DNA of 59,296 nt from a virus, in the IMG/VR virus record IMGVR_UViG_3300039171_000065, positions 1-59,296 of that record; one strand, given 5' to 3'. The position numbers and the translations under genes were made by a program. Positions 1 to 59,296 of the stretch are shown in pieces. Below the pieces are notes generated by a model. It saw only the letters and a list, made by a program, of their open reading frames with translations. It ran no database searches and was not told the origin of the DNA. Position 1 is the stretch's first letter, and the number at the start of each line of letters is the position of its first letter.

Positions 1-73
1 AAATCAGGATTTGAATGAAAAAGATGAGACTCATGAGAGTGCTTGGCTGAAAAGTTTTGTTGGTCAGCTTTAA
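1..73 (+). CDS. C-terminal end of an upstream gene, possibly prohead scaffold gp22 (partial)
   Basis: A reading frame open from the left edge ends in an acidic-to-hydrophobic tail (about 23 residues visible, ending ESAWLKSFVGQL) at a TAA just before the capsid-gene promoter. In T4 relatives the gene directly upstream of the major capsid gene encodes the prohead core scaffold gp22. The scaffold assignment rests on position only; too little sequence is visible for homology. Confidence 0.45.
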   Translation, partial: NQDLNEKDETHESAWLKSFVGQL

Positions 74-89
74 TTAGAACATAGACTTA

Positions 90-97
90 TATAAATA
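90..97 (+). promoter_or_regulatory. T4-type late promoter for the capsid gene
   Basis: Exact TATAAATA, the T4 late -10 element read by the gp55 sigma factor with gp33 and the gp45 clamp. It lies 37 nt upstream of the capsid start codon and no -35 is needed. It indicates separate late transcription of the capsid gene. Confidence 0.85.
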
Positions 98-134
98 CAA
101 TTAATAACTTTACAAAGAAAGGTAGGAATAAACA

Positions 135-1412
135 ATGAGTAAGCTACTTAAAGAAGCTGTAGACAAAGTAATGAATGACGAGAAAGCGCCGGTCATCAAT
201 GATGATTATCGTCGTCAGGTTACAGAATCTGTTATCGAAAACCAAATCAGATACAATCAGGGTATGAACGAATCTGAAACCCCGACTAACCAAACAGGTG
301 GCGTTGCTAACTTTGATCCTATTCTGATCAAAATGGTTCGTCGCTCCATGCCTAAGCTGATGGCTTTTGACTTGACCGGTGTACAATCAATGACTGGACC
401 TACTGGTTCGATCTTTGCAATGCGCGCACGTTACAACAATCAGACTGGCACAGAAGCTTTGTTTGATGAAGCTAATACCGCATTCTCTGGTGCAGGCGCA
501 CAAGCTGGTGATACCTCTGGTTTCGCTGCTGATGCATTTGGTGTTGGTGATCCTGTTACTGGCACTGGTACTGGTACTGGTATGAGCACCGCCAATGCTC
601 AGCTTCTGGGTACAGATACTGGTGATGCTTGGAATGAAATGGCATTCAGCATCGAACGTACTGACGTTTCTGTAAAAAGTCGTAAATTGAAAGCTCAATT
701 CTCTCGTGAATTGGCTTACGATTTGAAAAACACCCACAACATGGATGCCGAAACTGAACTTGCAAACATTTTGTCAACAGAAATCACTGCCGAAATTGAC
801 CGTGAAATCCTGCGTACAATCAACGTTGCTGCTGTTCTTGGCGCTCAAAGTACTGCTGTACCGGGTCTGTTCGATCTGGCTGCTGACAGTGACGGTCGTT
901 GGTTGGTTGAGAAGTTCAAAGGTCTGTTGTTCCAAATCGAACTGGAAGCAAACCGTGTAGCTATCGAAACCCGCCGTGGTCGTGCTAACCGTGTTATCTG
1001 TAGCTCTAACGTAGCATCTGCTTTGAACATGGCTGGTGTACTTGACTACAATCCTGCTTTGGCATCAAACATGAACGTTGATCCGACTGCTGGCACATAC
1101 GCTGGTATTCTGATGGGCAAGTATCAGGTTTATATTGATCCTTATGCTGGTCGTGATTACGTGACTGTAGGTTATAAAGGCGATAACTCATGGGATGCTG
1201 GTATCTTTTACTGCCCATACTTGCCGCTTGAAATGTACCGCGCAGTTGGTGAAGACAGCTTTGCACCTAAGATCGGTTTTGCGAGTCGCTACGGCATCAT
1301 TGCGAATCCATATGAGCATAATGACGCTTCTGGCGCTCGTGCTGGTAAAGGTCTTGGACAAGGGGAAAATAGATATTACAGAAAATTTGCCGTGGCTTCG
1401 TTGACAGGCTAA
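135..1412 (+). CDS. 23: Major capsid protein, gp23-like
   Basis: Builds the hexamers of the T4-type head. The 425-residue product contains the highly conserved gp23 block PKLMAFDLTGVQSMTGPTG (about residues 75-95) and the family C-terminal region ending ENRYYRKFAVASLTG. It is shorter than T4 gp23 (521 residues), mainly in the N-terminal and insertion-domain regions, as in other distant T4 relatives. A glycine/threonine dipeptide run (TGTGTGTG, near residue 148) sits in a probable surface loop. The start has an AAAGG/AGGA Shine-Dalgarno (SD) sequence. It is read from its own late promoter, with a terminator after it. No clear gp21-type cleavage site is visible at the N-terminus. The family call is secure. 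Confidence 0.97.
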   Translation: MSKLLKEAVDKVMNDEKAPVINDDYRRQVTESVIENQIRYNQGMNESETPTNQTGGVANFDPILIKMVRRSMPKLMAFDLTGVQSMTGPTGSIFAMRARYNNQTGTEALFDEANTAFSGAGAQAGDTSGFAADAFGVGDPVTGTGTGTGMSTANAQLLGTDTGDAWNEMAFSIERTDVSVKSRKLKAQFSRELAYDLKNTHNMDAETELANILSTEITAEIDREILRTINVAAVLGAQSTAVPGLFDLAADSDGRWLVEKFKGLLFQIELEANRVAIETRRGRANRVICSSNVASALNMAGVLDYNPALASNMNVDPTAGTYAGILMGKYQVYIDPYAGRDYVTVGYKGDNSWDAGIFYCPYLPLEMYRAVGEDSFAPKIGFASRYGIIANPYEHNDASGARAGKGLGQGENRYYRKFAVASLTG

Positions 1413-1430
1413 TATCTATATGATAGAATC

Positions 1431-1465
1431 GGGCTACTGATGAAAATTGGTAGCCCAATTTTTTG
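1431..1465 (+). terminator. Rho-independent terminator after gene 23
   Basis: Stem GGGCTAC / GTAGCCC with a 12-nt loop, followed by AATTTTTTG. It separates the late capsid transcript from the homing endonuclease downstream. Confidence 0.85.
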
Positions 1466-1499
1466 TTTATAGAGAATAATTACTTTAGGAAGATGGTAT

Positions 1500-2495
1500 A
1501 TGAGTATTGTTTATGCTTTGCTAGACACAAGTAAACGCGGAAAATTTATAACCCCCTACGTTTCATTCCTGTACAAGCCATATTATATAGGAAAAGGAAC
1601 AGAAAAAAGACCTTTAGCTCACCTTTATGAAGCTGAGTATGCTAAAGGGAAGAATAGTTACAAGACAAATAAAATTTTGTCTTTGATAAAAAATGGCCAA
1701 GATTTTTCTTATGTATATTTTCATTGTGATTCGGAACGCGAAGCATACGATAAAGAAGAAGAATTGATAAATTTGTTTGGTAGGTATTTTGATGGTGGTA
1801 TATTGTGTAATATTACATTAGGAGGGGAAATTAATGTGAAAACTGGATATATTCATTGTCTTGACAATTCAACAGGTTATAATGTTTATGTTTCTGTTGA
1901 TGACAAACGAATAGGAAAAACTTTATCTCCATTGTGTCGTAGAGGTCATGTTCCTTGTGTTGATGAAAATGGAGACGTGTACTTTTCAACACAAGATGAA
2001 TATAAAATGGGAATGCATACTCACATGCACACTGGAAGAAAGCGCACTGATGAAACCAGATCAAAAATATCTAAAGGAAAACTAGCTTATACCTTTACAG
2101 ATGAACATATAGAAAATATAATTATAGCAAATCAAATTAATGATAAGCTGAACCAGCTTGGTGTCAAAAGAAAAGATTCCACAAAAGAAGCTATTTCTAA
2201 ATCAAGAACTGGTGAAAAATCTAAGGTAGCTAAGACTTGGAAGTTTGTTGATCCAAACGGGAATGAGTACATATTTAAAGGTGGATTTTCTAAATTCTGT
2301 TCTATGATGAACCTTTCCCCACAGCGTATGAGAACCAACAAGGGTAAAATAATATCCAAGGCCACCAACAAGGGACACTTAAATGAAAGTGTTTTAAATA
2401 CTGAGGGGTGGTGGTGTGATCATACAGAAGATGAACCAAACCTTTGTTTTTTCTTTATAAAGAAGTCTGTAGAATCTAGAATGAAATGTTTATGA
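1500..2495 (+). CDS. GIY-YIG homing endonuclease (free-standing)
   Basis: 331 residues. The N-terminus has a GIY-YIG module (VYALLDT, then PYYIGKGTEKRPLAHL near residues 27-43, with a later conserved Glu region). The middle carries NUMOD3-like DNA-binding repeats (HTGRKRTDETRSKISKGK). The C-terminus has a helix-turn-helix-like segment (FKGGFSKFCSMMNLSPQRMR). Such genes spread by cutting cognate sites in related phages. It sits directly behind the capsid gene and ends at a bidirectional terminator. It is more AT-rich than gene 23. No late promoter is visible upstream. The target site cannot be inferred. Confidence 0.88.
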   Translation: MSIVYALLDTSKRGKFITPYVSFLYKPYYIGKGTEKRPLAHLYEAEYAKGKNSYKTNKILSLIKNGQDFSYVYFHCDSEREAYDKEEELINLFGRYFDGGILCNITLGGEINVKTGYIHCLDNSTGYNVYVSVDDKRIGKTLSPLCRRGHVPCVDENGDVYFSTQDEYKMGMHTHMHTGRKRTDETRSKISKGKLAYTFTDEHIENIIIANQINDKLNQLGVKRKDSTKEAISKSRTGEKSKVAKTWKFVDPNGNEYIFKGGFSKFCSMMNLSPQRMRTNKGKIISKATNKGHLNESVLNTEGWWCDHTEDEPNLCFFFIKKSVESRMKCL

Positions 2496-2506
2496 AACAA
2501 AAAACA

Positions 2507-2537
2507 AAAAAAGGGAACCAATTTGGTTCCCTTTTTT
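2507..2537. terminator. Bidirectional terminator between convergent homing endonucleases
   Basis: Perfect stem GGGAACCA / TGGTTCCC with an ATT loop, A-tract on the left and T-tract on the right, so it can stop both convergent transcripts. The 19-nt hairpin core is identical to the one at 57763-57781. Confidence 0.9.
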
Positions 2538-4342
2538 CATGCCTCGATTTTATATTTTATAGAACCCGCATCGTACATAATTGTGTATCCATGCATGTTC
2601 ATATTCTCTTTTTCTGTTAGTTGTTCATCAAACCTTTCTAATACATTTTCTAGTTTATGCTTCATGAAAGCCTTTCTTGAATATCTTTCCAGTCCCTTAA
2701 AGTAATGATAATTCGGTTCTGTAACTCCAAACATTTCAAATCCATACTTTTCATAAACATTTCCGTGTGAGTAGTCCAAACTTGCGAAGGTTTCTATGAC
2801 ACTCCATACATTGTTCCTTTGAAAGTGTGTGAGAAGCTTAGAGAAGCCCCCTACTACGTTCTTTGATGTTGCATAGCGTACTAGGTCATACTGGTCAGAA
2901 GTCTTTCCTGTGAGCTTCTTAAAGCTGATACAAGCCACAAATTCACCATTGAATACCAACCCATAATTAACTTTTGAATCATTGTACCCTTGTACGTGTG
3001 TTTCTGTGTAAAATTCCCTAGCCTCACTTGCCGTTACAGAAACTACCTCACACTTCCGAGCATAAACTTTTTCTTTGGTTGATTTGTTGCACTTTTGAAT
3101 GATCTTTTCTTTTATGATTTCTTTGGTTACTGGATTTGCCCACTGATCTTCATATACATGAATCAATAGAATCCCTGCTTCTTTACAAGCCAGTGCCTTT
3201 TGTTGATGATAAGCCTTATCCTTATAAACATCCGAATGCCAGTACACCCCGTTGTACTCAATAGCCACATTATGTTCTGGTATATAGATATCGAGTTCTT
3301 TTGGTGCTAACACACTTCTGTTACTTGTTTCGTAATTGATTCCAGCTTCATCAAGAATGTTACAAATTTCCTTTTCTGCATTAGAAACCGTTCTTAAAAT
3401 ATTGTCATTAACATATATATCGTGTTCTTTTAAAGCTTGCAGGACTGTTCTGTGTGAACCAATTCCTAATCGCTTTGCAATGATATGCGAGTTACCAACT
3501 TCTTTGTACATTTCTGACAGTGATTCTTTATCATACAAAACAGAACTAGCCAGTGCGCTATAATGTGATCTAGCAGAAAAAACATGTCCATACTTTTTTA
3601 AATTGACTTCTTTTACTTTTTCTTTTACTTCATCACACATCATCGGGCTATGGACACCATATCTTTCTGTGTTTGTGGCTTGTGTTCTTGCTAGAATATC
3701 AGGGTTTTGTAGTGGTGATATCACACCCCATTTAGCAACCATTCCAGCTTGAACCTTATCCTTTGCAAACTCAAAAGGATTTGCTGATCCATACTTTTCT
3801 ATGTTGGATGATTCTCTGGCCGCGATTACCTCTGGATTAGATAAATGGTGTGTATGTCCAGTTCGCTCAAAATATTCTTCTTTGTAAGATTCTTGAAACT
3901 CGTTTGATGAAATATAACAAGCTGACCCGTACCTTTCCATGTTGGTTTTTCTTATCTTTTCTTTTACAGCATCACTTCCCATATGGTGCTTTGATCCATA
4001 CTTTTTAAGATTCGTTTCTTCTCTTTTTTTCAGTGTTCCTTTGCTTGTACAAACCTTGCTACAAAAAGCCCTGAAACCATTCTTGTAATAGTGATCAACC
4101 TTAACCCTGTTTGCACCAATAGGAGCAACACACCCACACTGGCCACAGTATTGAATCTCTGTTATGTCGTTTATCACAACAAAGCATCGTGTTGGTGCTT
4201 TTACCGTGTCATAAGAATCATCAAGAAACGTAGTCGCTTCTTTTAGAGCAGAAACAAATTTCAGGTATTTTTCTGTTCTGAGTTCTCGCCCTGTCGGGTA
4301 TTCGTTGTCAATAATAAAATTTTTTAGTTCTTGGTAAGGCAT
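2537..4342 (-). CDS. Large homing endonuclease with tandem DNA-binding repeats and a Vsr-like PD-(D/E)XK domain
   Basis: 601 residues from the ATG that has an AAAAGGAAA SD. The N-terminal half has a zinc-finger-like CGQCGC...CSKVC segment, then about five repeats of the form NxxKYGSxxH / NMERYGSAC / NIEKYGSAN / NTERYGVHS / NLKKYGHVF, typical of NUMOD-type DNA readers. A helix-turn-helix segment (SHIIAKRLGIGSHRTVLQAL) follows. The nuclease core reads ELDIYIPEHNVAIEYNGVYWH with a later HVYEDQW, the pattern of the very-short-patch-repair-like (EDxHD, I-Bth0305I-type) homing enzymes. The C-terminus looks like an acetyltransferase-type accessory domain. A perfect late promoter precedes it. Confidence 0.82.
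   Translation of the reverse strand: MPYQELKNFIIDNEYPTGRELRTEKYLKFVSALKEATTFLDDSYDTVKAPTRCFVVINDITEIQYCGQCGCVAPIGANRVKVDHYYKNGFRAFCSKVCTSKGTLKKREETNLKKYGSKHHMGSDAVKEKIRKTNMERYGSACYISSNEFQESYKEEYFERTGHTHHLSNPEVIAARESSNIEKYGSANPFEFAKDKVQAGMVAKWGVISPLQNPDILARTQATNTERYGVHSPMMCDEVKEKVKEVNLKKYGHVFSARSHYSALASSVLYDKESLSEMYKEVGNSHIIAKRLGIGSHRTVLQALKEHDIYVNDNILRTVSNAEKEICNILDEAGINYETSNRSVLAPKELDIYIPEHNVAIEYNGVYWHSDVYKDKAYHQQKALACKEAGILLIHVYEDQWANPVTKEIIKEKIIQKCNKSTKEKVYARKCEVVSVTASEAREFYTETHVQGYNDSKVNYGLVFNGEFVACISFKKLTGKTSDQYDLVRYATSKNVVGGFSKLLTHFQRNNVWSVIETFASLDYSHGNVYEKYGFEMFGVTEPNYHYFKGLERYSRKAFMKHKLENVLERFDEQLTEKENMNMHGYTIMYDAGSIKYKIEA
2541..2556. repeat. 16-nt direct repeat, copy 1 (flanks the large homing endonuclease)
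   Basis: GCCTCGATTTTATATT here overlaps the last codons of the minus-strand endonuclease. The exact second copy (4430-4445) lies beyond its 5' end, so the pair brackets the element. Confidence 0.7.
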
Positions 4343-4362
4343 AATTTTTCCTTTTGTCTGTC

Positions 4363-4370
4363 TATTTATA
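4363..4370 (-). promoter_or_regulatory. Late promoter driving the large homing endonuclease
   Basis: TATAAATA followed by G on the minus strand, about 20 nt before the SD-bearing ATG of the endonuclease. It suggests late expression of this mobile gene. Confidence 0.75.
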
Positions 4371-4412
4371 ATCATACCATACCTAGTAGCAAAGTTGATA
4401 GTTATTTAAGAC

Positions 4413-4434
4413 AAAAAAAAGAGACTTTCGCCTC
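4413..4434 (-). terminator. Terminator of the minus-strand small-gene operon
   Basis: On the minus strand GAGGC-GAAA-GTCTC (GNRA loop, one G-U pair) is followed by eight T residues. It lies right after the small membrane protein gene. Confidence 0.8.
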
Positions 4435-4445
4435 GATTTTATATT
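4430..4445. repeat. 16-nt direct repeat, copy 2
   Basis: Exact second copy of GCCTCGATTTTATATT, overlapping the terminator stem and the stop codon of the neighbouring small gene. See copy 1. Confidence 0.7.
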
Positions 4446-4639
4446 CAAATCCACACCCTAACTAGAATATACGCCAACCACAGGAATGTAGTCGAAGCTA
4501 ACAATAAGCCTTGAATAATATAAATTTTATTCTTTGTTCTTATTGTTAAATTAGTAGAAGAATCCATTACAATACCTATCAATTCGTTGATGACTACTGC
4601 AATAGCCATCGTTATACACACTTTTAAAAACACTTCCAT
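4445..4639 (-). CDS. Small two-helix membrane protein
   Basis: 64 residues with two hydrophobic helices (near residues 3-22 and 42-62) separated by a polar loop with charged residues. The ATG overlaps the TAA of the preceding gene (TAATG), implying translational coupling. No family is recognised. Small inner-membrane proteins of this kind in T4 relatives often alter host membranes or superinfection, but nothing here shows the function. Confidence 0.6.
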   Translation of the reverse strand: MEVFLKVCITMAIAVVINELIGIVMDSSTNLTIRTKNKIYIIQGLLLASTTFLWLAYILVRVWI

Positions 4640-5145
4640 TACGATCTCCAATAATTTTCAAACTGCTCTTGTTTGACATTTATCACATTTTGAATTCTTG
4701 CCAGTCTAGCCTCACGACTTTCAAATAACTTAGCAACTTTACCAATCTCGATTGGATCGGTTACACCAAGCAGCCTATCCATAAGCTTAGGCATATTTTC
4801 GCTTTTTGCTTTATTAACAATTGACCGCGCTTTATCAATCCACGCAGATAGTTCATTTTTTTCTAGCTCAATTGCCATTTTAGCATTGTACTCAGCCCAG
4901 AACGTGGTTTCATCCATACGCTCCCAGTAAACAGAACTATTTTTCTTTGTTTCTTTTTCGATGAGGGTGATACCTTCACTGTCAAAAGAAAAGAAAAACG
5001 TATAAGTATTTCCGTACACGTTATCACTTACAGCCAACAGGGTGTTGGGTGATGCAATGGACAGAATGTACTTAGCTTGTGAAACGGATTTGAATTTACC
5101 GTTGTTGTTCTTGGCAAGACTGAAAAGCGACTTTGAAATACTCAT
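4639..5145 (-). CDS. Hypothetical protein, 168 aa
   Basis: Not recognised. The N-terminal half is beta-rich with aromatic stretches (NVYGNTYTFFFSFDSEG). The C-terminal half is helical and charged (ELEKNELSAWIDKARSIVNKAKSEN). The start is set by a strong AGGAGATT SD, the same ribosome-binding cassette used by the early genes near 33-37 kb and 49-57 kb, so this looks like an early accessory gene. It is coupled to the membrane protein downstream. Confidence 0.7.
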   Translation of the reverse strand: MSISKSLFSLAKNNNGKFKSVSQAKYILSIASPNTLLAVSDNVYGNTYTFFFSFDSEGITLIEKETKKNSSVYWERMDETTFWAEYNAKMAIELEKNELSAWIDKARSIVNKAKSENMPKLMDRLLGVTDPIEIGKVAKLFESREARLARIQNVINVKQEQFENYWRS

Positions 5146-5171
5146 AAGCTAATCTCCTGAAAAAGTGAGAT

Positions 5172-5193
5172 GGTGAGAGGGTTTCCCCTCACC
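5172..5193. other. Intergenic hairpin
   Basis: GGTGAG-a-GGG / CCC / CTCACC stem with a TTT loop, between two minus-strand genes. The minus-strand T-tract after it is short and 15 nt away, so it could be a weak terminator or a leader hairpin of the 168-residue gene. Confidence 0.5.
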
Positions 5194-5233
5194 ACAACTA
5201 TATCTTACCAAAGAACCGATTTGGTGTCAAGAA

Positions 5234-5437
5234 TTAAATTTCTCTAATTAAAAAACTCGCTGTTTCTGGAAAAAATCCAGCAAACAAAATCAGAGATACA
5301 CAAAATATGAAATCGAACTCACAAAGATGTTCAATCGCTTTTTTCCATTTTTCATAAAACTTCACATCAAACCAAGCAATCGCCAATGGGACGTTGATCA
5401 ATGTAAATGCAGTCAACAGTAAACCTATAATTGTCAT
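5234..5437 (-). CDS. Small two-helix membrane protein
   Basis: 67 residues with hydrophobic segments near residues 2-20 and 44-60 around an amphipathic middle (KFYEKWKKAIEHL). The ATG overlaps the TAA of the upstream small gene by one base (TAATG), so the two are probably co-translated. No family recognised. Confidence 0.55.
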   Translation of the reverse strand: MTIIGLLLTAFTLINVPLAIAWFDVKFYEKWKKAIEHLCEFDFIFCVSLILFAGFFPETASFLIREI

Positions 5438-5625
5438 TACATAAACCCTTGCATGATTAAAACTTTTTCGATGAAAATGTACCAAGCCCACGGAGGGAAG
5501 ACAATACAAAAGAATGTACTCAAAACCCCTTTAGATAAAACTGTTCCAGCTACCCACATGAATATTAGGATTATTTCAGCTATATATTTCATAATTAGGA
5601 GGATTATTTCAGCTATATATTTCAT
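5437..5625 (-). CDS. Small hydrophobic protein with a duplicated N-terminus
   Basis: 62 residues, mostly hydrophobic, likely membrane-embedded. The first 11 codons (MKYIAEIILLI) are repeated in frame as MKYIAEIILIF through a 33-nt tandem duplication, so a second in-frame ATG exists. Its ATG overlaps the stop of the frame upstream (ATGA). No family recognised. Confidence 0.5.
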   Translation of the reverse strand: MKYIAEIILLIMKYIAEIILIFMWVAGTVLSKGVLSTFFCIVFPPWAWYIFIEKVLIMQGFM

Positions 5626-5629
5626 AATT
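5568..5629. repeat. 33-nt tandem duplication at a gene start
   Basis: Two identical 29-nt copies (5568-5596 and 5601-5629) separated by AGGA. The period is 33 nt (11 codons), so the frame is kept. The start codon of the small hydrophobic gene is duplicated. Confidence 0.85.
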
Positions 5630-5804
5630 TAATCAACTCTGGTGAAATTTCTGAATCGGTTACGACAGCTTCACCATAGGGATGAGAGTCTATAAATCAA
5701 TGTGCAACAAGGTAAGCCAGCCATTCATACCTATACGGGCCTTTTCTAACATAACTTGATCTTTGGTAGCCCTTTAAAGTATGTATATAGTATTTTTTCT
5801 TCAT
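5622..5804 (-). pseudogene. Small reading frame interrupted by one in-frame TGA
   Basis: On the minus strand ATG opens a basic, aromatic 35-codon frame (MKKKYYIHTLKGYQRSSYV..., ending LAYLVAH). After a single TGA the same frame continues with 24 protein-like codons (FIDSHPYGEAVVTDSEISPE...). It ends at a TGA that overlaps the ATG of the next gene (ATGA). It starts 5 nt after uvsY. The terminal overlap suggests the whole 60-codon frame was one gene. Either a nonsense mutation or UGA readthrough would explain it. Alternatively only the first 35 codons are real. Confidence 0.45.
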
Positions 5805-5808
5805 TATT

Positions 5809-6297
5809 TTATGCACCACTTTCGAACTTCCGATAGTCTATGACTGATTTAATGTGAAATCCTCGATTAGAAATGTCTTTCACAGTTCTTTCAAGGTAGT
5901 TCACAATTTGTTTTTGTACCTCTAGCAGTTCAGAAGCGTATCCTAATCTTTTGTCGGCTGCAAGATACTTGTCAATATCACCTTTGAGAACCTTTTCGTT
6001 AAAGACTCCAAACTTTGTGTAATATTGATCTGTCTGCTTCCCGTTGAAATATTTCCATCGTTCAAGATAGACACGTTTTTGAATCTGTTGGTATTTTATC
6101 AGGGACATAGACTCGTTGGCGAACATTACAGAATATTTCTGATGAAGCTTTGGTGTTCTAATAGCTTCACCGTCAATATCAAATTCATCAATCTCTACAT
6201 CTTTTCCTGCAAGCTGAACCAGTTCAACAAAACTATTTTCTGCTTTGTCGATGAGGTCTTCTAAATCACTATTATGATCCGTACTCAATTGTTTCAC
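5809..6297 (-). CDS. uvsY: UvsY-like recombination mediator
   Basis: Loads UvsX recombinase on gp32-covered single-stranded DNA in T4 recombination-dependent replication. The C-terminus SNRGFHIKSVIDYRKFESG closely matches the diagnostic UvsY ending (SRGFAIKHIQDMRAFEAG in T4). The helical, charged body also fits. At 162 residues it is slightly longer than T4 UvsY (137). The start is GTG, 26 nt inside the end of the preceding tail-tube-family gene, so expression is coupled to the late minus-strand transcript. UvsX, gp32 and gp59 partners are all in this window. Confidence 0.88.
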   Translation of the reverse strand: MKQLSTDHNSDLEDLIDKAENSFVELVQLAGKDVEIDEFDIDGEAIRTPKLHQKYSVMFANESMSLIKYQQIQKRVYLERWKYFNGKQTDQYYTKFGVFNEKVLKGDIDKYLAADKRLGYASELLEVQKQIVNYLERTVKDISNRGFHIKSVIDYRKFESGA

Positions 6298-6772
6298 CTG
6301 TGATTACGTTGTTTATAGTGTAGTGAGTGTACACGAATGTCGCAGAAGATGCAAGTGTTGTTTCGTCACCAACAATATCATATTCAATGTCGCCAATATC
6401 TGTTACGTGAGCGTTGTTGTAACGGATTCTGATCGTTGGTGCGTTGCTTCTGTCTAGGACGGTCAGTTCTACATATGACGTTAGATCGTTGCCCTGTGAG
6501 TCTTTGACGCCGCGAGAGAGTGCAAACATCCATTTGTTCAGTGTAACCCATTGCGACAAGTTTTCATCCAGCAAAAATCGAAGGGTTAGATCACCAAACT
6601 CAACCTTGTCACCGGGAAAAGGAATATTTGAAAAACGTGCTGGCATTTCCGCTGGTGTTAAACTAGCACCTCCCATGTTTGTACCTTGAATGGTGTACGT
6701 GATATCTCTATCATACCCAAGTACAGCGATAAACGAGGTTGATTTTGCTGTGTTAATAGCCTTTGTAGTCAT
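6272..6772 (-). CDS. Tail-tube-fold structural protein (gp19/gp54-like)
   Basis: 166 residues. The segment FPGDKVEFGDLTLRFLLDENLSQWVTLNKWM followed by a beta-rich half ending in TDIGDIEYDIVGDETTLASSATFVYTHY matches the plan of phage tail-tube-fold proteins: a strand, then the D-E-x-x-x-W loop, then a helix, then closing strands (T4 gp19, and the gp54/gp48 tube initiators). Which position it fills, tube or initiator, cannot be decided here. A GATAAATA late promoter lies 37 nt upstream, consistent with a virion protein. Confidence 0.65.
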   Translation of the reverse strand: MTTKAINTAKSTSFIAVLGYDRDITYTIQGTNMGGASLTPAEMPARFSNIPFPGDKVEFGDLTLRFLLDENLSQWVTLNKWMFALSRGVKDSQGNDLTSYVELTVLDRSNAPTIRIRYNNAHVTDIGDIEYDIVGDETTLASSATFVYTHYTINNVITGETIEYGS

Positions 6773-6808
6773 TTGTTTTACCCTGCATCATTGTTTCCTG
6801 TATACAGG

Positions 6809-6816
6809 TATTTATC
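6809..6816 (-). promoter_or_regulatory. Late promoter (GATAAATA) for the tail protein and uvsY
   Basis: NATAAATA followed by C on the minus strand, 37 nt upstream of the tail-tube-family start codon and just past the stop of the 55-residue gene. Confidence 0.7.
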
Positions 6817-6822
6817 TTATTA

Positions 6823-6990
6823 TTATTCTTCTTCGTCATCACCATCTCTAATAACGGTTATTCTAACTAAAAATTCTTCAACTTTTAAAGCATCAACTCT
6901 ACTAGAGCTTACGCCTTTATACTCTTCCATTTCTCTAAGTTCTTCCTCTACACAAGCGATTAACTTTTCTGTTTGGTGATCTGTCAACAT
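6823..6990 (-). CDS. Small acidic protein, 55 aa
   Basis: An uninterrupted minus-strand frame from ATG to a double stop. The helical, acidic product (EKLIACVEEELREMEEYKGV... ending RDGDDEEE) looks protein-like and fills the gap upstream of the tail-protein promoter. A modest AAGG SD lies 9 nt before the ATG. No family recognised. Confidence 0.6.
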   Translation of the reverse strand: MLTDHQTEKLIACVEEELREMEEYKGVSSSRVDALKVEEFLVRITVIRDGDDEEE

Positions 6991-7031
6991 TTGCAATACG
7001 CCTTATTTTATGAAACTACCATTAAAATTAC

Positions 7032-7039
7032 CATAAATA
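7032..7039 (+). promoter_or_regulatory. Late promoter (CATAAATA) for the ParB-like gene and uvsW
   Basis: CATAAATA followed by G, with an ACAGGAG SD 7 nt later and the ATG 18 nt downstream. It diverges from the minus-strand late promoter 215 bp to the left. Confidence 0.75.
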
Positions 7040-7056
7040 GTCAACAGGAGCAACAC

Positions 7057-7470
7057 ATGAAACCATTTAAAAAATTTATCACAGAACAGTTTATGATAGC
7101 TAGAATTAATATGCCTCAGATTGATGACGTTTCTAAATTCACGGAATGGCTAACAGAGAGTATGGGTGTGGGTAGCTGGGCTTATATGGGATTGGTCGAT
7201 TATTTCAAACCGTTGCAAGCGGAAGGGTTTGACGAGGACAAGATAAGAAATATTTGTATGGGTATGAGAAAAGACCCTGATTCAATACCTACTATGAAAC
7301 CTATCATCGTAAGTGAGGATGGGTACGTTGTTGACGGACATCACAGGTATCTTGCCGCTATTAGAGAGCAAGTTAAAATACCCTATATACTAGTAGACAC
7401 AACCGCTAACAAACTATTAAAATTGGCTTATGAATATGTCGCAACCTCAGATTATAATCCAGAAGATTAA
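7057..7470 (+). CDS. ParB-like domain protein with a capsid-targeting N-terminus (candidate internal head protein)
   Basis: 137 residues from the ATG that has the AGGAG SD. The N-terminus MKPFKKFITEQ matches the T4 internal-protein capsid-targeting sequence (MKTYQEFIAEA in T4), with Phe4, Phe7, Ile8 and Glu10 in register and a predicted prohead-protease cut after Glu10. The C-terminal part (PIIVSEDGYVVDGHHRYLAAI) is the ParB/sulfiredoxin-like nuclease-fold signature. Late transcription fits packaging in the head. Its end overlaps the uvsW start by 41 nt. Injection with the DNA is inferred, not seen. Confidence 0.75.
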   Translation: MKPFKKFITEQFMIARINMPQIDDVSKFTEWLTESMGVGSWAYMGLVDYFKPLQAEGFDEDKIRNICMGMRKDPDSIPTMKPIIVSEDGYVVDGHHRYLAAIREQVKIPYILVDTTANKLLKLAYEYVATSDYNPED

Positions 7471-8998
7471 CGAATCCTATGTCAAGATTTCTTGTGTTGA
7501 AAAATACATGGAAATGGAGATTCAGGATAAGTTTAGTTTTGAGGTTCCTAACGCTAAACATGACCCGCGTGTGAAAGCTGGTAAATGGGATGGGTACAAA
7601 CGGCTCTACAACCGCCGTAACAAGACGTTTCCCGTAGGCTTGGTGTTGGCACTGCTAAGGTTTGTAAAGGGGCAGGGATACAGCTACAAGGTTGATCCTG
7701 AGCTTATTCCACAGACTGACCTCATTCGTGAAGATATTGAACACGTAATGACTACGGTGATTGATCCGCATAGCAAAGGTAAGCCAATTACACCACACGA
7801 ACACCAGTACGATGCTCTTATGCATATGTTTGGCATGGGACGCAGTTTATGTTTGTCATCTACAAGTAGTGGTAAGTCCCTTATCATTTACAGCGCCTTG
7901 CGTATGTTGCAACTACTTCCTGAGATGGAAGACAAAAAATTCTTTGTCGTAGTTCCCTCTGGAAACCTAGTTGAGCAGATGTACAATGATTTTGAAAATT
8001 ATGCTACGGGTTCCTCTGTTAAGTGGAATGTTGGAACTCATTGTCAGAAAATCAACAAAGACTATAAAAAATATATTGATAGACAGATTGTTATTACTAC
8101 ATGGCAGTCCATGGCAAAGCTTCCTAAATACGTTTTTGATGATATGAAAGCCGTATTTTGTGACGAAGTTCACGGTAGCTCTGCCCAAGTCCTTTCTGGT
8201 TTGATTGAAAATTCTATCAACTGCCCTATGAAGCATGGCTTAACCGGTTCGCTTGATGGGTTTGAATCAAACGAAATGTTTATTGAAGGTTTGTTTGGCC
8301 CGCGCAAGATCATCATGACAGCAAAAGAAAGCATTGATAAAGGTGTTGCATCCCCTATTGATGTGAAGATGCTTTTGTTGAAGTATAGCCAAGAATTCAA
8401 GGGTGATCTTGCGTCTACCGTATTCACAAAGGAAGATGGAAAAAAACGAAACCCTAAAGACTGGTATCGTGTTGAAAAAGAATTTATCTATTCACTCCCT
8501 GAAAGGAAAAAGTTTCTTGTCAATCTGATTCTGTCCCTGAAAGGAAATACGCTTGTTTTGTTTGACTCAATAGACATCTATCAAACTCCTGTATATGAGA
8601 TGTTGAAAGAAAAGCATGATAATGTGTTTGTTATTAATGGCGAGGTCAGTAACAAAGAACGTGACGTTATCAAGGCTAAGATCGAGGCTGGTGAGAGTGT
8701 GATAACCTGTGCCACTTTTGGAACTATGGCTGTTGGTATTTCTATCAATAAGCTTCACAACATGGTTCTTGCATCATCCACAAAATCCATGATCAGGATC
8801 ATTCAGTCTATTGGTCGATTGATGCGATTGCATGATACAAAAGAGGTTGCCACAATTTATGACGTGGTTGATGATCTTTCTATGCCCGACAAGCGGTATA
8901 GTGGGTATATGATACAGCATGGCAAGGCTCGTGTAAAAATCTATGCCAATGAGCAACATCCTGTCAAATTCTATCCTGTTGACATCAAAAAGGGGTAA
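7430..8998 (+). CDS. uvsW: UvsW-like SF2 helicase
   Basis: Unwinds R-loops and branched intermediates, ending origin-dependent initiation in T4. The 522-residue product has the UvsW N-terminal domain (VEKYMEMEIQDKFSFEVP...DPRVKAGKWDGYKRL), Walker A SSTSSGKS (about 142-149), a DEVH box (about 244) and the late motif QSIGRLMRLHD. It is close to T4 UvsW in length (502). In T4 uvsW is a late gene, and here it is cotranscribed from a late promoter with the upstream candidate head protein. ATG codons at 7430 and 7436 are both possible. Confidence 0.93.
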   Translation: MNMSQPQIIIQKINESYVKISCVEKYMEMEIQDKFSFEVPNAKHDPRVKAGKWDGYKRLYNRRNKTFPVGLVLALLRFVKGQGYSYKVDPELIPQTDLIREDIEHVMTTVIDPHSKGKPITPHEHQYDALMHMFGMGRSLCLSSTSSGKSLIIYSALRMLQLLPEMEDKKFFVVVPSGNLVEQMYNDFENYATGSSVKWNVGTHCQKINKDYKKYIDRQIVITTWQSMAKLPKYVFDDMKAVFCDEVHGSSAQVLSGLIENSINCPMKHGLTGSLDGFESNEMFIEGLFGPRKIIMTAKESIDKGVASPIDVKMLLLKYSQEFKGDLASTVFTKEDGKKRNPKDWYRVEKEFIYSLPERKKFLVNLILSLKGNTLVLFDSIDIYQTPVYEMLKEKHDNVFVINGEVSNKERDVIKAKIEAGESVITCATFGTMAVGISINKLHNMVLASSTKSMIRIIQSIGRLMRLHDTKEVATIYDVVDDLSMPDKRYSGYMIQHGKARVKIYANEQHPVKFYPVDIKKG

Positions 8999-9014
8999 AT
9001 TCTCTTTTTGATGT
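8982..9014 (+). terminator. Hairpin terminator overlapping the uvsW stop
   Basis: 11-bp stem ACATCAAAAAG / CTTTTTGATGT with the stop codon in the loop, followed by TCTTATTTCACATTTTT. The T-tract is partly inside the stem. Confidence 0.6.
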
Positions 9015-9221
9015 TCTTATTTCACATTTTTAACTCTGTACAAGCTCACTGAGCAGATTTTATCTTTCATTCTATACTACGCCCTACCCCTTAACAAAAA
9101 CCTCTCTATGGACACACCAAAGCCTCTAATGGGTTTAAAGCCCTCTTTATAGACACATGTGTGTCTGTTTTGTGTGTCAACACTCTTTTTAAACATTACA
9201 TAATGTTAACGAAAATAAGTC

Positions 9222-9250
9222 TTGACAGGATATTTTCGATCCGCTAAACT
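9222..9250 (+). promoter_or_regulatory. Sigma70-type promoter in the non-coding region
   Basis: TTGACA, 17-nt spacer, TAAACT. It points into the repeat region, where no good gene follows, so the transcript may be non-coding. Confidence 0.6.
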
Positions 9251-9340
9251 CTGCCTAGTTTCACAAGCAAAAGAAGATAAAACCTTTTTTGGCATCGTAA
9301 AAAGACACTCGCCAAAAAATAAACTAATAAAAAACTTAAA

Positions 9341-9605
9341 CCTCATTCGCTGGCGCTCATTACTGTATATGGAAGGTTATAGAAAAAAAAAAAAGAAAAA
9401 ATATACCTCGCTCGCTTCGCTCACTACTGTATAAGAAAATATTTTAACAGGTTTATGAACGTCTTTAAAGGATTTTATTAGAATAAAAAAGAATATAAAA
9501 AAAACAAAAAAGTATATCCTCATTCGCTGGCGCTCATTACTGTATATGAAAAAAGAAAAAAGAAAAAATAGAAAACCGCATCCCCGTTCGCTGCGCTCTC
9601 TTTAG
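9341..9605. repeat. Four copies of a 25-30-bp C(T)C-GCTGGCGCTCATTACTGTATA repeat
   Basis: Copies at 9341-9370 and 9518-9547 are identical over 30 nt. Variants lie at 9406-9434 (CTCGCTCGCTTCGCTCACTACTG core) and 9582-9605. A-rich tracts separate them. The inner CGC-TG-GCG can form a tiny hairpin. The arrangement is that of an iterated element, not a CRISPR array, because spacing is irregular and the spacers are low-complexity. Confidence 0.75.
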
Positions 9606-9626
9606 TCAAAATAGTGTATAAAATGT

Positions 9627-9655
9627 TTGCAACATAACCAAAAGTGTATTATAAT
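9627..9655 (+). promoter_or_regulatory. Sigma70-type promoter for the RNase H-gp55 operon
   Basis: TTGCAA, 17-nt spacer, TATAAT, ending 55 nt before the RNase H start. Confidence 0.75.
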
Positions 9656-9710
9656 TATTCTTAGTGTATAAAAAGTCAAAAAACTGGTTTTTACTTAAAG
9701 GATTTTAAAA

Positions 9711-10181
9711 TTGAAAAGACAAATACAAATATGGAGTGATGGAGGGAAGCGTAAAGAAATAGCGTCATGGGCTTTCTGTTTGTATTCACCAGATATTGAA
9801 AAAGTTATATATGAAAAACGTGGTTGTATTACAGGAACATCACAACAAGGTGAATTGAGTGCAGGACTATATGCACTAGAGTTTATTTTTAATAGATTTA
9901 CAAGTAAACAACTTGCATCAATGGATATAACACTATATACTGATAGTCAATACTTATCCAAAGGCATGAATGATTGGCTATGGGGTTGGAAGAACAAAGG
10001 TTGGAAAGGTTCTTCAATGAAGATTATTAAGAATGTAGATTACTGGAAAAGACTTGATACACTTAAATCACAGATGCCTTCCGTTAAGTTTCAATGGATA
10101 AAAGGCCATGCTGGTATTGAGTTGAATGAGTACGTAGATAAGTTATGTACAAAAGCTTTAGAGGATTATCACGCAGTATGA
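9711..10181 (+). CDS. rnh: Ribonuclease HI-like protein
   Basis: Removes RNA from RNA-DNA hybrids such as lagging-strand primers. The 156-residue product shows the RNase HI fold and its four carboxylates: Asp10 in WSDGG, Glu in GELSAGLYALEF (about 48), Asp in YTDSQYLSKGMNDW (about 77), and KGHAGIELNEYVDKL with the last Asp near 142. This is the cellular RNase HI type, not the FEN-1-like T4 Rnh, so it is a non-orthologous replacement of the T4 enzyme. TTG start with an AAAGGA SD. Its stop overlaps the gp55 ATG. Confidence 0.92.
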   Translation: MKRQIQIWSDGGKRKEIASWAFCLYSPDIEKVIYEKRGCITGTSQQGELSAGLYALEFIFNRFTSKQLASMDITLYTDSQYLSKGMNDWLWGWKNKGWKGSSMKIIKNVDYWKRLDTLKSQMPSVKFQWIKGHAGIELNEYVDKLCTKALEDYHAV

Positions 10182-10921
10182 AAAAAATTAGCGAAATCAC
10201 AGTAAAGGATATTGACAATCTGGAATTCGAATTGAAGTTGGAAGCAGAAAAAGAAGACAAAAAATCACACTATGTAAACAACAAAGAATTGTTCAAAGAA
10301 TTTCAAAAGTATTATGCAGTCAAGCAAAAGCTTCTGGAAGAACACAAAGAGCAAATGCTTGATGACTTTGGTTTGCTTGATGAAGAAGAACTTGAGCAAC
10401 ACAGTGAAGAGATTCAAGAAGAATTTAAAAAAGCACTCAAGACGTTCACAGCACCACCATTAACCAATATTATTGGACAAGCCATTCTAGATATTTCATA
10501 CAGACGGTGCTACAGTCCTCGGTTTGTAAACTACACACCGAACTGGAAAGAAGAGATGATCAATGACGCAATCGAAACCTGTGTCAAGTATGCACACAAT
10601 TTTAACCCAGAGAAATACAACAATCCATTTGCATACTTGACACAATTGGTCAACAATGCAAACTTTCAAAGGATCAAGAAAGAACACAAGCAACAGTATA
10701 TAAAACTAAAGTTGTTTGATGACAGTCACGGATTTGTTGGTGATATTGATGAGAACAACATGAATGAAGAAGACATGGAAATTATTGATGAATCCAATGA
10801 AATGTACAGTGATCGTTTAAAGTATATCGACAACTATGAAGAGATTCAGGGGCTGAACAAAGAACGTCAGAAACGTAAGAAGAAAGGCGATGATAACGAC
10901 AGCATTCTGGATATGGAGTAA
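10178..10921 (+). CDS. 55: Late-transcription sigma factor gp55
   Basis: Directs host RNA polymerase to TATAAATA promoters together with the clamp. The product has the gp55 signature: HYVNNKELFKEFQKYY near the start, then IGQAILDISYR, EEMINDAIETCVKYAHNFNPEKYNNPFAYLTQLVNNANFQRIKKEHK, which corresponds to sigma region 2. It is 247 residues versus 185 in T4, with an acidic inserted region (residues about 60-90) and a C-terminal extension. The true start is the ATG overlapping the RNase H stop. It fits the many NATAAATA sites in this window. Confidence 0.93.
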   Translation: MKKISEITVKDIDNLEFELKLEAEKEDKKSHYVNNKELFKEFQKYYAVKQKLLEEHKEQMLDDFGLLDEEELEQHSEEIQEEFKKALKTFTAPPLTNIIGQAILDISYRRCYSPRFVNYTPNWKEEMINDAIETCVKYAHNFNPEKYNNPFAYLTQLVNNANFQRIKKEHKQQYIKLKLFDDSHGFVGDIDENNMNEEDMEIIDESNEMYSDRLKYIDNYEEIQGLNKERQKRKKKGDDNDSILDME

Positions 10922-10927
10922 TTAATA

Positions 10928-11158
10928 ATGCAAGCGAGAAACGGGGATAAGGTAGTTGTTACCCACATCCCTAGTGGAATATCAGCATCATGTCTTTTAA
11001 ACTTGTATAGGTATCAACACCAGTGCCATGCCAGAGCCATGAGCCTCTTAAAATCGAGGCTCATGGCATCACAACAGATAGATGTTTCACTAGACGATGT
11101 TAATTGGAAATACACTTCATGCGATCAGAATCCAGAAACTCCGAATTTATTGAAATGA
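10928..11158 (+). CDS. Release-factor-like (RF-1 domain) small protein lacking the GGQ loop
   Basis: 76 residues. The stretch VVVTHIPSGISASCLLNLYRYQHQCHARAMSLLKSRL aligns with class I release factor domain 3 (in E. coli RF2 ...[23 protein letters not shown].QAM...KL). The catalytic GGQ that precedes this segment in release factors is absent, since translation starts only six residues before. It could bind the ribosome or compete with release or rescue factors, but this is inferred. It is the first of four small overlapping genes between gp55 and gp47. Confidence 0.6.
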   Translation: MQARNGDKVVVTHIPSGISASCLLNLYRYQHQCHARAMSLLKSRLMASQQIDVSLDDVNWKYTSCDQNPETPNLLK

Positions 11159-11292
11159 TAAAACAGTTGCACAGAGATAATTCCTATGATACCGTCATGG
11201 GAATTCGTGAAGATTCTGAGTTCATTGCACTAAAGAAGATTCACGAGCGAAACAAAATAATCGACATGATCTTAAAAGAGGTGAAATTATGA
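11119..11292 (+). CDS. Hypothetical protein, 57 aa
   Basis: Helical, charged small protein (SEFIEMIKQLHRDNSYDTV...ALKKIHERNKIIDMILKEV). Not recognised. It starts inside the end of the release-factor-like gene and its stop overlaps the next ATG (ATGA), so it belongs to the same coupled string of genes. Confidence 0.55.
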   Translation: MRSESRNSEFIEMIKQLHRDNSYDTVMGIREDSEFIALKKIHERNKIIDMILKEVKL

Positions 11293-11471
11293 GCAGGAAC
11301 GCATTTTTTAATGTTGACTTAGAAGACACAAGTGAATTGGCAACTATTGTTGAGGCTATGATTGAGGAAGCGGTTGATGGGTATAAAGAAGAAATTGCAG
11401 AATTAAAAGACAAAATAGCAGAGCTTGAAGGTGATCTTCATGAATCTGAAAAAAATCAATGCGAGTGTTGA
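11289..11471 (+). CDS. Small acidic coiled-coil protein, 60 aa
   Basis: The second half is a heptad-like helix (EEIAELKDKIAELEGDLHESEK), predicting a coiled coil and probable dimer. It ends NQCEC. Overlapped start (ATGA) with the gene before and 1-nt spacing to the next. No family recognised. Confidence 0.6.
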   Translation: MSRNAFFNVDLEDTSELATIVEAMIEEAVDGYKEEIAELKDKIAELEGDLHESEKNQCEC

Positions 11472-11472
11472 T

Positions 11473-11811
11473 ATGGATAATCAACTTTACTTTGTGGGTT
11501 TAAAAAAAGTTCCAACCACGTTAGAGGTGGTTCTTAATCAAGTCCCAGACTCATGGAGAAGTATTGTAGAAAATCTGATTAATGATCTTTTTGAGTGTGG
11601 TTGGAATGGAGAGATTGAACAAATTAAAGAAAAATTCGGAGAACTTAGATTTTATATAAACCAAACTAAAAACCTTGAAGCCATATATTCTCTAATAACG
11701 GAGGCAGAATTACTTACAGAAAGTATTTGTATTATGTGTGGTGAACCAGCAACAACAATAAGCGGTGGTGGTTGGTATACACATCGTTGCGAAACCCATA
11801 AGGACGCATAG
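11473..11811 (+). CDS. Zinc-ribbon phage protein of unknown function, 112 aa
   Basis: The N-terminal helical part carries IEQIKEKFGELRFYI. The C-terminal part is a zinc-binding module CIMCGEPA...GGGWYTHRCETH (Cys2-Cys/His). This combination recurs in many tailed phages without known function. ATG two nt after the previous stop is preferred over earlier in-frame starts that would overlap the upstream gene more deeply. Confidence 0.7.
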   Translation: MDNQLYFVGLKKVPTTLEVVLNQVPDSWRSIVENLINDLFECGWNGEIEQIKEKFGELRFYINQTKNLEAIYSLITEAELLTESICIMCGEPATTISGGGWYTHRCETHKDA

Positions 11812-11813
11812 AA

Positions 11814-12908
11814 ATGAGCAAAGTAATGATATCAACAGATTGGCATATCGGGGCGCGAGGTGGCAGTACAATCTTTCGAGATTATTTTACGTGGTATTTT
11901 AAAGAAAAATTCTTTCCTTATATGAAAGAAAACAACATCACCACACTATTAATGCTTGGTGATTTTTTTGATAATCGAAACCACTTGTCACTCAGTGATA
12001 TTGCTTTTGTGAATGAGGTTTTTCTGCCTTTGCTAGAGTCACATAAGTGTACTATGTACACCATTGCTGGTAATCATGATCTGGCATTCAAAAATACAAA
12101 TGCAGTCACATCTTTGTCTATTATGCAACACAGCAAATATGTACACATTCTAAAAGACAAGGTAGAAGAATTCAATTTTGATGGTAGTCGGTTTGTATTT
12201 GTGCCATGGATCAACGGCAACAACTACGATGAGTTCATGACAGAACTAAACAACATCAAAGACAAAGAAAACACATTTGTACTTTGCCACGCCGAATTTA
12301 ATTCATTTCTCATGTACAAGAATTCATCTCGTTGTGAATCTGGAATCGAACCAAGCCTTTTCAAAGAATTTAAAGGTGTGTGGTCTGGTCACTTTCATCA
12401 CCCGTCAAAAATTGGTAATGTCGAATATCTGGGATCAATGTTTCATCTCAATTGGCAAGATCATAACGACAAGCGCGGGTTCTGGGTGTATGACACAGAC
12501 ACACAAGAAAAGGTTCATATTGAAAACGAGTATAGCTTGTTCACTGAAATTCTCTACGAAGACGATCATGGATTGACAGATGATCAGATCAATGAGTATT
12601 GCAACCACCAGTTTGTAAAAGTTGTGATCGACAAAGAATATGATAAAGTCAAGTTTATGGACTTTTTCTCTAAGGTTAACAGCGCCAAACCGATTGATGT
12701 ACAGGTTCAGAATAATTATGCTATACTGAGTGCCAAAGAAATTACCAAAACTGATGCTGCTGAACCAGACGTAAAAGATAAGTCTATTGATACTTACATA
12801 GACACATACGTTATGAAGACAGTTTCAGAAGACAAGCGGGCCTCGATTATGAGCAAGTTCAATGATGTAAAGGCTAAAGCATCTGACATGATAGTTAAGG
12901 GTGAATAA
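11814..12908 (+). CDS. 47: Recombination nuclease subunit gp47 (Mre11/SbcD-like)
   Basis: Metallophosphoesterase nuclease that partners gp46 to resect DNA ends for UvsX recombination. Motifs: DWHIG (Asp9, His11), LGDFFDNR (about 48), GNHD (about 86-89), CHAEF (about 158), SGHFHHP (about 192). The 364-residue length is near T4 gp47 (339). It lies 2 nt before gp46 in one operon. Confidence 0.95.
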   Translation: MSKVMISTDWHIGARGGSTIFRDYFTWYFKEKFFPYMKENNITTLLMLGDFFDNRNHLSLSDIAFVNEVFLPLLESHKCTMYTIAGNHDLAFKNTNAVTSLSIMQHSKYVHILKDKVEEFNFDGSRFVFVPWINGNNYDEFMTELNNIKDKENTFVLCHAEFNSFLMYKNSSRCESGIEPSLFKEFKGVWSGHFHHPSKIGNVEYLGSMFHLNWQDHNDKRGFWVYDTDTQEKVHIENEYSLFTEILYEDDHGLTDDQINEYCNHQFVKVVIDKEYDKVKFMDFFSKVNSAKPIDVQVQNNYAILSAKEITKTDAAEPDVKDKSIDTYIDTYVMKTVSEDKRASIMSKFNDVKAKASDMIVKGE

Positions 12909-12911
12909 TAC

Positions 12912-14627
12912 ATGATCAATTTTAAGTCTATCAGTTACAAAAATTTTCAGTCAGTAGGTAATGCTGGCATGAAAATTGATCTTGACCGTTCGCCAACTAC
13001 CCTAATCGGTGGGCCAAATGGTGCAGGTAAAAGCAATTTGCTTGAAGCTATCAGCTACGCACTATTCGGAAAGCCACTAAAAAAGGTTAAGCTTGCTGGA
13101 CTAATCAACAGCATCAATCGAAAGAACATGCAAACTGAATGTGTGTTCACAAAATACGGCGATGAGTACAAAGTATTTCGTGGTGAAAAGCCAAAGGTCT
13201 TTAAGATTTTCAAGAACGGAGAACTGCTAGATCAGAACGCCGCAAGCAAAGATTATCAGGCTACACTAGAAAACGTCATAGGAATGGATCACAAGCTCTT
13301 CACACAGGTTTGTTTGCTGAACCGTGAGCGTTACATACCCTTTATGGATATGGGTGTTGCTGATCGTCGTAAGGTGGTAGAGGACATTCTAGACATCAAC
13401 ATTTTTGGATACATGAACAAGATTGTTAAAGGCAATACAGATTCAATCAAGGCTCAAATTTCTGACCTAGACTATGAACGTGGTTTGTCAGTGACTAAAC
13501 GTGATGGTGTTGAACGGTTGATTGAGCAGGCCAAGAACAACGTATCTGATCAGGTTGATGGACTGAACCAGCAAATTACTGACAATACAGACAAGATCAA
13601 ATCCATTGAATCGAAAGATTCTGATCTTGAAGCCAGTCTTAAAAAGTATGAAGGGCTTGATGAGAAATACAGAAAGCTAAAAGATAAGAAGCAAAAGTTC
13701 AGTGAGTTCTCTTATAAGTTCACATCAAAGATGACAGAACTGAAAAAGGAGCGGGCTTTCTATGATGATAATGATCAATGCCCGACATGCACACAGCATA
13801 TTGATGAAGATTTTAAGCAGGCCATTATAACGGGTGTTGATTCTAAGCAGGGGGAAATTACAGAACAAACCACTAAATTGATGGATGAACTGAAAAAGGT
13901 TCTGGATAAGATAAAGGAAATATCTGATCAGCTAGAAGAGAAGTCACAGATTCAATCTTCTATCAATACCAATAAGTCAGAAATAAATTTTCTTGATCGT
14001 GAAAATACAAAGCTTTCTAATCAGATAAAGTCAATCAGTGAAAATAAAGTAGATGATGGGCTTGATGGTCAGTTTTTGGAACTGGATAAGAAAGTTAATG
14101 AGATGGATGTTACTCTGAACGAGTTAATGCTTGAATTGGAAGAGTATGAAGCCATGCGCTCTATGCTTAAAGATGACGGTATCAAGGCGTCTATCGTCGA
14201 TGACTATGTTGGTTTTATCAACAAGCGCGTAAACGAATATCTGAATCATATGGGATTTTTCATCAATATCACACTGGATGGTAATTTTGAAGAAACTATC
14301 AACAGCGTTAATAAGAAAGATTTTACCTATGATAATCTAAGCACTGGTCAGAAAACTCGTGTGAATTTGGCATTGATGATGGTTCTACTTGAAGTTTCGG
14401 CTATGAAAAACAGCGCAGCCACCAACTTAATTTTTATTGATGAGCTACTTGAAAACTTAGACTCAGATGGGGTATCATTGTTTATGAATCTGATCAAAGA
14501 GAAAATGAAACACAAAAATGTCTTTGTTGCAACACAAAGGTTTGGAGAGTTTCAGGATCATTTCAGGTCAGAACTTTTGTTTAAACTTGGTGAAGATGGT
14601 TTCACAGAATTGGTAAAAAACTCATGA
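12912..14627 (+). CDS. 46: Recombination ATPase subunit gp46 (Rad50/SbcC-like)
   Basis: ABC-type ATPase that clamps DNA and powers gp47. Walker A GGPNGAGKS at 33-41, coiled-coil arms on each side of a zinc hook CPTC (about 290), ABC signature NLSTGQKTRVNLAL (about 474-487), Walker B LIFIDELLENLD (about 502-513). 571 residues compared with 560 in T4. The stop overlaps the start of a decayed small gene. Confidence 0.96.
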   Translation: MINFKSISYKNFQSVGNAGMKIDLDRSPTTLIGGPNGAGKSNLLEAISYALFGKPLKKVKLAGLINSINRKNMQTECVFTKYGDEYKVFRGEKPKVFKIFKNGELLDQNAASKDYQATLENVIGMDHKLFTQVCLLNRERYIPFMDMGVADRRKVVEDILDINIFGYMNKIVKGNTDSIKAQISDLDYERGLSVTKRDGVERLIEQAKNNVSDQVDGLNQQITDNTDKIKSIESKDSDLEASLKKYEGLDEKYRKLKDKKQKFSEFSYKFTSKMTELKKERAFYDDNDQCPTCTQHIDEDFKQAIITGVDSKQGEITEQTTKLMDELKKVLDKIKEISDQLEEKSQIQSSINTNKSEINFLDRENTKLSNQIKSISENKVDDGLDGQFLELDKKVNEMDVTLNELMLELEEYEAMRSMLKDDGIKASIVDDYVGFINKRVNEYLNHMGFFINITLDGNFEETINSVNKKDFTYDNLSTGQKTRVNLALMMVLLEVSAMKNSAATNLIFIDELLENLDSDGVSLFMNLIKEKMKHKNVFVATQRFGEFQDHFRSELLFKLGEDGFTELVKNS

Positions 14628-14780
14628 AGGTGATCATTTGCGGGTCAAGAAAATTATTTTTTAGAACCAAGTGAGGTTGAACAGGCTGTCATCCTCTCTG
14701 GCTTTAAAATCACTGAGTTGGGTGTGGTTTGGCGAAAGGAACAAAGGACTGCTATGATCGAGCTTGTAAAGCAAATCTGA
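14624..14780 (+). pseudogene. Decayed SLOG/DprA-like (DUF2493-type) gene
   Basis: The start MKVIICGSR overlaps the gp46 stop (ATGA) and matches the first strand and loop of SLOG-fold proteins. That frame stops after 16 codons. One frame over, the sequence continues FLEPSEVEQAVILSGFKITEL and then jumps to VVWRKEQRTAMIEL, with the usual SGGAxGVD block missing. A frameshift plus an internal deletion explains it. Family assignment is from the short motifs only. Confidence 0.55.
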
Positions 14781-14817
14781 AAATGTACCTACACAACACA
14801 AATGGGTTAATGACACT

Positions 14818-15993
14818 ATGAAGATTACACAAGAATTGGTTGAAACATACGTTGATCGTGGGCTTGTGAAACGAAACGTATTGGGTGATTTCACACTCTA
14901 CTGTTATTCACAAGAAACATTTTTTGATAAGTCATGGGATGATGTGACAAAATCTTGTCGTGGTCTGGTATTTTATAAGGGCGAGATTGTCAATCATCCA
15001 TTTCCAAAAATTTTCAATCTGGATGAGGTTGAAGAAACATCACTTGATCAAGTCATGAGCTTGATTGCTGGTGGTCAAGAATACGTGCTTTGTCACAAAG
15101 TAAACGGCCATCTATGTATTGTTGATTATATTGCAGAATTGGACAAGTTTCTGGTTCATACAAAGGGTTCTCTTCAAGACAATGAAATGAATCAATCTGA
15201 TAAAGAAATGTTTTTTACTCAACACACTCATATGATAGAAAAGATTCGATCAAATGGTTCGAGTGTTACTTTCATGTTTGAGTCTATTCATGAAGACGAC
15301 CAACATACACTATACGAACAAGAAGTTTCCCGCTATGGTGGAAGAAACAACTTGGTTTTACTTGGTGGATATCATGAAAATCCACAGAGAAAAGGTCATT
15401 GGAAGTCATTACCGCCATGGTCACTACAAAAATGGGCAGAATATAGTGGAACTCCCTGTGTCGAACACGATGAAGAAAAAGCACTGGATCATGACACAAT
15501 CAAGCTTATGTTTGATGAGATTGACACAGAAGGCTACGTTATCTGGTTTACCAATCTCGATTTTCGAGTCAAGGTCAAAACCACAGACTACTGGAAAATG
15601 CGGTTTCGTAAAGAGTTAACACCAGATACCATTATTGATAAGTTTGTTTCTGGTGGGGACACACGAATCCAAAACCGATACCCAGAAGAGATTGCTGATA
15701 AGGCTGTTGATTTGATAGAAAGATATTTCGATAGGTTTATTGCTGATGCTGGTCTAAGTATCCCTGCAAAAGCTTTTGGATTAGAAAGAAAGAATATTGC
15801 TCAAAGTGATTTACTGACAAATATGCAAAAATCTTTGTTATTCAACATCTTAGACGGAAAGAAAATAGTTATTAAAAAATATATGAATAATAAGCAATTT
15901 CGACTTGACTTCAAAGCCTATATGAACGATAATGAGTCATACAAGAAAGACATTGCGGATTCACTCATTAAATACATTGAAGAACGAGGATAA
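14818..15993 (+). CDS. T4 Rnl1-like RNA ligase
   Basis: Seals RNA 5'-phosphate to 3'-OH ends through a ligase-adenylate, for example in tRNA repair. Nucleotidyltransferase motif I is HKVNGHL with Lys near 94 (Lys99 in T4 Rnl1). Further motifs are CRGLVFY (about 46), FMFESI (about 152), EGYVIWF (about 239) and VKVKTTDYW (about 252). The C-terminal third is helical, as in Rnl1. 391 residues versus 374 in T4. It heads a cluster with a small membrane protein, a polynucleotide kinase and a phosphatase. Confidence 0.88.
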   Translation: MKITQELVETYVDRGLVKRNVLGDFTLYCYSQETFFDKSWDDVTKSCRGLVFYKGEIVNHPFPKIFNLDEVEETSLDQVMSLIAGGQEYVLCHKVNGHLCIVDYIAELDKFLVHTKGSLQDNEMNQSDKEMFFTQHTHMIEKIRSNGSSVTFMFESIHEDDQHTLYEQEVSRYGGRNNLVLLGGYHENPQRKGHWKSLPPWSLQKWAEYSGTPCVEHDEEKALDHDTIKLMFDEIDTEGYVIWFTNLDFRVKVKTTDYWKMRFRKELTPDTIIDKFVSGGDTRIQNRYPEEIADKAVDLIERYFDRFIADAGLSIPAKAFGLERKNIAQSDLLTNMQKSLLFNILDGKKIVIKKYMNNKQFRLDFKAYMNDNESYKKDIADSLIKYIEERG

Positions 15994-15997
15994 TATT

Positions 15998-16192
15998 ATG
16001 AACGCTGGACTATTGATGGTTGTGATTTGTTTTGCTGCTCTGGCAGGTCTTGGATTTGCTATCTCATTTGGAGTATATATTGTTGTAGCAGTCTTTGGTG
16101 GAAACACCACCATTACAAAAAAAATGATGAAATTCTTTGGCATCGTTCTGGGAGCTAGTTTAGTCGGCTTCTTATTCGCTGCTGATAAGTAA
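15998..16192 (+). CDS. Small two-helix membrane protein in the RNA-repair cluster
   Basis: 64 residues with hydrophobic segments at about 3-33 and 44-61 separated by GGNTTITKKMMK. The ATG follows the ligase stop by 4 nt. No family recognised. Its place between ligase and kinase genes is conserved synteny only if other genomes show it. Confidence 0.65.
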   Translation: MNAGLLMVVICFAALAGLGFAISFGVYIVVAVFGGNTTITKKMMKFFGIVLGASLVGFLFAADK

Positions 16193-16205
16193 ACGGGAAT
16201 ACGTT

Positions 16206-16730
16206 ATGATTATACTGATGAGAGGAACATCGTGTTCTGGAAAAGGAACTTTCATTGAAACATATTTTGGGCATGAAAGTTCCAACCACGTTTTGTCATC
16301 TGACAATTTTCGAGAGATGTTGTGTGGAACGGTAACAGAACAAACACAGAACAAAATTGTGTTTGATACAATTAGAATGGTTCTAGAGAACCGTTTGAGA
16401 AATCGCGTACCTTTGACCATTCTTGACGCCACACATATTCGATTCAAAGACTGTCAAGACGTGGTTGATCTGTCTAAAAAGTACCATACACCTATCATGG
16501 TAATTTCGATTCAGCCACCTTCTATCGAAGAGTTGAAGTCTAGAAACTTTGATCGTATGAAAGAAACAGGGTTCTTTGTACCAGAAGGGGTTCTTGAAAA
16601 GCATCATCATCGTTACACAGCTTCCATGGCCCCATTTATTAAAGAAGCAATGTACAACGAGTATCTCAAATTTACTGAAATTGACCAAGATTACAACGTG
16701 GTTCGTTTTGTTGAGGGGGTTGATAAGTGA
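16206..16730 (+). CDS. Polynucleotide 5'-kinase (Pnkp/PseT-type kinase domain)
   Basis: Single P-loop kinase domain, 174 residues: GTSCSGKGT at 7-15, SSDNFREML (about 37), ILDATHIR (about 78) and a lid segment FDRMKETGFFVPEGVLEKHHHRY. The arrangement is closest to the kinase module of bacterial Pnkp and T4 polynucleotide kinase. The T4 HAD phosphatase domain is absent. Its TGA overlaps the GTG of the phosphatase gene. Confidence 0.85.
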   Translation: MIILMRGTSCSGKGTFIETYFGHESSNHVLSSDNFREMLCGTVTEQTQNKIVFDTIRMVLENRLRNRVPLTILDATHIRFKDCQDVVDLSKKYHTPIMVISIQPPSIEELKSRNFDRMKETGFFVPEGVLEKHHHRYTASMAPFIKEAMYNEYLKFTEIDQDYNVVRFVEGVDK

Positions 16731-17530
16731 GTAAATTTGATCTTGATGAAATGATGATTGATCACGGCAACAGAGTCAAATCAGTACGTGTTGATGTCAA
16801 CAGATATAATGTGTACGCTATTGGTGACGTACATGGGTGTAATTCTGAGATGATAGAACTCATTGAAAAATGTCTTGTTCATTGTTACAAAGAGAAAAAA
16901 TTTGCAAAAATTTACTTGCTTGGTGACTTGATTGACAGAGGCCCAGATTTTTTTGAAGTTTTCTTGTCACTACAGCATACTTTTATCGAATGTATCATTG
17001 GAAATCATGAACTGAATTTCTACCTTGAACGAATGGGCAAAGAATGTCGTTCCCGTTCACGTAAAGTCTCTCATGACAAATTTGATGCATTGGAAGAACA
17101 GCATCAAGACTTTGTTATGAAGAGTATTGGTGATATGCCAAACGCAGCCATTGTAGAGCTTTTTGACGATACAGGTGATATGGATATGGTTCCTTTTCTT
17201 TTATCACATTCACCAATCAGGAATATTGAGTATATCGAAACAGATGGTGTTTACAGCACATTAAACGCACCACAATGCTGTATGCGATCAACACAAATCG
17301 ACATGAATGCCTTAGATAAAACAACGAATGGTTGTGTGTTGGTTCATGGGCACCAGTCATGGAACTTTAAACCAGTTCCTGAACAGTTAGAAGATCAAGA
17401 AAAATACAACAACAAAGTAATCAATATTGATTCCGGTTGTGTGTATGGAGAAAAGCTTACAGCACTTTGCTTAAATTCACTTGAAGTGATTGAGGTACAA
17501 GCTAAAAAGGCGTATAGTACACGCCACTGA
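16727..17530 (+). CDS. Metallophosphoesterase (Pnkp/PrpE/lambda-PP-like)
   Basis: Dinuclear-metal phosphatase, 267 residues, GTG start overlapping the kinase stop. Motifs: GDVHGC (Asp34, His36), GDLIDRGPD (about 65), GNHE (about 91), LSHSP (about 162), LVHGHQ (about 206) and a final DSGCVYG. The same fold supplies the 3'-end-healing phosphatase of bacterial Pnkp; it is also found in Ap4A hydrolases and protein phosphatases. Coupling to the kinase and ligase favours end healing of RNA. Confidence 0.85.
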   Translation: MSKFDLDEMMIDHGNRVKSVRVDVNRYNVYAIGDVHGCNSEMIELIEKCLVHCYKEKKFAKIYLLGDLIDRGPDFFEVFLSLQHTFIECIIGNHELNFYLERMGKECRSRSRKVSHDKFDALEEQHQDFVMKSIGDMPNAAIVELFDDTGDMDMVPFLLSHSPIRNIEYIETDGVYSTLNAPQCCMRSTQIDMNALDKTTNGCVLVHGHQSWNFKPVPEQLEDQEKYNNKVINIDSGCVYGEKLTALCLNSLEVIEVQAKKAYSTRH

Positions 17531-17559
17531 AACATTAACCAATGAGAGAAAGGTATATT

Positions 17560-18258
17560 ATGAGTGAAAATGAAATTAAGTTGTCAGACAAAACAATCAA
17601 GACTTTCAAGAAGCTATACAGCATCAACCAAAGCTTGAGAGTTCTTGACAGCAACACCACTGTGAAGTCTATCAATGAAACAAAAACTTTGGCAGCATAC
17701 GTAGAAATTGAAGAGAGTTTCCCTCGTGATTTCTGTGTGTATGATCTGGGTGAATTTATCAGTGTGTTGAGCATTGTTAATGAACCAGTGTTAGATTTCT
17801 CAAGTGATCGGTTTGTGATTGTAAAAAGCAGCGACAATTCCCAACGTTTGAAGTATATTGAAACAAGTCCTGATCTGATCACATCCTATTTTGAGAATGA
17901 AATCAGTCTCAAGTCAGAAGATATTGTTATTGACGTTGATGAAAAGAGCTTGAAAGCAGTCATGAAAAGTGCAGCTACCTTGCGACTTGAATACATTGGC
18001 TTTCGCGCTGACGGTGAGAACGTATATTTCACTACATTTAATCGCCGCGTAGATAGCGACAACCAAGAAATGAACGCCTTTACAATTGAGCTTGGCCCAT
18101 GTGAAGATACGTTTGATATCTTTTATCCAACAGAGATTATGACGGTTCTAGATGATGAGTGTGAATTCACATTCTCAAAAACACAGCGCATATCTCGTGT
18201 TCGTTGTGGTACTATGGAATACTGGATTGCCATGGACAAAGATTCTGAAATTCAATAA
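17560..18258 (+). CDS. 45: Sliding clamp gp45
   Basis: Trimeric processivity clamp for gp43 and co-activator of late transcription. 232 residues, close to T4 gp45 (228). Two-domain clamp features: KLSDKTIKTFKKLYSINQSLRV at the start, an acidic surface and a C-terminal IDENTITY-like block ISRVRCGTMEYWIAMD. The ATG is chosen because AGAGAAAGG lies just upstream. It is followed by both loader subunits and regA, the T4 order 45-44-62-regA. Confidence 0.9.
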   Translation: MSENEIKLSDKTIKTFKKLYSINQSLRVLDSNTTVKSINETKTLAAYVEIEESFPRDFCVYDLGEFISVLSIVNEPVLDFSSDRFVIVKSSDNSQRLKYIETSPDLITSYFENEISLKSEDIVIDVDEKSLKAVMKSAATLRLEYIGFRADGENVYFTTFNRRVDSDNQEMNAFTIELGPCEDTFDIFYPTEIMTVLDDECEFTFSKTQRISRVRCGTMEYWIAMDKDSEIQ

Positions 18259-18276
18259 TCGAGAGGGTTGATATTA

Positions 18277-19227
18277 ATGAGACATAATGAACGCGAAACG
18301 ATCTGGGTTGAAAAATTCAGACCAGATCGTGTGGAAGACGTAATTCTTCCACAAAGAATTAAGACGCAGTTTGAAGATATTGTCAAGGGAAACGAAGTTC
18401 CTAATATGCTTTTGTACGGTGGTGCTGGTGTAGGAAAAACAACAACAGCAAAAGCATTGTGTAAGGAAGTTGATACTGATTGGTTGATTATCAATATCTC
18501 AGAGGAATCAGGTATTGATACACTGCGAACAAAGATCAGAGATTTTGCATCAACACTTTCACTGACTGGCAAAGACAAAAAGAAGTGTGTGATTCTTGAT
18601 GAGTTTGATCATGCTAGTAATGCCTTACAAGCTGGCTTGCGAGGGTTCATTGAATCGTTTTCAAAGACATGTTCATTCGTTATGACGTGCAACTTTCCTA
18701 ATCGAATCATTGATCCTGTTAAGTCTAGGCTTGTTTGTATAGACTTTGGTGTGACCAAAGAAGAATCAATGAAGATGCAAGCTCAGATGTTCAAACGTGT
18801 TTCTGCCATTTTAGATTTTGAGCAGATTCCTTTTGACAAGCGAGTTGTGGTTAAGCTGGTACAGAAGTTCTATCCAGACAACCGCCGTATTCTGAATCAG
18901 ATTCAGCAATACTCAAAAGCGGGTGAGATTGATGAAGGCATTCTTTTAAACATCGAAGAGATGAGTATTGAGAAGCTGGTTCTGGCTATGAAGGGTAAGA
19001 AGTTTAAAGATGTTCGACAATGGTGTGCAGAGAACGCCAAGAACGATCTTACCAATACCTATACAATGCTATACGCTGAGTTGAAAAACTTTGTAGAGCC
19101 TTCGTCAGTGCCACAGGCGGTGATTACCATTGGCGACTACCAACGCTATGATAGTGTGGTTCCAGACAAAGAGATTCATATCTGCGCTTTGGCAACACAG
19201 ATCATGATGGAAGTTGATTTCCTATGA
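18277..19227 (+). CDS. 44: Clamp-loader ATPase gp44
   Basis: AAA+ subunit that opens and loads gp45. 316 residues (T4: 319). Walker A YGGAGVGKTTTAKAL (about 47-61), Walker B ILDEFDHA (about 106), sensor 1 FVMTCNFPNRI (about 130), SRC-like arginine-finger region DPVKSRL (about 147). An AGAGGG SD precedes the ATG. Stop overlaps the gp62 start (ATGA). Confidence 0.96.
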   Translation: MRHNERETIWVEKFRPDRVEDVILPQRIKTQFEDIVKGNEVPNMLLYGGAGVGKTTTAKALCKEVDTDWLIINISEESGIDTLRTKIRDFASTLSLTGKDKKKCVILDEFDHASNALQAGLRGFIESFSKTCSFVMTCNFPNRIIDPVKSRLVCIDFGVTKEESMKMQAQMFKRVSAILDFEQIPFDKRVVVKLVQKFYPDNRRILNQIQQYSKAGEIDEGILLNIEEMSIEKLVLAMKGKKFKDVRQWCAENAKNDLTNTYTMLYAELKNFVEPSSVPQAVITIGDYQRYDSVVPDKEIHICALATQIMMEVDFL

Positions 19228-19619
19228 GTGAGGTAAAGAGCGTTTTTGATTTTGTGAACGATATAGGCTTTACAAAAGAATACCTATATACAGAACAAAC
19301 AAAATCTAAGTATGAATCGTTCATTGTTAATCGTGCAATGAGTCAACACCCTGATTCAATCATGTATGCTAATGAGATGAATAAGTATCCTGAATTGAAT
19401 AAGCTGTTGCAACACGATTTCTACTTCTATGTACTGAGTCGAAAGAAGCGATACGGAAAATGGGCCAAGGCAGACAAAGAAGATGAGGCTGTTTTGAATC
19501 TCATTATAAAGCATTACAAGGTAAATCGAGTTCACGCAAAACAGTACCTTGAACTGATGACCGATGAAAACATCAAAGCACTAAAAAATACATATGAAGT
19601 TGGGGGATTGAAGAAATGA
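19224..19619 (+). CDS. 62: Clamp-loader small subunit gp62
   Basis: 131 residues with no ATPase motifs, coupled by ATGA overlaps to gp44 and regA, which is the gp62 position. T4 gp62 is 187 residues, so this is a shortened version. It includes FDFVNDIGFTKEYLY near the start and a helical body. The assignment depends on synteny plus weak similarity. Confidence 0.82.
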   Translation: MSEVKSVFDFVNDIGFTKEYLYTEQTKSKYESFIVNRAMSQHPDSIMYANEMNKYPELNKLLQHDFYFYVLSRKKRYGKWAKADKEDEAVLNLIIKHYKVNRVHAKQYLELMTDENIKALKNTYEVGGLKK

Positions 19620-20026
19620 GTCATATTGAATCAGTGATCAATAACATGGTAGAAATTGAAGTAGATGGTGATGACGGGTTTCGAAAAGTAAAAGAAACCT
19701 TGACACGAATGGGTGTCCCTGCTAAGAATGAAAAGAAGCTGTTTCAAAGTGTTCACATTCTACATAAGCAAGGTAAATACTATCTCTGTCATTTCAAAGA
19801 ACTTTTTGGCTTGGATGGTCGCGAATCCACAATTTCAGAGGGGGATATTGCAAGGCGTAATCGAATTGTACAAATGATGGTTGACTGGGAACTGGTTAAG
19901 ATGGTTAGTGAGTCTGAACTAACACCCATGGGCAAATCATCAATGGTCAAGGTTATTAAGCACAGCGAAAAAGATGAATGGACAACATCACAGAAATATG
20001 CAATCGGTGTTAAAAAGCGTAGTTGA
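19616..20026 (+). CDS. regA: RegA translational repressor
   Basis: Binds early mRNAs around their start codons and represses translation. FRKVKETLTRMGVPAKNEKKLFQSVHIL and YYLCHFKELFGLDGR match T4 RegA almost residue for residue (FLKVKETLTRMGI...LYQSCHIL; YYIVHFKEMLRMDGR). 136 residues versus 122. Coupled to gp62 by ATGA. Confidence 0.95.
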   Translation: MSHIESVINNMVEIEVDGDDGFRKVKETLTRMGVPAKNEKKLFQSVHILHKQGKYYLCHFKELFGLDGRESTISEGDIARRNRIVQMMVDWELVKMVSESELTPMGKSSMVKVIKHSEKDEWTTSQKYAIGVKKRS

Positions 20027-20056
20027 AATATAATCAATATTGAGAGGTAGTGAAAA

Positions 20057-20443
20057 ATGTCTAAAGGTAGCAAGAAAACTAAGAGTGATTCAGATAAGCG
20101 GTACTTTGCAGCATACAATGACACCAAACAGCGTCAGAAGCGCCTAGACCGTCATTTGCGTAAGCACCCCAACGATGGGCAGGCTAAGAAAGCAAAGCCG
20201 GTATATCGTCGCAAAAAGCCTATGAACAAGGGTGGTTGGTTGAATCGTGAAATGGCAAACTCTGTGTACATTGGAAAGATTGCTGGTAAGGATGATAGCG
20301 CGATTAACATCCTCAACAGCCTGACCAAACAAACTCAGTTTGCAATGGCTAGGTATTCTGCTATGATTCGTGCCACACATAATAGATTCAGGTTTGAGAA
20401 ACAGGAAAAGAAAATCAATCCACTAACTGGTTATTCTGGTTGA
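20057..20443 (+). CDS. Basic hypothetical protein, 128 aa
   Basis: Strongly basic N-terminal half (KRQKRLDRHLRKHP, KKAKPVYRRKKPMNKGG), then a helical region. Basic character and position in the replication operon suggest nucleic-acid binding, but no family is recognised. SD GAGAGG; ends just before a strong terminator. Confidence 0.7.
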   Translation: MSKGSKKTKSDSDKRYFAAYNDTKQRQKRLDRHLRKHPNDGQAKKAKPVYRRKKPMNKGGWLNREMANSVYIGKIAGKDDSAINILNSLTKQTQFAMARYSAMIRATHNRFRFEKQEKKINPLTGYSG

Positions 20444-20448
20444 ATGCT

Positions 20449-20476
20449 AGAGGGGTTTAATCACCCCTCTTTTTTT
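20449..20476 (+). terminator. Terminator of the clamp operon
   Basis: AGAGGGGT / ACCCCTCT stem, TTAATC loop and seven T residues. Confidence 0.92.
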
Positions 20477-20499
20477 ACTTTTTACACGGAGAAGAATTG

Positions 20500-21807
20500 A
20501 TGTCTATAGAATTGTTTAATGAGAAACAAAGACTTGCGTATGATCTTGTTACATCTGGTAAGAACGTTCATTTGGGTGGTCTTGGTGGTACAGGAAAGTC
20601 TTATGTATTGAATGTTCTTAGAGAGAATCTTGGCGAAAGAGCAGTTTTCTTAGCACCAACAGGTATCGCGGCTCTTAATATCAAAGGCGCTACAATCCAC
20701 AGTACGTTTGGTATACCTATTGGTGTATGTACAGAATATCTACGTAATCAAGTGTCAAAGAAAACAAAAGAGCTTTTTGAAGATGACTTGATTAAGACAA
20801 TTGTGTGTGACGAGATTTCTATGGTTCGGGCTGATGTTTTTTCTGCTATGGATCAAAAGCTTAGATTGATTAAGAGGAAGAATATACCGTTCGGTGGTGT
20901 GCAGATCATAGCCGTTGGTGATTTTGGTCAGTTGTCACCAGTTGTTAATAATAGAGGTGGTGAAGCAGATGTATTTAATCAAGAATTTAGCTCCCCGTTT
21001 TGCTTTACCACAGATGCATGGTCTGCCGCAAACTTAACACATATCGAACTTACAGATATCATTCGACAAACGGATGCAGAGTTAATTGGTCATTTGCAAA
21101 ATATACACTCTAAATTTGATGGGTACAAAGCTAGTCTTAACTACTTCAATGATAACTGTTTGTTAGATTACAAAATGAAGAAGGGAGTTGACCCAGATGA
21201 TATTGAAGATGGTGCTACATTCTTAACAACCACCAACAAAGACGCACAGGCTATCAATGAACAGGCTTACTCGTCACTTGAGGGGGTAGAGCAGGTTTAT
21301 AAAGGAACCTTGTTTGGGGGCTTTAGAGAGCGTCCTGCACCAGATTACTTAGCACTGAAAGTTGGTACTAAGGTTATGATCACAGCCAATGATCAATCTT
21401 ATAGAAATGGTGAGATTGGTTATGTATCAGAAATGGGCAAAACGTTCATTGAAGTAATGATTGATGAAGATACCGTACACAGAGTTATTCCCTATCGTTG
21501 GGCTGAATTTGAGTATAAGCGCAATGCAGAGGGTAATTTATACATGGAAGAAAAAGCAAGTTATATTCAGTTCCCTATTAAGCATGGATATGCAATCACA
21601 ATACATAAGAGCCAAGGATGCACACTTGAGAAAGCTATCATCAACATTCCAAGGGCATTTGCTCACGGTATGACGTATGTTGCACTTTCTAGGGTTAAGA
21701 CTTTGGAAGGCATTACACTCACAACTAAGCTTGCTCCTAGTGATATCATTTTTGATAAACAAGTTGGTGAATTTTACGCTGGAAAGTTCAACAACCTACT
21801 TACATAA
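20500..21807 (+). CDS. dda: Dda-like SF1B DNA helicase
   Basis: 5'-3' helicase acting at origins, on recombination intermediates and for displacing DNA-bound proteins. Walker A GGLGGTGKS (about 25-33), motif II CDEISMVRADV (about 105), GDFGQLSPV (about 146), and C-terminal KHGYAITIHKSQGCTLEKA with YVALSRVKTLEG. 435 residues (T4: 439). The ATG after the SD GGAGAAG is preferred to the TTG one codon earlier. Confidence 0.95.
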   Translation: MSIELFNEKQRLAYDLVTSGKNVHLGGLGGTGKSYVLNVLRENLGERAVFLAPTGIAALNIKGATIHSTFGIPIGVCTEYLRNQVSKKTKELFEDDLIKTIVCDEISMVRADVFSAMDQKLRLIKRKNIPFGGVQIIAVGDFGQLSPVVNNRGGEADVFNQEFSSPFCFTTDAWSAANLTHIELTDIIRQTDAELIGHLQNIHSKFDGYKASLNYFNDNCLLDYKMKKGVDPDDIEDGATFLTTTNKDAQAINEQAYSSLEGVEQVYKGTLFGGFRERPAPDYLALKVGTKVMITANDQSYRNGEIGYVSEMGKTFIEVMIDEDTVHRVIPYRWAEFEYKRNAEGNLYMEEKASYIQFPIKHGYAITIHKSQGCTLEKAIINIPRAFAHGMTYVALSRVKTLEGITLTTKLAPSDIIFDKQVGEFYAGKFNNLLT

Positions 21808-21810
21808 ATA
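21803..21810 (+). promoter_or_regulatory. Late promoter (CATAAATA)
   Basis: CATAAATA followed by G, overlapping the dda stop, 34 nt before the next start codon. It would give late expression to the 174-residue gene. Confidence 0.6.
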
Positions 21811-21843
21811 GTCTATACACAAATACTAAAATGGGGTTTCGCA

Positions 21844-22368
21844 ATGTTAACACTAACTGAGTACGTAGAATCTGATCACTGGATCAATAAAGTTGATGAA
21901 CAAATAGTTGAGATGACTGAGGGATACAGTCTAAGTTTTGATCAAAAAACATGCAAGACAGTTGTTCAGTTGTTTGATTCCGCAGATAAAATGGTCGTAG
22001 AGTGTAGTTTCGATAATTCAGAAATGGCGATTGCTCTTTTGGAAGAGTATTTTGACCTTGATGAAGGCGATCAAAATTGGAATGATAGCTATGACTGGGT
22101 AACATGTTCCAGAACAGTAATAGATGAGGCTCTTGAGTCTGTTGAGAAGTACATCCAACGTAATGCTGATGAATATCAGGTTCGGATTGACCATATCGAC
22201 AACGATGCATTCTTTGATGACTTGATGGGGATTGAAATTTTCTTTAATTCATCAAACAACAAGAATGACCTAAGTGCATTCATCAAAGAACTTAGTTACG
22301 ATATGATGAAAACATACGGCGCTCAGTCTTATGACTTTGATGGAATGAGTTGGAAAATCGCTCTTTAA
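21844..22368 (+). CDS. Hypothetical acidic protein, 174 aa, under a late promoter
   Basis: Not recognised. Acidic, mixed alpha/beta (LLEEYFDLDEGDQNWNDSYDWV). The N-terminus MLTLTEYVESDHW loosely resembles the capsid-targeting leader (aromatic at the F7 position, hydrophobic at 8) but lacks the exact Glu10, so packaging is only a possibility. It is a single-gene late unit between dda and the polymerase terminator-promoter. Confidence 0.65.
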   Translation: MLTLTEYVESDHWINKVDEQIVEMTEGYSLSFDQKTCKTVVQLFDSADKMVVECSFDNSEMAIALLEEYFDLDEGDQNWNDSYDWVTCSRTVIDEALESVEKYIQRNADEYQVRIDHIDNDAFFDDLMGIEIFFNSSNNKNDLSAFIKELSYDMMKTYGAQSYDFDGMSWKIAL

Positions 22369-22369
22369 A

Positions 22370-22377
22370 CATAAATA
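22370..22377 (+). promoter_or_regulatory. Late-promoter-like CATAAATA after the 174-aa gene
   Basis: Matches NATAAATA but is followed within 20 nt by a terminator, so any transcript would be stopped early. Possibly fortuitous. Confidence 0.3.
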
Positions 22378-22393
22378 CAAAAATTAAACCAAA

Positions 22394-22430
22394 GGGATGC
22401 TTGCGAGTATCCCTTTTTTTGTGGTAGAAT
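22394..22430 (+). promoter_or_regulatory. Composite terminator-promoter upstream of gene 43
   Basis: Terminator GGGATGCT-TGCG-AGTATCCC plus T7. The loop region TTGCGA (22401-22406) is also a -35, followed after 18 nt by TAGAAT (22425-22430). Transcription would start about 30 nt before the polymerase start. Confidence 0.7.
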
Positions 22431-22464
22431 ATATAAGTTATTAAGTCTAACTAGAGGTAATATT

Positions 22465-25026
22465 TTGAGCGATAACATGTTTTACACATTTTACAAAAAG
22501 CGCGGTAGCAAGATTCTTCTTCGATACGTCAAAAATGGGAAGAAATACGTAACTACTATGGATGACTACAAACCAAGCTTATACTTCCCTAATCAACAAA
22601 CGGATACAGATGATGAGGATGTCACCAAATCCATCTATGGCGAACCACTAAAGAAGAAAACATTTGACTCTATCAAAGATGCTGCATATTTCGGTAAAGA
22701 TTACGCAGAGATGGGTGGTTCTGTTATCTATGGTAATCGCTTGTTTGAGAATCAGGCTATCATAGAGATGTTTGAGGGGCAAACGCCACAATTCAAACGT
22801 GACCAAATTGATATTGGTATTACTGACATTGAAACCGATTATGATACATTCCCAAATCCACAAGAATGTAAGTATCAGATTCAACAGATCAACATTAAGA
22901 ACACTCGGGAACAATTTCACTATTCGTTTGGCTTGAAATCCTTTGATCAATCTAAATACGCGAACATTACAAAAACGTGTAAAGTAGTTCATACTCAGTT
23001 TGATACAGAAGAGGCTATGGTAGAAGCCTATATTCGTCACGTAGAAGATAAGAAATACGACTTAACCACTGGCTGGAACAGCGAAGATTTTGATATGCCA
23101 TATATCATTGAGCGCGGGCGCAAGATTCTAGGAAAGGCTATGGTGAATAGGTTATCTCCGTTCGGTTTGATCTATGAACGGGAAACCATGAACCAATGGA
23201 ATAATCCTATTATCAAGTATGAGATTGTAGGGCTTCCACACCTCGACTACATGCTTGTTTATAAAAAGCATACCTACACCCCTAGAGAGAACTACAAGCT
23301 TGATACAATAGCTCAGGTAGAGGGTGTGGCGGGTAAAACAGACTTCTCACACGTTGCAGGTAGTTTGAAAGATTTGTGGCAAGTTGATCCTGATCTTTAC
23401 ATTGCCTACAACATTCAGGATTGCGAAATCATTGATGATCTGGATAAGAAGCTTGGTTTGTTTGATCTGGTGTTTACGTTGGCATATACAACATTGTCAA
23501 ATTATCAAGACACAATAACAACCACTAAAATGTGGGAACAGTTTATTGCCAAGCATTTGTATAACAAGAATGTTGCTCCCTTGTTCAATCAGGTAGATAC
23601 ACCGGTACGCGAGTTTGAAGGGGCGTTTGTACACCCTACACAAGCGGGAAAGCATGATTGGGTTGTGAGCTATGACTTACAAAGCCTGTATCCTCACATT
23701 ATACAACAGGTCAACATCGGGCCTGAAACTATCGTAAATTATCGTGATCTTCCAGACGAAGTTAAAGGAATTGTTCACCCATCCAATAATGTTGAAAAGT
23801 TGTTGAATCGCCAAATCAATACAAGTGTTCTGAAAAAGTACAATCTTTCAATGGCGGCTAATGGAATATTCTATACAAAAGAGAAGCAATCATTTTTATC
23901 AGAATTAATGGAAGAAATGTATAATAACAGGGTAATGTATAAGAAGAAAAAGAAAGAAGCGGAAAATCTTCTTAAAGGTGGTGATGAGTCATATAGAGAC
24001 TTAGTAAATTACTATGAAAATCAACAAATGGGAATAAAAATCCTCATCAACGCTTTGTACGGCAGTCTTGGCCAACAAAACTTCTTATACTTTATGGTTG
24101 ATACCGCTGAATCAATTACTACCACTGGACAAATTGTGAACAAGTGGTGTTCGTACCAAACAAACGAATTTCTGTGTGACCTGTTTAAGAAAAAGGAAAA
24201 TTATATAGTAAGTGGAGATACTGACTCGGCATATTTTTCATTATCATCACTTGGAAATAATCTTATGAAGAAATATGATGGTGACAAAGACAAAGTAGTA
24301 ACAAAAATTGACGAATTTAGTGCTATCATAGAAAAAAGACTAAAAGAACAATGTTTAGATTTAGCAGAATATTTGAACTCTTACAAACAGGCTATGCACT
24401 GGTCACGAGAAGTGATAGCTGAATCAGCCATTCTTGTTGCCAAAAAGCGTTACGTCATGAAAGTTCTTGACGATGAGGGCAACCGCGTGGTAGAAAATCC
24501 TAAGTATAAGATCATGGGAATGGAATCTGTGAAAGGCTCTACTCCGTCATGGGCCAAGTCTCTGTTGGTGGAATGTTACAAAATTGCTCTAAGTGGTAAT
24601 GAAACAGACCTACACAAGATGGTTGCTAAATTTGAAAAAGAGTTTTACACTTACAAAATCGAGGACATTGCAATCCCAACAGGTGTAAACAACATTCTCA
24701 AATACGCAGATAAAGACAAAATATTTGGTAAAGGATCACCACGACAAGTCAAGGCAGCACTAATCCATAACTGGGTTATTGAAAAGTACGGGCTAAAGGT
24801 AACACCTATTGTAAAAGATGGGTCACGTATTAGAATGGTTGCACTACGTAAACCGAATCCTATCAACCAAGCTGTGATAGGATTCGAGGGAACCATGCCA
24901 ACAGAATTTGGCCTTGATAAGTACGTAGACAAGCGAGAACTGTTTACAAAAGGGTTTCTTGATCCTCTGAATCTGTTTCTGGCAGTGACAGACTGGACAC
25001 ACGAAGAAACCAACACACTATTTTAA
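22465..25026 (+). CDS. 43: DNA polymerase gp43 (family B)
   Basis: Replicative polymerase with proofreading, 853 residues (T4: 898). Exo I GITDIETDYDTF (about 119-130), Exo II TTGWNSEDFD (about 198), Exo III YNIQDCEIID (about 314). Pol A DLQSLYPHII (about 402), Pol B KILINALYGSLG (about 524), Pol C GDTDSAYF (about 585). TTG start supported by AGAGGT at the right spacing. The last residues ETNTLF may be the clamp-binding tail (T4 gp43 also ends in a clamp-binding peptide). Confidence 0.97.
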   Translation: MSDNMFYTFYKKRGSKILLRYVKNGKKYVTTMDDYKPSLYFPNQQTDTDDEDVTKSIYGEPLKKKTFDSIKDAAYFGKDYAEMGGSVIYGNRLFENQAIIEMFEGQTPQFKRDQIDIGITDIETDYDTFPNPQECKYQIQQINIKNTREQFHYSFGLKSFDQSKYANITKTCKVVHTQFDTEEAMVEAYIRHVEDKKYDLTTGWNSEDFDMPYIIERGRKILGKAMVNRLSPFGLIYERETMNQWNNPIIKYEIVGLPHLDYMLVYKKHTYTPRENYKLDTIAQVEGVAGKTDFSHVAGSLKDLWQVDPDLYIAYNIQDCEIIDDLDKKLGLFDLVFTLAYTTLSNYQDTITTTKMWEQFIAKHLYNKNVAPLFNQVDTPVREFEGAFVHPTQAGKHDWVVSYDLQSLYPHIIQQVNIGPETIVNYRDLPDEVKGIVHPSNNVEKLLNRQINTSVLKKYNLSMAANGIFYTKEKQSFLSELMEEMYNNRVMYKKKKKEAENLLKGGDESYRDLVNYYENQQMGIKILINALYGSLGQQNFLYFMVDTAESITTTGQIVNKWCSYQTNEFLCDLFKKKENYIVSGDTDSAYFSLSSLGNNLMKKYDGDKDKVVTKIDEFSAIIEKRLKEQCLDLAEYLNSYKQAMHWSREVIAESAILVAKKRYVMKVLDDEGNRVVENPKYKIMGMESVKGSTPSWAKSLLVECYKIALSGNETDLHKMVAKFEKEFYTYKIEDIAIPTGVNNILKYADKDKIFGKGSPRQVKAALIHNWVIEKYGLKVTPIVKDGSRIRMVALRKPNPINQAVIGFEGTMPTEFGLDKYVDKRELFTKGFLDPLNLFLAVTDWTHEETNTLF

Positions 25027-25035
25027 GGGTATAAA

Positions 25036-25788
25036 ATGAATTTAATGTTAGGCGATTGCCTTGAGCGCATGAAAGAGATACAGGATGGGTCTGTTGATTT
25101 AACAGTTACCAGCCCGCCATACGACAATCTGCGAACCTACAACGGCAACAACGACCAGTGGGGTGAGCATGTATGGAAGGCTGTTATAGCCGAGCTTTAC
25201 CGTGTCACTAAAACGGGTGGTGTTGTTGTCTGGGTTGTTGGAGACGCAACCGTAAAAGGAAGCGAGACGGGGACAAGTTTTAAACAGGCGTTATGGGCTA
25301 TGGAGTGCGGTTTTAGGATGGAGACAATGATTTGGGAAAAAACGGGAAGCGGATGCCTTGGGAGTAATAGTTACTATTCTCAGAATTTCGAGTTCGTTTT
25401 TATTTTTTGCAAAGGAGCGCCTAAGCATGGCAGCTTAATTAAAGACCGAGAAAACAAAGTAAAGTCTGGAATGGTTAAGGTAAATTCAAAGATTAACAAA
25501 GAAGGCGGAAGCGTGTCTCGAATAGTTGAGAGAAAACCGTTCGGGAAACGCGGCAATATATGGCGGATTGACCCACAAAAGAACAGCGAACACCCCGCGC
25601 CATTTCCTGAATCCTTGGCGCATGATCACATCATATCTTGGAGCAACGAAGGCGACACTGTGCTAGACACATTTATGGGCAGCGGCACAACCGGCGTGGC
25701 AGCAAAGAACCTTGGCCGAAAGTTTATAGGCATTGAGTTAGACCAAGGTTATTTTGACATAGCAGTTAAGCGCATAGGAGAGGCATAG
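25036..25788 (+). CDS. DNA methyltransferase 1 (beta class, SPPY type)
   Basis: S-adenosylmethionine-dependent amino-methyltransferase, 250 residues. Catalytic TSPPYDNLRTY near residue 25 precedes the target-recognition region, and the cofactor motif TFMGSGTTGVAAKNLGRKFIGIELD lies near the C-terminus (about 210). SPPY is commonest in N4-cytosine enzymes, but N6-adenine is not excluded. The next gene is a close paralogue with a different central region. No cognate restriction enzyme is adjacent. More GC-rich than its neighbours, suggesting acquisition. Confidence 0.88.
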   Translation: MNLMLGDCLERMKEIQDGSVDLTVTSPPYDNLRTYNGNNDQWGEHVWKAVIAELYRVTKTGGVVVWVVGDATVKGSETGTSFKQALWAMECGFRMETMIWEKTGSGCLGSNSYYSQNFEFVFIFCKGAPKHGSLIKDRENKVKSGMVKVNSKINKEGGSVSRIVERKPFGKRGNIWRIDPQKNSEHPAPFPESLAHDHIISWSNEGDTVLDTFMGSGTTGVAAKNLGRKFIGIELDQGYFDIAVKRIGEA

Positions 25789-25789
25789 C

Positions 25790-26596
25790 ATGGCTGATCT
25801 TATGCATGGCGATTGCCTAGAGTGGATGAAAGAAATAGCGGATGGCAGCGTTGACCTAACAGTGACCAGCCCGCCGTATGACAACCTGAGAACTTACAAC
25901 GGCAATAACAACCAATGGGGTGAGCATGTATGGCAGGCAGTAATCGCTGACCTGTACCGAGTCACGAAGGATGGTGGCGTTGTCGTGTGGGTTGTCGGAG
26001 ATGCCACTGTGAAAGGAAGCGAAACTGGGAATAGCTTTAAACAAGCGTTGTGGGCTATGACGTGCGGTTTTAATTTGCATGACACGATGATTTGGAATAA
26101 AGGAAACTTTACAGCGGTTGGTTCCTTAAATACTAGATACGCGCCTGTATTTGAATATATGTTTGTTTTTACAAAAGGAAAGCCGAATACTTTTATTCCA
26201 ATAAAGGACAGGAAAAACAAACATTATGGACAAAAATATCATCAAACTGTTAGGCAAGCAGATGGAAATACAAAAGATGGGCACGGGAAAGGGAAAAAAC
26301 ACATTGCAGAATTTGGACAAAGACACAACGTATGGTTGCTTTTCCCAGAACAAAGCAACAACAAAAGATGTCACCCGGCGCAATTTCCAGAACATTTAGC
26401 ACACGACCACATTATCTCTTGGAGCAACGAAGGCGACACTGTGCTAGACCCATTTATGGGCAGCGGAACAACCGGCGTAGCCTGTGTTAATCTTGATAGG
26501 AAATTTATCGGCATTGAGCTAGACAAAGATTATTTTGAAATAGCAGAGAAACGAATTAAAGAAGCACAAGATAAACGTGAAAGTCAATTATTTTAA
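25790..26596 (+). CDS. DNA methyltransferase 2 (beta class, tandem paralogue)
   Basis: 268 residues. N-terminal (HGDCLEWMKEIADGSVDLTVTSPPYDNLRTYNGN) and C-terminal (ISWSNEGDTVLDPFMGSGTTGVA) blocks are nearly identical to the preceding gene. The central target-recognition region (about residues 100-190) is unrelated in sequence. It ends RESQLF, resembling the LF tails of gp43 and other proteins here. One nt separates the two genes. Likely different target specificity from methyltransferase 1. Confidence 0.88.
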   Translation: MADLMHGDCLEWMKEIADGSVDLTVTSPPYDNLRTYNGNNNQWGEHVWQAVIADLYRVTKDGGVVVWVVGDATVKGSETGNSFKQALWAMTCGFNLHDTMIWNKGNFTAVGSLNTRYAPVFEYMFVFTKGKPNTFIPIKDRKNKHYGQKYHQTVRQADGNTKDGHGKGKKHIAEFGQRHNVWLLFPEQSNNKRCHPAQFPEHLAHDHIISWSNEGDTVLDPFMGSGTTGVACVNLDRKFIGIELDKDYFEIAEKRIKEAQDKRESQLF

Positions 26597-26608
26597 AGAG
26601 GAAATATT

Positions 26609-27487
26609 ATGGATAGGGGTAATATATATATACCAAAACCAAAGAAAAAAGAACCAAAAGCAGTCTATGGAATCATGGGAAAGGCAGGGGCTGGAAAAGA
26701 TACATCTGCACAGATTATTAGAGATTATCTTGGAGATAATGAAACATACATCTATAGCTTTGCTGATCCACTGAAAGAAATGGTGGCGTATGTGTTTGAT
26801 ATTCCTATTGTTTGGATGTATGATCAAGACTTGAAAAAATGCGCTGTTAATGTGACACCATCCAATGTAGGTGTTAAAGAAAGGATGGCTGAATGGGTTC
26901 AAAAAAACATTGCTCAATCTAATAGGTGGAAGTGGCATTTGGCTAGGCCAGAATTGAGTAGGGGTTCTTATACCAAAAATAAGAGATTTGAAGAGGTGGC
27001 AGAAACTCTACTTAGCAAAACAGCATCCGTATTGAGTGATCTTATAGAAAAAGGTATTTTTAAAAAATACTTAGTAGAGGGTTACGGTAAAACATACAGA
27101 GTTTCTATTAGGCATATTTTGCAGTACATGGGAACCGAAGTAATCCGTGGGTGTGTTGATGAGCTTTTCTGGTGTGAGGTTAAGCGCGATCCTATTTTGT
27201 ATCAGGGGAAAACTCTGATCATCCCAGATTGTCGTTTTCAGTCTGAGGTTGATTACATCCTGACACAGCCTAATTCGAGTCTTTTTGTGGTGAAGAATAT
27301 TGATCTTGAATTTTTAGAAGATGGGCATTCATCCGAACAATTTGTCGATTGTATAGAGCAGTATGTTGCTAGGGTTCATCCAACAAAAACAATAACGTAC
27401 TTGTACAATAGTTTTGAGGATGGTAGTATGGAAGACTTAAAAATTCAAATTGAGGATATATACAAAAATGGTAACAATAATTCTTAA
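26609..27487 (+). CDS. 1: Deoxynucleoside monophosphate kinase (T4 gp1-like)
   Basis: Phosphorylates dNMPs for phage DNA synthesis. P-loop GIMGKAGAGKDTSAQII near residues 22-38, followed by YSFADPLKEMVAYVF, the typical dNMP-kinase continuation. A later RHILQYMGTEVIRG...DCRFQSEVDYI is also typical. 292 residues versus 241 in T4, with an extra helical segment. SD AGAGGAAA. Confidence 0.85.
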   Translation: MDRGNIYIPKPKKKEPKAVYGIMGKAGAGKDTSAQIIRDYLGDNETYIYSFADPLKEMVAYVFDIPIVWMYDQDLKKCAVNVTPSNVGVKERMAEWVQKNIAQSNRWKWHLARPELSRGSYTKNKRFEEVAETLLSKTASVLSDLIEKGIFKKYLVEGYGKTYRVSIRHILQYMGTEVIRGCVDELFWCEVKRDPILYQGKTLIIPDCRFQSEVDYILTQPNSSLFVVKNIDLEFLEDGHSSEQFVDCIEQYVARVHPTKTITYLYNSFEDGSMEDLKIQIEDIYKNGNNNS

Positions 27488-28019
27488 ATACACAGACTAC
27501 GGCGATGACGACACCAAAGAGTTTCGAGAATACACACAGAACCTAGTAGGGTATCGTGATGCGAGTGAATACAAAATTCGATTTGGTCTTGAAACTGACC
27601 CGATGTTCGACACAAAAGTAGTGTGTGAAATCTCAATTGATGATGAAGACTATGCGTTTGATGTAGTAAAGCACTTTATGCTTGATCGTGAAGTGAATGG
27701 GGACAGTGTACCATTTTCGATTGACGTAACATCTGTTGCTTTGTATGTAACAGGTAGTGATCAAATTATGAACTATATAACAAGCCGTTCCTTTTCGCAT
27801 CTATACGAACGAATTGAAATTCTGGAAGACTCGTTGCGAAATTCCATTAAAAAGTGTAACGAGGTTTCTCACCTACAAGAACAATCCTCTGCTTTCATTA
27901 AGTTGATGGGCATTGACAAGTTCCCTGACATTGTGAAACAATTGATAGACTCAATGGAAGCAGAAGGACATAACTGTAAGCAAGAAATTAATCAAATTCT
28001 ACAAAGGAAGGTTCACTAA
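27468..28019 (+). CDS. Hypothetical protein, 183 aa
   Basis: Not recognised. Beta-rich N-terminal half (KYTDYGDDDTKEFREY...VVCEISIDDEDYAFDVV), then a long helix (YERIEILEDSLRNSIKKCNEV). The ATG lies inside the end of the kinase gene and the TAA abuts the uvsX ATG, so it is in the same operon. Confidence 0.75.
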   Translation: MVTIILKYTDYGDDDTKEFREYTQNLVGYRDASEYKIRFGLETDPMFDTKVVCEISIDDEDYAFDVVKHFMLDREVNGDSVPFSIDVTSVALYVTGSDQIMNYITSRSFSHLYERIEILEDSLRNSIKKCNEVSHLQEQSSAFIKLMGIDKFPDIVKQLIDSMEAEGHNCKQEINQILQRKVH

Positions 28020-29108
28020 ATGAGTTTAGCAGATAGACTATTAAAAGCTGGCGCAAAAGGTAACAGCGCCAGCATGTTAAAGAAATCAAGGTTTTTTAAT
28101 GATGACATTGGTATCCCTACCAGCGTATATTCTCTAAATATTGCTCTTAGCGGATCAATTCACGGTGGAATCTTGCCGGGGGTTGGGGTTATTGCAGGCC
28201 CATCAAAACACTTCAAATCTAACTTGAGCTTAGAAATTGTTAGTAGTTACATGAAAGAACACAAAGAATCTATTTGTATATTCTATGATTCTGAGTTTGG
28301 TACAAAAAAAGGTTACTTTGAAAAGTCTGGTGTTGACGAAGATCGAGTTATCCATGTACCAATCACTGATATCGAAGAATTGACATTTGACGTTGCTCAA
28401 AAGCTAAAAGAAATTGAAGAATCTGATAAGGTCATCATTCTGATTGACTCGGTTGGTAATCTGGCATCAAAGAAAGAAGTAGCAGATGCAGAGGGCGAAA
28501 ACTCTGCAATGGACATGACTCGCGCAAAGAAACTGAAAGGGTTCTTTCGTATTGTGACGCCAAAGCTTCATATGAAATTTATTCCTATGATTTGCATCGC
28601 CCACGTATACCAAACTCAGGAAATGTATAGTAAAACTATCATTAGTGGTGGTACTGGCATTCAGTATTCTTCTGATTGGGCTTTGATTGTTGGTCGCAGA
28701 CAAGTTAAAGACGAAAAAACCAAAGAAATGCTTGGGTATGATTTCATCCTGAATTCAGAAAAGTCTCGTTTCATCAAAGAAAAGTCTGCGCTGGTCTATG
28801 CAGCCACGTATGCAGACGGTGTAGACCCCTATGGCGGGCTTTTAGATGTCGCCTTGCTAACCGGTCACGTTACCAAACCAAAGAAAGGATTTTACTCTAG
28901 GCCCGCTGTAGAGGAAGACAAGAATTGGCGCAGGAAAGAATCATCATGTGATGAGTTCTGGAAACCTATCATTGATGATCCAAGTTTTGATAAAGCGGTA
29001 GGTGAATTGTATCTTCTGAGTGCTGGTGGGAGCAAAACCGTTGATTCTGCATTGTTGGAAGCAATTGGAGAAGGGGTTGACCCACACACAGGTGAGTTGG
29101 TAGAATAG
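28020..29108 (+). CDS. uvsX: UvsX recombinase
   Basis: RecA-family strand-exchange protein. Walker A GPSKHFKSN (about 60-68) has the UvsX form, and Walker B VIILIDSVGNL is near 140. 362 residues (T4: 391). Acts with UvsY, gp32 and gp46/47, all present here. The C-terminus is less acidic than in T4. Confidence 0.95.
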   Translation: MSLADRLLKAGAKGNSASMLKKSRFFNDDIGIPTSVYSLNIALSGSIHGGILPGVGVIAGPSKHFKSNLSLEIVSSYMKEHKESICIFYDSEFGTKKGYFEKSGVDEDRVIHVPITDIEELTFDVAQKLKEIEESDKVIILIDSVGNLASKKEVADAEGENSAMDMTRAKKLKGFFRIVTPKLHMKFIPMICIAHVYQTQEMYSKTIISGGTGIQYSSDWALIVGRRQVKDEKTKEMLGYDFILNSEKSRFIKEKSALVYAATYADGVDPYGGLLDVALLTGHVTKPKKGFYSRPAVEEDKNWRRKESSCDEFWKPIIDDPSFDKAVGELYLLSAGGSKTVDSALLEAIGEGVDPHTGELVE

Positions 29109-29120
29109 TTCTCATTATCA

Positions 29121-29146
29121 GTGTGGCAGGAATCATCTTGCCACAC
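29121..29146 (+). other. Intergenic hairpin between uvsX and gene 41
   Basis: GTGTGGCA / TGCCACAC 8-bp stem with a 10-nt loop and no T-tract. It may be an RNA-processing or protein-binding site rather than a terminator. Confidence 0.5.
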
Positions 29147-29170
29147 AAAACCAACTACACAGAGGGTTAG

Positions 29171-30562
29171 ATGGAATCAATCGAAAATGTAATAATGCGT
29201 GGTCTTCTGTTTAACGATGACTACGCTTCAAAGGTCTATCCTTACCTAAAGGATGAATATTTTGATGGCACAATAAAGACTCTTTTTAACTCTTACGCAT
29301 ATCTCTTTGACAAGTACAACAAAAAACCTACCATGGAAGCCTTGCTACTATACTTGCAAAAGCTACCTTTAAACGAGGACGTGTTCAAAGACAGTGTTGG
29401 TGTTCTTGAAGAAATCTACAAAAACAGAAAAGAGGTTGTAGACTTTGATTGGTTGGTAGATGAAACAGAAGAGTATTGTTCTGATAAGGCTACCTACAAT
29501 GCCGTGTATGACAGTATTCAGATTCTTGAGGGCAATGATAAGAAGAGAGATAAACATTTTATTCCAGAGCTTCTAAGCGATGCTATATCAATTGGATTTG
29601 ATCAGGCATTGGGTTCTGATTACTTTGAGGATGCTGAATCAAGATATGCATATTATACGAATCCAGAATCTAAGTTGGCATTACCATTAGAGGCATTACA
29701 AATATTGACGAATGGTGGATTGCCGCCTAAGACGCTGAATGTGTTTTTGGCAGGCGTTAACATTGGTAAAAGTTCACTTATGTGTTTTCTTGCAGGGGAA
29801 TTAGTAAAGCAAGGAAAGAACGTTTTGTATGTTAGTGCGGAAATGAGTGAAGAAGCTCTATATGAACGTATTGATGCAAACCTTTTAGACGTAACAACAG
29901 ATCAATTAAAGAATCCAGAACTTGATAAAGAATGGTTCTTAGGCAGTCTAAAGAAGTTAAAGCAGCGTGGGGCTGGTCGATACTTTGCAAAAGAATACCC
30001 AACATCATCCGCTCATGCTGGACACATTAAACAATTACTAAAAGAGTTAAAGCAAAAGAAAAAGTTCAAACCTGATATTATATTTTTGGATTATATCAAT
30101 ATTTTCACAAGCTCAAGATACAAGACATTAAACGGGGTTAATTCTTATTCTTACATCAAAGCAATTTCAGAAGAAATGCGTGGGTTGGCAGTGGAAGAAT
30201 GTGTTCCTATTGTGTCAGCAACGCAGCTAAATCGTGATGGAATGTCAAGTTTACAACCAGACATGACAAACACATCAGAATCAATGGGGTTGCCAGCCTC
30301 TTGCGATTTTATGGCAGCTATTGTAACCAATGAAAACTTGATGGAATTGAATCAGCAGCTTATCATCCAATTGAAAACACGATACGGCGCAAAGACAAGC
30401 CAATCAAAATCTCAGTTAGTTGGTATTGACTTTTCAAAGATGCGGTATACTGATATTAATTCTATGGGGGGTTCTGAGCCTGAGTCTAAACCTATGCAAG
30501 ATGCAAAGAAAACCAAGGCAAAGTTTGAAAAGTCAAAAACAGAAGACTGGGTAATGGAATAA
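29171..30562 (+). CDS. 41: Replicative DNA helicase gp41
   Basis: DnaB-like hexameric helicase that drives the fork and partners gp61 primase, which is outside this window. Walker A GVNIGKSSLMCF (about 194), Walker B DIIFLDYINIF (about 297), SATQLNRDG (about 352). 463 residues (T4: 475). GAGGG SD. Confidence 0.95.
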   Translation: MESIENVIMRGLLFNDDYASKVYPYLKDEYFDGTIKTLFNSYAYLFDKYNKKPTMEALLLYLQKLPLNEDVFKDSVGVLEEIYKNRKEVVDFDWLVDETEEYCSDKATYNAVYDSIQILEGNDKKRDKHFIPELLSDAISIGFDQALGSDYFEDAESRYAYYTNPESKLALPLEALQILTNGGLPPKTLNVFLAGVNIGKSSLMCFLAGELVKQGKNVLYVSAEMSEEALYERIDANLLDVTTDQLKNPELDKEWFLGSLKKLKQRGAGRYFAKEYPTSSAHAGHIKQLLKELKQKKKFKPDIIFLDYINIFTSSRYKTLNGVNSYSYIKAISEEMRGLAVEECVPIVSATQLNRDGMSSLQPDMTNTSESMGLPASCDFMAAIVTNENLMELNQQLIIQLKTRYGAKTSQSKSQLVGIDFSKMRYTDINSMGGSEPESKPMQDAKKTKAKFEKSKTEDWVME

Positions 30563-30598
30563 ATAGTGTTGACACAAAACAAACACACAGGATATAAT
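30558..30598 (+). promoter_or_regulatory. Overlapping late-like (AATAAATA) and sigma70 promoter
   Basis: AATAAATA followed by G at 30558-30565, then TTGACA (30569-30574), 18-nt spacer, TATAAT (30593-30598). The next ATG is 6 nt after the -10, so the sigma70 start point would lie inside the gene or give a leaderless message. The late element is better placed for this start codon. Confidence 0.55.
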
Positions 30599-30603
30599 TC
30601 ATA

Positions 30604-31650
30604 ATGCAGTCTTTCGATGACTTTTACAAACAAGAAACTCTAGATGAGGCGGATATCAAAGCCGCTATCACGGACAAAGCAAAAACAATGTCAGCAAACA
30701 TTGTGATGAAAGCAAAAAAAGTGTTTGCTGGCCTTGACTTTGAACGCAAAGAGACTATGTTCATGCTAGAGACTTTTTTCAAGAAATTGAAAGAGATGCT
30801 AAGCACAGAGAAGACGATTACTGACGAAGACGTGAAACGGGCGCTGAAACAGTTGGGGAATGTGGGCAAATTCTCTTTGATAGCACCCCTGTTCCTTTTA
30901 CCGGGAGGCGGAACCACTACAGCAGTATTGTACATGGCAGGCAAGAAGCTATTCAACATAAGCATTTTGCCACAGGGACTTGAACAGGTCTTTGAAACCA
31001 TGTCCAATCTGAAAGAATCACTAGCTCAAATGACACAAATAAACGAGGGAGTTATGAAAGAATTTTCAGAATGGGTTGACAACAAGCTAGAAGAGAGTTC
31101 ATTATCACGTATCTGGCGTCATGTCGAAGATCACCAAGCTGGCGCTATTTCTGGGTATCGTGATGAGAATGACAAATCACAGAATAAGCAAAACAATCGT
31201 GAGATTAAATCTTACTTGTCAAAACAGGGATATTCTATAACATCTGTACAAGGTAACTACATCGAAAACTTTGGCTCTAAGAACGCGAGAGAGGTCGGTG
31301 AACCATCTTTCTTTGTAGTTGATATGAATGATAGCGGTAAGCTAGAACGCGATCTGGTTGCTCTAGGAAAACGGTTTGATCAAGATTCTGTGCTGATTGT
31401 TCCACAAGGTGGTAAAGGCGCTTACTTGATCGGAACATCAAAACGAGATGATTCTTTTCCAGCACTAGGCAATCGTGAGGTTGTAGGAAATTCTAGATAT
31501 GGTAAGGTAGCAGGTCAATTTCTTTCAAGAATTGGTGGGCGTGAATTTGCCTTTGAATCCGAAGAAGTAAAGCTTCCTTCTACTGTAAATGGAAAACGCG
31601 GGTGGTCAATTCTGGCCGACAAAGTTGAAGATCAACTTTTTAATCTATAA
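30604..31650 (+). CDS. Candidate packaged protein with a LETM1-like hydrophobic block and a C-terminal DUF3293-like domain
   Basis: 348 residues. The N-terminus MQSFDDFYKQETLDEA keeps Phe4 and Phe7 of the capsid-targeting pattern and has a prohead-protease-type site L-D-E|A at 13-16. Residues about 95-125 (FSLIAPLFLLPGGGTTTAVLYMAGKKL) resemble the LETM1-type loop, a weak similarity. The C-terminal half (SRIWRHVEDHQAGAISGYRDEN...LSKQGYSITSVQGNYIENF) follows the phage/bacterial DUF3293-like pattern. Function unknown. Confidence 0.65.
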   Translation: MQSFDDFYKQETLDEADIKAAITDKAKTMSANIVMKAKKVFAGLDFERKETMFMLETFFKKLKEMLSTEKTITDEDVKRALKQLGNVGKFSLIAPLFLLPGGGTTTAVLYMAGKKLFNISILPQGLEQVFETMSNLKESLAQMTQINEGVMKEFSEWVDNKLEESSLSRIWRHVEDHQAGAISGYRDENDKSQNKQNNREIKSYLSKQGYSITSVQGNYIENFGSKNAREVGEPSFFVVDMNDSGKLERDLVALGKRFDQDSVLIVPQGGKGAYLIGTSKRDDSFPALGNREVVGNSRYGKVAGQFLSRIGGREFAFESEEVKLPSTVNGKRGWSILADKVEDQLFNL

Positions 31651-31661
31651 AGGAAATATGA

Positions 31662-31979
31662 ATGTCTGATCAAATTGAAATTAACATCCCTAGCTCAGAA
31701 GAGCATCGCAAAGACATTTTCAAAGCAATCGAACAAATGTCTGACGCAATGACTCGAATGAAAGCCGAAGGGGAATACATTAAAGAAACGAAGAAGTTTA
31801 TCAAAGAGACTTACGAAATTGACCCGAAGTGGATTTCAAAGACCTTGAAAGACTTTCATGATGACAAATTTGATAAGACTGTGAAAGAGTTTGAAGAGTA
31901 CGAAGCCTTCTATGAAACCATTGTTAACATGAAAAACAATGCTACAGGCGACGACGAAACACCAGCATTTGACGATTAA
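31662..31979 (+). CDS. DsbA-like double-stranded DNA-binding protein
   Basis: 105 residues: an N-terminal acidic stretch, then EQMSDAMTRMKAEGEYIKETKKFIKETYEIDPKWISKTLKDFH, which follows the helical pattern of T4 DsbA, a late-promoter-associated dsDNA-binding protein (89 residues). The acidic tail is an addition. Assignment is by pattern and size and is moderate. SD AGGAAA. Followed by a composite terminator-promoter. Confidence 0.5.
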   Translation: MSDQIEINIPSSEEHRKDIFKAIEQMSDAMTRMKAEGEYIKETKKFIKETYEIDPKWISKTLKDFHDDKFDKTVKEFEEYEAFYETIVNMKNNATGDDETPAFDD

Positions 31980-31990
31980 AAACAAAAAAG

Positions 31991-32026
31991 GGGGCTTGCA
32001 AGAGTCCCTTTTTTCTTGTTTATAAA
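31991..32026 (+). promoter_or_regulatory. Composite terminator-promoter upstream of glyA-like gene
   Basis: Terminator GGGGCTT-GCAA-GAGTCCC with a T-tract. The loop TTGCAA (31996-32001) can serve as -35, 19 nt from TATAAA (32021-32026). The spacer is longer than ideal. Confidence 0.55.
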
Positions 32027-32046
32027 GCAGAGAGATTTCCGATAAG

Positions 32047-33192
32047 ATGATCAATAACACAATACAACAGATATTAGCAAAAGAGCAGTTCAGACAAACA
32101 AACACTATAGAATTGATAGCAAGCGAAAACTTTGTTAGTGACGCAGTAATGCAACTAAATGGAAGCGTATTCACTAACAAGTATGCGGAGGGATATTCTG
32201 GAAAAAGATACTATAATGGCTGCGAATATGTTGACGAAATTGAAGACTTGGCAATCGACAAATTAAAAATACTATTCGGTTGTAGTTACGCCAATGTTCA
32301 ACCACATTGTGGAGCCAACGCAAATACAGCAGTCTTTCAGGCATTTTTAAAACCCAATGATGTCATATTAGGAATGGATTTAGCAAGCGGTGGTCATCTG
32401 TCACATGGATCACCACCTAACATATCTGGTAAAATTTACAATGCATTCAGTTATGGAGTAGACAAAAATGGATGGATTGACTATGGCGAAGTTGAACGTC
32501 TTGCCAATAAACATCTTCCAAAAATGATAATATGTGGAGCTAGTGCCTACCCAAGACAAATAGACTTTATGCGCTTTAGAGCTATAGCGGATTCTGTAGG
32601 GGCTTTTTTGTTAGCTGATATATCTCACTACTCTGGACTAATTGTAGGTGGTGTTTATGGAAGTCCGGTGGGTATTGCTGATGTGATTACATCAACCACA
32701 CACAAAACTCTAAGAGGGCCGCGTGGTGGTATTATTATGTGGAACGATGAAAGATACACTCGAAAGATCAACAGCGCGATTTTTCCGGGGACACAAGGCG
32801 GGCCAATGATGAACACAATATCAGCCAAAGCACAGTGTTTTATTGAAGCAGACACAGAATCGTTTAGAAAGTATGCGCGTAAAGTGGTTGATAACGCAAA
32901 AGCGATGTGTGGGGTCTTTGAAAATCTTGGTCTAAAAACCTTGACGAATGGTACAGATTCGCACATAATACTCTTAGACCTAAGCGATAGCAGATATTCT
33001 GGAAAGGAAGCTGCTAACCTTTTAGAAGAACATGGAATAACAGTTAATAAAAATGGAATACCCAATGATTCAAGGTCTTTTGTCGAAACATCGGGTATCA
33101 GGTTAGGGACAGCAGCAGAAACAACACGAGGACATGATACACAATGGTTTGAAAAGCTTTCTGAAAGGATTGTTAAAATTTTAGAAAATTAA
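32047..33192 (+). CDS. glyA: Serine hydroxymethyltransferase
   Basis: Pyridoxal-phosphate enzyme converting serine and tetrahydrofolate to glycine and 5,10-methylene-tetrahydrofolate, the carbon donor of thymidylate synthase. Conserved features: ELIASENFVS at the start, GYSGKRYYNGCEYVDEIE, the cofactor lysine in TSTTHKTLRGPRGG (about 219), and IRLGTAAETTRG near the end. 381 residues, somewhat shorter than the usual 415-430, mainly at the C-terminus, but the catalytic core is complete. Rare in phages. AT-rich like its neighbours. Confidence 0.94.
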   Translation: MINNTIQQILAKEQFRQTNTIELIASENFVSDAVMQLNGSVFTNKYAEGYSGKRYYNGCEYVDEIEDLAIDKLKILFGCSYANVQPHCGANANTAVFQAFLKPNDVILGMDLASGGHLSHGSPPNISGKIYNAFSYGVDKNGWIDYGEVERLANKHLPKMIICGASAYPRQIDFMRFRAIADSVGAFLLADISHYSGLIVGGVYGSPVGIADVITSTTHKTLRGPRGGIIMWNDERYTRKINSAIFPGTQGGPMMNTISAKAQCFIEADTESFRKYARKVVDNAKAMCGVFENLGLKTLTNGTDSHIILLDLSDSRYSGKEAANLLEEHGITVNKNGIPNDSRSFVETSGIRLGTAAETTRGHDTQWFEKLSERIVKILEN

Positions 33193-33195
33193 ATC

Positions 33196-33240
33196 TTGAC
33201 GCACAACCCTCAGTATGAGATAATGCATTTGTACTGAGGG
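33196..33240 (+). promoter_or_regulatory. Early promoter with inverted repeat bracketing the -10 (copy 1)
   Basis: TTGACG, 17 nt, TGA-GATAAT (33219-33224). The arms CCCTCAGTA (33207-33215) and TACTGAGGG (33232-33240) are a perfect 9-bp inverted repeat 16 nt apart. Confidence 0.8.
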
Positions 33241-33263
33241 AATAACCAATTAGGAGATTGAAT

Positions 33264-33458
33264 ATGAACATTACCAAAAGTCAGAAAAAGACGATTGATG
33301 ATCTAGTAAAATATCAAAAAGTTACCATCAAAAGAGTCAAAAATTGCGAGTTTAGTAGTAGAGTAAAAGTTTATGTTGTAGCTACTGAATTTTTAGCTTA
33401 TAATCTTTACATAGGGAAGCGTGGAAAGATATTTGAAACAGAAAGTGGTGAATATTGA
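33264..33458 (+). CDS. Hypothetical small basic protein, 64 aa
   Basis: Not recognised. Basic, beta-rich (KRVKNCEFSSRVKVYVVATEFLAYNLYIGKRGKIFETESG). Start set by the AGGAGATTGAAT SD cassette after its own early promoter. Confidence 0.65.
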   Translation: MNITKSQKKTIDDLVKYQKVTIKRVKNCEFSSRVKVYVVATEFLAYNLYIGKRGKIFETESGEY

Positions 33459-33495
33459 TTTTAGAAATTTAGAAAACACTAGGAGATTAAGAATT

Positions 33496-33699
33496 ATGAA
33501 ACCCGTTATGTTCTTTACCGATGACATTACCATTAACACACACTCTGCAACAAACAAATCACATTTGGGATTAATGAGTATAGGTGATTTTATTGAGTCA
33601 ATTGATATTCCGTTGATTAGAGTTTTTGAATTAGAAAGCGGCGAACTTCACATTGAAGCTGTTGCTACTAACGATTTCATGACTGGATATGTAATATGA
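33496..33699 (+). CDS. Hypothetical protein, 67 aa
   Basis: Not recognised. Beta-rich. ATG chosen for its AGGAGATTAAGA SD. The stop overlaps the next ATG (ATGA). Confidence 0.65.
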   Translation: MKPVMFFTDDITINTHSATNKSHLGLMSIGDFIESIDIPLIRVFELESGELHIEAVATNDFMTGYVI

Positions 33700-33962
33700 A
33701 AAATTTTGATAGGCTGATTAATGACGAATCATTCAAGTTCGAAACTAAAACTATTAACAAAGTAACATTCCTCGATTTCTTGTATGAAAAAGAAGCCGAA
33801 CGATTCCTTAAATATCTCGGAGTAAAAGCAAGGTTACTTATGACAGATGATGAAAGTAGCCTTATTGAACTAAGTGATGTTGTTTCATCTGAAAAGTTTA
33901 AAGATGATTGGGAGAATAAAATTTCAGAATTTACTAGACACACTAACTCAGTTATGAAATAA
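33696..33962 (+). CDS. Hypothetical acidic helical protein, 88 aa
   Basis: Not recognised. Helical and charged (FLDFLYEKEAERFLKYLGVKARLLMTDDES). Translationally coupled to the gene before. Confidence 0.65.
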   Translation: MKNFDRLINDESFKFETKTINKVTFLDFLYEKEAERFLKYLGVKARLLMTDDESSLIELSDVVSSEKFKDDWENKISEFTRHTNSVMK

Positions 33963-34016
33963 TACTTGTGTTGAGTAAAGGGGGACTTCCCCAAAATTGA
34001 AACTAGGAGTTATATT

Positions 34017-34367
34017 ATGACTTACACAGATATTGATTCAGGCATTGCCGCTTACATTGATTTCATGGTTGCTGATTATGCGGCATGGACAAACCGTTCA
34101 CCCGCTGATCGCCCTGATTTTGCAAAAGAGCGTATTGAAGAGTTTAAAAATTCTTTCTCGGTTCGTGTTGGTAAGAAGTACATCAAGATCATTGGCAACA
34201 GTTCAGTTAAAGCGTTTGTTGTGAATTCAGATGACGACAAAATGTTCAAGAAAGGGGACATACTGAAAGCCGCTGGTTGGGCTGCTCCTGCTAGAAACAG
34301 TGCTAGGGGAAACGTGTTGGAAGGTAAGTTCAGCGGAGGATGGACAGGGCCATCAAGTTTAAAATAA
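34017..34367 (+). CDS. Conserved-type phage protein of unknown function, 116 aa
   Basis: N-terminal helix-rich half (IAAYIDFMVADYAAWTN...KERIEEFKNSFSVRVGKKYIKII), then VKAFVVNSDDDKMFKKGDILKAAGWAAPARNSARGNV. The second half, with GDILKAAGWAAPA near the end, resembles small proteins found in other large phages. Function unknown. SD AGGAG. Confidence 0.7.
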   Translation: MTYTDIDSGIAAYIDFMVADYAAWTNRSPADRPDFAKERIEEFKNSFSVRVGKKYIKIIGNSSVKAFVVNSDDDKMFKKGDILKAAGWAAPARNSARGNVLEGKFSGGWTGPSSLK

Positions 34368-34376
34368 AATCTAAGT

Positions 34377-34409
34377 AAGAATAAGGGAAAATTAAACTTC
34401 CTTATTCTT
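34377..34409. terminator. Bidirectional hairpin between convergent genes
   Basis: AAGAATAAGG / CCTTATTCTT 10-bp stem; the loop holds the endonuclease stop codon. T-tracts are weak, so this is a probable rather than certain terminator. Confidence 0.6.
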
Positions 34410-35135
34410 CATTTTACAATTATGATTATGCCATTTTTCATAAGCATTAATAGAAATCATCTGATTGCAATGTTCGCATAACTTCTTGGGTCTTTTCTTA
34501 TGAATATCTGATTGTTTCTTAATCGTTTCTTTACTATGCTTTCTTCCTTTTGATGTTATTTTAGATTTTTCTGATAATATTTTTTTTGTTTCTTCTGTAT
34601 GAGTCCTCCCATAAAACCCGTTATTTTTTCCAGAAGAAGCAGAGCTTATCTTATCCTTACTCTCTTTTGTGTGAGTCTTACCATAAAATGGATTATTTTC
34701 TCCAATCCTAATTAATCTTAATTTTTCTTTATGTTCATCCGACAACAATTTACCAGAAAAGTTAAAAGCAAATCCGTTGTACCCGATGTTTAAATAATCA
34801 TCACTCTTTATAGAATTGTTGTCTATAAGAATAATTCCTTCTAAGTAAATAGCATCTATATTTCTATAGCAAGGAATTATCTCTAAAATTGTGAATGAGT
34901 TTTTATCATTCTTCCATTTGTCTTTTATGTTTTTTGATGAAGTGAAATATATATTGCCAAGATCACTTTCTAAACACTTTTTTCCTCTATACATTACTCT
35001 ATAACCAACATATTTCTTTTTTGTAGTATTTTCCAAAATTATATAAACAAATGGTTCGTATATCCCATCTTCTCTGTGATAAATTTTATCAGATACTTTT
35101 TCATCAATATTAATTTTAAATATTTTATCATTCAT
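34392..35135 (-). CDS. GIY-YIG homing endonuclease
   Basis: 247 residues from the ATG after the late promoter. GIY-YIG module FVYIILENTTKKKYVGYRVMY near residue 23, then NUMOD3-like repeats (SDEHKEKLRLIRIGENNPFYGKTH, ESKDKISSASSGKNN, ETKKILSEKS) and a C-terminal zinc-finger-like CEHCNQMISINAYEKWHNHNC. Much more AT-rich than nearby genes. Inserted against the direction of the surrounding early genes. Confidence 0.87.
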   Translation of the reverse strand: MNDKIFKINIDEKVSDKIYHREDGIYEPFVYIILENTTKKKYVGYRVMYRGKKCLESDLGNIYFTSSKNIKDKWKNDKNSFTILEIIPCYRNIDAIYLEGIILIDNNSIKSDDYLNIGYNGFAFNFSGKLLSDEHKEKLRLIRIGENNPFYGKTHTKESKDKISSASSGKNNGFYGRTHTEETKKILSEKSKITSKGRKHSKETIKKQSDIHKKRPKKLCEHCNQMISINAYEKWHNHNCKMKNKEV

Positions 35136-35167
35136 TTGATTGACACCCCGAAGATTATGCTTTACTA

Positions 35168-35175
35168 TATTTATA
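35168..35175 (-). promoter_or_regulatory. Late promoter for the GIY-YIG endonuclease
   Basis: Perfect TATAAATA on the minus strand, 33 nt before the ATG. Confidence 0.75.
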
Positions 35176-35226
35176 AGGATTAAGTTTCTATGGACAGGCC
35201 CAGAGTATCTTCGATAATAAATGAAG

Positions 35227-35254
35227 AATTTGGGAGTTATGACACTCCCAAATT
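35227..35254. other. Perfect 11-bp inverted repeat
   Basis: AATTTGGGAGT / ACTCCCAAATT with a TATGAC loop. There is no T-tract on either side, so it is not a standard terminator. It lies 24 nt before the next ATG. Confidence 0.6.
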
Positions 35255-35277
35255 CAAACATAGAGAAATTACATAGT

Positions 35278-35481
35278 ATGAAAAAATCATCAAGTAAAAA
35301 AGAGTTGCAAAGGCTTATTGAAACTGATATGGTTGATACGTACAACGGGGAAAACGCAGTAAGCTTTACCGTTGGGGTGCCAGTTGGTGAACGTGCTTTC
35401 TTTAGCGCCTCAATAGCCGCAGACAGCGGTTCATATGGCGAAAGCGGTGGTGTGGGTCTAACTTTCCAACTACCAAAATAA
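35278..35481 (+). CDS. Hypothetical protein, 67 aa
   Basis: Not recognised. Basic lysine/serine start, then a glycine- and aromatic-containing beta-rich half (AVSFTVGVPVGERAFFSASIAADSGSYGESGG). Start chosen after the hairpin; an upstream in-frame ATG would place the hairpin inside the gene. Confidence 0.55.
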   Translation: MKKSSSKKELQRLIETDMVDTYNGENAVSFTVGVPVGERAFFSASIAADSGSYGESGGVGLTFQLPK

Positions 35482-35493
35482 GAAAAACGAAAG

Positions 35494-35526
35494 GGGCTTG
35501 CAAGAGTCCCTTTTTTCGTTTATACT
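35494..35526 (+). promoter_or_regulatory. Composite terminator-promoter
   Basis: GGGGCTT-GCAA-GAGTCCC plus T6 terminator. Loop TTGCAA (35498-35503), 17 nt, TATACT (35521-35526). Confidence 0.75.
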
Positions 35527-35567
35527 GGTTTCAGAAATTGAGAAAACAACCAATTAGGAGATTGAAA

Positions 35568-35840
35568 ATGAAAAACTTTGAAATTGTTGCACTTGTTCTG
35601 ATCGAAGATCATCTTGAAAAGATCGTTTCTGGTGATATCAAAATGAATGTGTCGAACCAGTTTGATGAATCTGTGTGTGAAAGCGCCATAGAGGTACTTA
35701 ACAGCGGTGATCGTGTTGTACTTGATAAACTGATAGAGATGTATAAAGACGCCGGTACAGAGTACCTGACAGCGATGAGTCTAGCACACAATATTTCAGC
35801 ATTCGAAGCACCTGAAATTTCAAGTGCATGGACAGACTAG
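35568..35840 (+). CDS. Hypothetical acidic protein, 90 aa
   Basis: Not recognised. Helical and acidic. AGGAGATTGAAA SD, own promoter in the terminator upstream. Confidence 0.7.
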   Translation: MKNFEIVALVLIEDHLEKIVSGDIKMNVSNQFDESVCESAIEVLNSGDRVVLDKLIEMYKDAGTEYLTAMSLAHNISAFEAPEISSAWTD

Positions 35841-35850
35841 GAGAAAAATT

Positions 35851-36159
35851 ATGACTGATGAAGAAAGAGCTTTGATTCAAGAAGAAACCCGTAGGGTAGT
35901 TTGTGCCGCCAATAAAACAAAAAACGGCACAGTCCTTTTGGGAGCTAGACACTGGGATACGTGGATGGTTAAACAAGCCGACTTACAAGGAATTCGAGGC
36001 GGTAATGAAGAACAGGGTTTCATTGATCAGTATGGAAACTTTTTGACAAGAAAAGAAGCTTGGGCAATTGCTAAACGACAAAATCAGATTATGCGATACG
36101 TCGGTAATCAATCAAGCGAAAGCGTAGATGACATTCTTTGGTCGGAGAACTTATACTAA
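35851..36159 (+). CDS. Widespread phage protein of unknown function, 102 aa
   Basis: The pattern RRVVCAANKTKNGTVLLGARHWDTWM ... EEQGFIDQYGNFLTRKEAWAIAKRQNQI ... ENLY is shared by many phage proteins with no assigned function. The stop overlaps the ATG of the interrupted frame downstream (TAATG). Confidence 0.78.
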   Translation: MTDEERALIQEETRRVVCAANKTKNGTVLLGARHWDTWMVKQADLQGIRGGNEEQGFIDQYGNFLTRKEAWAIAKRQNQIMRYVGNQSSESVDDILWSENLY

Positions 36160-36290
36160 TGAAATGGGATTTAACAGGTAAGTGAATTATATCAAATCGT
36201 CTTGGAAAAGCTACATTCAAAGTTCAGGTTAGAAAAACATCTGAGTTTGGCATCGGTAATTGGGATTACAAATGGCGACGGGTAAAATAG
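36159..36290 (+). pseudogene. Small reading frame interrupted by an in-frame TGA at codon 9
   Basis: ATG overlaps the upstream stop. MKWDLTGK is followed by TGA, and then the same frame reads 34 protein-like codons (IISNRLGKATFKVQV..., ending GNWDYKWRRVK) to TAG. Either a nonsense-inactivated gene or UGA readthrough. Confidence 0.45.
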
Positions 36291-36326
36291 AGGACATTCA
36301 AGAATTGCACTTGATGTACAACGGAT

Positions 36327-36334
36327 CATAAATA
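36327..36334 (+). promoter_or_regulatory. Late promoter (CATAAATA)
   Basis: CATAAATA followed by G, 34 nt before the start codon of a capsid-targeting-type gene. Confidence 0.7.
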
Positions 36335-36367
36335 GATTACATAGTAATCAACTACAGGAAAGCTACT

Positions 36368-36565
36368 ATGAAACCGTTTAAGCAATTTTTAAGTGAAGCA
36401 GAAGACAAAAACACCAAAGGTGATGATAAAGCATACCAAGCATTCTTTAATAAGATGCTAAAAAAGTATGACGCAAAATCACCAGAAGACCTATCAGACG
36501 AAGATAAAAAATCATTTTACGATGAAGTGGATAAAAAATGGAAAGCTGACAACGAATCAGATTAA
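36368..36565 (+). CDS. Candidate internal head protein, 65 aa
   Basis: MKPFKQFLSEAED matches the T4 capsid-targeting sequence with an ideal prohead-protease site L-S-E|A at 8-11. The mature part would be a small charged helical protein (YQAFFNKMLKKYDAKSPEDLSDEDKKSFYDEVDKKW). Late promoter upstream, composite terminator-promoter right after. Packaging is inferred. Confidence 0.75.
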   Translation: MKPFKQFLSEAEDKNTKGDDKAYQAFFNKMLKKYDAKSPEDLSDEDKKSFYDEVDKKWKADNESD

Positions 36566-36574
36566 TTTCAACAG

Positions 36575-36608
36575 GGGGCTTGCAAAAGCCCTTTTTTATG
36601 TTTAGGAT
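36575..36608 (+). promoter_or_regulatory. Composite terminator-promoter
   Basis: GGGCTT-GCAA-AAGCCC plus T6. Loop TTGCAA (36580-36585), 17 nt, TAGGAT (36603-36608), a weak -10. Confidence 0.6.
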
Positions 36609-36635
36609 ATAGGTAAATCAATTGAGGAACACTTT

Positions 36636-36905
36636 ATGACATTACTGAATGAGCTACCTACCATTATTGATGAAGCTGGAACCTACCTCACTCGCTCGGG
36701 TGATACAGTTCGGATTCATGAAGTAAAACAGAACAGCAATCCAGAAAAAACCTCATTCGATGCAAACGGAACAGTTCGATATCTGAAAGAGGGTAATTTT
36801 CGATATACTCAAAAATTTAATATCTGGCATGTTAGTGGTCGATTGTCTCTCTTTTCTATTAGTGAACATGACATTGTTAGTAAGAAAATGATTGCTCTCC
36901 AATAG
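36636..36905 (+). CDS. Hypothetical protein, 89 aa
   Basis: Not recognised. Beta-rich (GTYLTRSGDTVRIHEVKQNSN...RYLKEGNFRYTQKFNIWHVSGR). SD GAGGA. Confidence 0.65.
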   Translation: MTLLNELPTIIDEAGTYLTRSGDTVRIHEVKQNSNPEKTSFDANGTVRYLKEGNFRYTQKFNIWHVSGRLSLFSISEHDIVSKKMIALQ

Positions 36906-36958
36906 AAATACTGATACAATACACTGTACTGAGAAATTAACTAGGAGATACAAGAGTT

Positions 36959-37231
36959 ATGGACTACACAAGCAAATTTTTCAAAAACAACTCAGTTTTC
37001 AAGTCAATGGCTGAAACCGAATACTTTAAGTGGTTGATGTCCAATAAATTTGATAACATCAATGCAATCACCACAAAATCAAAGTTCCTGAGTGAAGTCT
37101 ACGGATTTGTGAAAGGCGTAGATCGAATCAGTTCTGATGCTTTAAAAGCAATGAAAGCTATTGAAGGATTCTACTTTGACTTTTACGTGTTGAAGAAAGG
37201 CAAATACGCAACTACTCGGGATGTATATTAA
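36959..37231 (+). CDS. Hypothetical helical protein, 90 aa
   Basis: Not recognised. Helical, with FKNNSVFKSMAETEYFKWLMSNKFDN. SD AGGAGATA. Confidence 0.65.
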   Translation: MDYTSKFFKNNSVFKSMAETEYFKWLMSNKFDNINAITTKSKFLSEVYGFVKGVDRISSDALKAMKAIEGFYFDFYVLKKGKYATTRDVY

Positions 37232-37240
37232 TTTCACACA

Positions 37241-37275
37241 GGGGCTTGCAAAAGCCCTTTTTTTATTGCTACAAT
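37241..37275 (+). promoter_or_regulatory. Composite terminator-promoter
   Basis: GGGCTT-GCAA-AAGCCC plus T7. Loop TTGCAA (37246-37251), 18 nt, TACAAT (37270-37275). Confidence 0.72.
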
Positions 37276-37313
37276 GGTTGTGTTGAATAAGGAAACACAC
37301 AGGAGATTGAGAT

Positions 37314-37601
37314 ATGAACGACACACTTTTTTCAGACATTCTACGCACGTACCTAATCCGCGACAACGGTTTCACCGAGATCGAAGCCAACAACGAAATC
37401 TACTACATCATGTACATGATCGGAACAGAAGAACTCTCTGTTAGCACTGATTTGCGATTTGGTAATACAGCCTACGTTTTTCCAACTATCGCTCGTTATA
37501 AAATGAATTTCTCAATTGCTATGAAAAAGATGAACCGTGGCGAGAAAATGAAAGTTGCCCAGTCTATCAACAACGCACTAAATCACTCAGCAGGTTATTA
37601 A
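37314..37601 (+). CDS. Hypothetical protein, 95 aa
   Basis: Not recognised. The C-terminal part RYKMNFSIAMKKMNRGEKMKVAQSINNALNH is helical and basic. AGGAGATTGAGAT SD after its own promoter. Confidence 0.68.
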   Translation: MNDTLFSDILRTYLIRDNGFTEIEANNEIYYIMYMIGTEELSVSTDLRFGNTAYVFPTIARYKMNFSIAMKKMNRGEKMKVAQSINNALNHSAGY

Positions 37602-37603
37602 AA

Positions 37604-38116
37604 ATGAAAAAGTCTATGATCTTTGCAAGTATGTTACTCGCAGCAAACGTGAATGCTTATGAGTATAAGAATATAAAATCAACAAGCCAAACAGAAGGGA
37701 ATGCTCAATTTCTCGCAACCGTTATTAAATTTGAAAGCACAGACCTAAGCTCTATCCAGATGATCAAAGCCAAACAAAACTTTGCTAGGTGTAGTATTGA
37801 TGAGGCGGCAAAGGATGTTATTGAGGCTGGATTGGGATTCGAAGTTCTTTCTTCTATATCTCAGATGATATATAAGTATCATGTGTATGGTGACATCAAC
37901 CGTGATTTTAAAATGCAGCGATCCGATGTTGTTTATGTAGAGGAACTTAATTTCCGATGCATTGATGAAACACCAGACAAAGAAAGCACCATATTCTCAT
38001 ATGTCATGTCATCGTCAATGTTCAAAGCCGAGTGTTCGGATAATCCAAAATGTTTCATGCCAAAAAAGTTAAAATATTTTGAAACATTGAAAACCAAATA
38101 TAATATAGGAAATTGA
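37604..38116 (+). CDS. Secreted (periplasmic) protein of unknown function
   Basis: 170 residues with a classic Sec signal peptide, MKKSMIFASMLLAANVNA, predicted cut after residue 18. Four later cysteines could form two disulfides (in FARCSID, NFRCIDE, KAECSD and PKCFM), as expected for a periplasmic protein. No family recognised. Possibly acts on the envelope or in lysis or exclusion; function not shown. Confidence 0.72.
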   Translation: MKKSMIFASMLLAANVNAYEYKNIKSTSQTEGNAQFLATVIKFESTDLSSIQMIKAKQNFARCSIDEAAKDVIEAGLGFEVLSSISQMIYKYHVYGDINRDFKMQRSDVVYVEELNFRCIDETPDKESTIFSYVMSSSMFKAECSDNPKCFMPKKLKYFETLKTKYNIGN

Positions 38117-38117
38117 T

Positions 38118-38366
38118 ATGAGCATAAAAGCAATGAGCATTAATGAAAATGAAAAAAGAGAGAAAAGTTATCCGTATGTTGGAATCTCAAAAGGGCCGGG
38201 TGGGTACGTTTGTGTTCTTTTTGTTTGTAGCAACACAGGATGTGTAGTTCTAACCAATTTTCTTGGTGATGATATAAGCACTACAAAATACGTTGGAGAT
38301 TTTGGCACAGATTGGGTAGAGAGTGAGTTCACGCCTGTAGAAGCAAACATTCAATTTGGAATTTAA
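38118..38366 (+). CDS. Hypothetical protein, 82 aa
   Basis: Not recognised. Mixed alpha/beta with GISKGPGGYVCVLFVCSNTG. One-nt spacing from the secreted protein gene. Confidence 0.62.
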   Translation: MSIKAMSINENEKREKSYPYVGISKGPGGYVCVLFVCSNTGCVVLTNFLGDDISTTKYVGDFGTDWVESEFTPVEANIQFGI

Positions 38367-38367
38367 C

Positions 38368-38688
38368 ATGATAGATAATATTACACCAGTTGTTGTAGAG
38401 CCTTGTGATTTTAACTGTGGACACAAGCTGATTGAATTGAGTATTGTTGTGGATGTTTTTGAATCAGATGTTGAAAACATCGAATACATTCTAGGTCAAA
38501 AGATTCAAAGCATTCAGTTTGCTGATGAGGTGGTGGCTTATGAAATGATTCTGCATTTACTAACAGATGCAGACTCAGAAAAACTTGATCTTTCTATGGT
38601 TAAGGTGTTGTGCAACTTTTTGATTGATGATCAAATTAATCGACTCAACAAAGTGATTGAACCATTGTATGGGATTACGTATGAGTGA
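38368..38688 (+). CDS. Hypothetical acidic protein, 106 aa
   Basis: Not recognised. Acidic. ATG one nt after the preceding stop; its own stop lies inside the dCMP deaminase start region, so translation is coupled. Confidence 0.65.
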   Translation: MIDNITPVVVEPCDFNCGHKLIELSIVVDVFESDVENIEYILGQKIQSIQFADEVVAYEMILHLLTDADSEKLDLSMVKVLCNFLIDDQINRLNKVIEPLYGITYE

Positions 38689-39184
38689 AAAAACATCAAG
38701 TGATACTTGGCGTGATCGGTTTTTGTGCTTCGCATTATTCTATGCCACATTCTCAAAAGACCCTTCAACCAAAGTTGGTTGTGTTATCACAGACTCACTC
38801 AACAGACCCATAGGGTTTGGTACGAATGGCTTTGCTAGGACTTACCAGCATGATGAGGCGACTTTTGGGGATAGGGTGGAGAAGTACAAGCGTGTTCTTC
38901 ACGCCGAAGAAAACGCTATCTACAACGCTACAAAAGAGGTTCGTGATGGTACGGCTTATATTTCTCACCCACCATGTTTACACTGCTCACATGTACTGGC
39001 ACAAAACGGTATAAGTAAGGTAGTCAGTATTAAACCAACGGGAGAATTTGCTGATCGTTGGTGTATAAAAGAAACAACATTCGAACTAGACGCGCTTGGT
39101 GTTGAATTTGAAGTTGTTGAAAGACCAAGTAGTGATTCAATTGTGAAATCTCTTGACCAATGGCAAAAAACTGTAATAGGATAA
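38681..39184 (+). CDS. cd: dCMP deaminase
   Basis: Converts dCMP to dUMP for thymidylate synthase. Zinc motif HAEENAIYNA (about 73-82) with PPCLHCSHVL (about 96-105); STKVGCVI before it. 167 residues (T4 Cd: 193). Start at the ATG overlapping the previous gene rather than eight codons upstream. Confidence 0.93.
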   Translation: MSEKTSSDTWRDRFLCFALFYATFSKDPSTKVGCVITDSLNRPIGFGTNGFARTYQHDEATFGDRVEKYKRVLHAEENAIYNATKEVRDGTAYISHPPCLHCSHVLAQNGISKVVSIKPTGEFADRWCIKETTFELDALGVEFEVVERPSSDSIVKSLDQWQKTVIG

Positions 39185-39194
39185 GGAATGAATT

Positions 39195-39419
39195 ATGAAT
39201 AGTGTAGATATGTTTTTTCAAGTTGTTTTGTTGTTTTGTTTATTGCTTTCTAGTATCATGGTTATTGTTGGTGTGATTTCTACGATTTCAACATTCAAGG
39301 CAGCAAAGCGAGATAGTGTTGATCTAGATTTCAATCCAAATTCGTTTTTTGTAGCTGTAGTTATGCCAATTTTGTATATGATTTCATTTGCAATCGTGTA
39401 TAGTGGTGTGGTAGTATAA
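39195..39419 (+). CDS. Small membrane protein, 74 aa
   Basis: Two strong hydrophobic helices (about 6-32 and 53-74) with a polar, positively charged loop (KAAKRDSVDLDFNPNS). No family recognised. Confidence 0.62.
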   Translation: MNSVDMFFQVVLLFCLLLSSIMVIVGVISTISTFKAAKRDSVDLDFNPNSFFVAVVMPILYMISFAIVYSGVVV

Positions 39420-39428
39420 GATATAAAT

Positions 39429-39513
39429 GCCGCGATTCCCTACACCAGCCTTCTAAGCTGGTACTTAAACAGTAGGATGGAAGTGAGGTGTTCGATTCAC
39501 CATCGTGGCTCCA
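39429..39513 (+). tRNA. tRNA-Arg(UCU)-like element lacking a D arm
   Basis: Acceptor GCCGCGA / TCGTGGC (one G-U), discriminator T and encoded CCA. The anticodon arm CCAGC-CTTCTAA-GCTGG gives UCU. The T arm is GGTG-TTCGATT-CACC. Only 9 nt (TTCCCTACA) separate acceptor and anticodon arm, so there is no D arm. A 24-nt variable region can form TACTT / AAGTG, and its GTAGG could pair with CCTAC in place of the D arm. It may be a decayed or a truly unusual tRNA. Confidence 0.55.
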
Positions 39514-39544
39514 TTTTTATGTGCCAACTAAGGATATATTTAAA

Positions 39545-39874
39545 ATGTGTATCATCGTTGAAACCGTAACAGAAGTTGAGAATGTTGAAGATATTGCATT
39601 TGGTCGGTACAAACTCTATTGGGAACCAGTGAACATTAACTTTGATGGAAAGTGGTCAATTGTAGAAATTTTTAAGGATAAGTGGGATGTAGAAATTTTT
39701 AAGGATAATTGGGATGATGAAATTGTCTTTAGGGCAGAAGATCATGTATTGAAGCACAGCCTTACAGAGAATGCAGACAGAATCAAAAAACTTGTAAAAA
39801 TCGGAGATTTAAAAAATGACACCACTAGAATACAAATCACACATAATGCGAACTGTCGTCTATCCAACAAATGA
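39545..39874 (+). CDS. Hypothetical acidic protein with an internal 9-residue duplication, 109 aa
   Basis: Not recognised. Contains VEIFKDKWD immediately repeated as VEIFKDNWD, from a 27-nt tandem duplication. ATG chosen downstream of the tRNA-like element. Overlaps the next gene by 59 nt. Confidence 0.6.
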   Translation: MCIIVETVTEVENVEDIAFGRYKLYWEPVNINFDGKWSIVEIFKDKWDVEIFKDNWDDEIVFRAEDHVLKHSLTENADRIKKLVKIGDLKNDTTRIQITHNANCRLSNK

Positions 39875-40217
39875 ACAGTTCTTTGATTCAACGCGAAAGC
39901 GCAACATCCGATACTTCACAAAGTACAAGCCGCACCTGTTTGGTCGTGTTCTGGAACGTGGAATTGATCAGGCAACTTTCAAAGAAATCTTTGAACTTCT
40001 GTTTGAGCGTCATTACGATTATCTTCTGAACATCTTTGAAAACAACAAAGAGAAAATGAACTCTGATGATTCCATTGCTATCTTTGTTCGCAGAAGTGAT
40101 GTTAGTATCTGCTTCATCGTTTTTGATGATGAGAAAGATGGGTTTTTCAGTATGATGCCTCTGACTGTTCTGGGTAAATACGAATACAAAAAATGTGACT
40201 ACGAGATTGAACTATGA
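39816..40217 (+). CDS. Hypothetical protein, 133 aa
   Basis: Not recognised. Charged, with FTKYKPHLFGRVLERGIDQATFKEIFELLFERHYDYLLNIF (helical). ATG at 39816 has an SD-like GGAG; a second ATG at 39846 would reduce the overlap with the preceding gene. The stop overlaps the next ATG (ATGA). Confidence 0.68.
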   Translation: MTPLEYKSHIMRTVVYPTNEQFFDSTRKRNIRYFTKYKPHLFGRVLERGIDQATFKEIFELLFERHYDYLLNIFENNKEKMNSDDSIAIFVRRSDVSICFIVFDDEKDGFFSMMPLTVLGKYEYKKCDYEIEL

Positions 40218-40402
40218 TTATGTTTCTGGATTATCTTTTGTATTGGGTATTGTGTCTTTTTGTATACTGTGCGATTGAAAAGATATTTAATAAAGAACCT
40301 TTAAAATTAATTATAAATGAAAACTTAATTAAAACGGGTTTCTTTTCTCTTTTAATATATCTTACAATTTTTTATTTTAGCAGGGAATTGATGTACCTAT
40401 GA
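40214..40402 (+). CDS. Small membrane protein, 62 aa
   Basis: Two hydrophobic helices (about 3-21 and 42-58). Start and stop both overlap the neighbouring genes, so it is tightly coupled. No family recognised. Confidence 0.6.
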   Translation: MIMFLDYLLYWVLCLFVYCAIEKIFNKEPLKLIINENLIKTGFFSLLIYLTIFYFSRELMYL

Positions 40403-41130
40403 AGAATGATCCATTCACATGGAAAAGGTTTGACTGGGAACCACTTGACTTTGAAGAAATGGAGTCAGTGACAAACGAGGAAACGGGGAAGAGATTCTAC
40501 AAGACGCCTGTAGGGAATCTTCCATCCATGACCACCATTCTAGGAATTTTGGATGATGGTGGTATTGATGCATGGATCAAGCGGGTTGGTGTTGACGAAG
40601 CAGAGAAAATCAAGAACGAAGCATCGGCTCGTGGAAACTCGCTTCATGATCTAAGTGAGGGATATTTGCGGAATGAGATAGAACGCTCTCAGCTACACGG
40701 TAAGGGCAAGGTGTTGTTCAACCGTGTTAAGCCACTACTAGACACCATAAACCCCGTTCTAGCCACTGAGATTCCCTTGTACAGCAAGAAATACGGGTTT
40801 GCTGGTCGTGTTGACTGTATCGCTTACATTGATGGTGTTCTCTACATAATAGACCACAAGAACAGCCGTAGAGCATTTAACTTTAAAAAACAATACGCTA
40901 GAAGAAAATATTTTTGCTACGTATTGCAGGTTACAGGTTACGCCATTTGTGTTGAAGAAATGTTTGGACTCAAGGCAACAAAAGGGTGTATCATTGTAGG
41001 CAATCACGAACTGTCTAATTCAGATATGTTCAAATTCTCTATCGACAAATACAGGGGTGAGTTTGAAAAGCTGATTGAGATTTTCAAAGGAACTCGTGAC
41101 GAAAAAGATTCTCTCTACTACAAACTATAG
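40399..41130 (+). CDS. PD-(D/E)XK exonuclease (Cas4/lambda-Exo-like)
   Basis: 243 residues. Core: ARGNSLHDLSEGYL (His of the fold near 80), EIPLYSKKYGFAGRVDCIAYIDGVLYIIDHKNS with the catalytic Asp (about 137) and D-x-K (about 150-152), then a QVTGYAICVEEMFG helix. Such nucleases process ends in recombination and packaging in T4 relatives. Coupled start with the membrane protein gene. Confidence 0.82.
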   Translation: MKNDPFTWKRFDWEPLDFEEMESVTNEETGKRFYKTPVGNLPSMTTILGILDDGGIDAWIKRVGVDEAEKIKNEASARGNSLHDLSEGYLRNEIERSQLHGKGKVLFNRVKPLLDTINPVLATEIPLYSKKYGFAGRVDCIAYIDGVLYIIDHKNSRRAFNFKKQYARRKYFCYVLQVTGYAICVEEMFGLKATKGCIIVGNHELSNSDMFKFSIDKYRGEFEKLIEIFKGTRDEKDSLYYKL

Positions 41131-41140
41131 GAATATTCTA

Positions 41141-41329
41141 ATGAAAGGTTTTGATAACTTTATGTCTGAAAATTTTGAAAGCATTGATGCTGAAAAAGAA
41201 TCAGAATTATACAATGCTTTTTACAGGACGTATCTTCGTGGTTATAGTGACGCTACTTCTGATTCAGTCGATCAACTAAAACTAAGAATGCAAGAATTTG
41301 GGGAATTTTCTTATGTTAATAAAGGATAA
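41141..41329 (+). CDS. Hypothetical small acidic protein, 62 aa
   Basis: Not recognised. Helical (MKGFDNFMSENFESIDAEKESELYNAFYRTYLRGYSDA). The start MKGFDNFMSE is faintly like the capsid-targeting pattern (Phe4, Phe7, Met8, Glu10), but no late promoter precedes it. Overlaps the transglycosylase start. Confidence 0.6.
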   Translation: MKGFDNFMSENFESIDAEKESELYNAFYRTYLRGYSDATSDSVDQLKLRMQEFGEFSYVNKG

Positions 41330-41840
41330 AATTCTAATTGGCGCAAGTGTTGTAGTTCTTATGGGGCATTTGTTTCTAACAAACACGGCGAATGCATCAA
41401 CGTGCGAACCACAAGAAAAAATGACCAATCAACAATGGTACAATGTATCAAAAGGTTATTACGCGGCTCTTGATCATGGATATGGACTCACGTTAGCAGC
41501 TATTATTATTAAGGAGAGTCAAGGTGGGTTGTATCGAGTCAATCCAGAGTCAAAAGATTTTGGATTGACTCAGATTAACATCAAGACAGCAATTTCTAGA
41601 CTAGGATATAAAGACACACCTTTCATGCGCTCTGTAGCAGCGTCTAAGATCGTTTTTGATGATGACCTAGCCATTGCCCTTGCTATTGAAGAACTGTTGT
41701 ACTGGGACAGCCGTAGGGGTGGGCAATGGAGTCATGTTGTGGCATCCTATAACTCAGGAAACAACATGAGCAAAGGACTAAAAAATTACTATCCGCGAGT
41801 AGCAAAACTTGTGGAACAACTCAAGGGGTGTTTTAAATAA
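41313..41840 (+). CDS. Secreted lytic transglycosylase (SLT domain), candidate endolysin
   Basis: Cleaves peptidoglycan glycan strands. Signal peptide 1-28 (MLIKDKILIGASVVVLMGH..., ending TANA|S). SLT core IIIKESQGGLYRVNPESKDFGLTQIN with catalytic Glu near 68, then ASYNSG (about 150). 175 residues. Export by Sec would make it either a holin-independent lysis enzyme or an envelope-modifying enzyme. T4 uses a cytoplasmic lysozyme instead. Confidence 0.85.
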   Translation: MLIKDKILIGASVVVLMGHLFLTNTANASTCEPQEKMTNQQWYNVSKGYYAALDHGYGLTLAAIIIKESQGGLYRVNPESKDFGLTQINIKTAISRLGYKDTPFMRSVAASKIVFDDDLAIALAIEELLYWDSRRGGQWSHVVASYNSGNNMSKGLKNYYPRVAKLVEQLKGCFK

Positions 41841-42068
41841 ATGATGTTTAGATCAAAAAACGATTTCTGTCTATATATTGAACAAATGAAAAAAGACCTA
41901 GATTTTGATAGCTATATTGAAACCATTCTTCATTTCTATGAAAATGAAACTGATCAGGAAATAGAAGACATAGCTAAACTCTTAAACAAAAAATTGATTG
42001 ACTCTATTGAACGTGAGGGTGTAGACTTAAAAGTTATCAAGGGTCATTCTATGGAGAGCTTATTCTGA
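41841..42068 (+). CDS. 33: gp33-like late transcription co-activator
   Basis: 75 residues. DFCLYIEQMKKDLDFDSYIETILHFYENETDQEIEDIAKLLNKKLIDSIERE follows the pattern of short gp33 proteins in distant T4 relatives, which bridge RNA polymerase and the gp45 clamp. The ending SMESLF may be the clamp-binding tail. The neighbourhood 33 - 59 - 32 is the T4 one. Similarity is weak on its own; position and tail strengthen it. The stop overlaps the next ATG. Confidence 0.6.
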   Translation: MMFRSKNDFCLYIEQMKKDLDFDSYIETILHFYENETDQEIEDIAKLLNKKLIDSIEREGVDLKVIKGHSMESLF

Positions 42069-42523
42069 TGAAAATATTTCTTGACACAGAGTTTAACGGA
42101 TTTAAAGGTGATCTGATCAGTATCGGTATGGTCGCAGAAGATGGGTGTATATTCTATGGTGTTCGAAACGAAACAAAAGCTATGAATATTGACCCATGGG
42201 TTAGTGAAAATGTAATGCCTTTTCTTGACAAACACCCACTGGATAACATTATCCTATGGGAAGGCGACGATACTATTCAGAGTAGATTGCAATGGTATCT
42301 TTTGCAATACACAAATATCGAAATCGTTGCAGATTGGCCAGAAGACATTCAACATCTATGTAAGCTTATGATCACTGGTGCAGGGACAATGATAAACACA
42401 CCAAACGTGATGACGTTTACCATAGGTCGCAGGCTTAACGGGTTATCAGAGGTTCCACACAATGCATTATATGATGCTATTGGTAATCTTCAACATTATA
42501 TAAGTATGGATGAGAGACTATAA
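42068..42523 (+). CDS. DEDDh 3'-5' exonuclease / exoribonuclease-like
   Basis: 151 residues with the DnaQ-fold motifs: LDTEFNGFKGDLISIG (Asp6, Glu8), VADWPEDIQHLC (about 93) and HNALYDAIGN (His and Asp, about 138-143). The FNGF-type start is typical of Rv2179c-like exoribonucleases in phages. Coupled by overlaps to both neighbours. Confidence 0.82.
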   Translation: MKIFLDTEFNGFKGDLISIGMVAEDGCIFYGVRNETKAMNIDPWVSENVMPFLDKHPLDNIILWEGDDTIQSRLQWYLLQYTNIEIVADWPEDIQHLCKLMITGAGTMINTPNVMTFTIGRRLNGLSEVPHNALYDAIGNLQHYISMDERL

Positions 42524-42822
42524 TGGCATTTAATCAACTCAGTGACGCACAATTAGAACGGTTGTATATTTTATCCGAGGAATTGGGCGAAGCACAACAA
42601 GCTGTAGGAAAAATTCTTAGACATGGGTATGATAGCAAACACCCAGAAACGGGAATAACAAATAAAGAATCTTTTGAACACGAGCTTGGGGATGTAAAAG
42701 CTGCTATATTTCTACTAACACAAAAATATGAAGTTAGTCCCTCAAAAATAGTAACAAAAATGTTTTTAAAGCTTGAGAAATTTAGACTTGGTACTTATCT
42801 GCACCATCAACACGAGGACTAA
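42523..42822 (+). CDS. MazG-like nucleotide pyrophosphohydrolase
   Basis: 99 residues of the all-alpha NTP-PPase superfamily: EELGEAQQAVGKILRHG (E-x-x-E) and SFEHELGDVKAAIF (E-x-x-D). Likely hydrolyses dNTPs or alarmones. A second MazG-like enzyme lies near 54.4 kb. Confidence 0.88.
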   Translation: MAFNQLSDAQLERLYILSEELGEAQQAVGKILRHGYDSKHPETGITNKESFEHELGDVKAAIFLLTQKYEVSPSKIVTKMFLKLEKFRLGTYLHHQHED

Positions 42823-42826
42823 TCAG

Positions 42827-43453
42827 ATGATCGGATTCACAGCTTATCAAAAATACCTTGCCATCTTGATGCACTTTAATGATAAGATCAATTATGATTA
42901 TTTCAAGTACAATGGTAAGACCAGTGTAAAGCTTGAAACTTTCAAAAAGAACAAGTCAAACGTGTATAAACACGCAGGTATAGAAAAGCGTGTGGGTTTT
43001 GATGAGCTTGAAACTTTCTTTTTTGTTAATATGGAAGATGGGTATAAGAAATTTATTCCTCAGATGTGGTACAAACATTATAAGAAATGTCTTGACAGAA
43101 TAAATATGTTTGATGTAGAATTCGATGACGATCTCTACAGCATCAATGAGATGATAGAATCCACTGGTTGTGGTTACAAAGACCTATTCAATGGTGGAGA
43201 ATTTCACTTGCATCCTTTGTTGTACGTATGGTATGATAAGGGAATGGTTTCAAAAAACACAGTGATGTTTATTGATGCGTATATATCTAGCATCTTTGAA
43301 GAATCACACAGTTCTGATCCGCTTCTATGGAAAGAAGTGGTTGACAAGCATCGGCAAGTTACAGGATTTTATCGCCGTTGCTACTTCTCTCGTTTACATG
43401 ACATGGATGAAATGAAAAAATTTGGACAAAATAAATTATTAAAACACTTTTAG
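42827..43453 (+). CDS. 59: Helicase loader gp59
   Basis: Loads gp41 on gp32-covered forks. 208 residues (T4: 217), starting MIGFTAYQKYLAILMHFN. The body FFVNMEDGYKKFIPQMWYKHYKKCLDRINMF and YKDLFNGGEFHLHPLLYVWYDKGMVSKNTVMFIDAYI follow the gp59 pattern (VFYREYIGRLKQ..., FEYNPKV...LLQSNIISFETFILLDSFL in T4). Located directly before gp32. Confidence 0.85.
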   Translation: MIGFTAYQKYLAILMHFNDKINYDYFKYNGKTSVKLETFKKNKSNVYKHAGIEKRVGFDELETFFFVNMEDGYKKFIPQMWYKHYKKCLDRINMFDVEFDDDLYSINEMIESTGCGYKDLFNGGEFHLHPLLYVWYDKGMVSKNTVMFIDAYISSIFEESHSSDPLLWKEVVDKHRQVTGFYRRCYFSRLHDMDEMKKFGQNKLLKHF

Positions 43454-43462
43454 GAATAATTA

Positions 43463-44458
43463 ATGACTAATTTCAATGCACTAAAGAAAAAGAAAGGCAG
43501 TAACCTCAAGGCAATGGCAGAGAAGCTTGAGACTATGAACAAAGGTAGTGGCGGCAAAAAAGATGAACGTATCTATAAGCCGGGATTTGACAAGAAAGAA
43601 GGTATTGGTAATGCAGTTATTCGTTTGCTTCCTGCACAGGAAGGGGATAACTTTGTTCGCCAGTTCAGCCATTCTTTCAATGTTGGTAGTAATTTCTACT
43701 GGGAAAACTCTCGATCAACTCTTGACGAAAAAGACCCTGTAGGTATCTCGAACGGCCTGTACTGGCGTTTGGGTGATGAATCTGAAAGCACAGAAGACAA
43801 AACCAAATACCAGAACATTGCGAAAAATCGAAAGCGCAAGACAAAGTATTTCTTTAACGTCTATGTGGAAAAAGACAAGAACAATCCTGATTGCGAAGGT
43901 CAAGTAATGATCATGGAATGTGGGCCACAAATCTTCGCAATTATCGAAAAGGCTATCAATCCAAAGTTCGAAGACGACGAAGCAATTGATCCGTTTGATC
44001 TATGGGGTGGCGCACCACTGAAAATTCGTGCATTGGGACGTGAAATTCCTGATGGTCGTACTGGTAATAAAGTGATTGTACCAAACTACGAAGAATCATT
44101 CTTTGGTAATGTCGCTGAATTCATGGATGGTGATGAAGAAAAGATGAAAGAAGTCTTTGAAAAGACCTATGATCTTTCTAGTTTCGCCGTTGTGAAGCCG
44201 TTTGACGAGCTTGCAGCGCGGTTTAAGCAAGTGACCGGTGAAGACTACGACAAGCTTGATAAAACCTCTGAGGATCACGCTAAGGAAGCAGAAGAGGACT
44301 TCCGAGAGCAGTACAAAGAGTCAAGTGGTAAAGATGATGAAAAATCTGAACCAGTAGAAGAGAAAAAAGAACCAGCTAAGAAAGAAGTGGTTGCTGATGC
44401 TGACGACGATGACGATGATCTGTTGGGTGAGTTTGCAAGACTAGCAAACGGCGATTAA
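43463..44458 (+). CDS. 32: Single-stranded DNA-binding protein gp32
   Basis: Covers ssDNA and organises the replisome. 331 residues (T4: 301). N-terminal basic B-domain-like LKKKKGSNLKAMAEKL, core with RLLPAQEGDNFVRQFSHSF, KTKYFFNVYVEKDKNNPDCEGQVM, DPFDLWGGAPLKIRA, and an acidic tail ending DDDDDLLGEFARLANGD. The zinc-binding Cys residues of T4 gp32 are missing: the region after SHSFNVGSNFYWENSR has no C-x-x-C. Confidence 0.93.
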   Translation: MTNFNALKKKKGSNLKAMAEKLETMNKGSGGKKDERIYKPGFDKKEGIGNAVIRLLPAQEGDNFVRQFSHSFNVGSNFYWENSRSTLDEKDPVGISNGLYWRLGDESESTEDKTKYQNIAKNRKRKTKYFFNVYVEKDKNNPDCEGQVMIMECGPQIFAIIEKAINPKFEDDEAIDPFDLWGGAPLKIRALGREIPDGRTGNKVIVPNYEESFFGNVAEFMDGDEEKMKEVFEKTYDLSSFAVVKPFDELAARFKQVTGEDYDKLDKTSEDHAKEAEEDFREQYKESSGKDDEKSEPVEEKKEPAKKEVVADADDDDDDLLGEFARLANGD

Positions 44459-44462
44459 CAAG

Positions 44463-44483
44463 AGGGGCTACGGCCCCTTTTTT
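44463..44483 (+). terminator. Terminator after gene 32
   Basis: AGGGGC-TACG-GCCCCT with a C(UACG)G tetraloop and a T6 tract. Confidence 0.93.
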
Positions 44484-44504
44484 CCTTTACATATAGAGGT
44501 TAAT

Positions 44505-44939
44505 ATGAAATTAGTAGAAACAGTTACAACATATAACACGTTAGAACTATTGAAAGGTATGGTTGATATTTCGGCTGATCATTTCAATAAGTATGATCAT
44601 GTAAGTCCATTTGAGAAAGCAACTATTTTTAGTTTTGGTCGCCAGTGTGGACACACAGAAGCAATCAAAGAATACGTTAGTCAATCAGAAGATGAAATTT
44701 TGGTAGTATGTCGTAATCAATATGCAGCTACAGAATTCAATAGAATTTTGGGCTTTAATGCAGCGGTTTCAATTAGTGATTTTAAAAGATTTGAAAAGTT
44801 TAGAGGGTGTAATGCAGAACCAGTTAAAATGATTTTTGATAGCTGCACAACGGATCAAATCCTACCTTTTATTTTGGAATCATTGGAATATATGGTTTAC
44901 GATATAAAAGCCATTGTAATTGTACAACCAGTCTTTTAA
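44505..44939 (+). CDS. Hypothetical protein with a degenerate P-loop-like motif, 144 aa
   Basis: SFGRQCGHTEAIKEYV (about 46-61) resembles a helicase-type Walker A (GRQxGKT) with the Lys replaced by His. ILVVCRNQYAATEFNRIL follows, as in SF2 proteins. Residual or catalytically dead NTPase is plausible. No family recognised. Confidence 0.62.
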   Translation: MKLVETVTTYNTLELLKGMVDISADHFNKYDHVSPFEKATIFSFGRQCGHTEAIKEYVSQSEDEILVVCRNQYAATEFNRILGFNAAVSISDFKRFEKFRGCNAEPVKMIFDSCTTDQILPFILESLEYMVYDIKAIVIVQPVF

Positions 44940-44967
44940 AAATTCTCTGATTTAATACAACATAAAT

Positions 44968-45005
44968 CCTTTGTAGAAATCAATCTAAACAATTTTCTAC
45001 AAGGG
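44968..45005 (+). promoter_or_regulatory. Leader hairpin that partly covers a ribosome-binding site
   Basis: CCTTTGTAGAAA / TTTCTACAAGGG, 12 bp with one U-G pair, loop of 14 nt. The 3' arm contains AAGGG of the AAGGGA SD for the small zinc-ribbon gene, so the stem could limit its translation. Confidence 0.6.
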
Positions 45006-45011
45006 ATTTTT

Positions 45012-45164
45012 ATGTTAAAACAAGAAGTTATTTGTCCAAACTGTGATCAACAATACATTATAGTGAGTGTGAATTCGGAAATTAGTTATTGCCCGTTCTG
45101 TGGTGATGACATTGGTGGAGAAGATCAGCGCGGCGAACTTGATATGAGTTCTGACGATGAGTAA
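45012..45164 (+). CDS. Small zinc-ribbon protein, 50 aa
   Basis: VICPNCDQQYI...SYCPFCGDD, two C-x-x-C pairs, then an acidic tail ending MSSDDE. Small zinc ribbons of this shape occur next to recombination genes in T4 relatives. The stop overlaps the resolvase ATG. Confidence 0.7.
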   Translation: MLKQEVICPNCDQQYIIVSVNSEISYCPFCGDDIGGEDQRGELDMSSDDE

Positions 45165-45723
45165 GGTTGCTATGGTCGCTGGCATAGATTTTTCAATGCG
45201 ATGTCCAGCAATTGCAATTCATCCTATGAAGCCTATAGTTAATTTCAATGATGTAAAGGTATTTTTCTATACTTCTGAGACTAAATATAAGTCTGTCTTC
45301 AACAAAAACATCTATGGAATGTCACATATTCCTTATGAATCTGAGATGGAAAGATTTGACAATATTAGTGAATGGGCGCTTGTTATTTTGCAAAAGTTCA
45401 ACGTAAAACAAGTTGCCTTAGAAGGTTATAGCCTTGGCTCAAAAGGGAAAATTTTCGAAATAGCTGAAAATACAGGCATTCTTAAACAGAAGTTATGGCA
45501 AGCTGGAATTGAGTTCACCACACCTGCACCAACCACCATCAAAAAACACTTTTGTGGTAAAGGCAATTCTAAGAAAGAAGCCATGCTAGAAGCGTTTGAT
45601 GATCGGTTTGACACAGACTTAAAAACCATCATGAATTATACACGAAAAAATGTTGAGTCGCCTATCGGTGACGTGATAGACTCAACCGCTATTGTAGACT
45701 ATTTAATCTGCAATAACATTTAA
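45157..45723 (+). CDS. RuvC-like Holliday-junction resolvase
   Basis: RNase H-fold nuclease, 188 residues. GIDFSMRCPAIAI (Asp11), VALEGYSLGSKG (Glu near 88), KKHFCGKGNSKKEAM, and IGDVIDSTAIVDYLI (Asp pair near 171-174) are the RuvC-type acidic motifs. It probably replaces T4 endonuclease VII (gp49) in trimming replicated DNA before packaging. Confidence 0.86.
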   Translation: MSKVAMVAGIDFSMRCPAIAIHPMKPIVNFNDVKVFFYTSETKYKSVFNKNIYGMSHIPYESEMERFDNISEWALVILQKFNVKQVALEGYSLGSKGKIFEIAENTGILKQKLWQAGIEFTTPAPTTIKKHFCGKGNSKKEAMLEAFDDRFDTDLKTIMNYTRKNVESPIGDVIDSTAIVDYLICNNI

Positions 45724-45739
45724 AATCAAGAGGAAAGTA

Positions 45740-47992
45740 ATGATAGAAACAATTATTAAGCGAGATGGTTCCAAACAACCATTTTCACCAACAAAAGTAA
45801 ATCAATGGGGTGAGTGGGCTGCAAGAACTTTAGGAACGAGAGTCGATTGGTCAAGTGTCGTTTTGTATACTGTCAATACTCTACCAAAAGAATGCAATTC
45901 TCAGACATTACAACAAAGACTTATTAAAACATGCCTTGAACATAATTCTTGGTCATATAATCGTATGGCTGGTCGTTTGTATGGTGCGTTAATCTATAAA
46001 ACCGTATTCGATGATAATATTCCATCTGTATTAAGTCTTCATAGAAAACTACAAGAAATTGGTATAATGGAACATTTGGGCTACAGTGATGAAGAATATG
46101 CACAAGTCGAAAAGTTGATTGATCACAGCAAAGATTTGAAGGCTACACACTTTGAACTAAAACAGATTCGTGAAAAGTATTCTTTGATGAACCGAGTTAC
46201 CGGTGAAGAATATGAATCACAACAGTTTGTGTATATGCGTATGGCTATGGCTCTGTCAGAAGATCAGCCAAAAGATAGACGCATGGCTGACGTAGAAGCA
46301 TTTTATGAGCTTTTATCCAACAAGGTGATCAATGCCCCTACCCCCAACTATGTCAACCTTGGAACACCTCTGAGGGGCTTTGCCAGTTGTTGTTTATATA
46401 CTGTTAATGATAGTGCTAAGTCTATTGGTGTTGGTGATCATATCGCATATACCATGACGTATATGAGTGCTGGTATTGGCGCACACCACCAAATTCGATC
46501 TGTCGGTGATCCCGTTCGAGGCGGTGCCATTGAACATCAAGGAAAGCTCCCGTATTATCGTTCATTAGTTGGTGCTATCAAAGCCAACCTACAAAATGGT
46601 AGGGGTGGCGCTGCTACAACATACTATTCTATGTTTGATCCAGAAGTGGCTGTTATTTCACAGCTAAAGAATCCAATGTCAACAGAAGACAAAAAGATTC
46701 GAGGTATGGATTACAATGCAGGAACAAACAAATTCTATGCTAGAAAAGTAGCTAAGAAAGAAGATGTCTTTTTGTTCAATAGCTTTACAGCACCAGACTT
46801 GTACAAAGCATTTTATAGCGATAACGAAGAACTGTTTGCTACCCTATATGCAAAGTATGAAGCTGATGATAGTTTTAAAAAGACGTATATCAATGCTAGG
46901 AAAGCTTTGATAGTATCATTAAATGAAGCTTATGAAACGGGTAGATCGTATTTGCATTGGCCTGATGAAATGAACAGACATACTCCATTTCATGATAGAA
47001 TTTTTAGTTCAAACTTGTGTGCGGAAATATCCTTACCAACACAGGGTTATGAAAACATGGCTGATTTGTATTCTACAGAAGATCATGGCCGAGGGGAAAT
47101 TGCTCTGTGTAGTTTGGCTGGTGTTGTAGTTGGTCATATTAAAGATGACGAACACTATGAAAAAGCCTGTTACTATTCTTTGCTTATGATTGACAAATGC
47201 ATTCATAGAACGCATTATGAGCTACCTCACTTGTCTGTAACCGCTAAGAGTAGGTTGAATGCTGGGGTTGGTATTATTGGTTTAGCGCATCACATGGCTA
47301 AGAAAGGATTGCTTTATAGCACGACTGAGGGCAAGAAAGAGATTCATGAAATCTCAGAAAAGCATATGTACTACATGATCAAAGCAAGTTTGCAATTGGC
47401 TAAAGAGCTTGGTAACGCGCCATGGATACACAAAACGAAATGGCCTGTAGGTTGGTTGCCTATCGACACATACAACAAAAATGTTGATGGAATTGTAGGG
47501 ACTGAATTAAAATATGACTGGGAAGAATTGAGGCGCGAAGTCATTACCAATGGTGGTATTCGTAACTCAGTGTTGGTTGCACATATGCCTAGTGAGTCCA
47601 GTTCTAAAGCTTCTGGAACAACGAACGGGTTGTATCCTGTGCGCGACATTTCTATGCTTAAATCAGATAATAACATTATTATTAATTGGTGTGCGCCAGA
47701 CGGTGAAAAACTTGCAAAGAAATATGAAATTGTATGGGATATACCAACAAAAGATTTGATTGATTGTTATGCGATTGTACAAAAATTTACTGATCAAGGA
47801 ATTAGTGCGGATTTGTATAGAAAGCTAATTGGTGATGAAGTGATTGGTTCAAAAGAAATGTTGACTGATTACTTTTACATGACTAAAATGGGTATGAAGA
47901 CTCGATATTACGTAAACAGCAAAACCAGTGACGGTTTTGAATTAGACACAGGCGAACCAGCTTGTGGCCCTGATGGTGGTTGTACAATATAA
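45740..47992 (+). CDS. nrdA: Ribonucleotide reductase alpha subunit, class Ia
   Basis: Reduces NDPs to dNDPs. 750 residues (T4: 754). N-terminal ATP-cone-like region, SCCLYTVNDS (redox Cys), NLCAEISLPTQ and LCSLAGVV (active-site Cys residues near 425-460), the radical-transfer Tyr pair in GMKTRYYVNSKTSDGFE, and a C-terminal CGPDGGC redox pair. Paired with NrdB; reductant likely the phage glutaredoxin. Confidence 0.97.
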   Translation: MIETIIKRDGSKQPFSPTKVNQWGEWAARTLGTRVDWSSVVLYTVNTLPKECNSQTLQQRLIKTCLEHNSWSYNRMAGRLYGALIYKTVFDDNIPSVLSLHRKLQEIGIMEHLGYSDEEYAQVEKLIDHSKDLKATHFELKQIREKYSLMNRVTGEEYESQQFVYMRMAMALSEDQPKDRRMADVEAFYELLSNKVINAPTPNYVNLGTPLRGFASCCLYTVNDSAKSIGVGDHIAYTMTYMSAGIGAHHQIRSVGDPVRGGAIEHQGKLPYYRSLVGAIKANLQNGRGGAATTYYSMFDPEVAVISQLKNPMSTEDKKIRGMDYNAGTNKFYARKVAKKEDVFLFNSFTAPDLYKAFYSDNEELFATLYAKYEADDSFKKTYINARKALIVSLNEAYETGRSYLHWPDEMNRHTPFHDRIFSSNLCAEISLPTQGYENMADLYSTEDHGRGEIALCSLAGVVVGHIKDDEHYEKACYYSLLMIDKCIHRTHYELPHLSVTAKSRLNAGVGIIGLAHHMAKKGLLYSTTEGKKEIHEISEKHMYYMIKASLQLAKELGNAPWIHKTKWPVGWLPIDTYNKNVDGIVGTELKYDWEELRREVITNGGIRNSVLVAHMPSESSSKASGTTNGLYPVRDISMLKSDNNIIINWCAPDGEKLAKKYEIVWDIPTKDLIDCYAIVQKFTDQGISADLYRKLIGDEVIGSKEMLTDYFYMTKMGMKTRYYVNSKTSDGFELDTGEPACGPDGGCTI

Positions 47993-48018
47993 ACAAATTT
48001 ACACAAAGAGAGAAATAA

Positions 48019-49122
48019 ATGCCGATTGATAAAAACGTTTTTAACACAGAAAAAACAGATTACGAAAAACCCAAGCTTTTGCTTGGGGGTCAGGAATCAG
48101 GGTTGTTTGATACAATCAACAAACACTACCCTGATATTTGGAAAATGTACAAAACTCAAAAATCTCTTGACTGGGATGAAAATGAGTTTGATTATAGTTC
48201 ATGCAACGTAGAGTTTAAGACTTGTAGCGAAAGCGTCTATGAAATAATGATCAAAACATTGGCTTGGCAATGGGAAGCAGATAGTGTGGCTTCTCGAAGC
48301 ATTGCTCCTGTGATGGCTCCGTTTATTACATCATCCGAACTGTGGGCTGCAATTCAACGCATCTCAGACAACGAGGTGCTACACTCTGCAACGTATTCTG
48401 AAATTGTGCGTAGTAGTTTTGATGATCCATCTGTGATCATTTCTGAGGTTCTAAAAGTTGAAGAAGCTATGTCGCGTATGGTCAGCGTGTCTAGGGTGTT
48501 TAGCGAAGCTCACAAAGCCTCACATATGTATGCACTGGGTATGATTGAGAACAATCAAGATACCTATAATAAGGCTTTCATGGTGTTTGTGGCACTGTTA
48601 TGTCTTGAGCGCATCCAGTTTATGTCCAGCTTTGCCGTGACGTTTGCTATTTGTGATACAGGTATGTTTGGGCCTATTGGAAAAGCCGTTCAAAAGATTG
48701 CACAAGATGAGTTAGAAGTTCATGCTGAATTTGACAAGAGAGTTATTACAGCAGAACTAAAAACCGAGCGTGGACAAATTGCCATGGAGCAATGTGCTGA
48801 TCAGATCAAAGCTTTAGTTGATGAGGTTGTGAACGGTGAACTGACATGGAACAAATATCTATTCTCAGAAGGTCGTGAACTGGTAGGCTTGAACGAATCA
48901 GTTTTGTCTCAATGGGCGCTATTTTGTTCTAAGGATGTGTATAAGTTTTTGAAAGTTAAAAGTGAACACACTATGCCAAAAGCAAACCCATTAAAGTATA
49001 TGGAAAATTGGCTTGACATTTCAAAAACACAGGCATCACCACAAGAACAGGATAATGGCCAGTATAAAGTGGGTGTTATGCGCCGTGACGATGAAAACGA
49101 AGATTTTGATATAGGATTTTAA
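48019..49122 (+). CDS. nrdB: Ribonucleotide reductase beta subunit, class Ia
   Basis: Di-iron tyrosyl-radical subunit, 367 residues (T4: 388). Iron ligands in QWEADSVA, DNEVLHSATYSEI and EDEL-type AQDELEVHAEFD. The C-terminal NEDFDIGF serves as the alpha-binding tail. Confidence 0.95.
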   Translation: MPIDKNVFNTEKTDYEKPKLLLGGQESGLFDTINKHYPDIWKMYKTQKSLDWDENEFDYSSCNVEFKTCSESVYEIMIKTLAWQWEADSVASRSIAPVMAPFITSSELWAAIQRISDNEVLHSATYSEIVRSSFDDPSVIISEVLKVEEAMSRMVSVSRVFSEAHKASHMYALGMIENNQDTYNKAFMVFVALLCLERIQFMSSFAVTFAICDTGMFGPIGKAVQKIAQDELEVHAEFDKRVITAELKTERGQIAMEQCADQIKALVDEVVNGELTWNKYLFSEGRELVGLNESVLSQWALFCSKDVYKFLKVKSEHTMPKANPLKYMENWLDISKTQASPQEQDNGQYKVGVMRRDDENEDFDIGF

Positions 49123-49137
49123 ACTAAGGAATTAAAA

Positions 49138-49440
49138 ATGAAACCAACAATGAATAGTGTAAAGAATAAAATCGAATATGTTTATTATGCATATTGTGAA
49201 AAATCAACCGTATGCTTCATGAAATTAAAAAGTGGTCATATGTTTGTCGGTGAATCACATTGCTACAGTTTCATAGATTATGATGTTAAAGTGGGTAGAG
49301 AATGCGCGTATGATGATGCTGTTAACAAATTGTTTGAAGCTGAGTGTTATCTTGCAAAGAACTTTGAAAAATTCATCGAAGGGCTTGGGGCTAACACGAA
49401 TATTCCAGAACCGATTTCTGGTGGGGTGAAGTGGAAATAG
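49138..49440 (+). CDS. Hypothetical protein, 100 aa (parent of a nearby remnant)
   Basis: Not recognised. Ends FEAECYLAKNFEKFIEGLGANTNIPEPISGG; a diverged copy of just this C-terminus lies near 50.3 kb. SD AAGGAA. Confidence 0.68.
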   Translation: MKPTMNSVKNKIEYVYYAYCEKSTVCFMKLKSGHMFVGESHCYSFIDYDVKVGRECAYDDAVNKLFEAECYLAKNFEKFIEGLGANTNIPEPISGGVKWK

Positions 49441-49459
49441 ATAAAGAATAGAAAAAAAG

Positions 49460-49492
49460 GGGCTTGCGAGTCCCTTTTTTTATTGTTATAAT
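49460..49492 (+). promoter_or_regulatory. Composite terminator-promoter
   Basis: GGGGCT-TGCG-AGTCCC plus T7. Loop TTGCGA (49464-49469), 17 nt, perfect TATAAT (49487-49492). It now drives only a gene remnant. Confidence 0.78.
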
Positions 49493-49501
49493 GGTTGTGT
49501 T

Positions 49502-49561
49502 GATGAGGTCAGAATGACCTACAAAGAAGCAATTGAAAGAATCACTGAATTGATGTACTGA
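49502..49561 (+). pseudogene. C-terminal gene remnant, paralogue of the 87-aa gene at 52.2 kb
   Basis: Codes DEVRMTYKEAIERITELMY and stop, aligned with the last 19 residues DEVRMSYREIIKRIGELVY of the 52172-52435 product. It starts 10 nt after a strong -10 box, so the gene body has been deleted up to the promoter. The 15-codon frame from its ATG could still be translated. Confidence 0.75.
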
Positions 49562-49565
49562 ATCC

Positions 49566-49607
49566 TTGCAATCCTACCTCACTATGATATAATGGTTGTG
49601 TAGTGAG
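49566..49607 (+). promoter_or_regulatory. Early promoter with inverted repeat bracketing the -10 (copy 2)
   Basis: TTGCAA, 16 nt, TGA-TATAAT (49588-49593). Arms CTCACTA (49578-49584) and TAGTGAG (49601-49607), spacing 16 nt. Confidence 0.82.
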
Positions 49608-49637
49608 AGAGAAGTTAAACGAATCAGGAGATTGAAG

Positions 49638-49853
49638 ATGACTACATTTTACTACTACATTAACCTTGATGAACGTGGTGAATTCTTTGCTGATGTCCGT
49701 GATGAAAACGAAACCACCATTTTTGAAATTCATGGATTTGATCTATTCGAAGATGGATTTGTTGATAATTTACATAACCCATCTGATATTGAAACCCACT
49801 TGATTTATCTAGGTGTGATTAATTCAGAAGACGAAGTTCTTAAAGGTGAATGA
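49638..49853 (+). CDS. Hypothetical acidic protein, 71 aa
   Basis: Not recognised. MTTFYYYINLDERGEFFADVRDENETTIFEI... is beta-rich. AGGAGATTGAAG SD. Followed two nt later by the next gene. Confidence 0.68.
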   Translation: MTTFYYYINLDERGEFFADVRDENETTIFEIHGFDLFEDGFVDNLHNPSDIETHLIYLGVINSEDEVLKGE

Positions 49854-49854
49854 T

Positions 49855-50088
49855 ATGAAAATTATTGAGATGTATCAAACTGCTGATGGCAAAACATTCG
49901 ATTCCGAGCAACAAGCAAAGCGTCACGAAACTGATATCCTTTGTAACAAGGTCGAAAACTTCATTGAAGGTTATTTTGTTGGTAGTCATCATCGACCTAG
50001 TGTAATCAGAAGTGTTAATGTAATGATTGAAGATAAAGAACTGTTAAAATCCCAATTGAAAGAACTTCTTTATATTTTGGAAAATTAA
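49855..50088 (+). CDS. Hypothetical protein, 77 aa
   Basis: Not recognised. IIEMYQTADGKTFDSEQQAKRHE is a pattern seen in small phage proteins; the rest is helical and charged. Part of a two-gene unit with the gene before. Confidence 0.66.
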   Translation: MKIIEMYQTADGKTFDSEQQAKRHETDILCNKVENFIEGYFVGSHHRPSVIRSVNVMIEDKELLKSQLKELLYILEN

Positions 50089-50091
50089 TAC

Positions 50092-50120
50092 TTGACGCAT
50101 GGACGCGACTACTTCATACT
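50092..50120 (+). promoter_or_regulatory. Orphan early promoter fused to gene remnants
   Basis: TTGACG, 17 nt, CATACT. Closely resembles the promoter at 52985-53013 (TTGACGCAGGGACGCG... there, TTGACGCATGGACGCG... here). No intact gene follows. Confidence 0.6.
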
Positions 50121-50206
50121 CATTACAGCTACGGCGGTGACTTGATTGCAGAAATCAAATATGATCGTGCTGGAATTCCAAAGATTTTTGTTGAAAAGAA
50201 AGCATA
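50121..50206 (+). pseudogene. C-terminal remnant of a duplicated gene (copy of 52009-52095)
   Basis: HYSYGGDLIAEIKYDRAGIPKIFVEKKA and stop, nearly identical at DNA level to the end of the 81-residue gene at 51850-52095, including about 15 bp past the stop. The promoter -10 abuts it directly, so about two thirds of the gene is missing. Confidence 0.85.
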
Positions 50207-50224
50207 ACCCATTGCAATCCACCT

Positions 50225-50389
50225 CTTGATGACATAGACGAATTTAGGGAATTTGAGGCTTATAGGAAGGCTATAAAACAATTTGAAATTTCAGAAGCTT
50301 ACCTTATAAAGAATCTATCGTCTTTTTGTGACACGTTTGGAGCGAACACAGAGATTCCAGACCCAATCTCTGGTGGTTTTATTGTGTGA
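50225..50389 (+). pseudogene. C-terminal remnant paralogous to the 100-aa gene at 49.1 kb
   Basis: Open frame without a start encodes DDIDEFREFEAYRKAI..., then SEAYLIKNLSSFCDTFGANTEIPDPISGGFIV. This is homologous to the end of the 49138-49440 product (ANTNIPEPISGG). It ends at the late promoter of the next gene. Confidence 0.75.
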
Positions 50390-50395
50390 TAAATA
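50388..50395 (+). promoter_or_regulatory. Late promoter (GATAAATA)
   Basis: GATAAATA followed by G, 49 nt before the start of the ADP-ribosyltransferase-like gene. The leader that follows is duplicated upstream of the next gene. Confidence 0.7.
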
Positions 50396-50436
50396 GTTTT
50401 ATACTATTGGCATACCAAAAGAAAAGTGAAAGAATT

Positions 50437-51015
50437 ATGAAGACTTACAAAGAGTTTTTGGAGGAATCATTCTTACTTGAAGGTAAGCAGATTACGATAT
50501 ACCATGGCGATAACTTTGGAACCACTAAACTGTCGCCTAAGTTAATGAACAATGGAAACAATCAGGAAGGTATCGGTATCTACTTTTCTGATAAAATTGA
50601 AACAGCAAATGCATATGGTAAGGATGTTGTGTCACTTGACATTGATATGAGTAAATTTGTCAATGCTCGTGAACCAACACACAAGTATATTAATAGTCGC
50701 AAATTAACCCAGATGTTAAAAGAACTACACGGCACCGATGATGAAGCATTTTTTTATTTTGCGTCAGACTACATTGAATTGGTTGAAGTGGAAGATGTTG
50801 TAGAGGGACATTTTAGTGAAATGGCTTCCAATATAAAAAACGAGCAAGTACGCAATCTACAAGTTGCACTCGCACAAGCATTCGGTGTTGAATCATTTGT
50901 TAAAGTGTGGAATAATGTACTTGGTAATGATATTCACGGCACTTACAGCAAAAACAACAGCCGTGAAAATTGGTTTTCAGTAATCAACGATAAATTGAAA
51001 GTACAGAAAGTGTAA
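50437..51015 (+). CDS. PARP-like ADP-ribosyltransferase candidate with a capsid-targeting N-terminus
   Basis: 192 residues. MKTYKEFLEES matches T4 internal proteins (MKTYQEFIAEA), predicted cut after Glu10. Next comes IYHGDNFGTTKLSPKLM (His23), EGIGIYFSDK (Tyr49) and ETANAYGKDVVSLDID, the H-Y layout of PARP/diphtheria-toxin-type ADP-ribosyltransferases; the third catalytic residue is not certain. T4 packages Alt, an unrelated-subtype ADP-ribosyltransferase, in its head. Late promoter upstream. Function inferred. Confidence 0.7.
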   Translation: MKTYKEFLEESFLLEGKQITIYHGDNFGTTKLSPKLMNNGNNQEGIGIYFSDKIETANAYGKDVVSLDIDMSKFVNAREPTHKYINSRKLTQMLKELHGTDDEAFFYFASDYIELVEVEDVVEGHFSEMASNIKNEQVRNLQVALAQAFGVESFVKVWNNVLGNDIHGTYSKNNSRENWFSVINDKLKVQKV

Positions 51016-51034
51016 ATGGCTGGTGTTATTAAAT

Positions 51035-51042
51035 TATAAATA
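51035..51042 (+). promoter_or_regulatory. Late promoter (TATAAATA)
   Basis: Perfect TATAAATA followed by G, 42 nt before the next capsid-targeting-type gene. Confidence 0.8.
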
Positions 51043-51083
51043 GTTTTACACTATTGGCATACCAAACGAAAAGGGAAAGAATT

Positions 51084-51434
51084 ATGAAAACTTACACAGA
51101 ATTTTTAAAGGAATCAAAACATATTAATGAATCAAAGGATGTTGATGGGGCATTGATGCAGATGGAAAAGTTAGTAACTAAAGGGGTGGTAAAAATTAGC
51201 ACAATGAAAACACACCCCTCTGGTGGTATTGATTCTTACATCGCTACTTGGGATTCATCCAACAGCAAAATTTTTCTCAGGGGAAGAACTGATAAAGAAG
51301 AACATAAAGATTGGAAAGAAGGCTTTAAATCCAGATTTGGTGAGCGGCGTGGTTCTACAATCACTGTTATGAGTAATATGCCTGCTGGTCTTGTTGATGT
51401 GGTGAATATGGCTCAAGGTACAAACTTTTCATAA
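51084..51434 (+). CDS. Candidate internal head protein, 116 aa
   Basis: MKTYTEFLKESKH has the capsid-targeting pattern (Tyr4, Phe7, Leu8, Glu10|Ser11). The remainder (VKISTMKTHPSGGIDSYIATWDSSNSKIFLRGRTDKEEHKDW) is not recognised. The upstream 70 nt, from promoter through codon 8, is nearly the same as in the preceding gene, so the pair arose by duplication of the leader. Confidence 0.72.
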   Translation: MKTYTEFLKESKHINESKDVDGALMQMEKLVTKGVVKISTMKTHPSGGIDSYIATWDSSNSKIFLRGRTDKEEHKDWKEGFKSRFGERRGSTITVMSNMPAGLVDVVNMAQGTNFS

Positions 51435-51462
51435 TGGATAATTAGTATAAAATAAAAAAAAA

Positions 51463-51484
51463 GGGTCTTTTGAGGCCCTTTTTT
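51463..51484 (+). terminator. Terminator after the packaged-protein pair
   Basis: GGGTCT-TTTG-AGGCCC (one U-G pair) plus T6. Confidence 0.85.
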
Positions 51485-51496
51485 ATTGCTTTACGT

Positions 51497-51539
51497 TTGC
51501 AACCGCCCTCATTTGTTGCTATAATGTTTGTGTAGTGAG
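51497..51539 (+). promoter_or_regulatory. Early promoter, variant of the inverted-repeat class
   Basis: TTGCAA, 17 nt, TATAAT (51520-51525). The right arm TAGTGAG (51533-51539) is intact; the left arm is reduced to CTCA, so the inverted repeat is degenerate. Confidence 0.75.
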
Positions 51540-51570
51540 AGAGAAGACAAACAAATCAGGAGATTGAATT

Positions 51571-51765
51571 ATGAAGTACCTATCTTTAGAAACCATAGAA
51601 TTAATTGAAAAATATAACAAGACTCGCGCCAAGGCAAAGAAAATGCCTAAGATGATCAGGTATAACGCAATGCCAAAAGTAACCACAGAATTACAATTAA
51701 TGCTGGACGAAATTCAACGTAGGGCTACATCTGGTGATAATCTACTACATACACTTGACCACTAA
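51571..51765 (+). CDS. Hypothetical basic helical protein, 64 aa
   Basis: Not recognised. ETIELIEKYNKTRAKAKKMPKMIRYNAM... AGGAGATTGAAT SD. Confidence 0.66.
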   Translation: MKYLSLETIELIEKYNKTRAKAKKMPKMIRYNAMPKVTTELQLMLDEIQRRATSGDNLLHTLDH

Positions 51766-51778
51766 TATCAGATAATCC

Positions 51779-51820
51779 TTGCAATCCTCCCTCACTATGA
51801 CATAATATCCTTGTAGTGAT
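51779..51820 (+). promoter_or_regulatory. Early promoter with inverted repeat bracketing the -10 (copy 3)
   Basis: TTGCAA, 16 nt, TGA-CATAAT (51801-51806). Arms CTCACTA (51791-51797) and TAGTGAT (51814-51820), 6 of 7 paired, spacing 16 nt. Confidence 0.78.
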
Positions 51821-51849
51821 GGGGTTTTTACTTTCTAGGAGATTGAATT

Positions 51850-52095
51850 ATGTCATACGTTGCTGTTGTCGTTGTAAAGAAAGATAACACCATTGAAGTC
51901 CATGTCGATTCTTCCATTGAAACTAGTTTCATTACCATGGAAGCATTAGCCGACAAACCCACCACAAAAAACGTCTTCCGTAAAGTTATTAGCACAGAGC
52001 TTTTTGTTAATTATAGCTACGGCGGTGACTTGATTGCAGAAATCAACTATGATCGTGCTGGAATTCCAAAGATTTTTGTTGAAAAGAAAGCATAA
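51850..52095 (+). CDS. Hypothetical beta-rich protein, 81 aa (parent of a remnant at 50.1 kb)
   Basis: Not recognised. MSYVAVVVVKKDNTIEVHVDSS..., ending YDRAGIPKIFVEKKA. AGGAGATTGAAT SD. Its C-terminal third is duplicated as a remnant. Confidence 0.68.
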   Translation: MSYVAVVVVKKDNTIEVHVDSSIETSFITMEALADKPTTKNVFRKVISTELFVNYSYGGDLIAEINYDRAGIPKIFVEKKA

Positions 52096-52099
52096 CCCA

Positions 52100-52142
52100 T
52101 TGCAATCCACATCTCGTTATGAGATAATGGTTTTGTACTGAG
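52100..52142 (+). promoter_or_regulatory. Early promoter with inverted repeat bracketing the -10 (copy 4)
   Basis: TTGCAA, 17 nt, TGA-GATAAT (52123-52128). Arms CTCGTTA (52113-52119) and TACTGAG (52136-52142), imperfect, spacing 16 nt. Confidence 0.72.
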
Positions 52143-52171
52143 GGAATGATCAATTACTAGGAGATTAAATT

Positions 52172-52435
52172 ATGTTAATTGCAGATACTATTGAAGTTGT
52201 TAAATCTTCTGACAAAGGCCGTCACGTCTACATCACCTACGTAAATGGATTTGGTGTTCGCAAAAAAGAAATGTTTCGTTTTGTACCAAGTTATTCCAAA
52301 GCTGGTGTAAAAATCATTGTAAAACACATCGAATCAATTGACTCAGATTCTTATGTCGTTCGGGGGGAAAGAATTGATGAAGTTCGAATGAGCTACAGAG
52401 AAATTATTAAGCGAATTGGAGAATTGGTGTACTAA
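52172..52435 (+). CDS. Hypothetical basic protein, 87 aa (parent of a remnant at 49.5 kb)
   Basis: Not recognised. Beta-rich, basic N-terminal part (VVKSSDKGRHVYITYVNGFGVRKKE), helical end DEVRMSYREIIKRIGELVY. AGGAGATTAAAT SD. Confidence 0.68.
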   Translation: MLIADTIEVVKSSDKGRHVYITYVNGFGVRKKEMFRFVPSYSKAGVKIIVKHIESIDSDSYVVRGERIDEVRMSYREIIKRIGELVY

Positions 52436-52440
52436 ACCCT

Positions 52441-52483
52441 TTGCAATATAAAGCTCAGTATGAAATAATACCTTTGTACTGAG
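52441..52483 (+). promoter_or_regulatory. Early promoter with inverted repeat bracketing the -10 (copy 5)
   Basis: TTGCAA, 17 nt, TGA-AATAAT (52464-52469). Perfect arms CTCAGTA (52454-52460) and TACTGAG (52477-52483), spacing 16 nt. Confidence 0.8.
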
Positions 52484-52513
52484 GAAATGACGAAACAAAC
52501 TAGGAGATTGAAA

Positions 52514-52726
52514 ATGAAAGAATCAAAAATTAAAATCGCTGACCTAAAATCTTGTGTTGATTGCTTTGACGCAATTGATTCGATTAAAGATGACCCAATA
52601 AACTATCTTGGTGGAATCAAAGCTTGGAATTCTGGCGAAAGAACCTACCTCAAATTTGCCTCTAAAAATAAAATTGCAGCAATCAATCGCAAACTTGATA
52701 AATTTCTTGACGAGGATGATGCATGA
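52514..52726 (+). CDS. Hypothetical protein, 70 aa
   Basis: Not recognised. Charged helical. AGGAGATTGAAA SD decides the start; an in-frame ATG nine codons earlier is part of the duplicated leader. The stop overlaps the next ATG. Confidence 0.66.
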   Translation: MKESKIKIADLKSCVDCFDAIDSIKDDPINYLGGIKAWNSGERTYLKFASKNKIAAINRKLDKFLDEDDA

Positions 52727-52980
52727 AAGCTTCACAGAAACTAATCATCTGTTTCGAGCAATTAAAAACCATTCAAAAATTTGCAGACGTTGATTCGAAA
52801 CTCTTGCCTCTTATCGCTAAGTTGGAAGCAGATGGTGACTTGTTTGGGCCTGCATGTCTTGTGATATACGCTCCTGATCCTATTTTCGTGAGTGCATCCT
52901 ATTTTGGTAAGGCAAAAGGCCCAAGCAAACCAAAACTGTTTGGATATGACGAAAACGAATTCATGAAAAAGCAATATTAG
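52723..52980 (+). CDS. Hypothetical protein, 85 aa
   Basis: Not recognised. Helical start (SQKLIICFEQLKTIQKFADVDSK) and a hydrophobic middle (GPACLVIYAPDPIFVSASYF). Coupled to the gene before by ATGA. Confidence 0.64.
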   Translation: MKASQKLIICFEQLKTIQKFADVDSKLLPLIAKLEADGDLFGPACLVIYAPDPIFVSASYFGKAKGPSKPKLFGYDENEFMKKQY

Positions 52981-52984
52981 TTTG

Positions 52985-53013
52985 TTGACGCAGGGACGCG
53001 CTTGCTTTATACT
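52985..53013 (+). promoter_or_regulatory. Early promoter
   Basis: TTGACG, 17 nt, TATACT. No inverted repeat around the -10. Related copy at 50092-50120. Confidence 0.75.
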
Positions 53014-53050
53014 GATTGTAGAAGTTGAGAAAAACTTAGGAGATCAGATC

Positions 53051-53371
53051 ATGACCAAACCAAATTCAAAAGAAATCGCTCTCGAAATCAAATCAACCTG
53101 TAATCGCCTTGGCTGGACATATGAAGCTCGCGCAACCATCCTCGTTATTCGCAAAAGCTTTGACAGCACCAAAGAAGCCTTTGTAGTAGCCGACAGTGAA
53201 TACTACGGCATTTTAAGCTTGATCCCTAGCACAAGTGCTGGTAGTATTTGGGGCACTGACGGAGGTGGTTGTGGGGCGCTTGCAGCCATTAAGTCCGGTG
53301 TTTTTGAAATGAAGAAATCTGGATGTAGTAAGCGTGTGTTGAATGCTTTAAATAAGCTAGACACAATCTAA
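53051..53371 (+). CDS. Hypothetical protein, 106 aa
   Basis: Not recognised. Contains a glycine-rich TDGGGCGALAAI segment (about 74-85). SD AGGAGATCAGA sets the start. Confidence 0.68.
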   Translation: MTKPNSKEIALEIKSTCNRLGWTYEARATILVIRKSFDSTKEAFVVADSEYYGILSLIPSTSAGSIWGTDGGGCGALAAIKSGVFEMKKSGCSKRVLNALNKLDTI

Positions 53372-53399
53372 AAATCCAAAACCAATTTCTTTAAAGTTC

Positions 53400-53443
53400 T
53401 TGCAATATCCACCTCAGTATGAAATAATACCTTTGTACTGAGG
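53400..53443 (+). promoter_or_regulatory. Early promoter with inverted repeat bracketing the -10 (copy 6)
   Basis: TTGCAA, 17 nt, TGA-AATAAT (53423-53428). Perfect arms CCTCAGTA (53412-53419) and TACTGAGG (53436-53443), spacing 16 nt. Confidence 0.82.
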
Positions 53444-53472
53444 AAATGACGAAACAAACTAGGAGATTAGAT

Positions 53473-53751
53473 ATGAAAATTACAGTTGAAAAGACTACCA
53501 AGCATAATTTTGTAGATACCGCTCGTGTTAAAGTTGTTTTTGTTGAGCGTGAAGCCGCGTTTGGTGGAAGTCCCATCAAAGAAAAATACAGAATCGTTAG
53601 TGAGTACGGTATTAAACGTATATACCTACACTCTTTTAGTAATGACATTAACACTTTCGAAATTAGTGGTAATCTTGTTGATAAAGCTAAAAGTTCTGCA
53701 TTGACCTATGATGATGCTGTCGAGAATATCAGAAATGGTCGTTACTCTTGA
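53473..53751 (+). CDS. Hypothetical protein, 92 aa
   Basis: Not recognised. Basic, beta-rich. The promoter and leader (about 75 bp) are nearly identical to those of the 70-residue gene at 52514, though the proteins are unrelated. Confidence 0.67.
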   Translation: MKITVEKTTKHNFVDTARVKVVFVEREAAFGGSPIKEKYRIVSEYGIKRIYLHSFSNDINTFEISGNLVDKAKSSALTYDDAVENIRNGRYS

Positions 53752-53765
53752 GATAATAGAATTAT

Positions 53766-53796
53766 TTGTTATTTAATTCGCTAATTATGTTATACT
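53766..53796 (+). promoter_or_regulatory. Early promoter with extended -10
   Basis: TGT-TATACT (53791-53796) with a poor -35 (TTGTTA, 19 nt). Extended -10 may compensate. Confidence 0.5.
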
Positions 53797-53839
53797 ATTT
53801 GTGTTGACTGATTTCCAATTGAACGAAAGGAACTATATT

Positions 53840-54334
53840 ATGAACGTTGAAACCAATCACGCCGTTGTCTTTGTTAATTCTGCTCACGGCTACAACCACA
53901 TCAATACCCGAATTGATATGTCTTCAAAAGATGATCTTGAAAGTGTTTCAGCGGGCAATCTCCCTTATACCAGTAGCTTTGACTCTATTTCTGGTTCTGT
54001 TGTCTTTAACGCTCAATACAACGCCACTGGGGATGACTACAGAAAGGGTTACGGCTTTGAACCAGTCCTGAGTGATGTACACAACTTTGATCTACGCAAA
54101 GCCGAAAGAGCTTTGAAACTGCTTCGCAAAGTCTCTAAGAAATATGACGCATTGCGAAACGAATCACGCAATTACGATTTCATTCCCTCGCTTGTTGCCT
54201 TTCTAAAATCTGCTGGTATCAAGCGTGTGTTCATCCGGTATCAAAATGCGAACGGTTTTGTGAATCTGGGTCTTGAAGAGGCTATCTACGAACTAACCAA
54301 GATTGATCAGAAATTTCAAAACGGGAGTGTGTGA
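53840..54334 (+). CDS. Hypothetical protein, 164 aa
   Basis: Not recognised. N-terminal half beta-rich with SAHGYNHINTRIDMSSKDDLESVSAGNLPYTSSF, C-terminal half helical and basic (AERALKLLRKVSKKYDALRNESRNYDFIPSLVAFLKSAGIKRVF). AAAGGA SD. After its TGA the frame stays open for 25 more codons. Confidence 0.7.
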   Translation: MNVETNHAVVFVNSAHGYNHINTRIDMSSKDDLESVSAGNLPYTSSFDSISGSVVFNAQYNATGDDYRKGYGFEPVLSDVHNFDLRKAERALKLLRKVSKKYDALRNESRNYDFIPSLVAFLKSAGIKRVFIRYQNANGFVNLGLEEAIYELTKIDQKFQNGSV

Positions 54335-54412
54335 ATTACGAAAAATCAGTCTTTAGAACAATGTAAGTTTGATAGGCTTAATCTAGAAGAACTTTTAAAC
54401 AAACTAAAATAG
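54335..54412 (+). other. In-frame continuation after a TGA stop
   Basis: Directly after the stop of the 164-residue gene the frame codes ITKNQSLEQC..., then LEELLNKLK, to TAG. No standard start codon exists inside. Could be a readthrough tail, a decayed small gene, or chance. Confidence 0.3.
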
Positions 54413-54423
54413 GAAAGATTAGA

Positions 54424-54990
54424 ATGGACATGAAAACGTACCTAGAAGAATCAGAACGCACAGCACCAAAATTCGAGAACGGTCTTGAAATCAACGACTC
54501 TGTTCTTGAAGCTTTGCGTTATACAATTTCAGAAATGGTGAAAGTTGGTAATCCTCTTGATGACTTGAAAAAGAACATCTATTACAAAAAGCCGTTTGCA
54601 TGGATTGATCCTGTGAATGAAATCGCAAAAGAGAGAGTTGTATTACCACAATACGAAGCTGATATCGTCCATGCTGTGGTAGGAATTGCAACCGAGTCTG
54701 TGGAGCTACTGGAAGCTCTGTATGACCGTTTATCAGGGAAAGAGGTAGATGTGGTCAACCTAGTCGAAGAGCTTGGAGATGGCATGTGGTACGCTGCGCT
54801 GTTGCTACGCACACTCAACACAGACTTCGAACAAACCGCTGCAATTAACATTGATAAATTGTACAAACGATTCCCGCACAAGTTTGACGATAACAAGGCT
54901 ATCTTTCGTGATGTAAAAGCGGAGCGAAACCTTCTAGAAAAAAGGATTAACCGAAATGGCGAGAAAATGAAATCTAGCATCATTTCCTGA
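54424..54990 (+). CDS. MazG-like nucleotide pyrophosphohydrolase, 188 aa
   Basis: Contains the all-alpha NTP-PPase core: HAVVGIATESVELLEALYD (E-x-x-E, about 80-98) and VNLVEELGDGMWYAALLLR (E-x-x-D, about 110-128). The N-terminal 75 residues are an added helical region. Likely dNTP house-cleaning or alarmone hydrolysis. AGGAAAG SD. Confidence 0.85.
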   Translation: MDMKTYLEESERTAPKFENGLEINDSVLEALRYTISEMVKVGNPLDDLKKNIYYKKPFAWIDPVNEIAKERVVLPQYEADIVHAVVGIATESVELLEALYDRLSGKEVDVVNLVEELGDGMWYAALLLRTLNTDFEQTAAINIDKLYKRFPHKFDDNKAIFRDVKAERNLLEKRINRNGEKMKSSIIS

Positions 54991-55138
54991 TAAGATACTT
55001 GTTAACAATACATTTTATCTGTCACCAAAAGAAAAGATGGATTCTGACAAGTTTCAGAAGAAGCATTCAAAATGCAAGTCATTCTTTGAATTTGCATTCG
55101 CTTACGGCAGTGGAATATGTGCAAGTTGTTTTGGTTAA
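54956..55138 (+). pseudogene. Small reading frame interrupted by TGA at codon 5
   Basis: ATG GCG AGA AAA then TGA, then the same frame codes 55 protein-like codons (NLASFPDKILVNNTFYLS..., FQKKHSKCKSFFEFAFAYG..., CASCFG) to TAA. A Cys cluster at the end suggests a small metal-binding protein. It starts within the MazG-like gene. No other start precedes the first part; an internal ATG would give a 37-residue product. Confidence 0.45.
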
Positions 55139-55190
55139 ATGCGCTCGTTGTGGTGATAGTAAAGATATAACGGATATTAACTACTGGTAA
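55119..55190 (+). CDS. Possible 23-aa Cys-pair peptide
   Basis: GTG-initiated VQVVLVKCARCGDSKDITDINYW with one C-x-x-C. No good SD. Low support; may be a remnant of a small zinc-binding gene. Confidence 0.2.
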   Translation: MQVVLVKCARCGDSKDITDINYW

Positions 55191-55201
55191 GGAAAATATA
55201 A

Positions 55202-55447
55202 ATGGTAATTATTTACGGAACTCCGAACTGTTCATTCTGTGCAAAAGCAAAAAAACTTTGTGAAGATAAAGGATTGCCTTACAGCTACAAAACAGTTAAT
55301 GTAGAGGTTACAGTAGAACAACTTACCGAAATGGTGGGTTCTCCTGTAAAGACTGTACCACAAATTTTTATGTCTAATGACGGATTTACTGAGTACGTTG
55401 GTGGATTTGAACAGTTAAAGACAAAAATTAAAAACATGACTATGTGA
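55202..55447 (+). CDS. nrdC: Glutaredoxin
   Basis: Dithiol glutaredoxin reducing NrdA. Active site PNCSFCAKAK (Cys11, Cys14), TVPQIF cis-proline loop (about 58-63) and GGFEQLK. 81 residues, normal for the family (T4 NrdC: 87). SD AAGGAAA. Confidence 0.93.
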   Translation: MVIIYGTPNCSFCAKAKKLCEDKGLPYSYKTVNVEVTVEQLTEMVGSPVKTVPQIFMSNDGFTEYVGGFEQLKTKIKNMTM

Positions 55448-55540
55448 GAAAATCATGAAACCGCAAATGTGTTAGAATTTGATCTTCTCGATTTGATGGA
55501 TATGGTACAACGAAAAAAATTTGAGGAAAATAAAGTATGA
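55448..55540 (+). other. In-frame continuation after the glutaredoxin TGA
   Basis: ATG TGA GAA AAT...: after the glutaredoxin stop the frame codes ENHETANVLEFDLLDLMDMV..., EENKV, to a TGA that overlaps the thymidylate synthase ATG. Either a small gene whose second codon became TGA, a readthrough tail, or a GTG-initiated 23-codon gene inside. Confidence 0.35.
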
Positions 55541-56424
55541 GTCTAGTAGACGAAAAATTAAAAGATATGTATCTTCACATCATTGAAGAGGGTGAAAGCA
55601 AAAGCACTAGAACGGGTAACGTAATTAGTGTGTGGGATAAGAGGCTGGAATTTGATCTTTCAAAAGAATTTCCAGCAGTCACCAATAAAAAATTTGCTAT
55701 GAATTCTTGTTTTGGTGAGCTTCTTTACTTTTTATCGGGTTCGACATCTCTTGAAGTTCTAAAACATTATACGTTCAACGATCAAGATTCAGACAAGTGG
55801 ACTATTTGGACAAATGACGCCGAGCGATGGGGTGGTAAAGGAAATATTGTTTTGGGAAATCTATATCCTCATCAATGGAGAAGCTACGGTTCCGATTACA
55901 ATATAGACACACCGACAAAACCAGTTGATCAAATTAAAAACTTGATTGATAGATTAAAAAGCGAACCTGATCGACGCGATCATATTGTTATGGCATGGAA
56001 TCCATACGAAATTGAAAACGATTTGATGGCTTTAAAACCTTGTCATCTTGGCTTTCAGTGTTATATCAATCAAGAAACGGGAAAGCTTAATTTAAAATTC
56101 TGGCAACGATCTGTTGATTCGTTTCTAGGTCTACCCTTTAATATTGCGTCATACGCTTTATTAACTCACCTTCTGGCAAAGTGGACAGGGTATGAAGTTG
56201 GAACTCTGTCATGTGACTTAGGTGATGTGCATGTTTATGAAAATCACATGGATGCAATCTTTGAATTTATTAACAATGAAACTCATGTAGGGCCAACCAT
56301 TCAACTACCAAAAGGAACTGACACACTAGAGAGTACATTGGAATTGACATCATTAGATTTTAAAGGGTGTCTAAAAAATTACACACATAGTGGAGTTATT
56401 AAAGCACCTCTAAGTGTTGGCTAA
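55537..56424 (+). CDS. td: Thymidylate synthase (ThyA family)
   Basis: dUMP to dTMP using methylene-tetrahydrofolate. 295 residues. NLYPHQWRSYG (about 110), DRRDHIVMAWNP (about 148-159), catalytic Cys in KPCHLGFQCYI (about 168), RSVDSFLGLPFNIASYALL (Asn of the dUMP type, about 200), and the C-terminal IKAPLSVG. Asn rather than Asp argues against a dCMP hydroxymethylase; a dUMP hydroxymethylase is not excluded. No intron, unlike T4 td. ATGA start overlap. Confidence 0.92.
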   Translation: MSLVDEKLKDMYLHIIEEGESKSTRTGNVISVWDKRLEFDLSKEFPAVTNKKFAMNSCFGELLYFLSGSTSLEVLKHYTFNDQDSDKWTIWTNDAERWGGKGNIVLGNLYPHQWRSYGSDYNIDTPTKPVDQIKNLIDRLKSEPDRRDHIVMAWNPYEIENDLMALKPCHLGFQCYINQETGKLNLKFWQRSVDSFLGLPFNIASYALLTHLLAKWTGYEVGTLSCDLGDVHVYENHMDAIFEFINNETHVGPTIQLPKGTDTLESTLELTSLDFKGCLKNYTHSGVIKAPLSVG

Positions 56425-56537
56425 CTTTGAAATTATCTATTGACTCTCATCACCCAATATGAAAAGATAATTGAAATAAAAATACAGATAACAAATTTTG
56501 AAAATTATTTTTATGTGTAAATTGCGGGGAAATAAAT

Positions 56538-56702
56538 GTGAAAAAATTCTATGTTGAAATAGAACAAAATGGTGGTGAATATTATGCATGGGTTACTTTC
56601 TTCGCCGAAAAAGTGGAGAAAACACAAGACGAAAACGTGCTTTTAGTTGATGGACGCAAAATGACCTTTGAGGAAAAGGTTATGGTGATTGGGAATGATT
56701 AA
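56538..56702 (+). CDS. Hypothetical acidic protein, 54 aa
   Basis: GTG start with GGGGAAA SD. VKKFYVEIEQNGGEYYAWVTFFAEKVEKTQ... looks a compact beta-alpha protein. No family recognised. An overlapping ATG in another frame is followed at once by TGA. Confidence 0.62.
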   Translation: MKKFYVEIEQNGGEYYAWVTFFAEKVEKTQDENVLLVDGRKMTFEEKVMVIGND

Positions 56703-56705
56703 CCA

Positions 56706-56750
56706 TTGACTCAAACCCCCTCACTATGACATAATATCCTTGTAGTGAGG
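56706..56750 (+). promoter_or_regulatory. Early promoter with inverted repeat bracketing the -10 (copy 7)
   Basis: TTGACT, 18 nt, TGA-CATAAT (56730-56735). Perfect arms CCTCACTA (56719-56726) and TAGTGAGG (56743-56750), spacing 16 nt. Confidence 0.82.
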
Positions 56751-56787
56751 AATGGCCCTCGAAAGAAAGCCTTTAGGAGATTACACT

Positions 56788-57234
56788 ATGAACTTTCTAT
56801 ATACAAATCTGACGTATGAAGAAATGGTTTGTGAAGCTGAATACAACAATAACACATTAGCCATTGCCATTTCAGAATCCGCTGTTGCTGTTGCAAGAGA
56901 AGAAATTGAAAGCGAAGAAGAAAAGATTGATAATGGTGAGGTGATTTCAAAGGCTGGTGTTGCATCCGTTTGTCGGTTCTTGTACACACAAGCGTCATGG
57001 GAAAAGGAAGAGTCTCGATCTGAATGGTATGTTGATGAATTCCACGGTGATTTCAATCCTGCAAAAAACCACATCGGTGTTGTGAAATCAAATGGTGGGT
57101 ACAAAGCTTTTGTTAAATATGGCCCATACGGTGAAGAAGACCTAGACCAATACGTGGACACACTCAAGCGAGCAAAGGTCTTGGCCATTGAACTTGCTGT
57201 TACAGCCGCTGGCGAAGGTTTGCTTCTGAAATAG
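56788..57234 (+). CDS. Hypothetical acidic protein, 148 aa
   Basis: Not recognised. Long acidic helix (AVAVAREEIESEEEKIDNGEVISKAGVASVCRFL), then an aromatic segment (WYVDEFHGDFNPAKNHIG) and VKYGPYGEEDLDQYVDTLKRAKVL. AGGAGATTACAC SD sets the start. Confidence 0.72.
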   Translation: MNFLYTNLTYEEMVCEAEYNNNTLAIAISESAVAVAREEIESEEEKIDNGEVISKAGVASVCRFLYTQASWEKEESRSEWYVDEFHGDFNPAKNHIGVVKSNGGYKAFVKYGPYGEEDLDQYVDTLKRAKVLAIELAVTAAGEGLLLK

Positions 57235-57245
57235 AAAGGAATAAT

Positions 57246-57755
57246 ATGAAAGTAGTTTCTGTAGTAGACACAAAGAACACAAAACAATGCTCTTATAGAG
57301 AGGTTGGTGTAGTCATGGTAATCAAACGCTATGGCTACACATTTTGCATAACAAAATCATACAACTCTTTAATGAACTGTTATCTTTTGTGTGAATACAA
57401 AACTGGAAAAGAGTTTAGTGCATTTGGGCTTCCGTTAAAAATGGAAGATTCTGACGTTGATCGTGTTGTTGAAAGATCAAATGCATATCTTGATAAAATA
57501 GACAAAGAATTTGTTAAAGATTACTTGTCTAGATTTCCTGTAGTGAATGAGGATGTTCCCGATAATAGTGATTCGCCCGATTACAGTGATGTTAAGTTAA
57601 AGCAAAGACTAAAAGAACAAAACGAAAAAGCTATCATGGAGAAGATGGCTAATCCAAAAAAGAAAAAGGTGGTAGAGAAAGAGAAAGTGTCTGCTATTAA
57701 GAAAAAGAGAGGCAGGCCAAAGAAATTGGTAGAAAAAGATAATACGTTGTTTTGA
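57246..57755 (+). CDS. AT-hook protein with a clamp-like C-terminal tail, 169 aa
   Basis: N-terminal globular part of unknown fold (EVGVVMVIKRYGYTFCITKSYNSLMNCYLLCEY). A lysine-rich C-terminal third follows, with the AT-hook core KKKRGRPKKL (minor-groove binding at AT-rich DNA). The last residues KDNTLF match the ending of the DNA polymerase (ETNTLF). Could tether something to clamp and DNA; function not shown. Confidence 0.72.
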   Translation: MKVVSVVDTKNTKQCSYREVGVVMVIKRYGYTFCITKSYNSLMNCYLLCEYKTGKEFSAFGLPLKMEDSDVDRVVERSNAYLDKIDKEFVKDYLSRFPVVNEDVPDNSDSPDYSDVKLKQRLKEQNEKAIMEKMANPKKKKVVEKEKVSAIKKKRGRPKKLVEKDNTLF

Positions 57756-57786
57756 AAAAAAAGGGAACCAATTTGGTTCCCTTTTT
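57755..57786. terminator. Bidirectional terminator, same hairpin as at 2513-2531
   Basis: GGGAACCA-ATT-TGGTTCCC with A-tract left and T-tract right, between the AT-hook gene and a convergent homing endonuclease. Confidence 0.9.
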
Positions 57787-57791
57787 CGTTT

Positions 57792-58670
57792 CTATCTAAG
57801 CTGAATAAATTTCCAACCGACTGTGTTTCTTCCTGTTGGAACATTTTGTTGTCGATTATTAATAAAAACTTCGCCTTTTCCCATGAAAGAATTAGCCATA
57901 GATGCGCTTATCTTTTTGTCTTTGCAAAAATACTCTATACTTCCAGTTAAAAACTCACTGCCGTTCGGAGAAATTGCCTTAAACATAGCCTTATCTTCAT
58001 TAATCATAAAACAGTTGTTGTCATGAAATCTTAATAATCCTCTACCACCAGATTTCCCACAATGAGGACATGTATAAATTTTTCCTTTATGAGATTCACT
58101 CATTTTGTTTTTTGTTTCTTCTGATCTTAATAATCCTGTATGAGTCTTTCTAACCATATCACCAAACCCTTCTGCCTTTTTTACTCCCTTTAATCTTATT
58201 GATGATGGGTGTACTTCATACCGGAGATGGGATTTACTTATGTTCTTTTTTTGTGATTCTGACATCACTCTTCCTTTTCTGGTTTTGCTCATCTTCTTTC
58301 TTGTTTCTTCTGTATGAGTAGTTCCATGACGAGGATGAAGTTTACCTTCTCTAAATGATCCACCTCTGATTAAATTATAACAATCTCTATCTTTAACCAT
58401 TTCGTTTGTAACAAATTCATATTCATGATTTATGAGTTCTTCTCTGTTATCAAAAAAATTTAAAATTACCTTAATAAAATTATCACTACCATGAACACCA
58501 ATTTCGTTTAAAAGTCTTTCACCACTTCCCATGTAACCGTCATTCATGTTTTTTGTTGAATGAATTCCGTAGTAGTATCCAATCGAATCTGTTCTAATTA
58601 TCTTATAAAAATAATGATATATATCATCTGATTTCTTTGATACTTTACTATAAATAGGTTTGCTGTCCAT
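57792..58670 (-). CDS. GIY-YIG-type homing endonuclease with NUMOD repeats and a zinc finger
   Basis: 292 residues. N-terminal nuclease module HYFYKIIRTDSIGYYYGIHSTKNMNDGYMGSG (about 14-45) with Glu in NHEYEFV (about 75). NUMOD3-like repeats (HTEETRKKMSKTRKGRVMSESQKKNISKS, SEETKNKMSESHKGK), a CPHCGKSGGRGLLRFHDNNC zinc finger and a C-terminal DNA-reading domain. AGGAAAG SD. AT-rich, inserted at the boundary of early and late regions. Confidence 0.85.
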   Translation of the reverse strand: MDSKPIYSKVSKKSDDIYHYFYKIIRTDSIGYYYGIHSTKNMNDGYMGSGERLLNEIGVHGSDNFIKVILNFFDNREELINHEYEFVTNEMVKDRDCYNLIRGGSFREGKLHPRHGTTHTEETRKKMSKTRKGRVMSESQKKNISKSHLRYEVHPSSIRLKGVKKAEGFGDMVRKTHTGLLRSEETKNKMSESHKGKIYTCPHCGKSGGRGLLRFHDNNCFMINEDKAMFKAISPNGSEFLTGSIEYFCKDKKISASMANSFMGKGEVFINNRQQNVPTGRNTVGWKFIQLR

Positions 58671-58691
58671 ATCACTTTCCTGTTAGTGGAT

Positions 58692-58731
58692 AGAGTGAGT
58701 GGGTGTTAACGCACCGCGACTCACTCACTCT
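58692..58731 (-). terminator. Hairpin after the minus-strand virion-type gene
   Basis: AGAGTGAGTG / CACTCACTCT 10-bp stem with a structured GC-rich loop. The T-tract is lacking, so termination is uncertain. Confidence 0.5.
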
Positions 58732-58732
58732 T

Positions 58733-59296
58733 TCATTGTTGCATCTTCCACGCTTCTGATTTTGAACCTTTCTGAAAACGTGCAAGAGGTAAAAATAAAC
58801 AAAGTTCCCATGATTGGGACGGAATCTCTACGAATTTTGATCTAACTTGATCCATTCTATATTCTTTAACAGCATGTTCAAAGTATTTGCTTTGTGCAAG
58901 TGTTGATATAACTTTCCATGAAATGTCAAGCTTTGTTGACTTAACAAACCTATCCCTACTTTTAAAACGCAAAAGCGCACGAAAAGCTGCCATTCTTAAA
59001 ACAGGACTGAGGTAGTGAAAATTAATTCCAACAAAATTCTCAGAACCACTTTTTGTTCTATACGCTCTGAATGGAATTATAAGCGGGTATCTATCCCACA
59101 CTGGCAATGTGTCTTTATTTAAAGCTGAATATTCAAAAAACGCCATTTTTCCTAACGTTAGACCATCACTAAACAATTCTTGATCACGAAACATCCTAGC
59201 AGTTCTTACGCTACTAAAGTTCTTTGTAACACGTTTTCTAAACCAGTCCATACTCTTTTTAATGTTACGTCTTGACTTTGGGCCTTGGCTTTCAAA
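58733..59296 (-). CDS. Conserved virion-type protein, 5' end outside the window (partial)
   Basis: The frame is open to the window edge, so the first in-window Met is probably internal. The core KDTLPVWDRYPLIIPFRAYRTKSGSENFVGINFHYLSPVLRMAAF follows a pattern shared by unassigned structural proteins of marine T4-like phages (DTLPYYDxFPL...GLNxHYLPxxLR). Its precise structural role is unknown. Minus orientation shares a block with late genes beyond the window. Confidence 0.65.
   Translation of the reverse strand, partial: FESQGPKSRRNIKKSMDWFRKRVTKNFSSVRTARMFRDQELFSDGLTLGKMAFFEYSALNKDTLPVWDRYPLIIPFRAYRTKSGSENFVGINFHYLSPVLRMAAFRALLRFKSRDRFVKSTKLDISWKVISTLAQSKYFEHAVKEYRMDQVRSKFVEIPSQSWELCLFLPLARFQKGSKSEAWKMQQ

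Follow-up and report, generated by a model that had tools for sequence, protein, structure and literature searches.

A putative split RNA end-healing and sealing cassette, likely for tRNA repair, in the replication gene region of a T4-like virus

In the enzymology of Pnkp, T4 PseT and Rnl1, a phosphatase clears the 2′,3′-cyclic phosphate or 3′-phosphate, a kinase phosphorylates the 5′-OH, and a ligase is adenylated and joins the ends. In phage T4, the kinase/phosphatase and Rnl1 undo the cleavage of tRNA-Lys by PrrC (PMC3014915). Bacterial Pnkp1–Rnl–Hen1 systems combine T4-type kinase–HAD healing with a Pnkp-type ligase and Hen1 (PMC4411300), and a survey of jumbo phages stated that, in a few phages, the phosphatase appears to be provided by calcineurin-like domains (PMC7824862), which is a partial prior prediction of the arrangement described here. 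Fused proteins of 730–780 aa, uniting a kinase, a metallophosphatase and an Rnl1-like ligase, occur in Staphylococcus phage phiIPLA-C1C, Fusobacterium phage Fnu1 and Bacillus phage SPbetaL2 (phrog_8238). The three-enzyme combination is thus already known, and what is new is a split, conserved cassette with companion genes. Based on sequence comparison, we suggest, with a probability of roughly 0.74, that a four-gene locus of an IMG/VR virus is a split RNA end-healing and sealing cassette, likely repairing tRNA, with enzyme activities, substrate and role assigned by prediction.

Gene layout, genomic setting and relatives

The window analyzed here is the whole 59,296-base IMG/VR entry, derived from a virus of bacteria, which had no close DNA relatives among 50,697 phage records and contains a T4-like core gene set (gp47, gp46, the cassette, gp45, gp44, gp62, RegA and Dda) plus a phage DNA polymerase. 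The cassette adjoins DNA-copying genes, with T4-type gp46 on one side and gp45 on the other. Upstream, gp47/gp46 (SbcD/SbcC-like) genes occupy positions 11814–14627 (+ strand), gp46 being recognized by Pfam and the 364-aa gp47-like product, which has no Pfam match, being assigned from its adjacency to gp46 and conserved synteny. Downstream, positions 17542–20026 (+) encode the sliding clamp gp45, the clamp loader gp44 and gp62, and RegA, with gp45 and gp44 called from Pfam matches and the region syntenic with annotated pf16 genes; both blocks were taken as context only. Elsewhere in the window, a gene resembling a homing endonuclease (1500–2495, phrog_314) and a methyltransferase-like gene pair (30604–33192, phrog_30877/2226 and phrog_9968) could be found.

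The preliminary description of this DNA had reported four ORFs at 14818–17530, encoding a ligase, a small membrane protein, a kinase and a phosphatase, and a check of the sequence found all four complete, on the + strand, in that order and with those borders. The gene overlap described there is also real: at GTGA (16727–16730, +) the phosphatase starts with GTG at 16727 and the kinase stops with TGA at 16728–16730, with GAGGGGG, resembling a ribosome site, just 5′ of the overlap. Kinase and phosphatase genes overlap by 1–14 nt in every relative examined. The dN/dS values of the ligase, kinase, phosphatase and membrane protein against relatives, where computable, were 0.11–0.23, and given this purifying selection all four look like real genes.

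Relatives were sought in viral contigs and phage records and could be arranged in three groups. Group A (this window, L005/L006, L021, L014/L009 and L030) has the order gp47–gp46–YAcAr–ligase–membrane protein–kinase–phosphatase–gp45, with a broken YAcAr copy in the window; group B (L017/L018, L039 and L046) has ligase–kinase–phosphatase–gp45 without the intervening membrane protein; and group C (pf16 and L034–L042) has membrane protein–kinase–phosphatase–gp45 and an Rnl2-type ligase elsewhere in the genome, while a search of the whole pf16 genome found no Rnl1-type ligase. The window phosphatase shares just 34–38% identity with those of groups B and C, and the kinase/phosphatase overlap is still kept. 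Conserved synteny, the lack of which the preliminary description had counted against its reading, is therefore present, with ligase–kinase–phosphatase–gp45 in two deeply diverged groups and kinase–phosphatase–gp45 in a third. Synteny alone is weak evidence for joint function, because the order of the T4-like replication core is conserved anyway; the fused phage protein supports joint function independently of synteny.

The genomic setting also bears on the substrate, since in groups A and B the cassette sits between gp46 and gp45, with gp46/47 and the clamp adjoining, so that the enzymes might act mostly on the ends of DNA or mRNA, as in 5′-P/3′-OH preparation during recombination and replication, rather than on host-cut tRNA. 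T4 Pnk also turns RegB-processed RNA into RNase E/G substrates (PMC3014915), in keeping with such a role. This alternative is nevertheless unlikely, considering that the unit includes an Rnl1-type RNA ligase, that the fused counterparts unite these modules outside a replication gene region, and that group C retains the kinase–phosphatase pair without upstream gp46/47. We therefore favor repair of cut RNA, probably tRNA.

Related genes were also seen in other arrangements. An unrelated viral contig (L116:4465–5816) contains a split pair in which a 148-aa kinase gene overlaps an Rnl1-like ligase gene. In Nitrincola phage 1M3-16 (L004, 3970–6686), a ligase related closely to those of group B is accompanied by a P-loop kinase on its downstream side and, upstream, by a phosphoesterase of a different type, possibly representing another repair cluster. 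In a 204-kb record (L047:984–2213 and 5977–6702), a Pnkp-like metallophosphatase and an Rnl1-like ligase lie near each other, and an Rnl2-type ligase is also present a few hundred bases off.

Predicted sealing and healing enzymes

The first cassette gene (14818–15993, +) encodes a 391-aa protein assigned to the Rnl1-type (T4 RnlA-like) ATP-dependent RNA ligases by Pfam, PHROGs, PDB profile, fold and motifs. It matched PF09511 (RNA_lig_T4_1) with 54.6 bits (1.8e-14; Pfam cut-off 28.3) and phrog_562 at 5.9e-31, and T4 Rnl1 (2c5u/9do4, ~6.5e-7) was the top PDB match of a profile from seven cassette ligases. T4 RNA ligase 1 was likewise the top Foldseek match (6.2e-13) of the AlphaFold2 model (pLDDT 85.7), the global superposition on T4 Rnl1 being loose, with a TM of about 0.5. 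Motif I reads K94-V-N-G, and the alignment to T4 Rnl1 extends to motifs Ia, III, IV and V. The score against the T4 RnlA equivalog TIGR02308 (18.3 bits) was below its cut-off of 242.25. The Pnkp model TIGR04075 gave no match to the ligase, indicating that this is not a Pnkp-type C-terminal ligase, and no Rnl2-type ligase was found in the window.

The third gene (16206–16730, +) encodes a predicted Pnkp-type polynucleotide 5′-OH kinase of 174 aa, called from TIGR04075, PDB profile and alignment. It belongs to PF13671 (AAA_33) and contains the P-loop TSCSGKGT (K13), with K13, D33 and R36 invariant in the alignment, and the kinase of C. thermocellum Pnkp (4gp7, 2.5e-18) was the top PDB match of its profile. 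The kinase matched model positions 10–151 of TIGR04075 (1.7e-19); with both genes compared to the model, the kinase covered 9–151 and the phosphatase continued consecutively at 162–296 and 379–426. This match is split over two genes, and the best score of 69.5 bits stays below the family cut-off of 750 bits. A HAD domain is absent from the kinase and its partner is a metallophosphoesterase, indicating that the pair is not of the T4 PseT type.

The overlapping fourth gene (16727–17530, +) encodes a 267-aa member of PF00149 (Metallophos), which its PDB profile, fold and residues suggest to be a Pnkp-type metallophosphoesterase, predicted to act as an RNA 2′,3′-phosphatase. The phosphatase of C. 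thermocellum Pnkp (4j6o, 1.5e-20) was the top PDB match of the profile with nearly the whole domain aligned, whereas ApaH and the phage lambda phosphatase ranked behind it with only the N-terminal part aligned, and 4j6o was also the top Foldseek match (6.5e-12) of the AlphaFold2 model (pLDDT 86.1). Nine residues (D34, H36, D67, R71, N93, H94, H161, H209 and D235) are invariant in all 12 cassette members and also align with four bacterial Pnkp sequences; we take these columns to be catalytic residues of C. thermocellum Pnkp. An Rnl1-like ligase, a Pnkp-type kinase and a metallophosphatase of the Pnkp healing type had been named beforehand from the letters of the DNA, and all three names are supported: the ligase by PF09511, profile, fold and motifs, the kinase by TIGR04075 and 4gp7, and the phosphatase by 4j6o heading both profile and fold.

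The phosphatase could alternatively be an ApaH-like or phage protein phosphatase-like enzyme, serving Ap4A hydrolysis, Np4 cap removal or protein dephosphorylation and merely lying beside the kinase and ligase. As a single sequence, its highest NCBIfam model is that of ApaH (PRK00166, 72.3 bits versus 58.3 bits for the Pnkp model), and phrog_246, which it matches, is labelled NinI-like phosphatase. Furthermore, the cassette phosphatases form their own deep branch (support 99/99), for which the tree singles out no nearest neighbour among Pnkp, ApaH and phage protein phosphatase. Such an identity is improbable all the same, as Pnkp phosphatase comes first, with the fullest coverage, by both profile and fold; the match to the ApaH equivalog TIGR00668 is far from its cut-off (38.4 versus 222.85 bits); the gene overlaps a Pnkp-type kinase gene in every relative; and other phages carry kinase–metallophosphatase fusions, such as that of Sinorhizobium phage Phosso. 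A Pnkp-type healing phosphatase is thus the preferred assignment. Matches to the phosphatase in bacterial genomes were generic stand-alone metallophosphoesterases, many from Marinobacterium and Bacteroidota, and the cassette kinase and ligase were not detected in the flanks fetched.

The small membrane protein and the YAcAr remnant

The second gene (15998–16192, +) encodes a membrane protein of 64 aa, probably with two transmembrane helices, as judged by hydropathy, homologues and dN/dS. The ORF containing it has two hydrophobic stretches, with a Kyte–Doolittle maximum of 2.56 over 19 residues. Its best start is the ATG at 15998, which is preceded by an AGGA-type ribosome site, and a longer ORF that begins at 15932 overlaps the ligase gene. 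Homologues in the same place share 78% (L021), 48% (L030) and 29% (L014) identity, and dN/dS of 0.23 versus L021 and 0.13 versus L030 indicates purifying selection. No Pfam match exceeded the cut-off, and PHROGs, PDB and phage records yielded no valuable relative. In the pf16-like group C, a membrane protein of similar size lies immediately 5′ of the kinase, and hhalign between the proteins of groups A and C (P about 0.07–0.09) does not show homology. The protein, left unexplained in the preliminary description, now proves to be conserved, and the pf16 group has a counterpart in the corresponding position.

That two otherwise different groups keep a small membrane protein directly 5′ of the kinase, even without a ligase, and that it is under purifying selection, argues for a link to the healing enzymes; as a guess, it may anchor or regulate the kinase–phosphatase pair, and its conserved position raises the question of whether the membrane is a site of RNA repair. 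The chances are about even, however, that it is a passenger (holin-like, or concerned with superinfection or host takeover) that shares the transcription unit and stands outside the repair system, since group B has no membrane protein between ligase and kinase, the proteins of groups A and C are not provably homologous, and further small membrane-protein-like ORFs crowd the gp46–ligase interval of L046. In that group B contig, three such ORFs stand in tandem at 2703–3432.

In four relatives (L005, L021, L014 and L030), gp46 and the ligase gene are separated by a YAcAr gene (PF10686, SLOG) whose end abuts or overlaps the start of the ligase gene, and the L005 protein matched PF10686 at 2.2e-7. 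In the window, alignment to the intact L005 and L021 copies revealed a remnant at 14624–14821 (+), the ends of which overlap the gp46 and ligase genes, damaged by a 1-base insertion in a T run, a 1-base deletion and a 168-nt deletion. Both single-base changes could be sequencing errors, and the 168-base deletion takes out the middle of the protein regardless of them. YAcAr proteins have known or predicted use of NAD+, making ADP-ribose-type signals (PMC7824862). Membership of this gene in the cassette is uncertain, because similar proteins occur in many phages. It could be imagined that T4-like phages possess a five-gene, membrane-linked repair system, in which a SLOG/YAcAr sensor or processor of nucleotide- or NAD-derived alarm signals would join the ligase, the healing pair and a two-helix membrane anchor, and tRNA would be mended at the membrane during infection; taken as a whole, such a system is improbable.

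Proposed function and comparison with known repair systems

The RNA-repair reading of the gene cluster offered in the preliminary description gains support from the families, conserved residues, synteny and fused counterparts. The predicted metallophosphoesterase would clear the 2′,3′-cyclic phosphate or 3′-phosphate at the end of the 5′ fragment of a cleaved RNA, the predicted kinase, co-produced with it via the overlapping genes, would phosphorylate the 5′-OH of the 3′ fragment, and the Rnl1-type ligase, adenylated on K94, would then seal 5′-phosphate to 3′-OH, the enzymes possibly being partners in a complex. The likely substrate would be tRNA that a defence nuclease of the host has cut in the anticodon loop, in parallel with T4 PseT plus Rnl1, and by this analogy a role of the cassette against anticodon nucleases is plausible. 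Neither tRNA genes nor a known nuclease target was found within the 59-kb window.

Like T4 PseT plus Rnl1 (RnlA), the locus belongs to a T4-like phage and has an Rnl1-type ligase with separate healing enzymes. However, T4 PseT is a kinase–HAD phosphatase, whereas the window phosphatase is a metallophosphoesterase and the window kinase is closer to Pnkp; moreover, T4 has 45.2 and rpbA between gp46 and gp45, with pseT and rnlA at a distance of about 100 kb. A T4 PseT query returned no match in the relatives, a result that carries no weight because the search had no positive control. The bacterial Pnkp–Hen1 system of C. thermocellum provides the nearest solved kinase and metallophosphatase (4gp7 and 4j6o), in the same order, but the window has separate genes, an Rnl1-type rather than a Pnkp C-terminal ligase, and no Hen1, TIGR04074 giving no match in this 59-kb record, which is possibly a fragment. 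The earlier summary of the cluster as Pnkp in three pieces therefore stands for kinase and phosphatase and falls for the ligase, to which TIGR04075 gave no match and for which T4 Rnl1 ranked first. By sequence, the cassette is a hybrid that joins healing enzymes of the Pnkp type to a T4-type sealing enzyme and has no Hen1.

In Pseudomonas phage pf16, gp125–gp127 (L001:8245–9693) resemble the cassette in having a small membrane protein, a kinase and a metallophosphatase followed by gp45, and differ in the ligase, since no Rnl1-type enzyme was found and an Rnl2-type ligase lies elsewhere in the genome. Their annotations are hypothetical, ATPase and NinI-like phosphatase, so that a Pnkp-type healing pair has likely been misannotated, and the text of the pf16 genome paper does not mention the kinase or phosphatase (PMC5587285). 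Our results thus suggest a function for genes of a cultured phage filed under those names.

The closest counterpart of the hybrid is the fused kinase–metallophosphatase–Rnl1 protein of other phages. The window kinase (7.7e-15), metallophosphatase (1.1e-6) and ligase (1.5e-19) match successive parts of phrog_8238, and the three catalytic modules and the kinase-then-phosphatase order are shared. The phrog_8238 protein is one polypeptide with the ligase last, whereas in the window the three genes are separate, the ligase comes first and a membrane protein gene intervenes, and fused proteins and window enzymes form separate deep branches in the trees. Bacterial Pnkp1–Rnl–Hen1 is likewise a T4/Pnkp hybrid in separate genes, of the opposite composition, so that the cassette, with its predicted Pnkp-type healing and T4-type sealing, mirrors it (PMC4411300). 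Such a mirror-image hybrid lends support to the idea of a free exchange of healing and sealing modules between phage and bacterial RNA repair.
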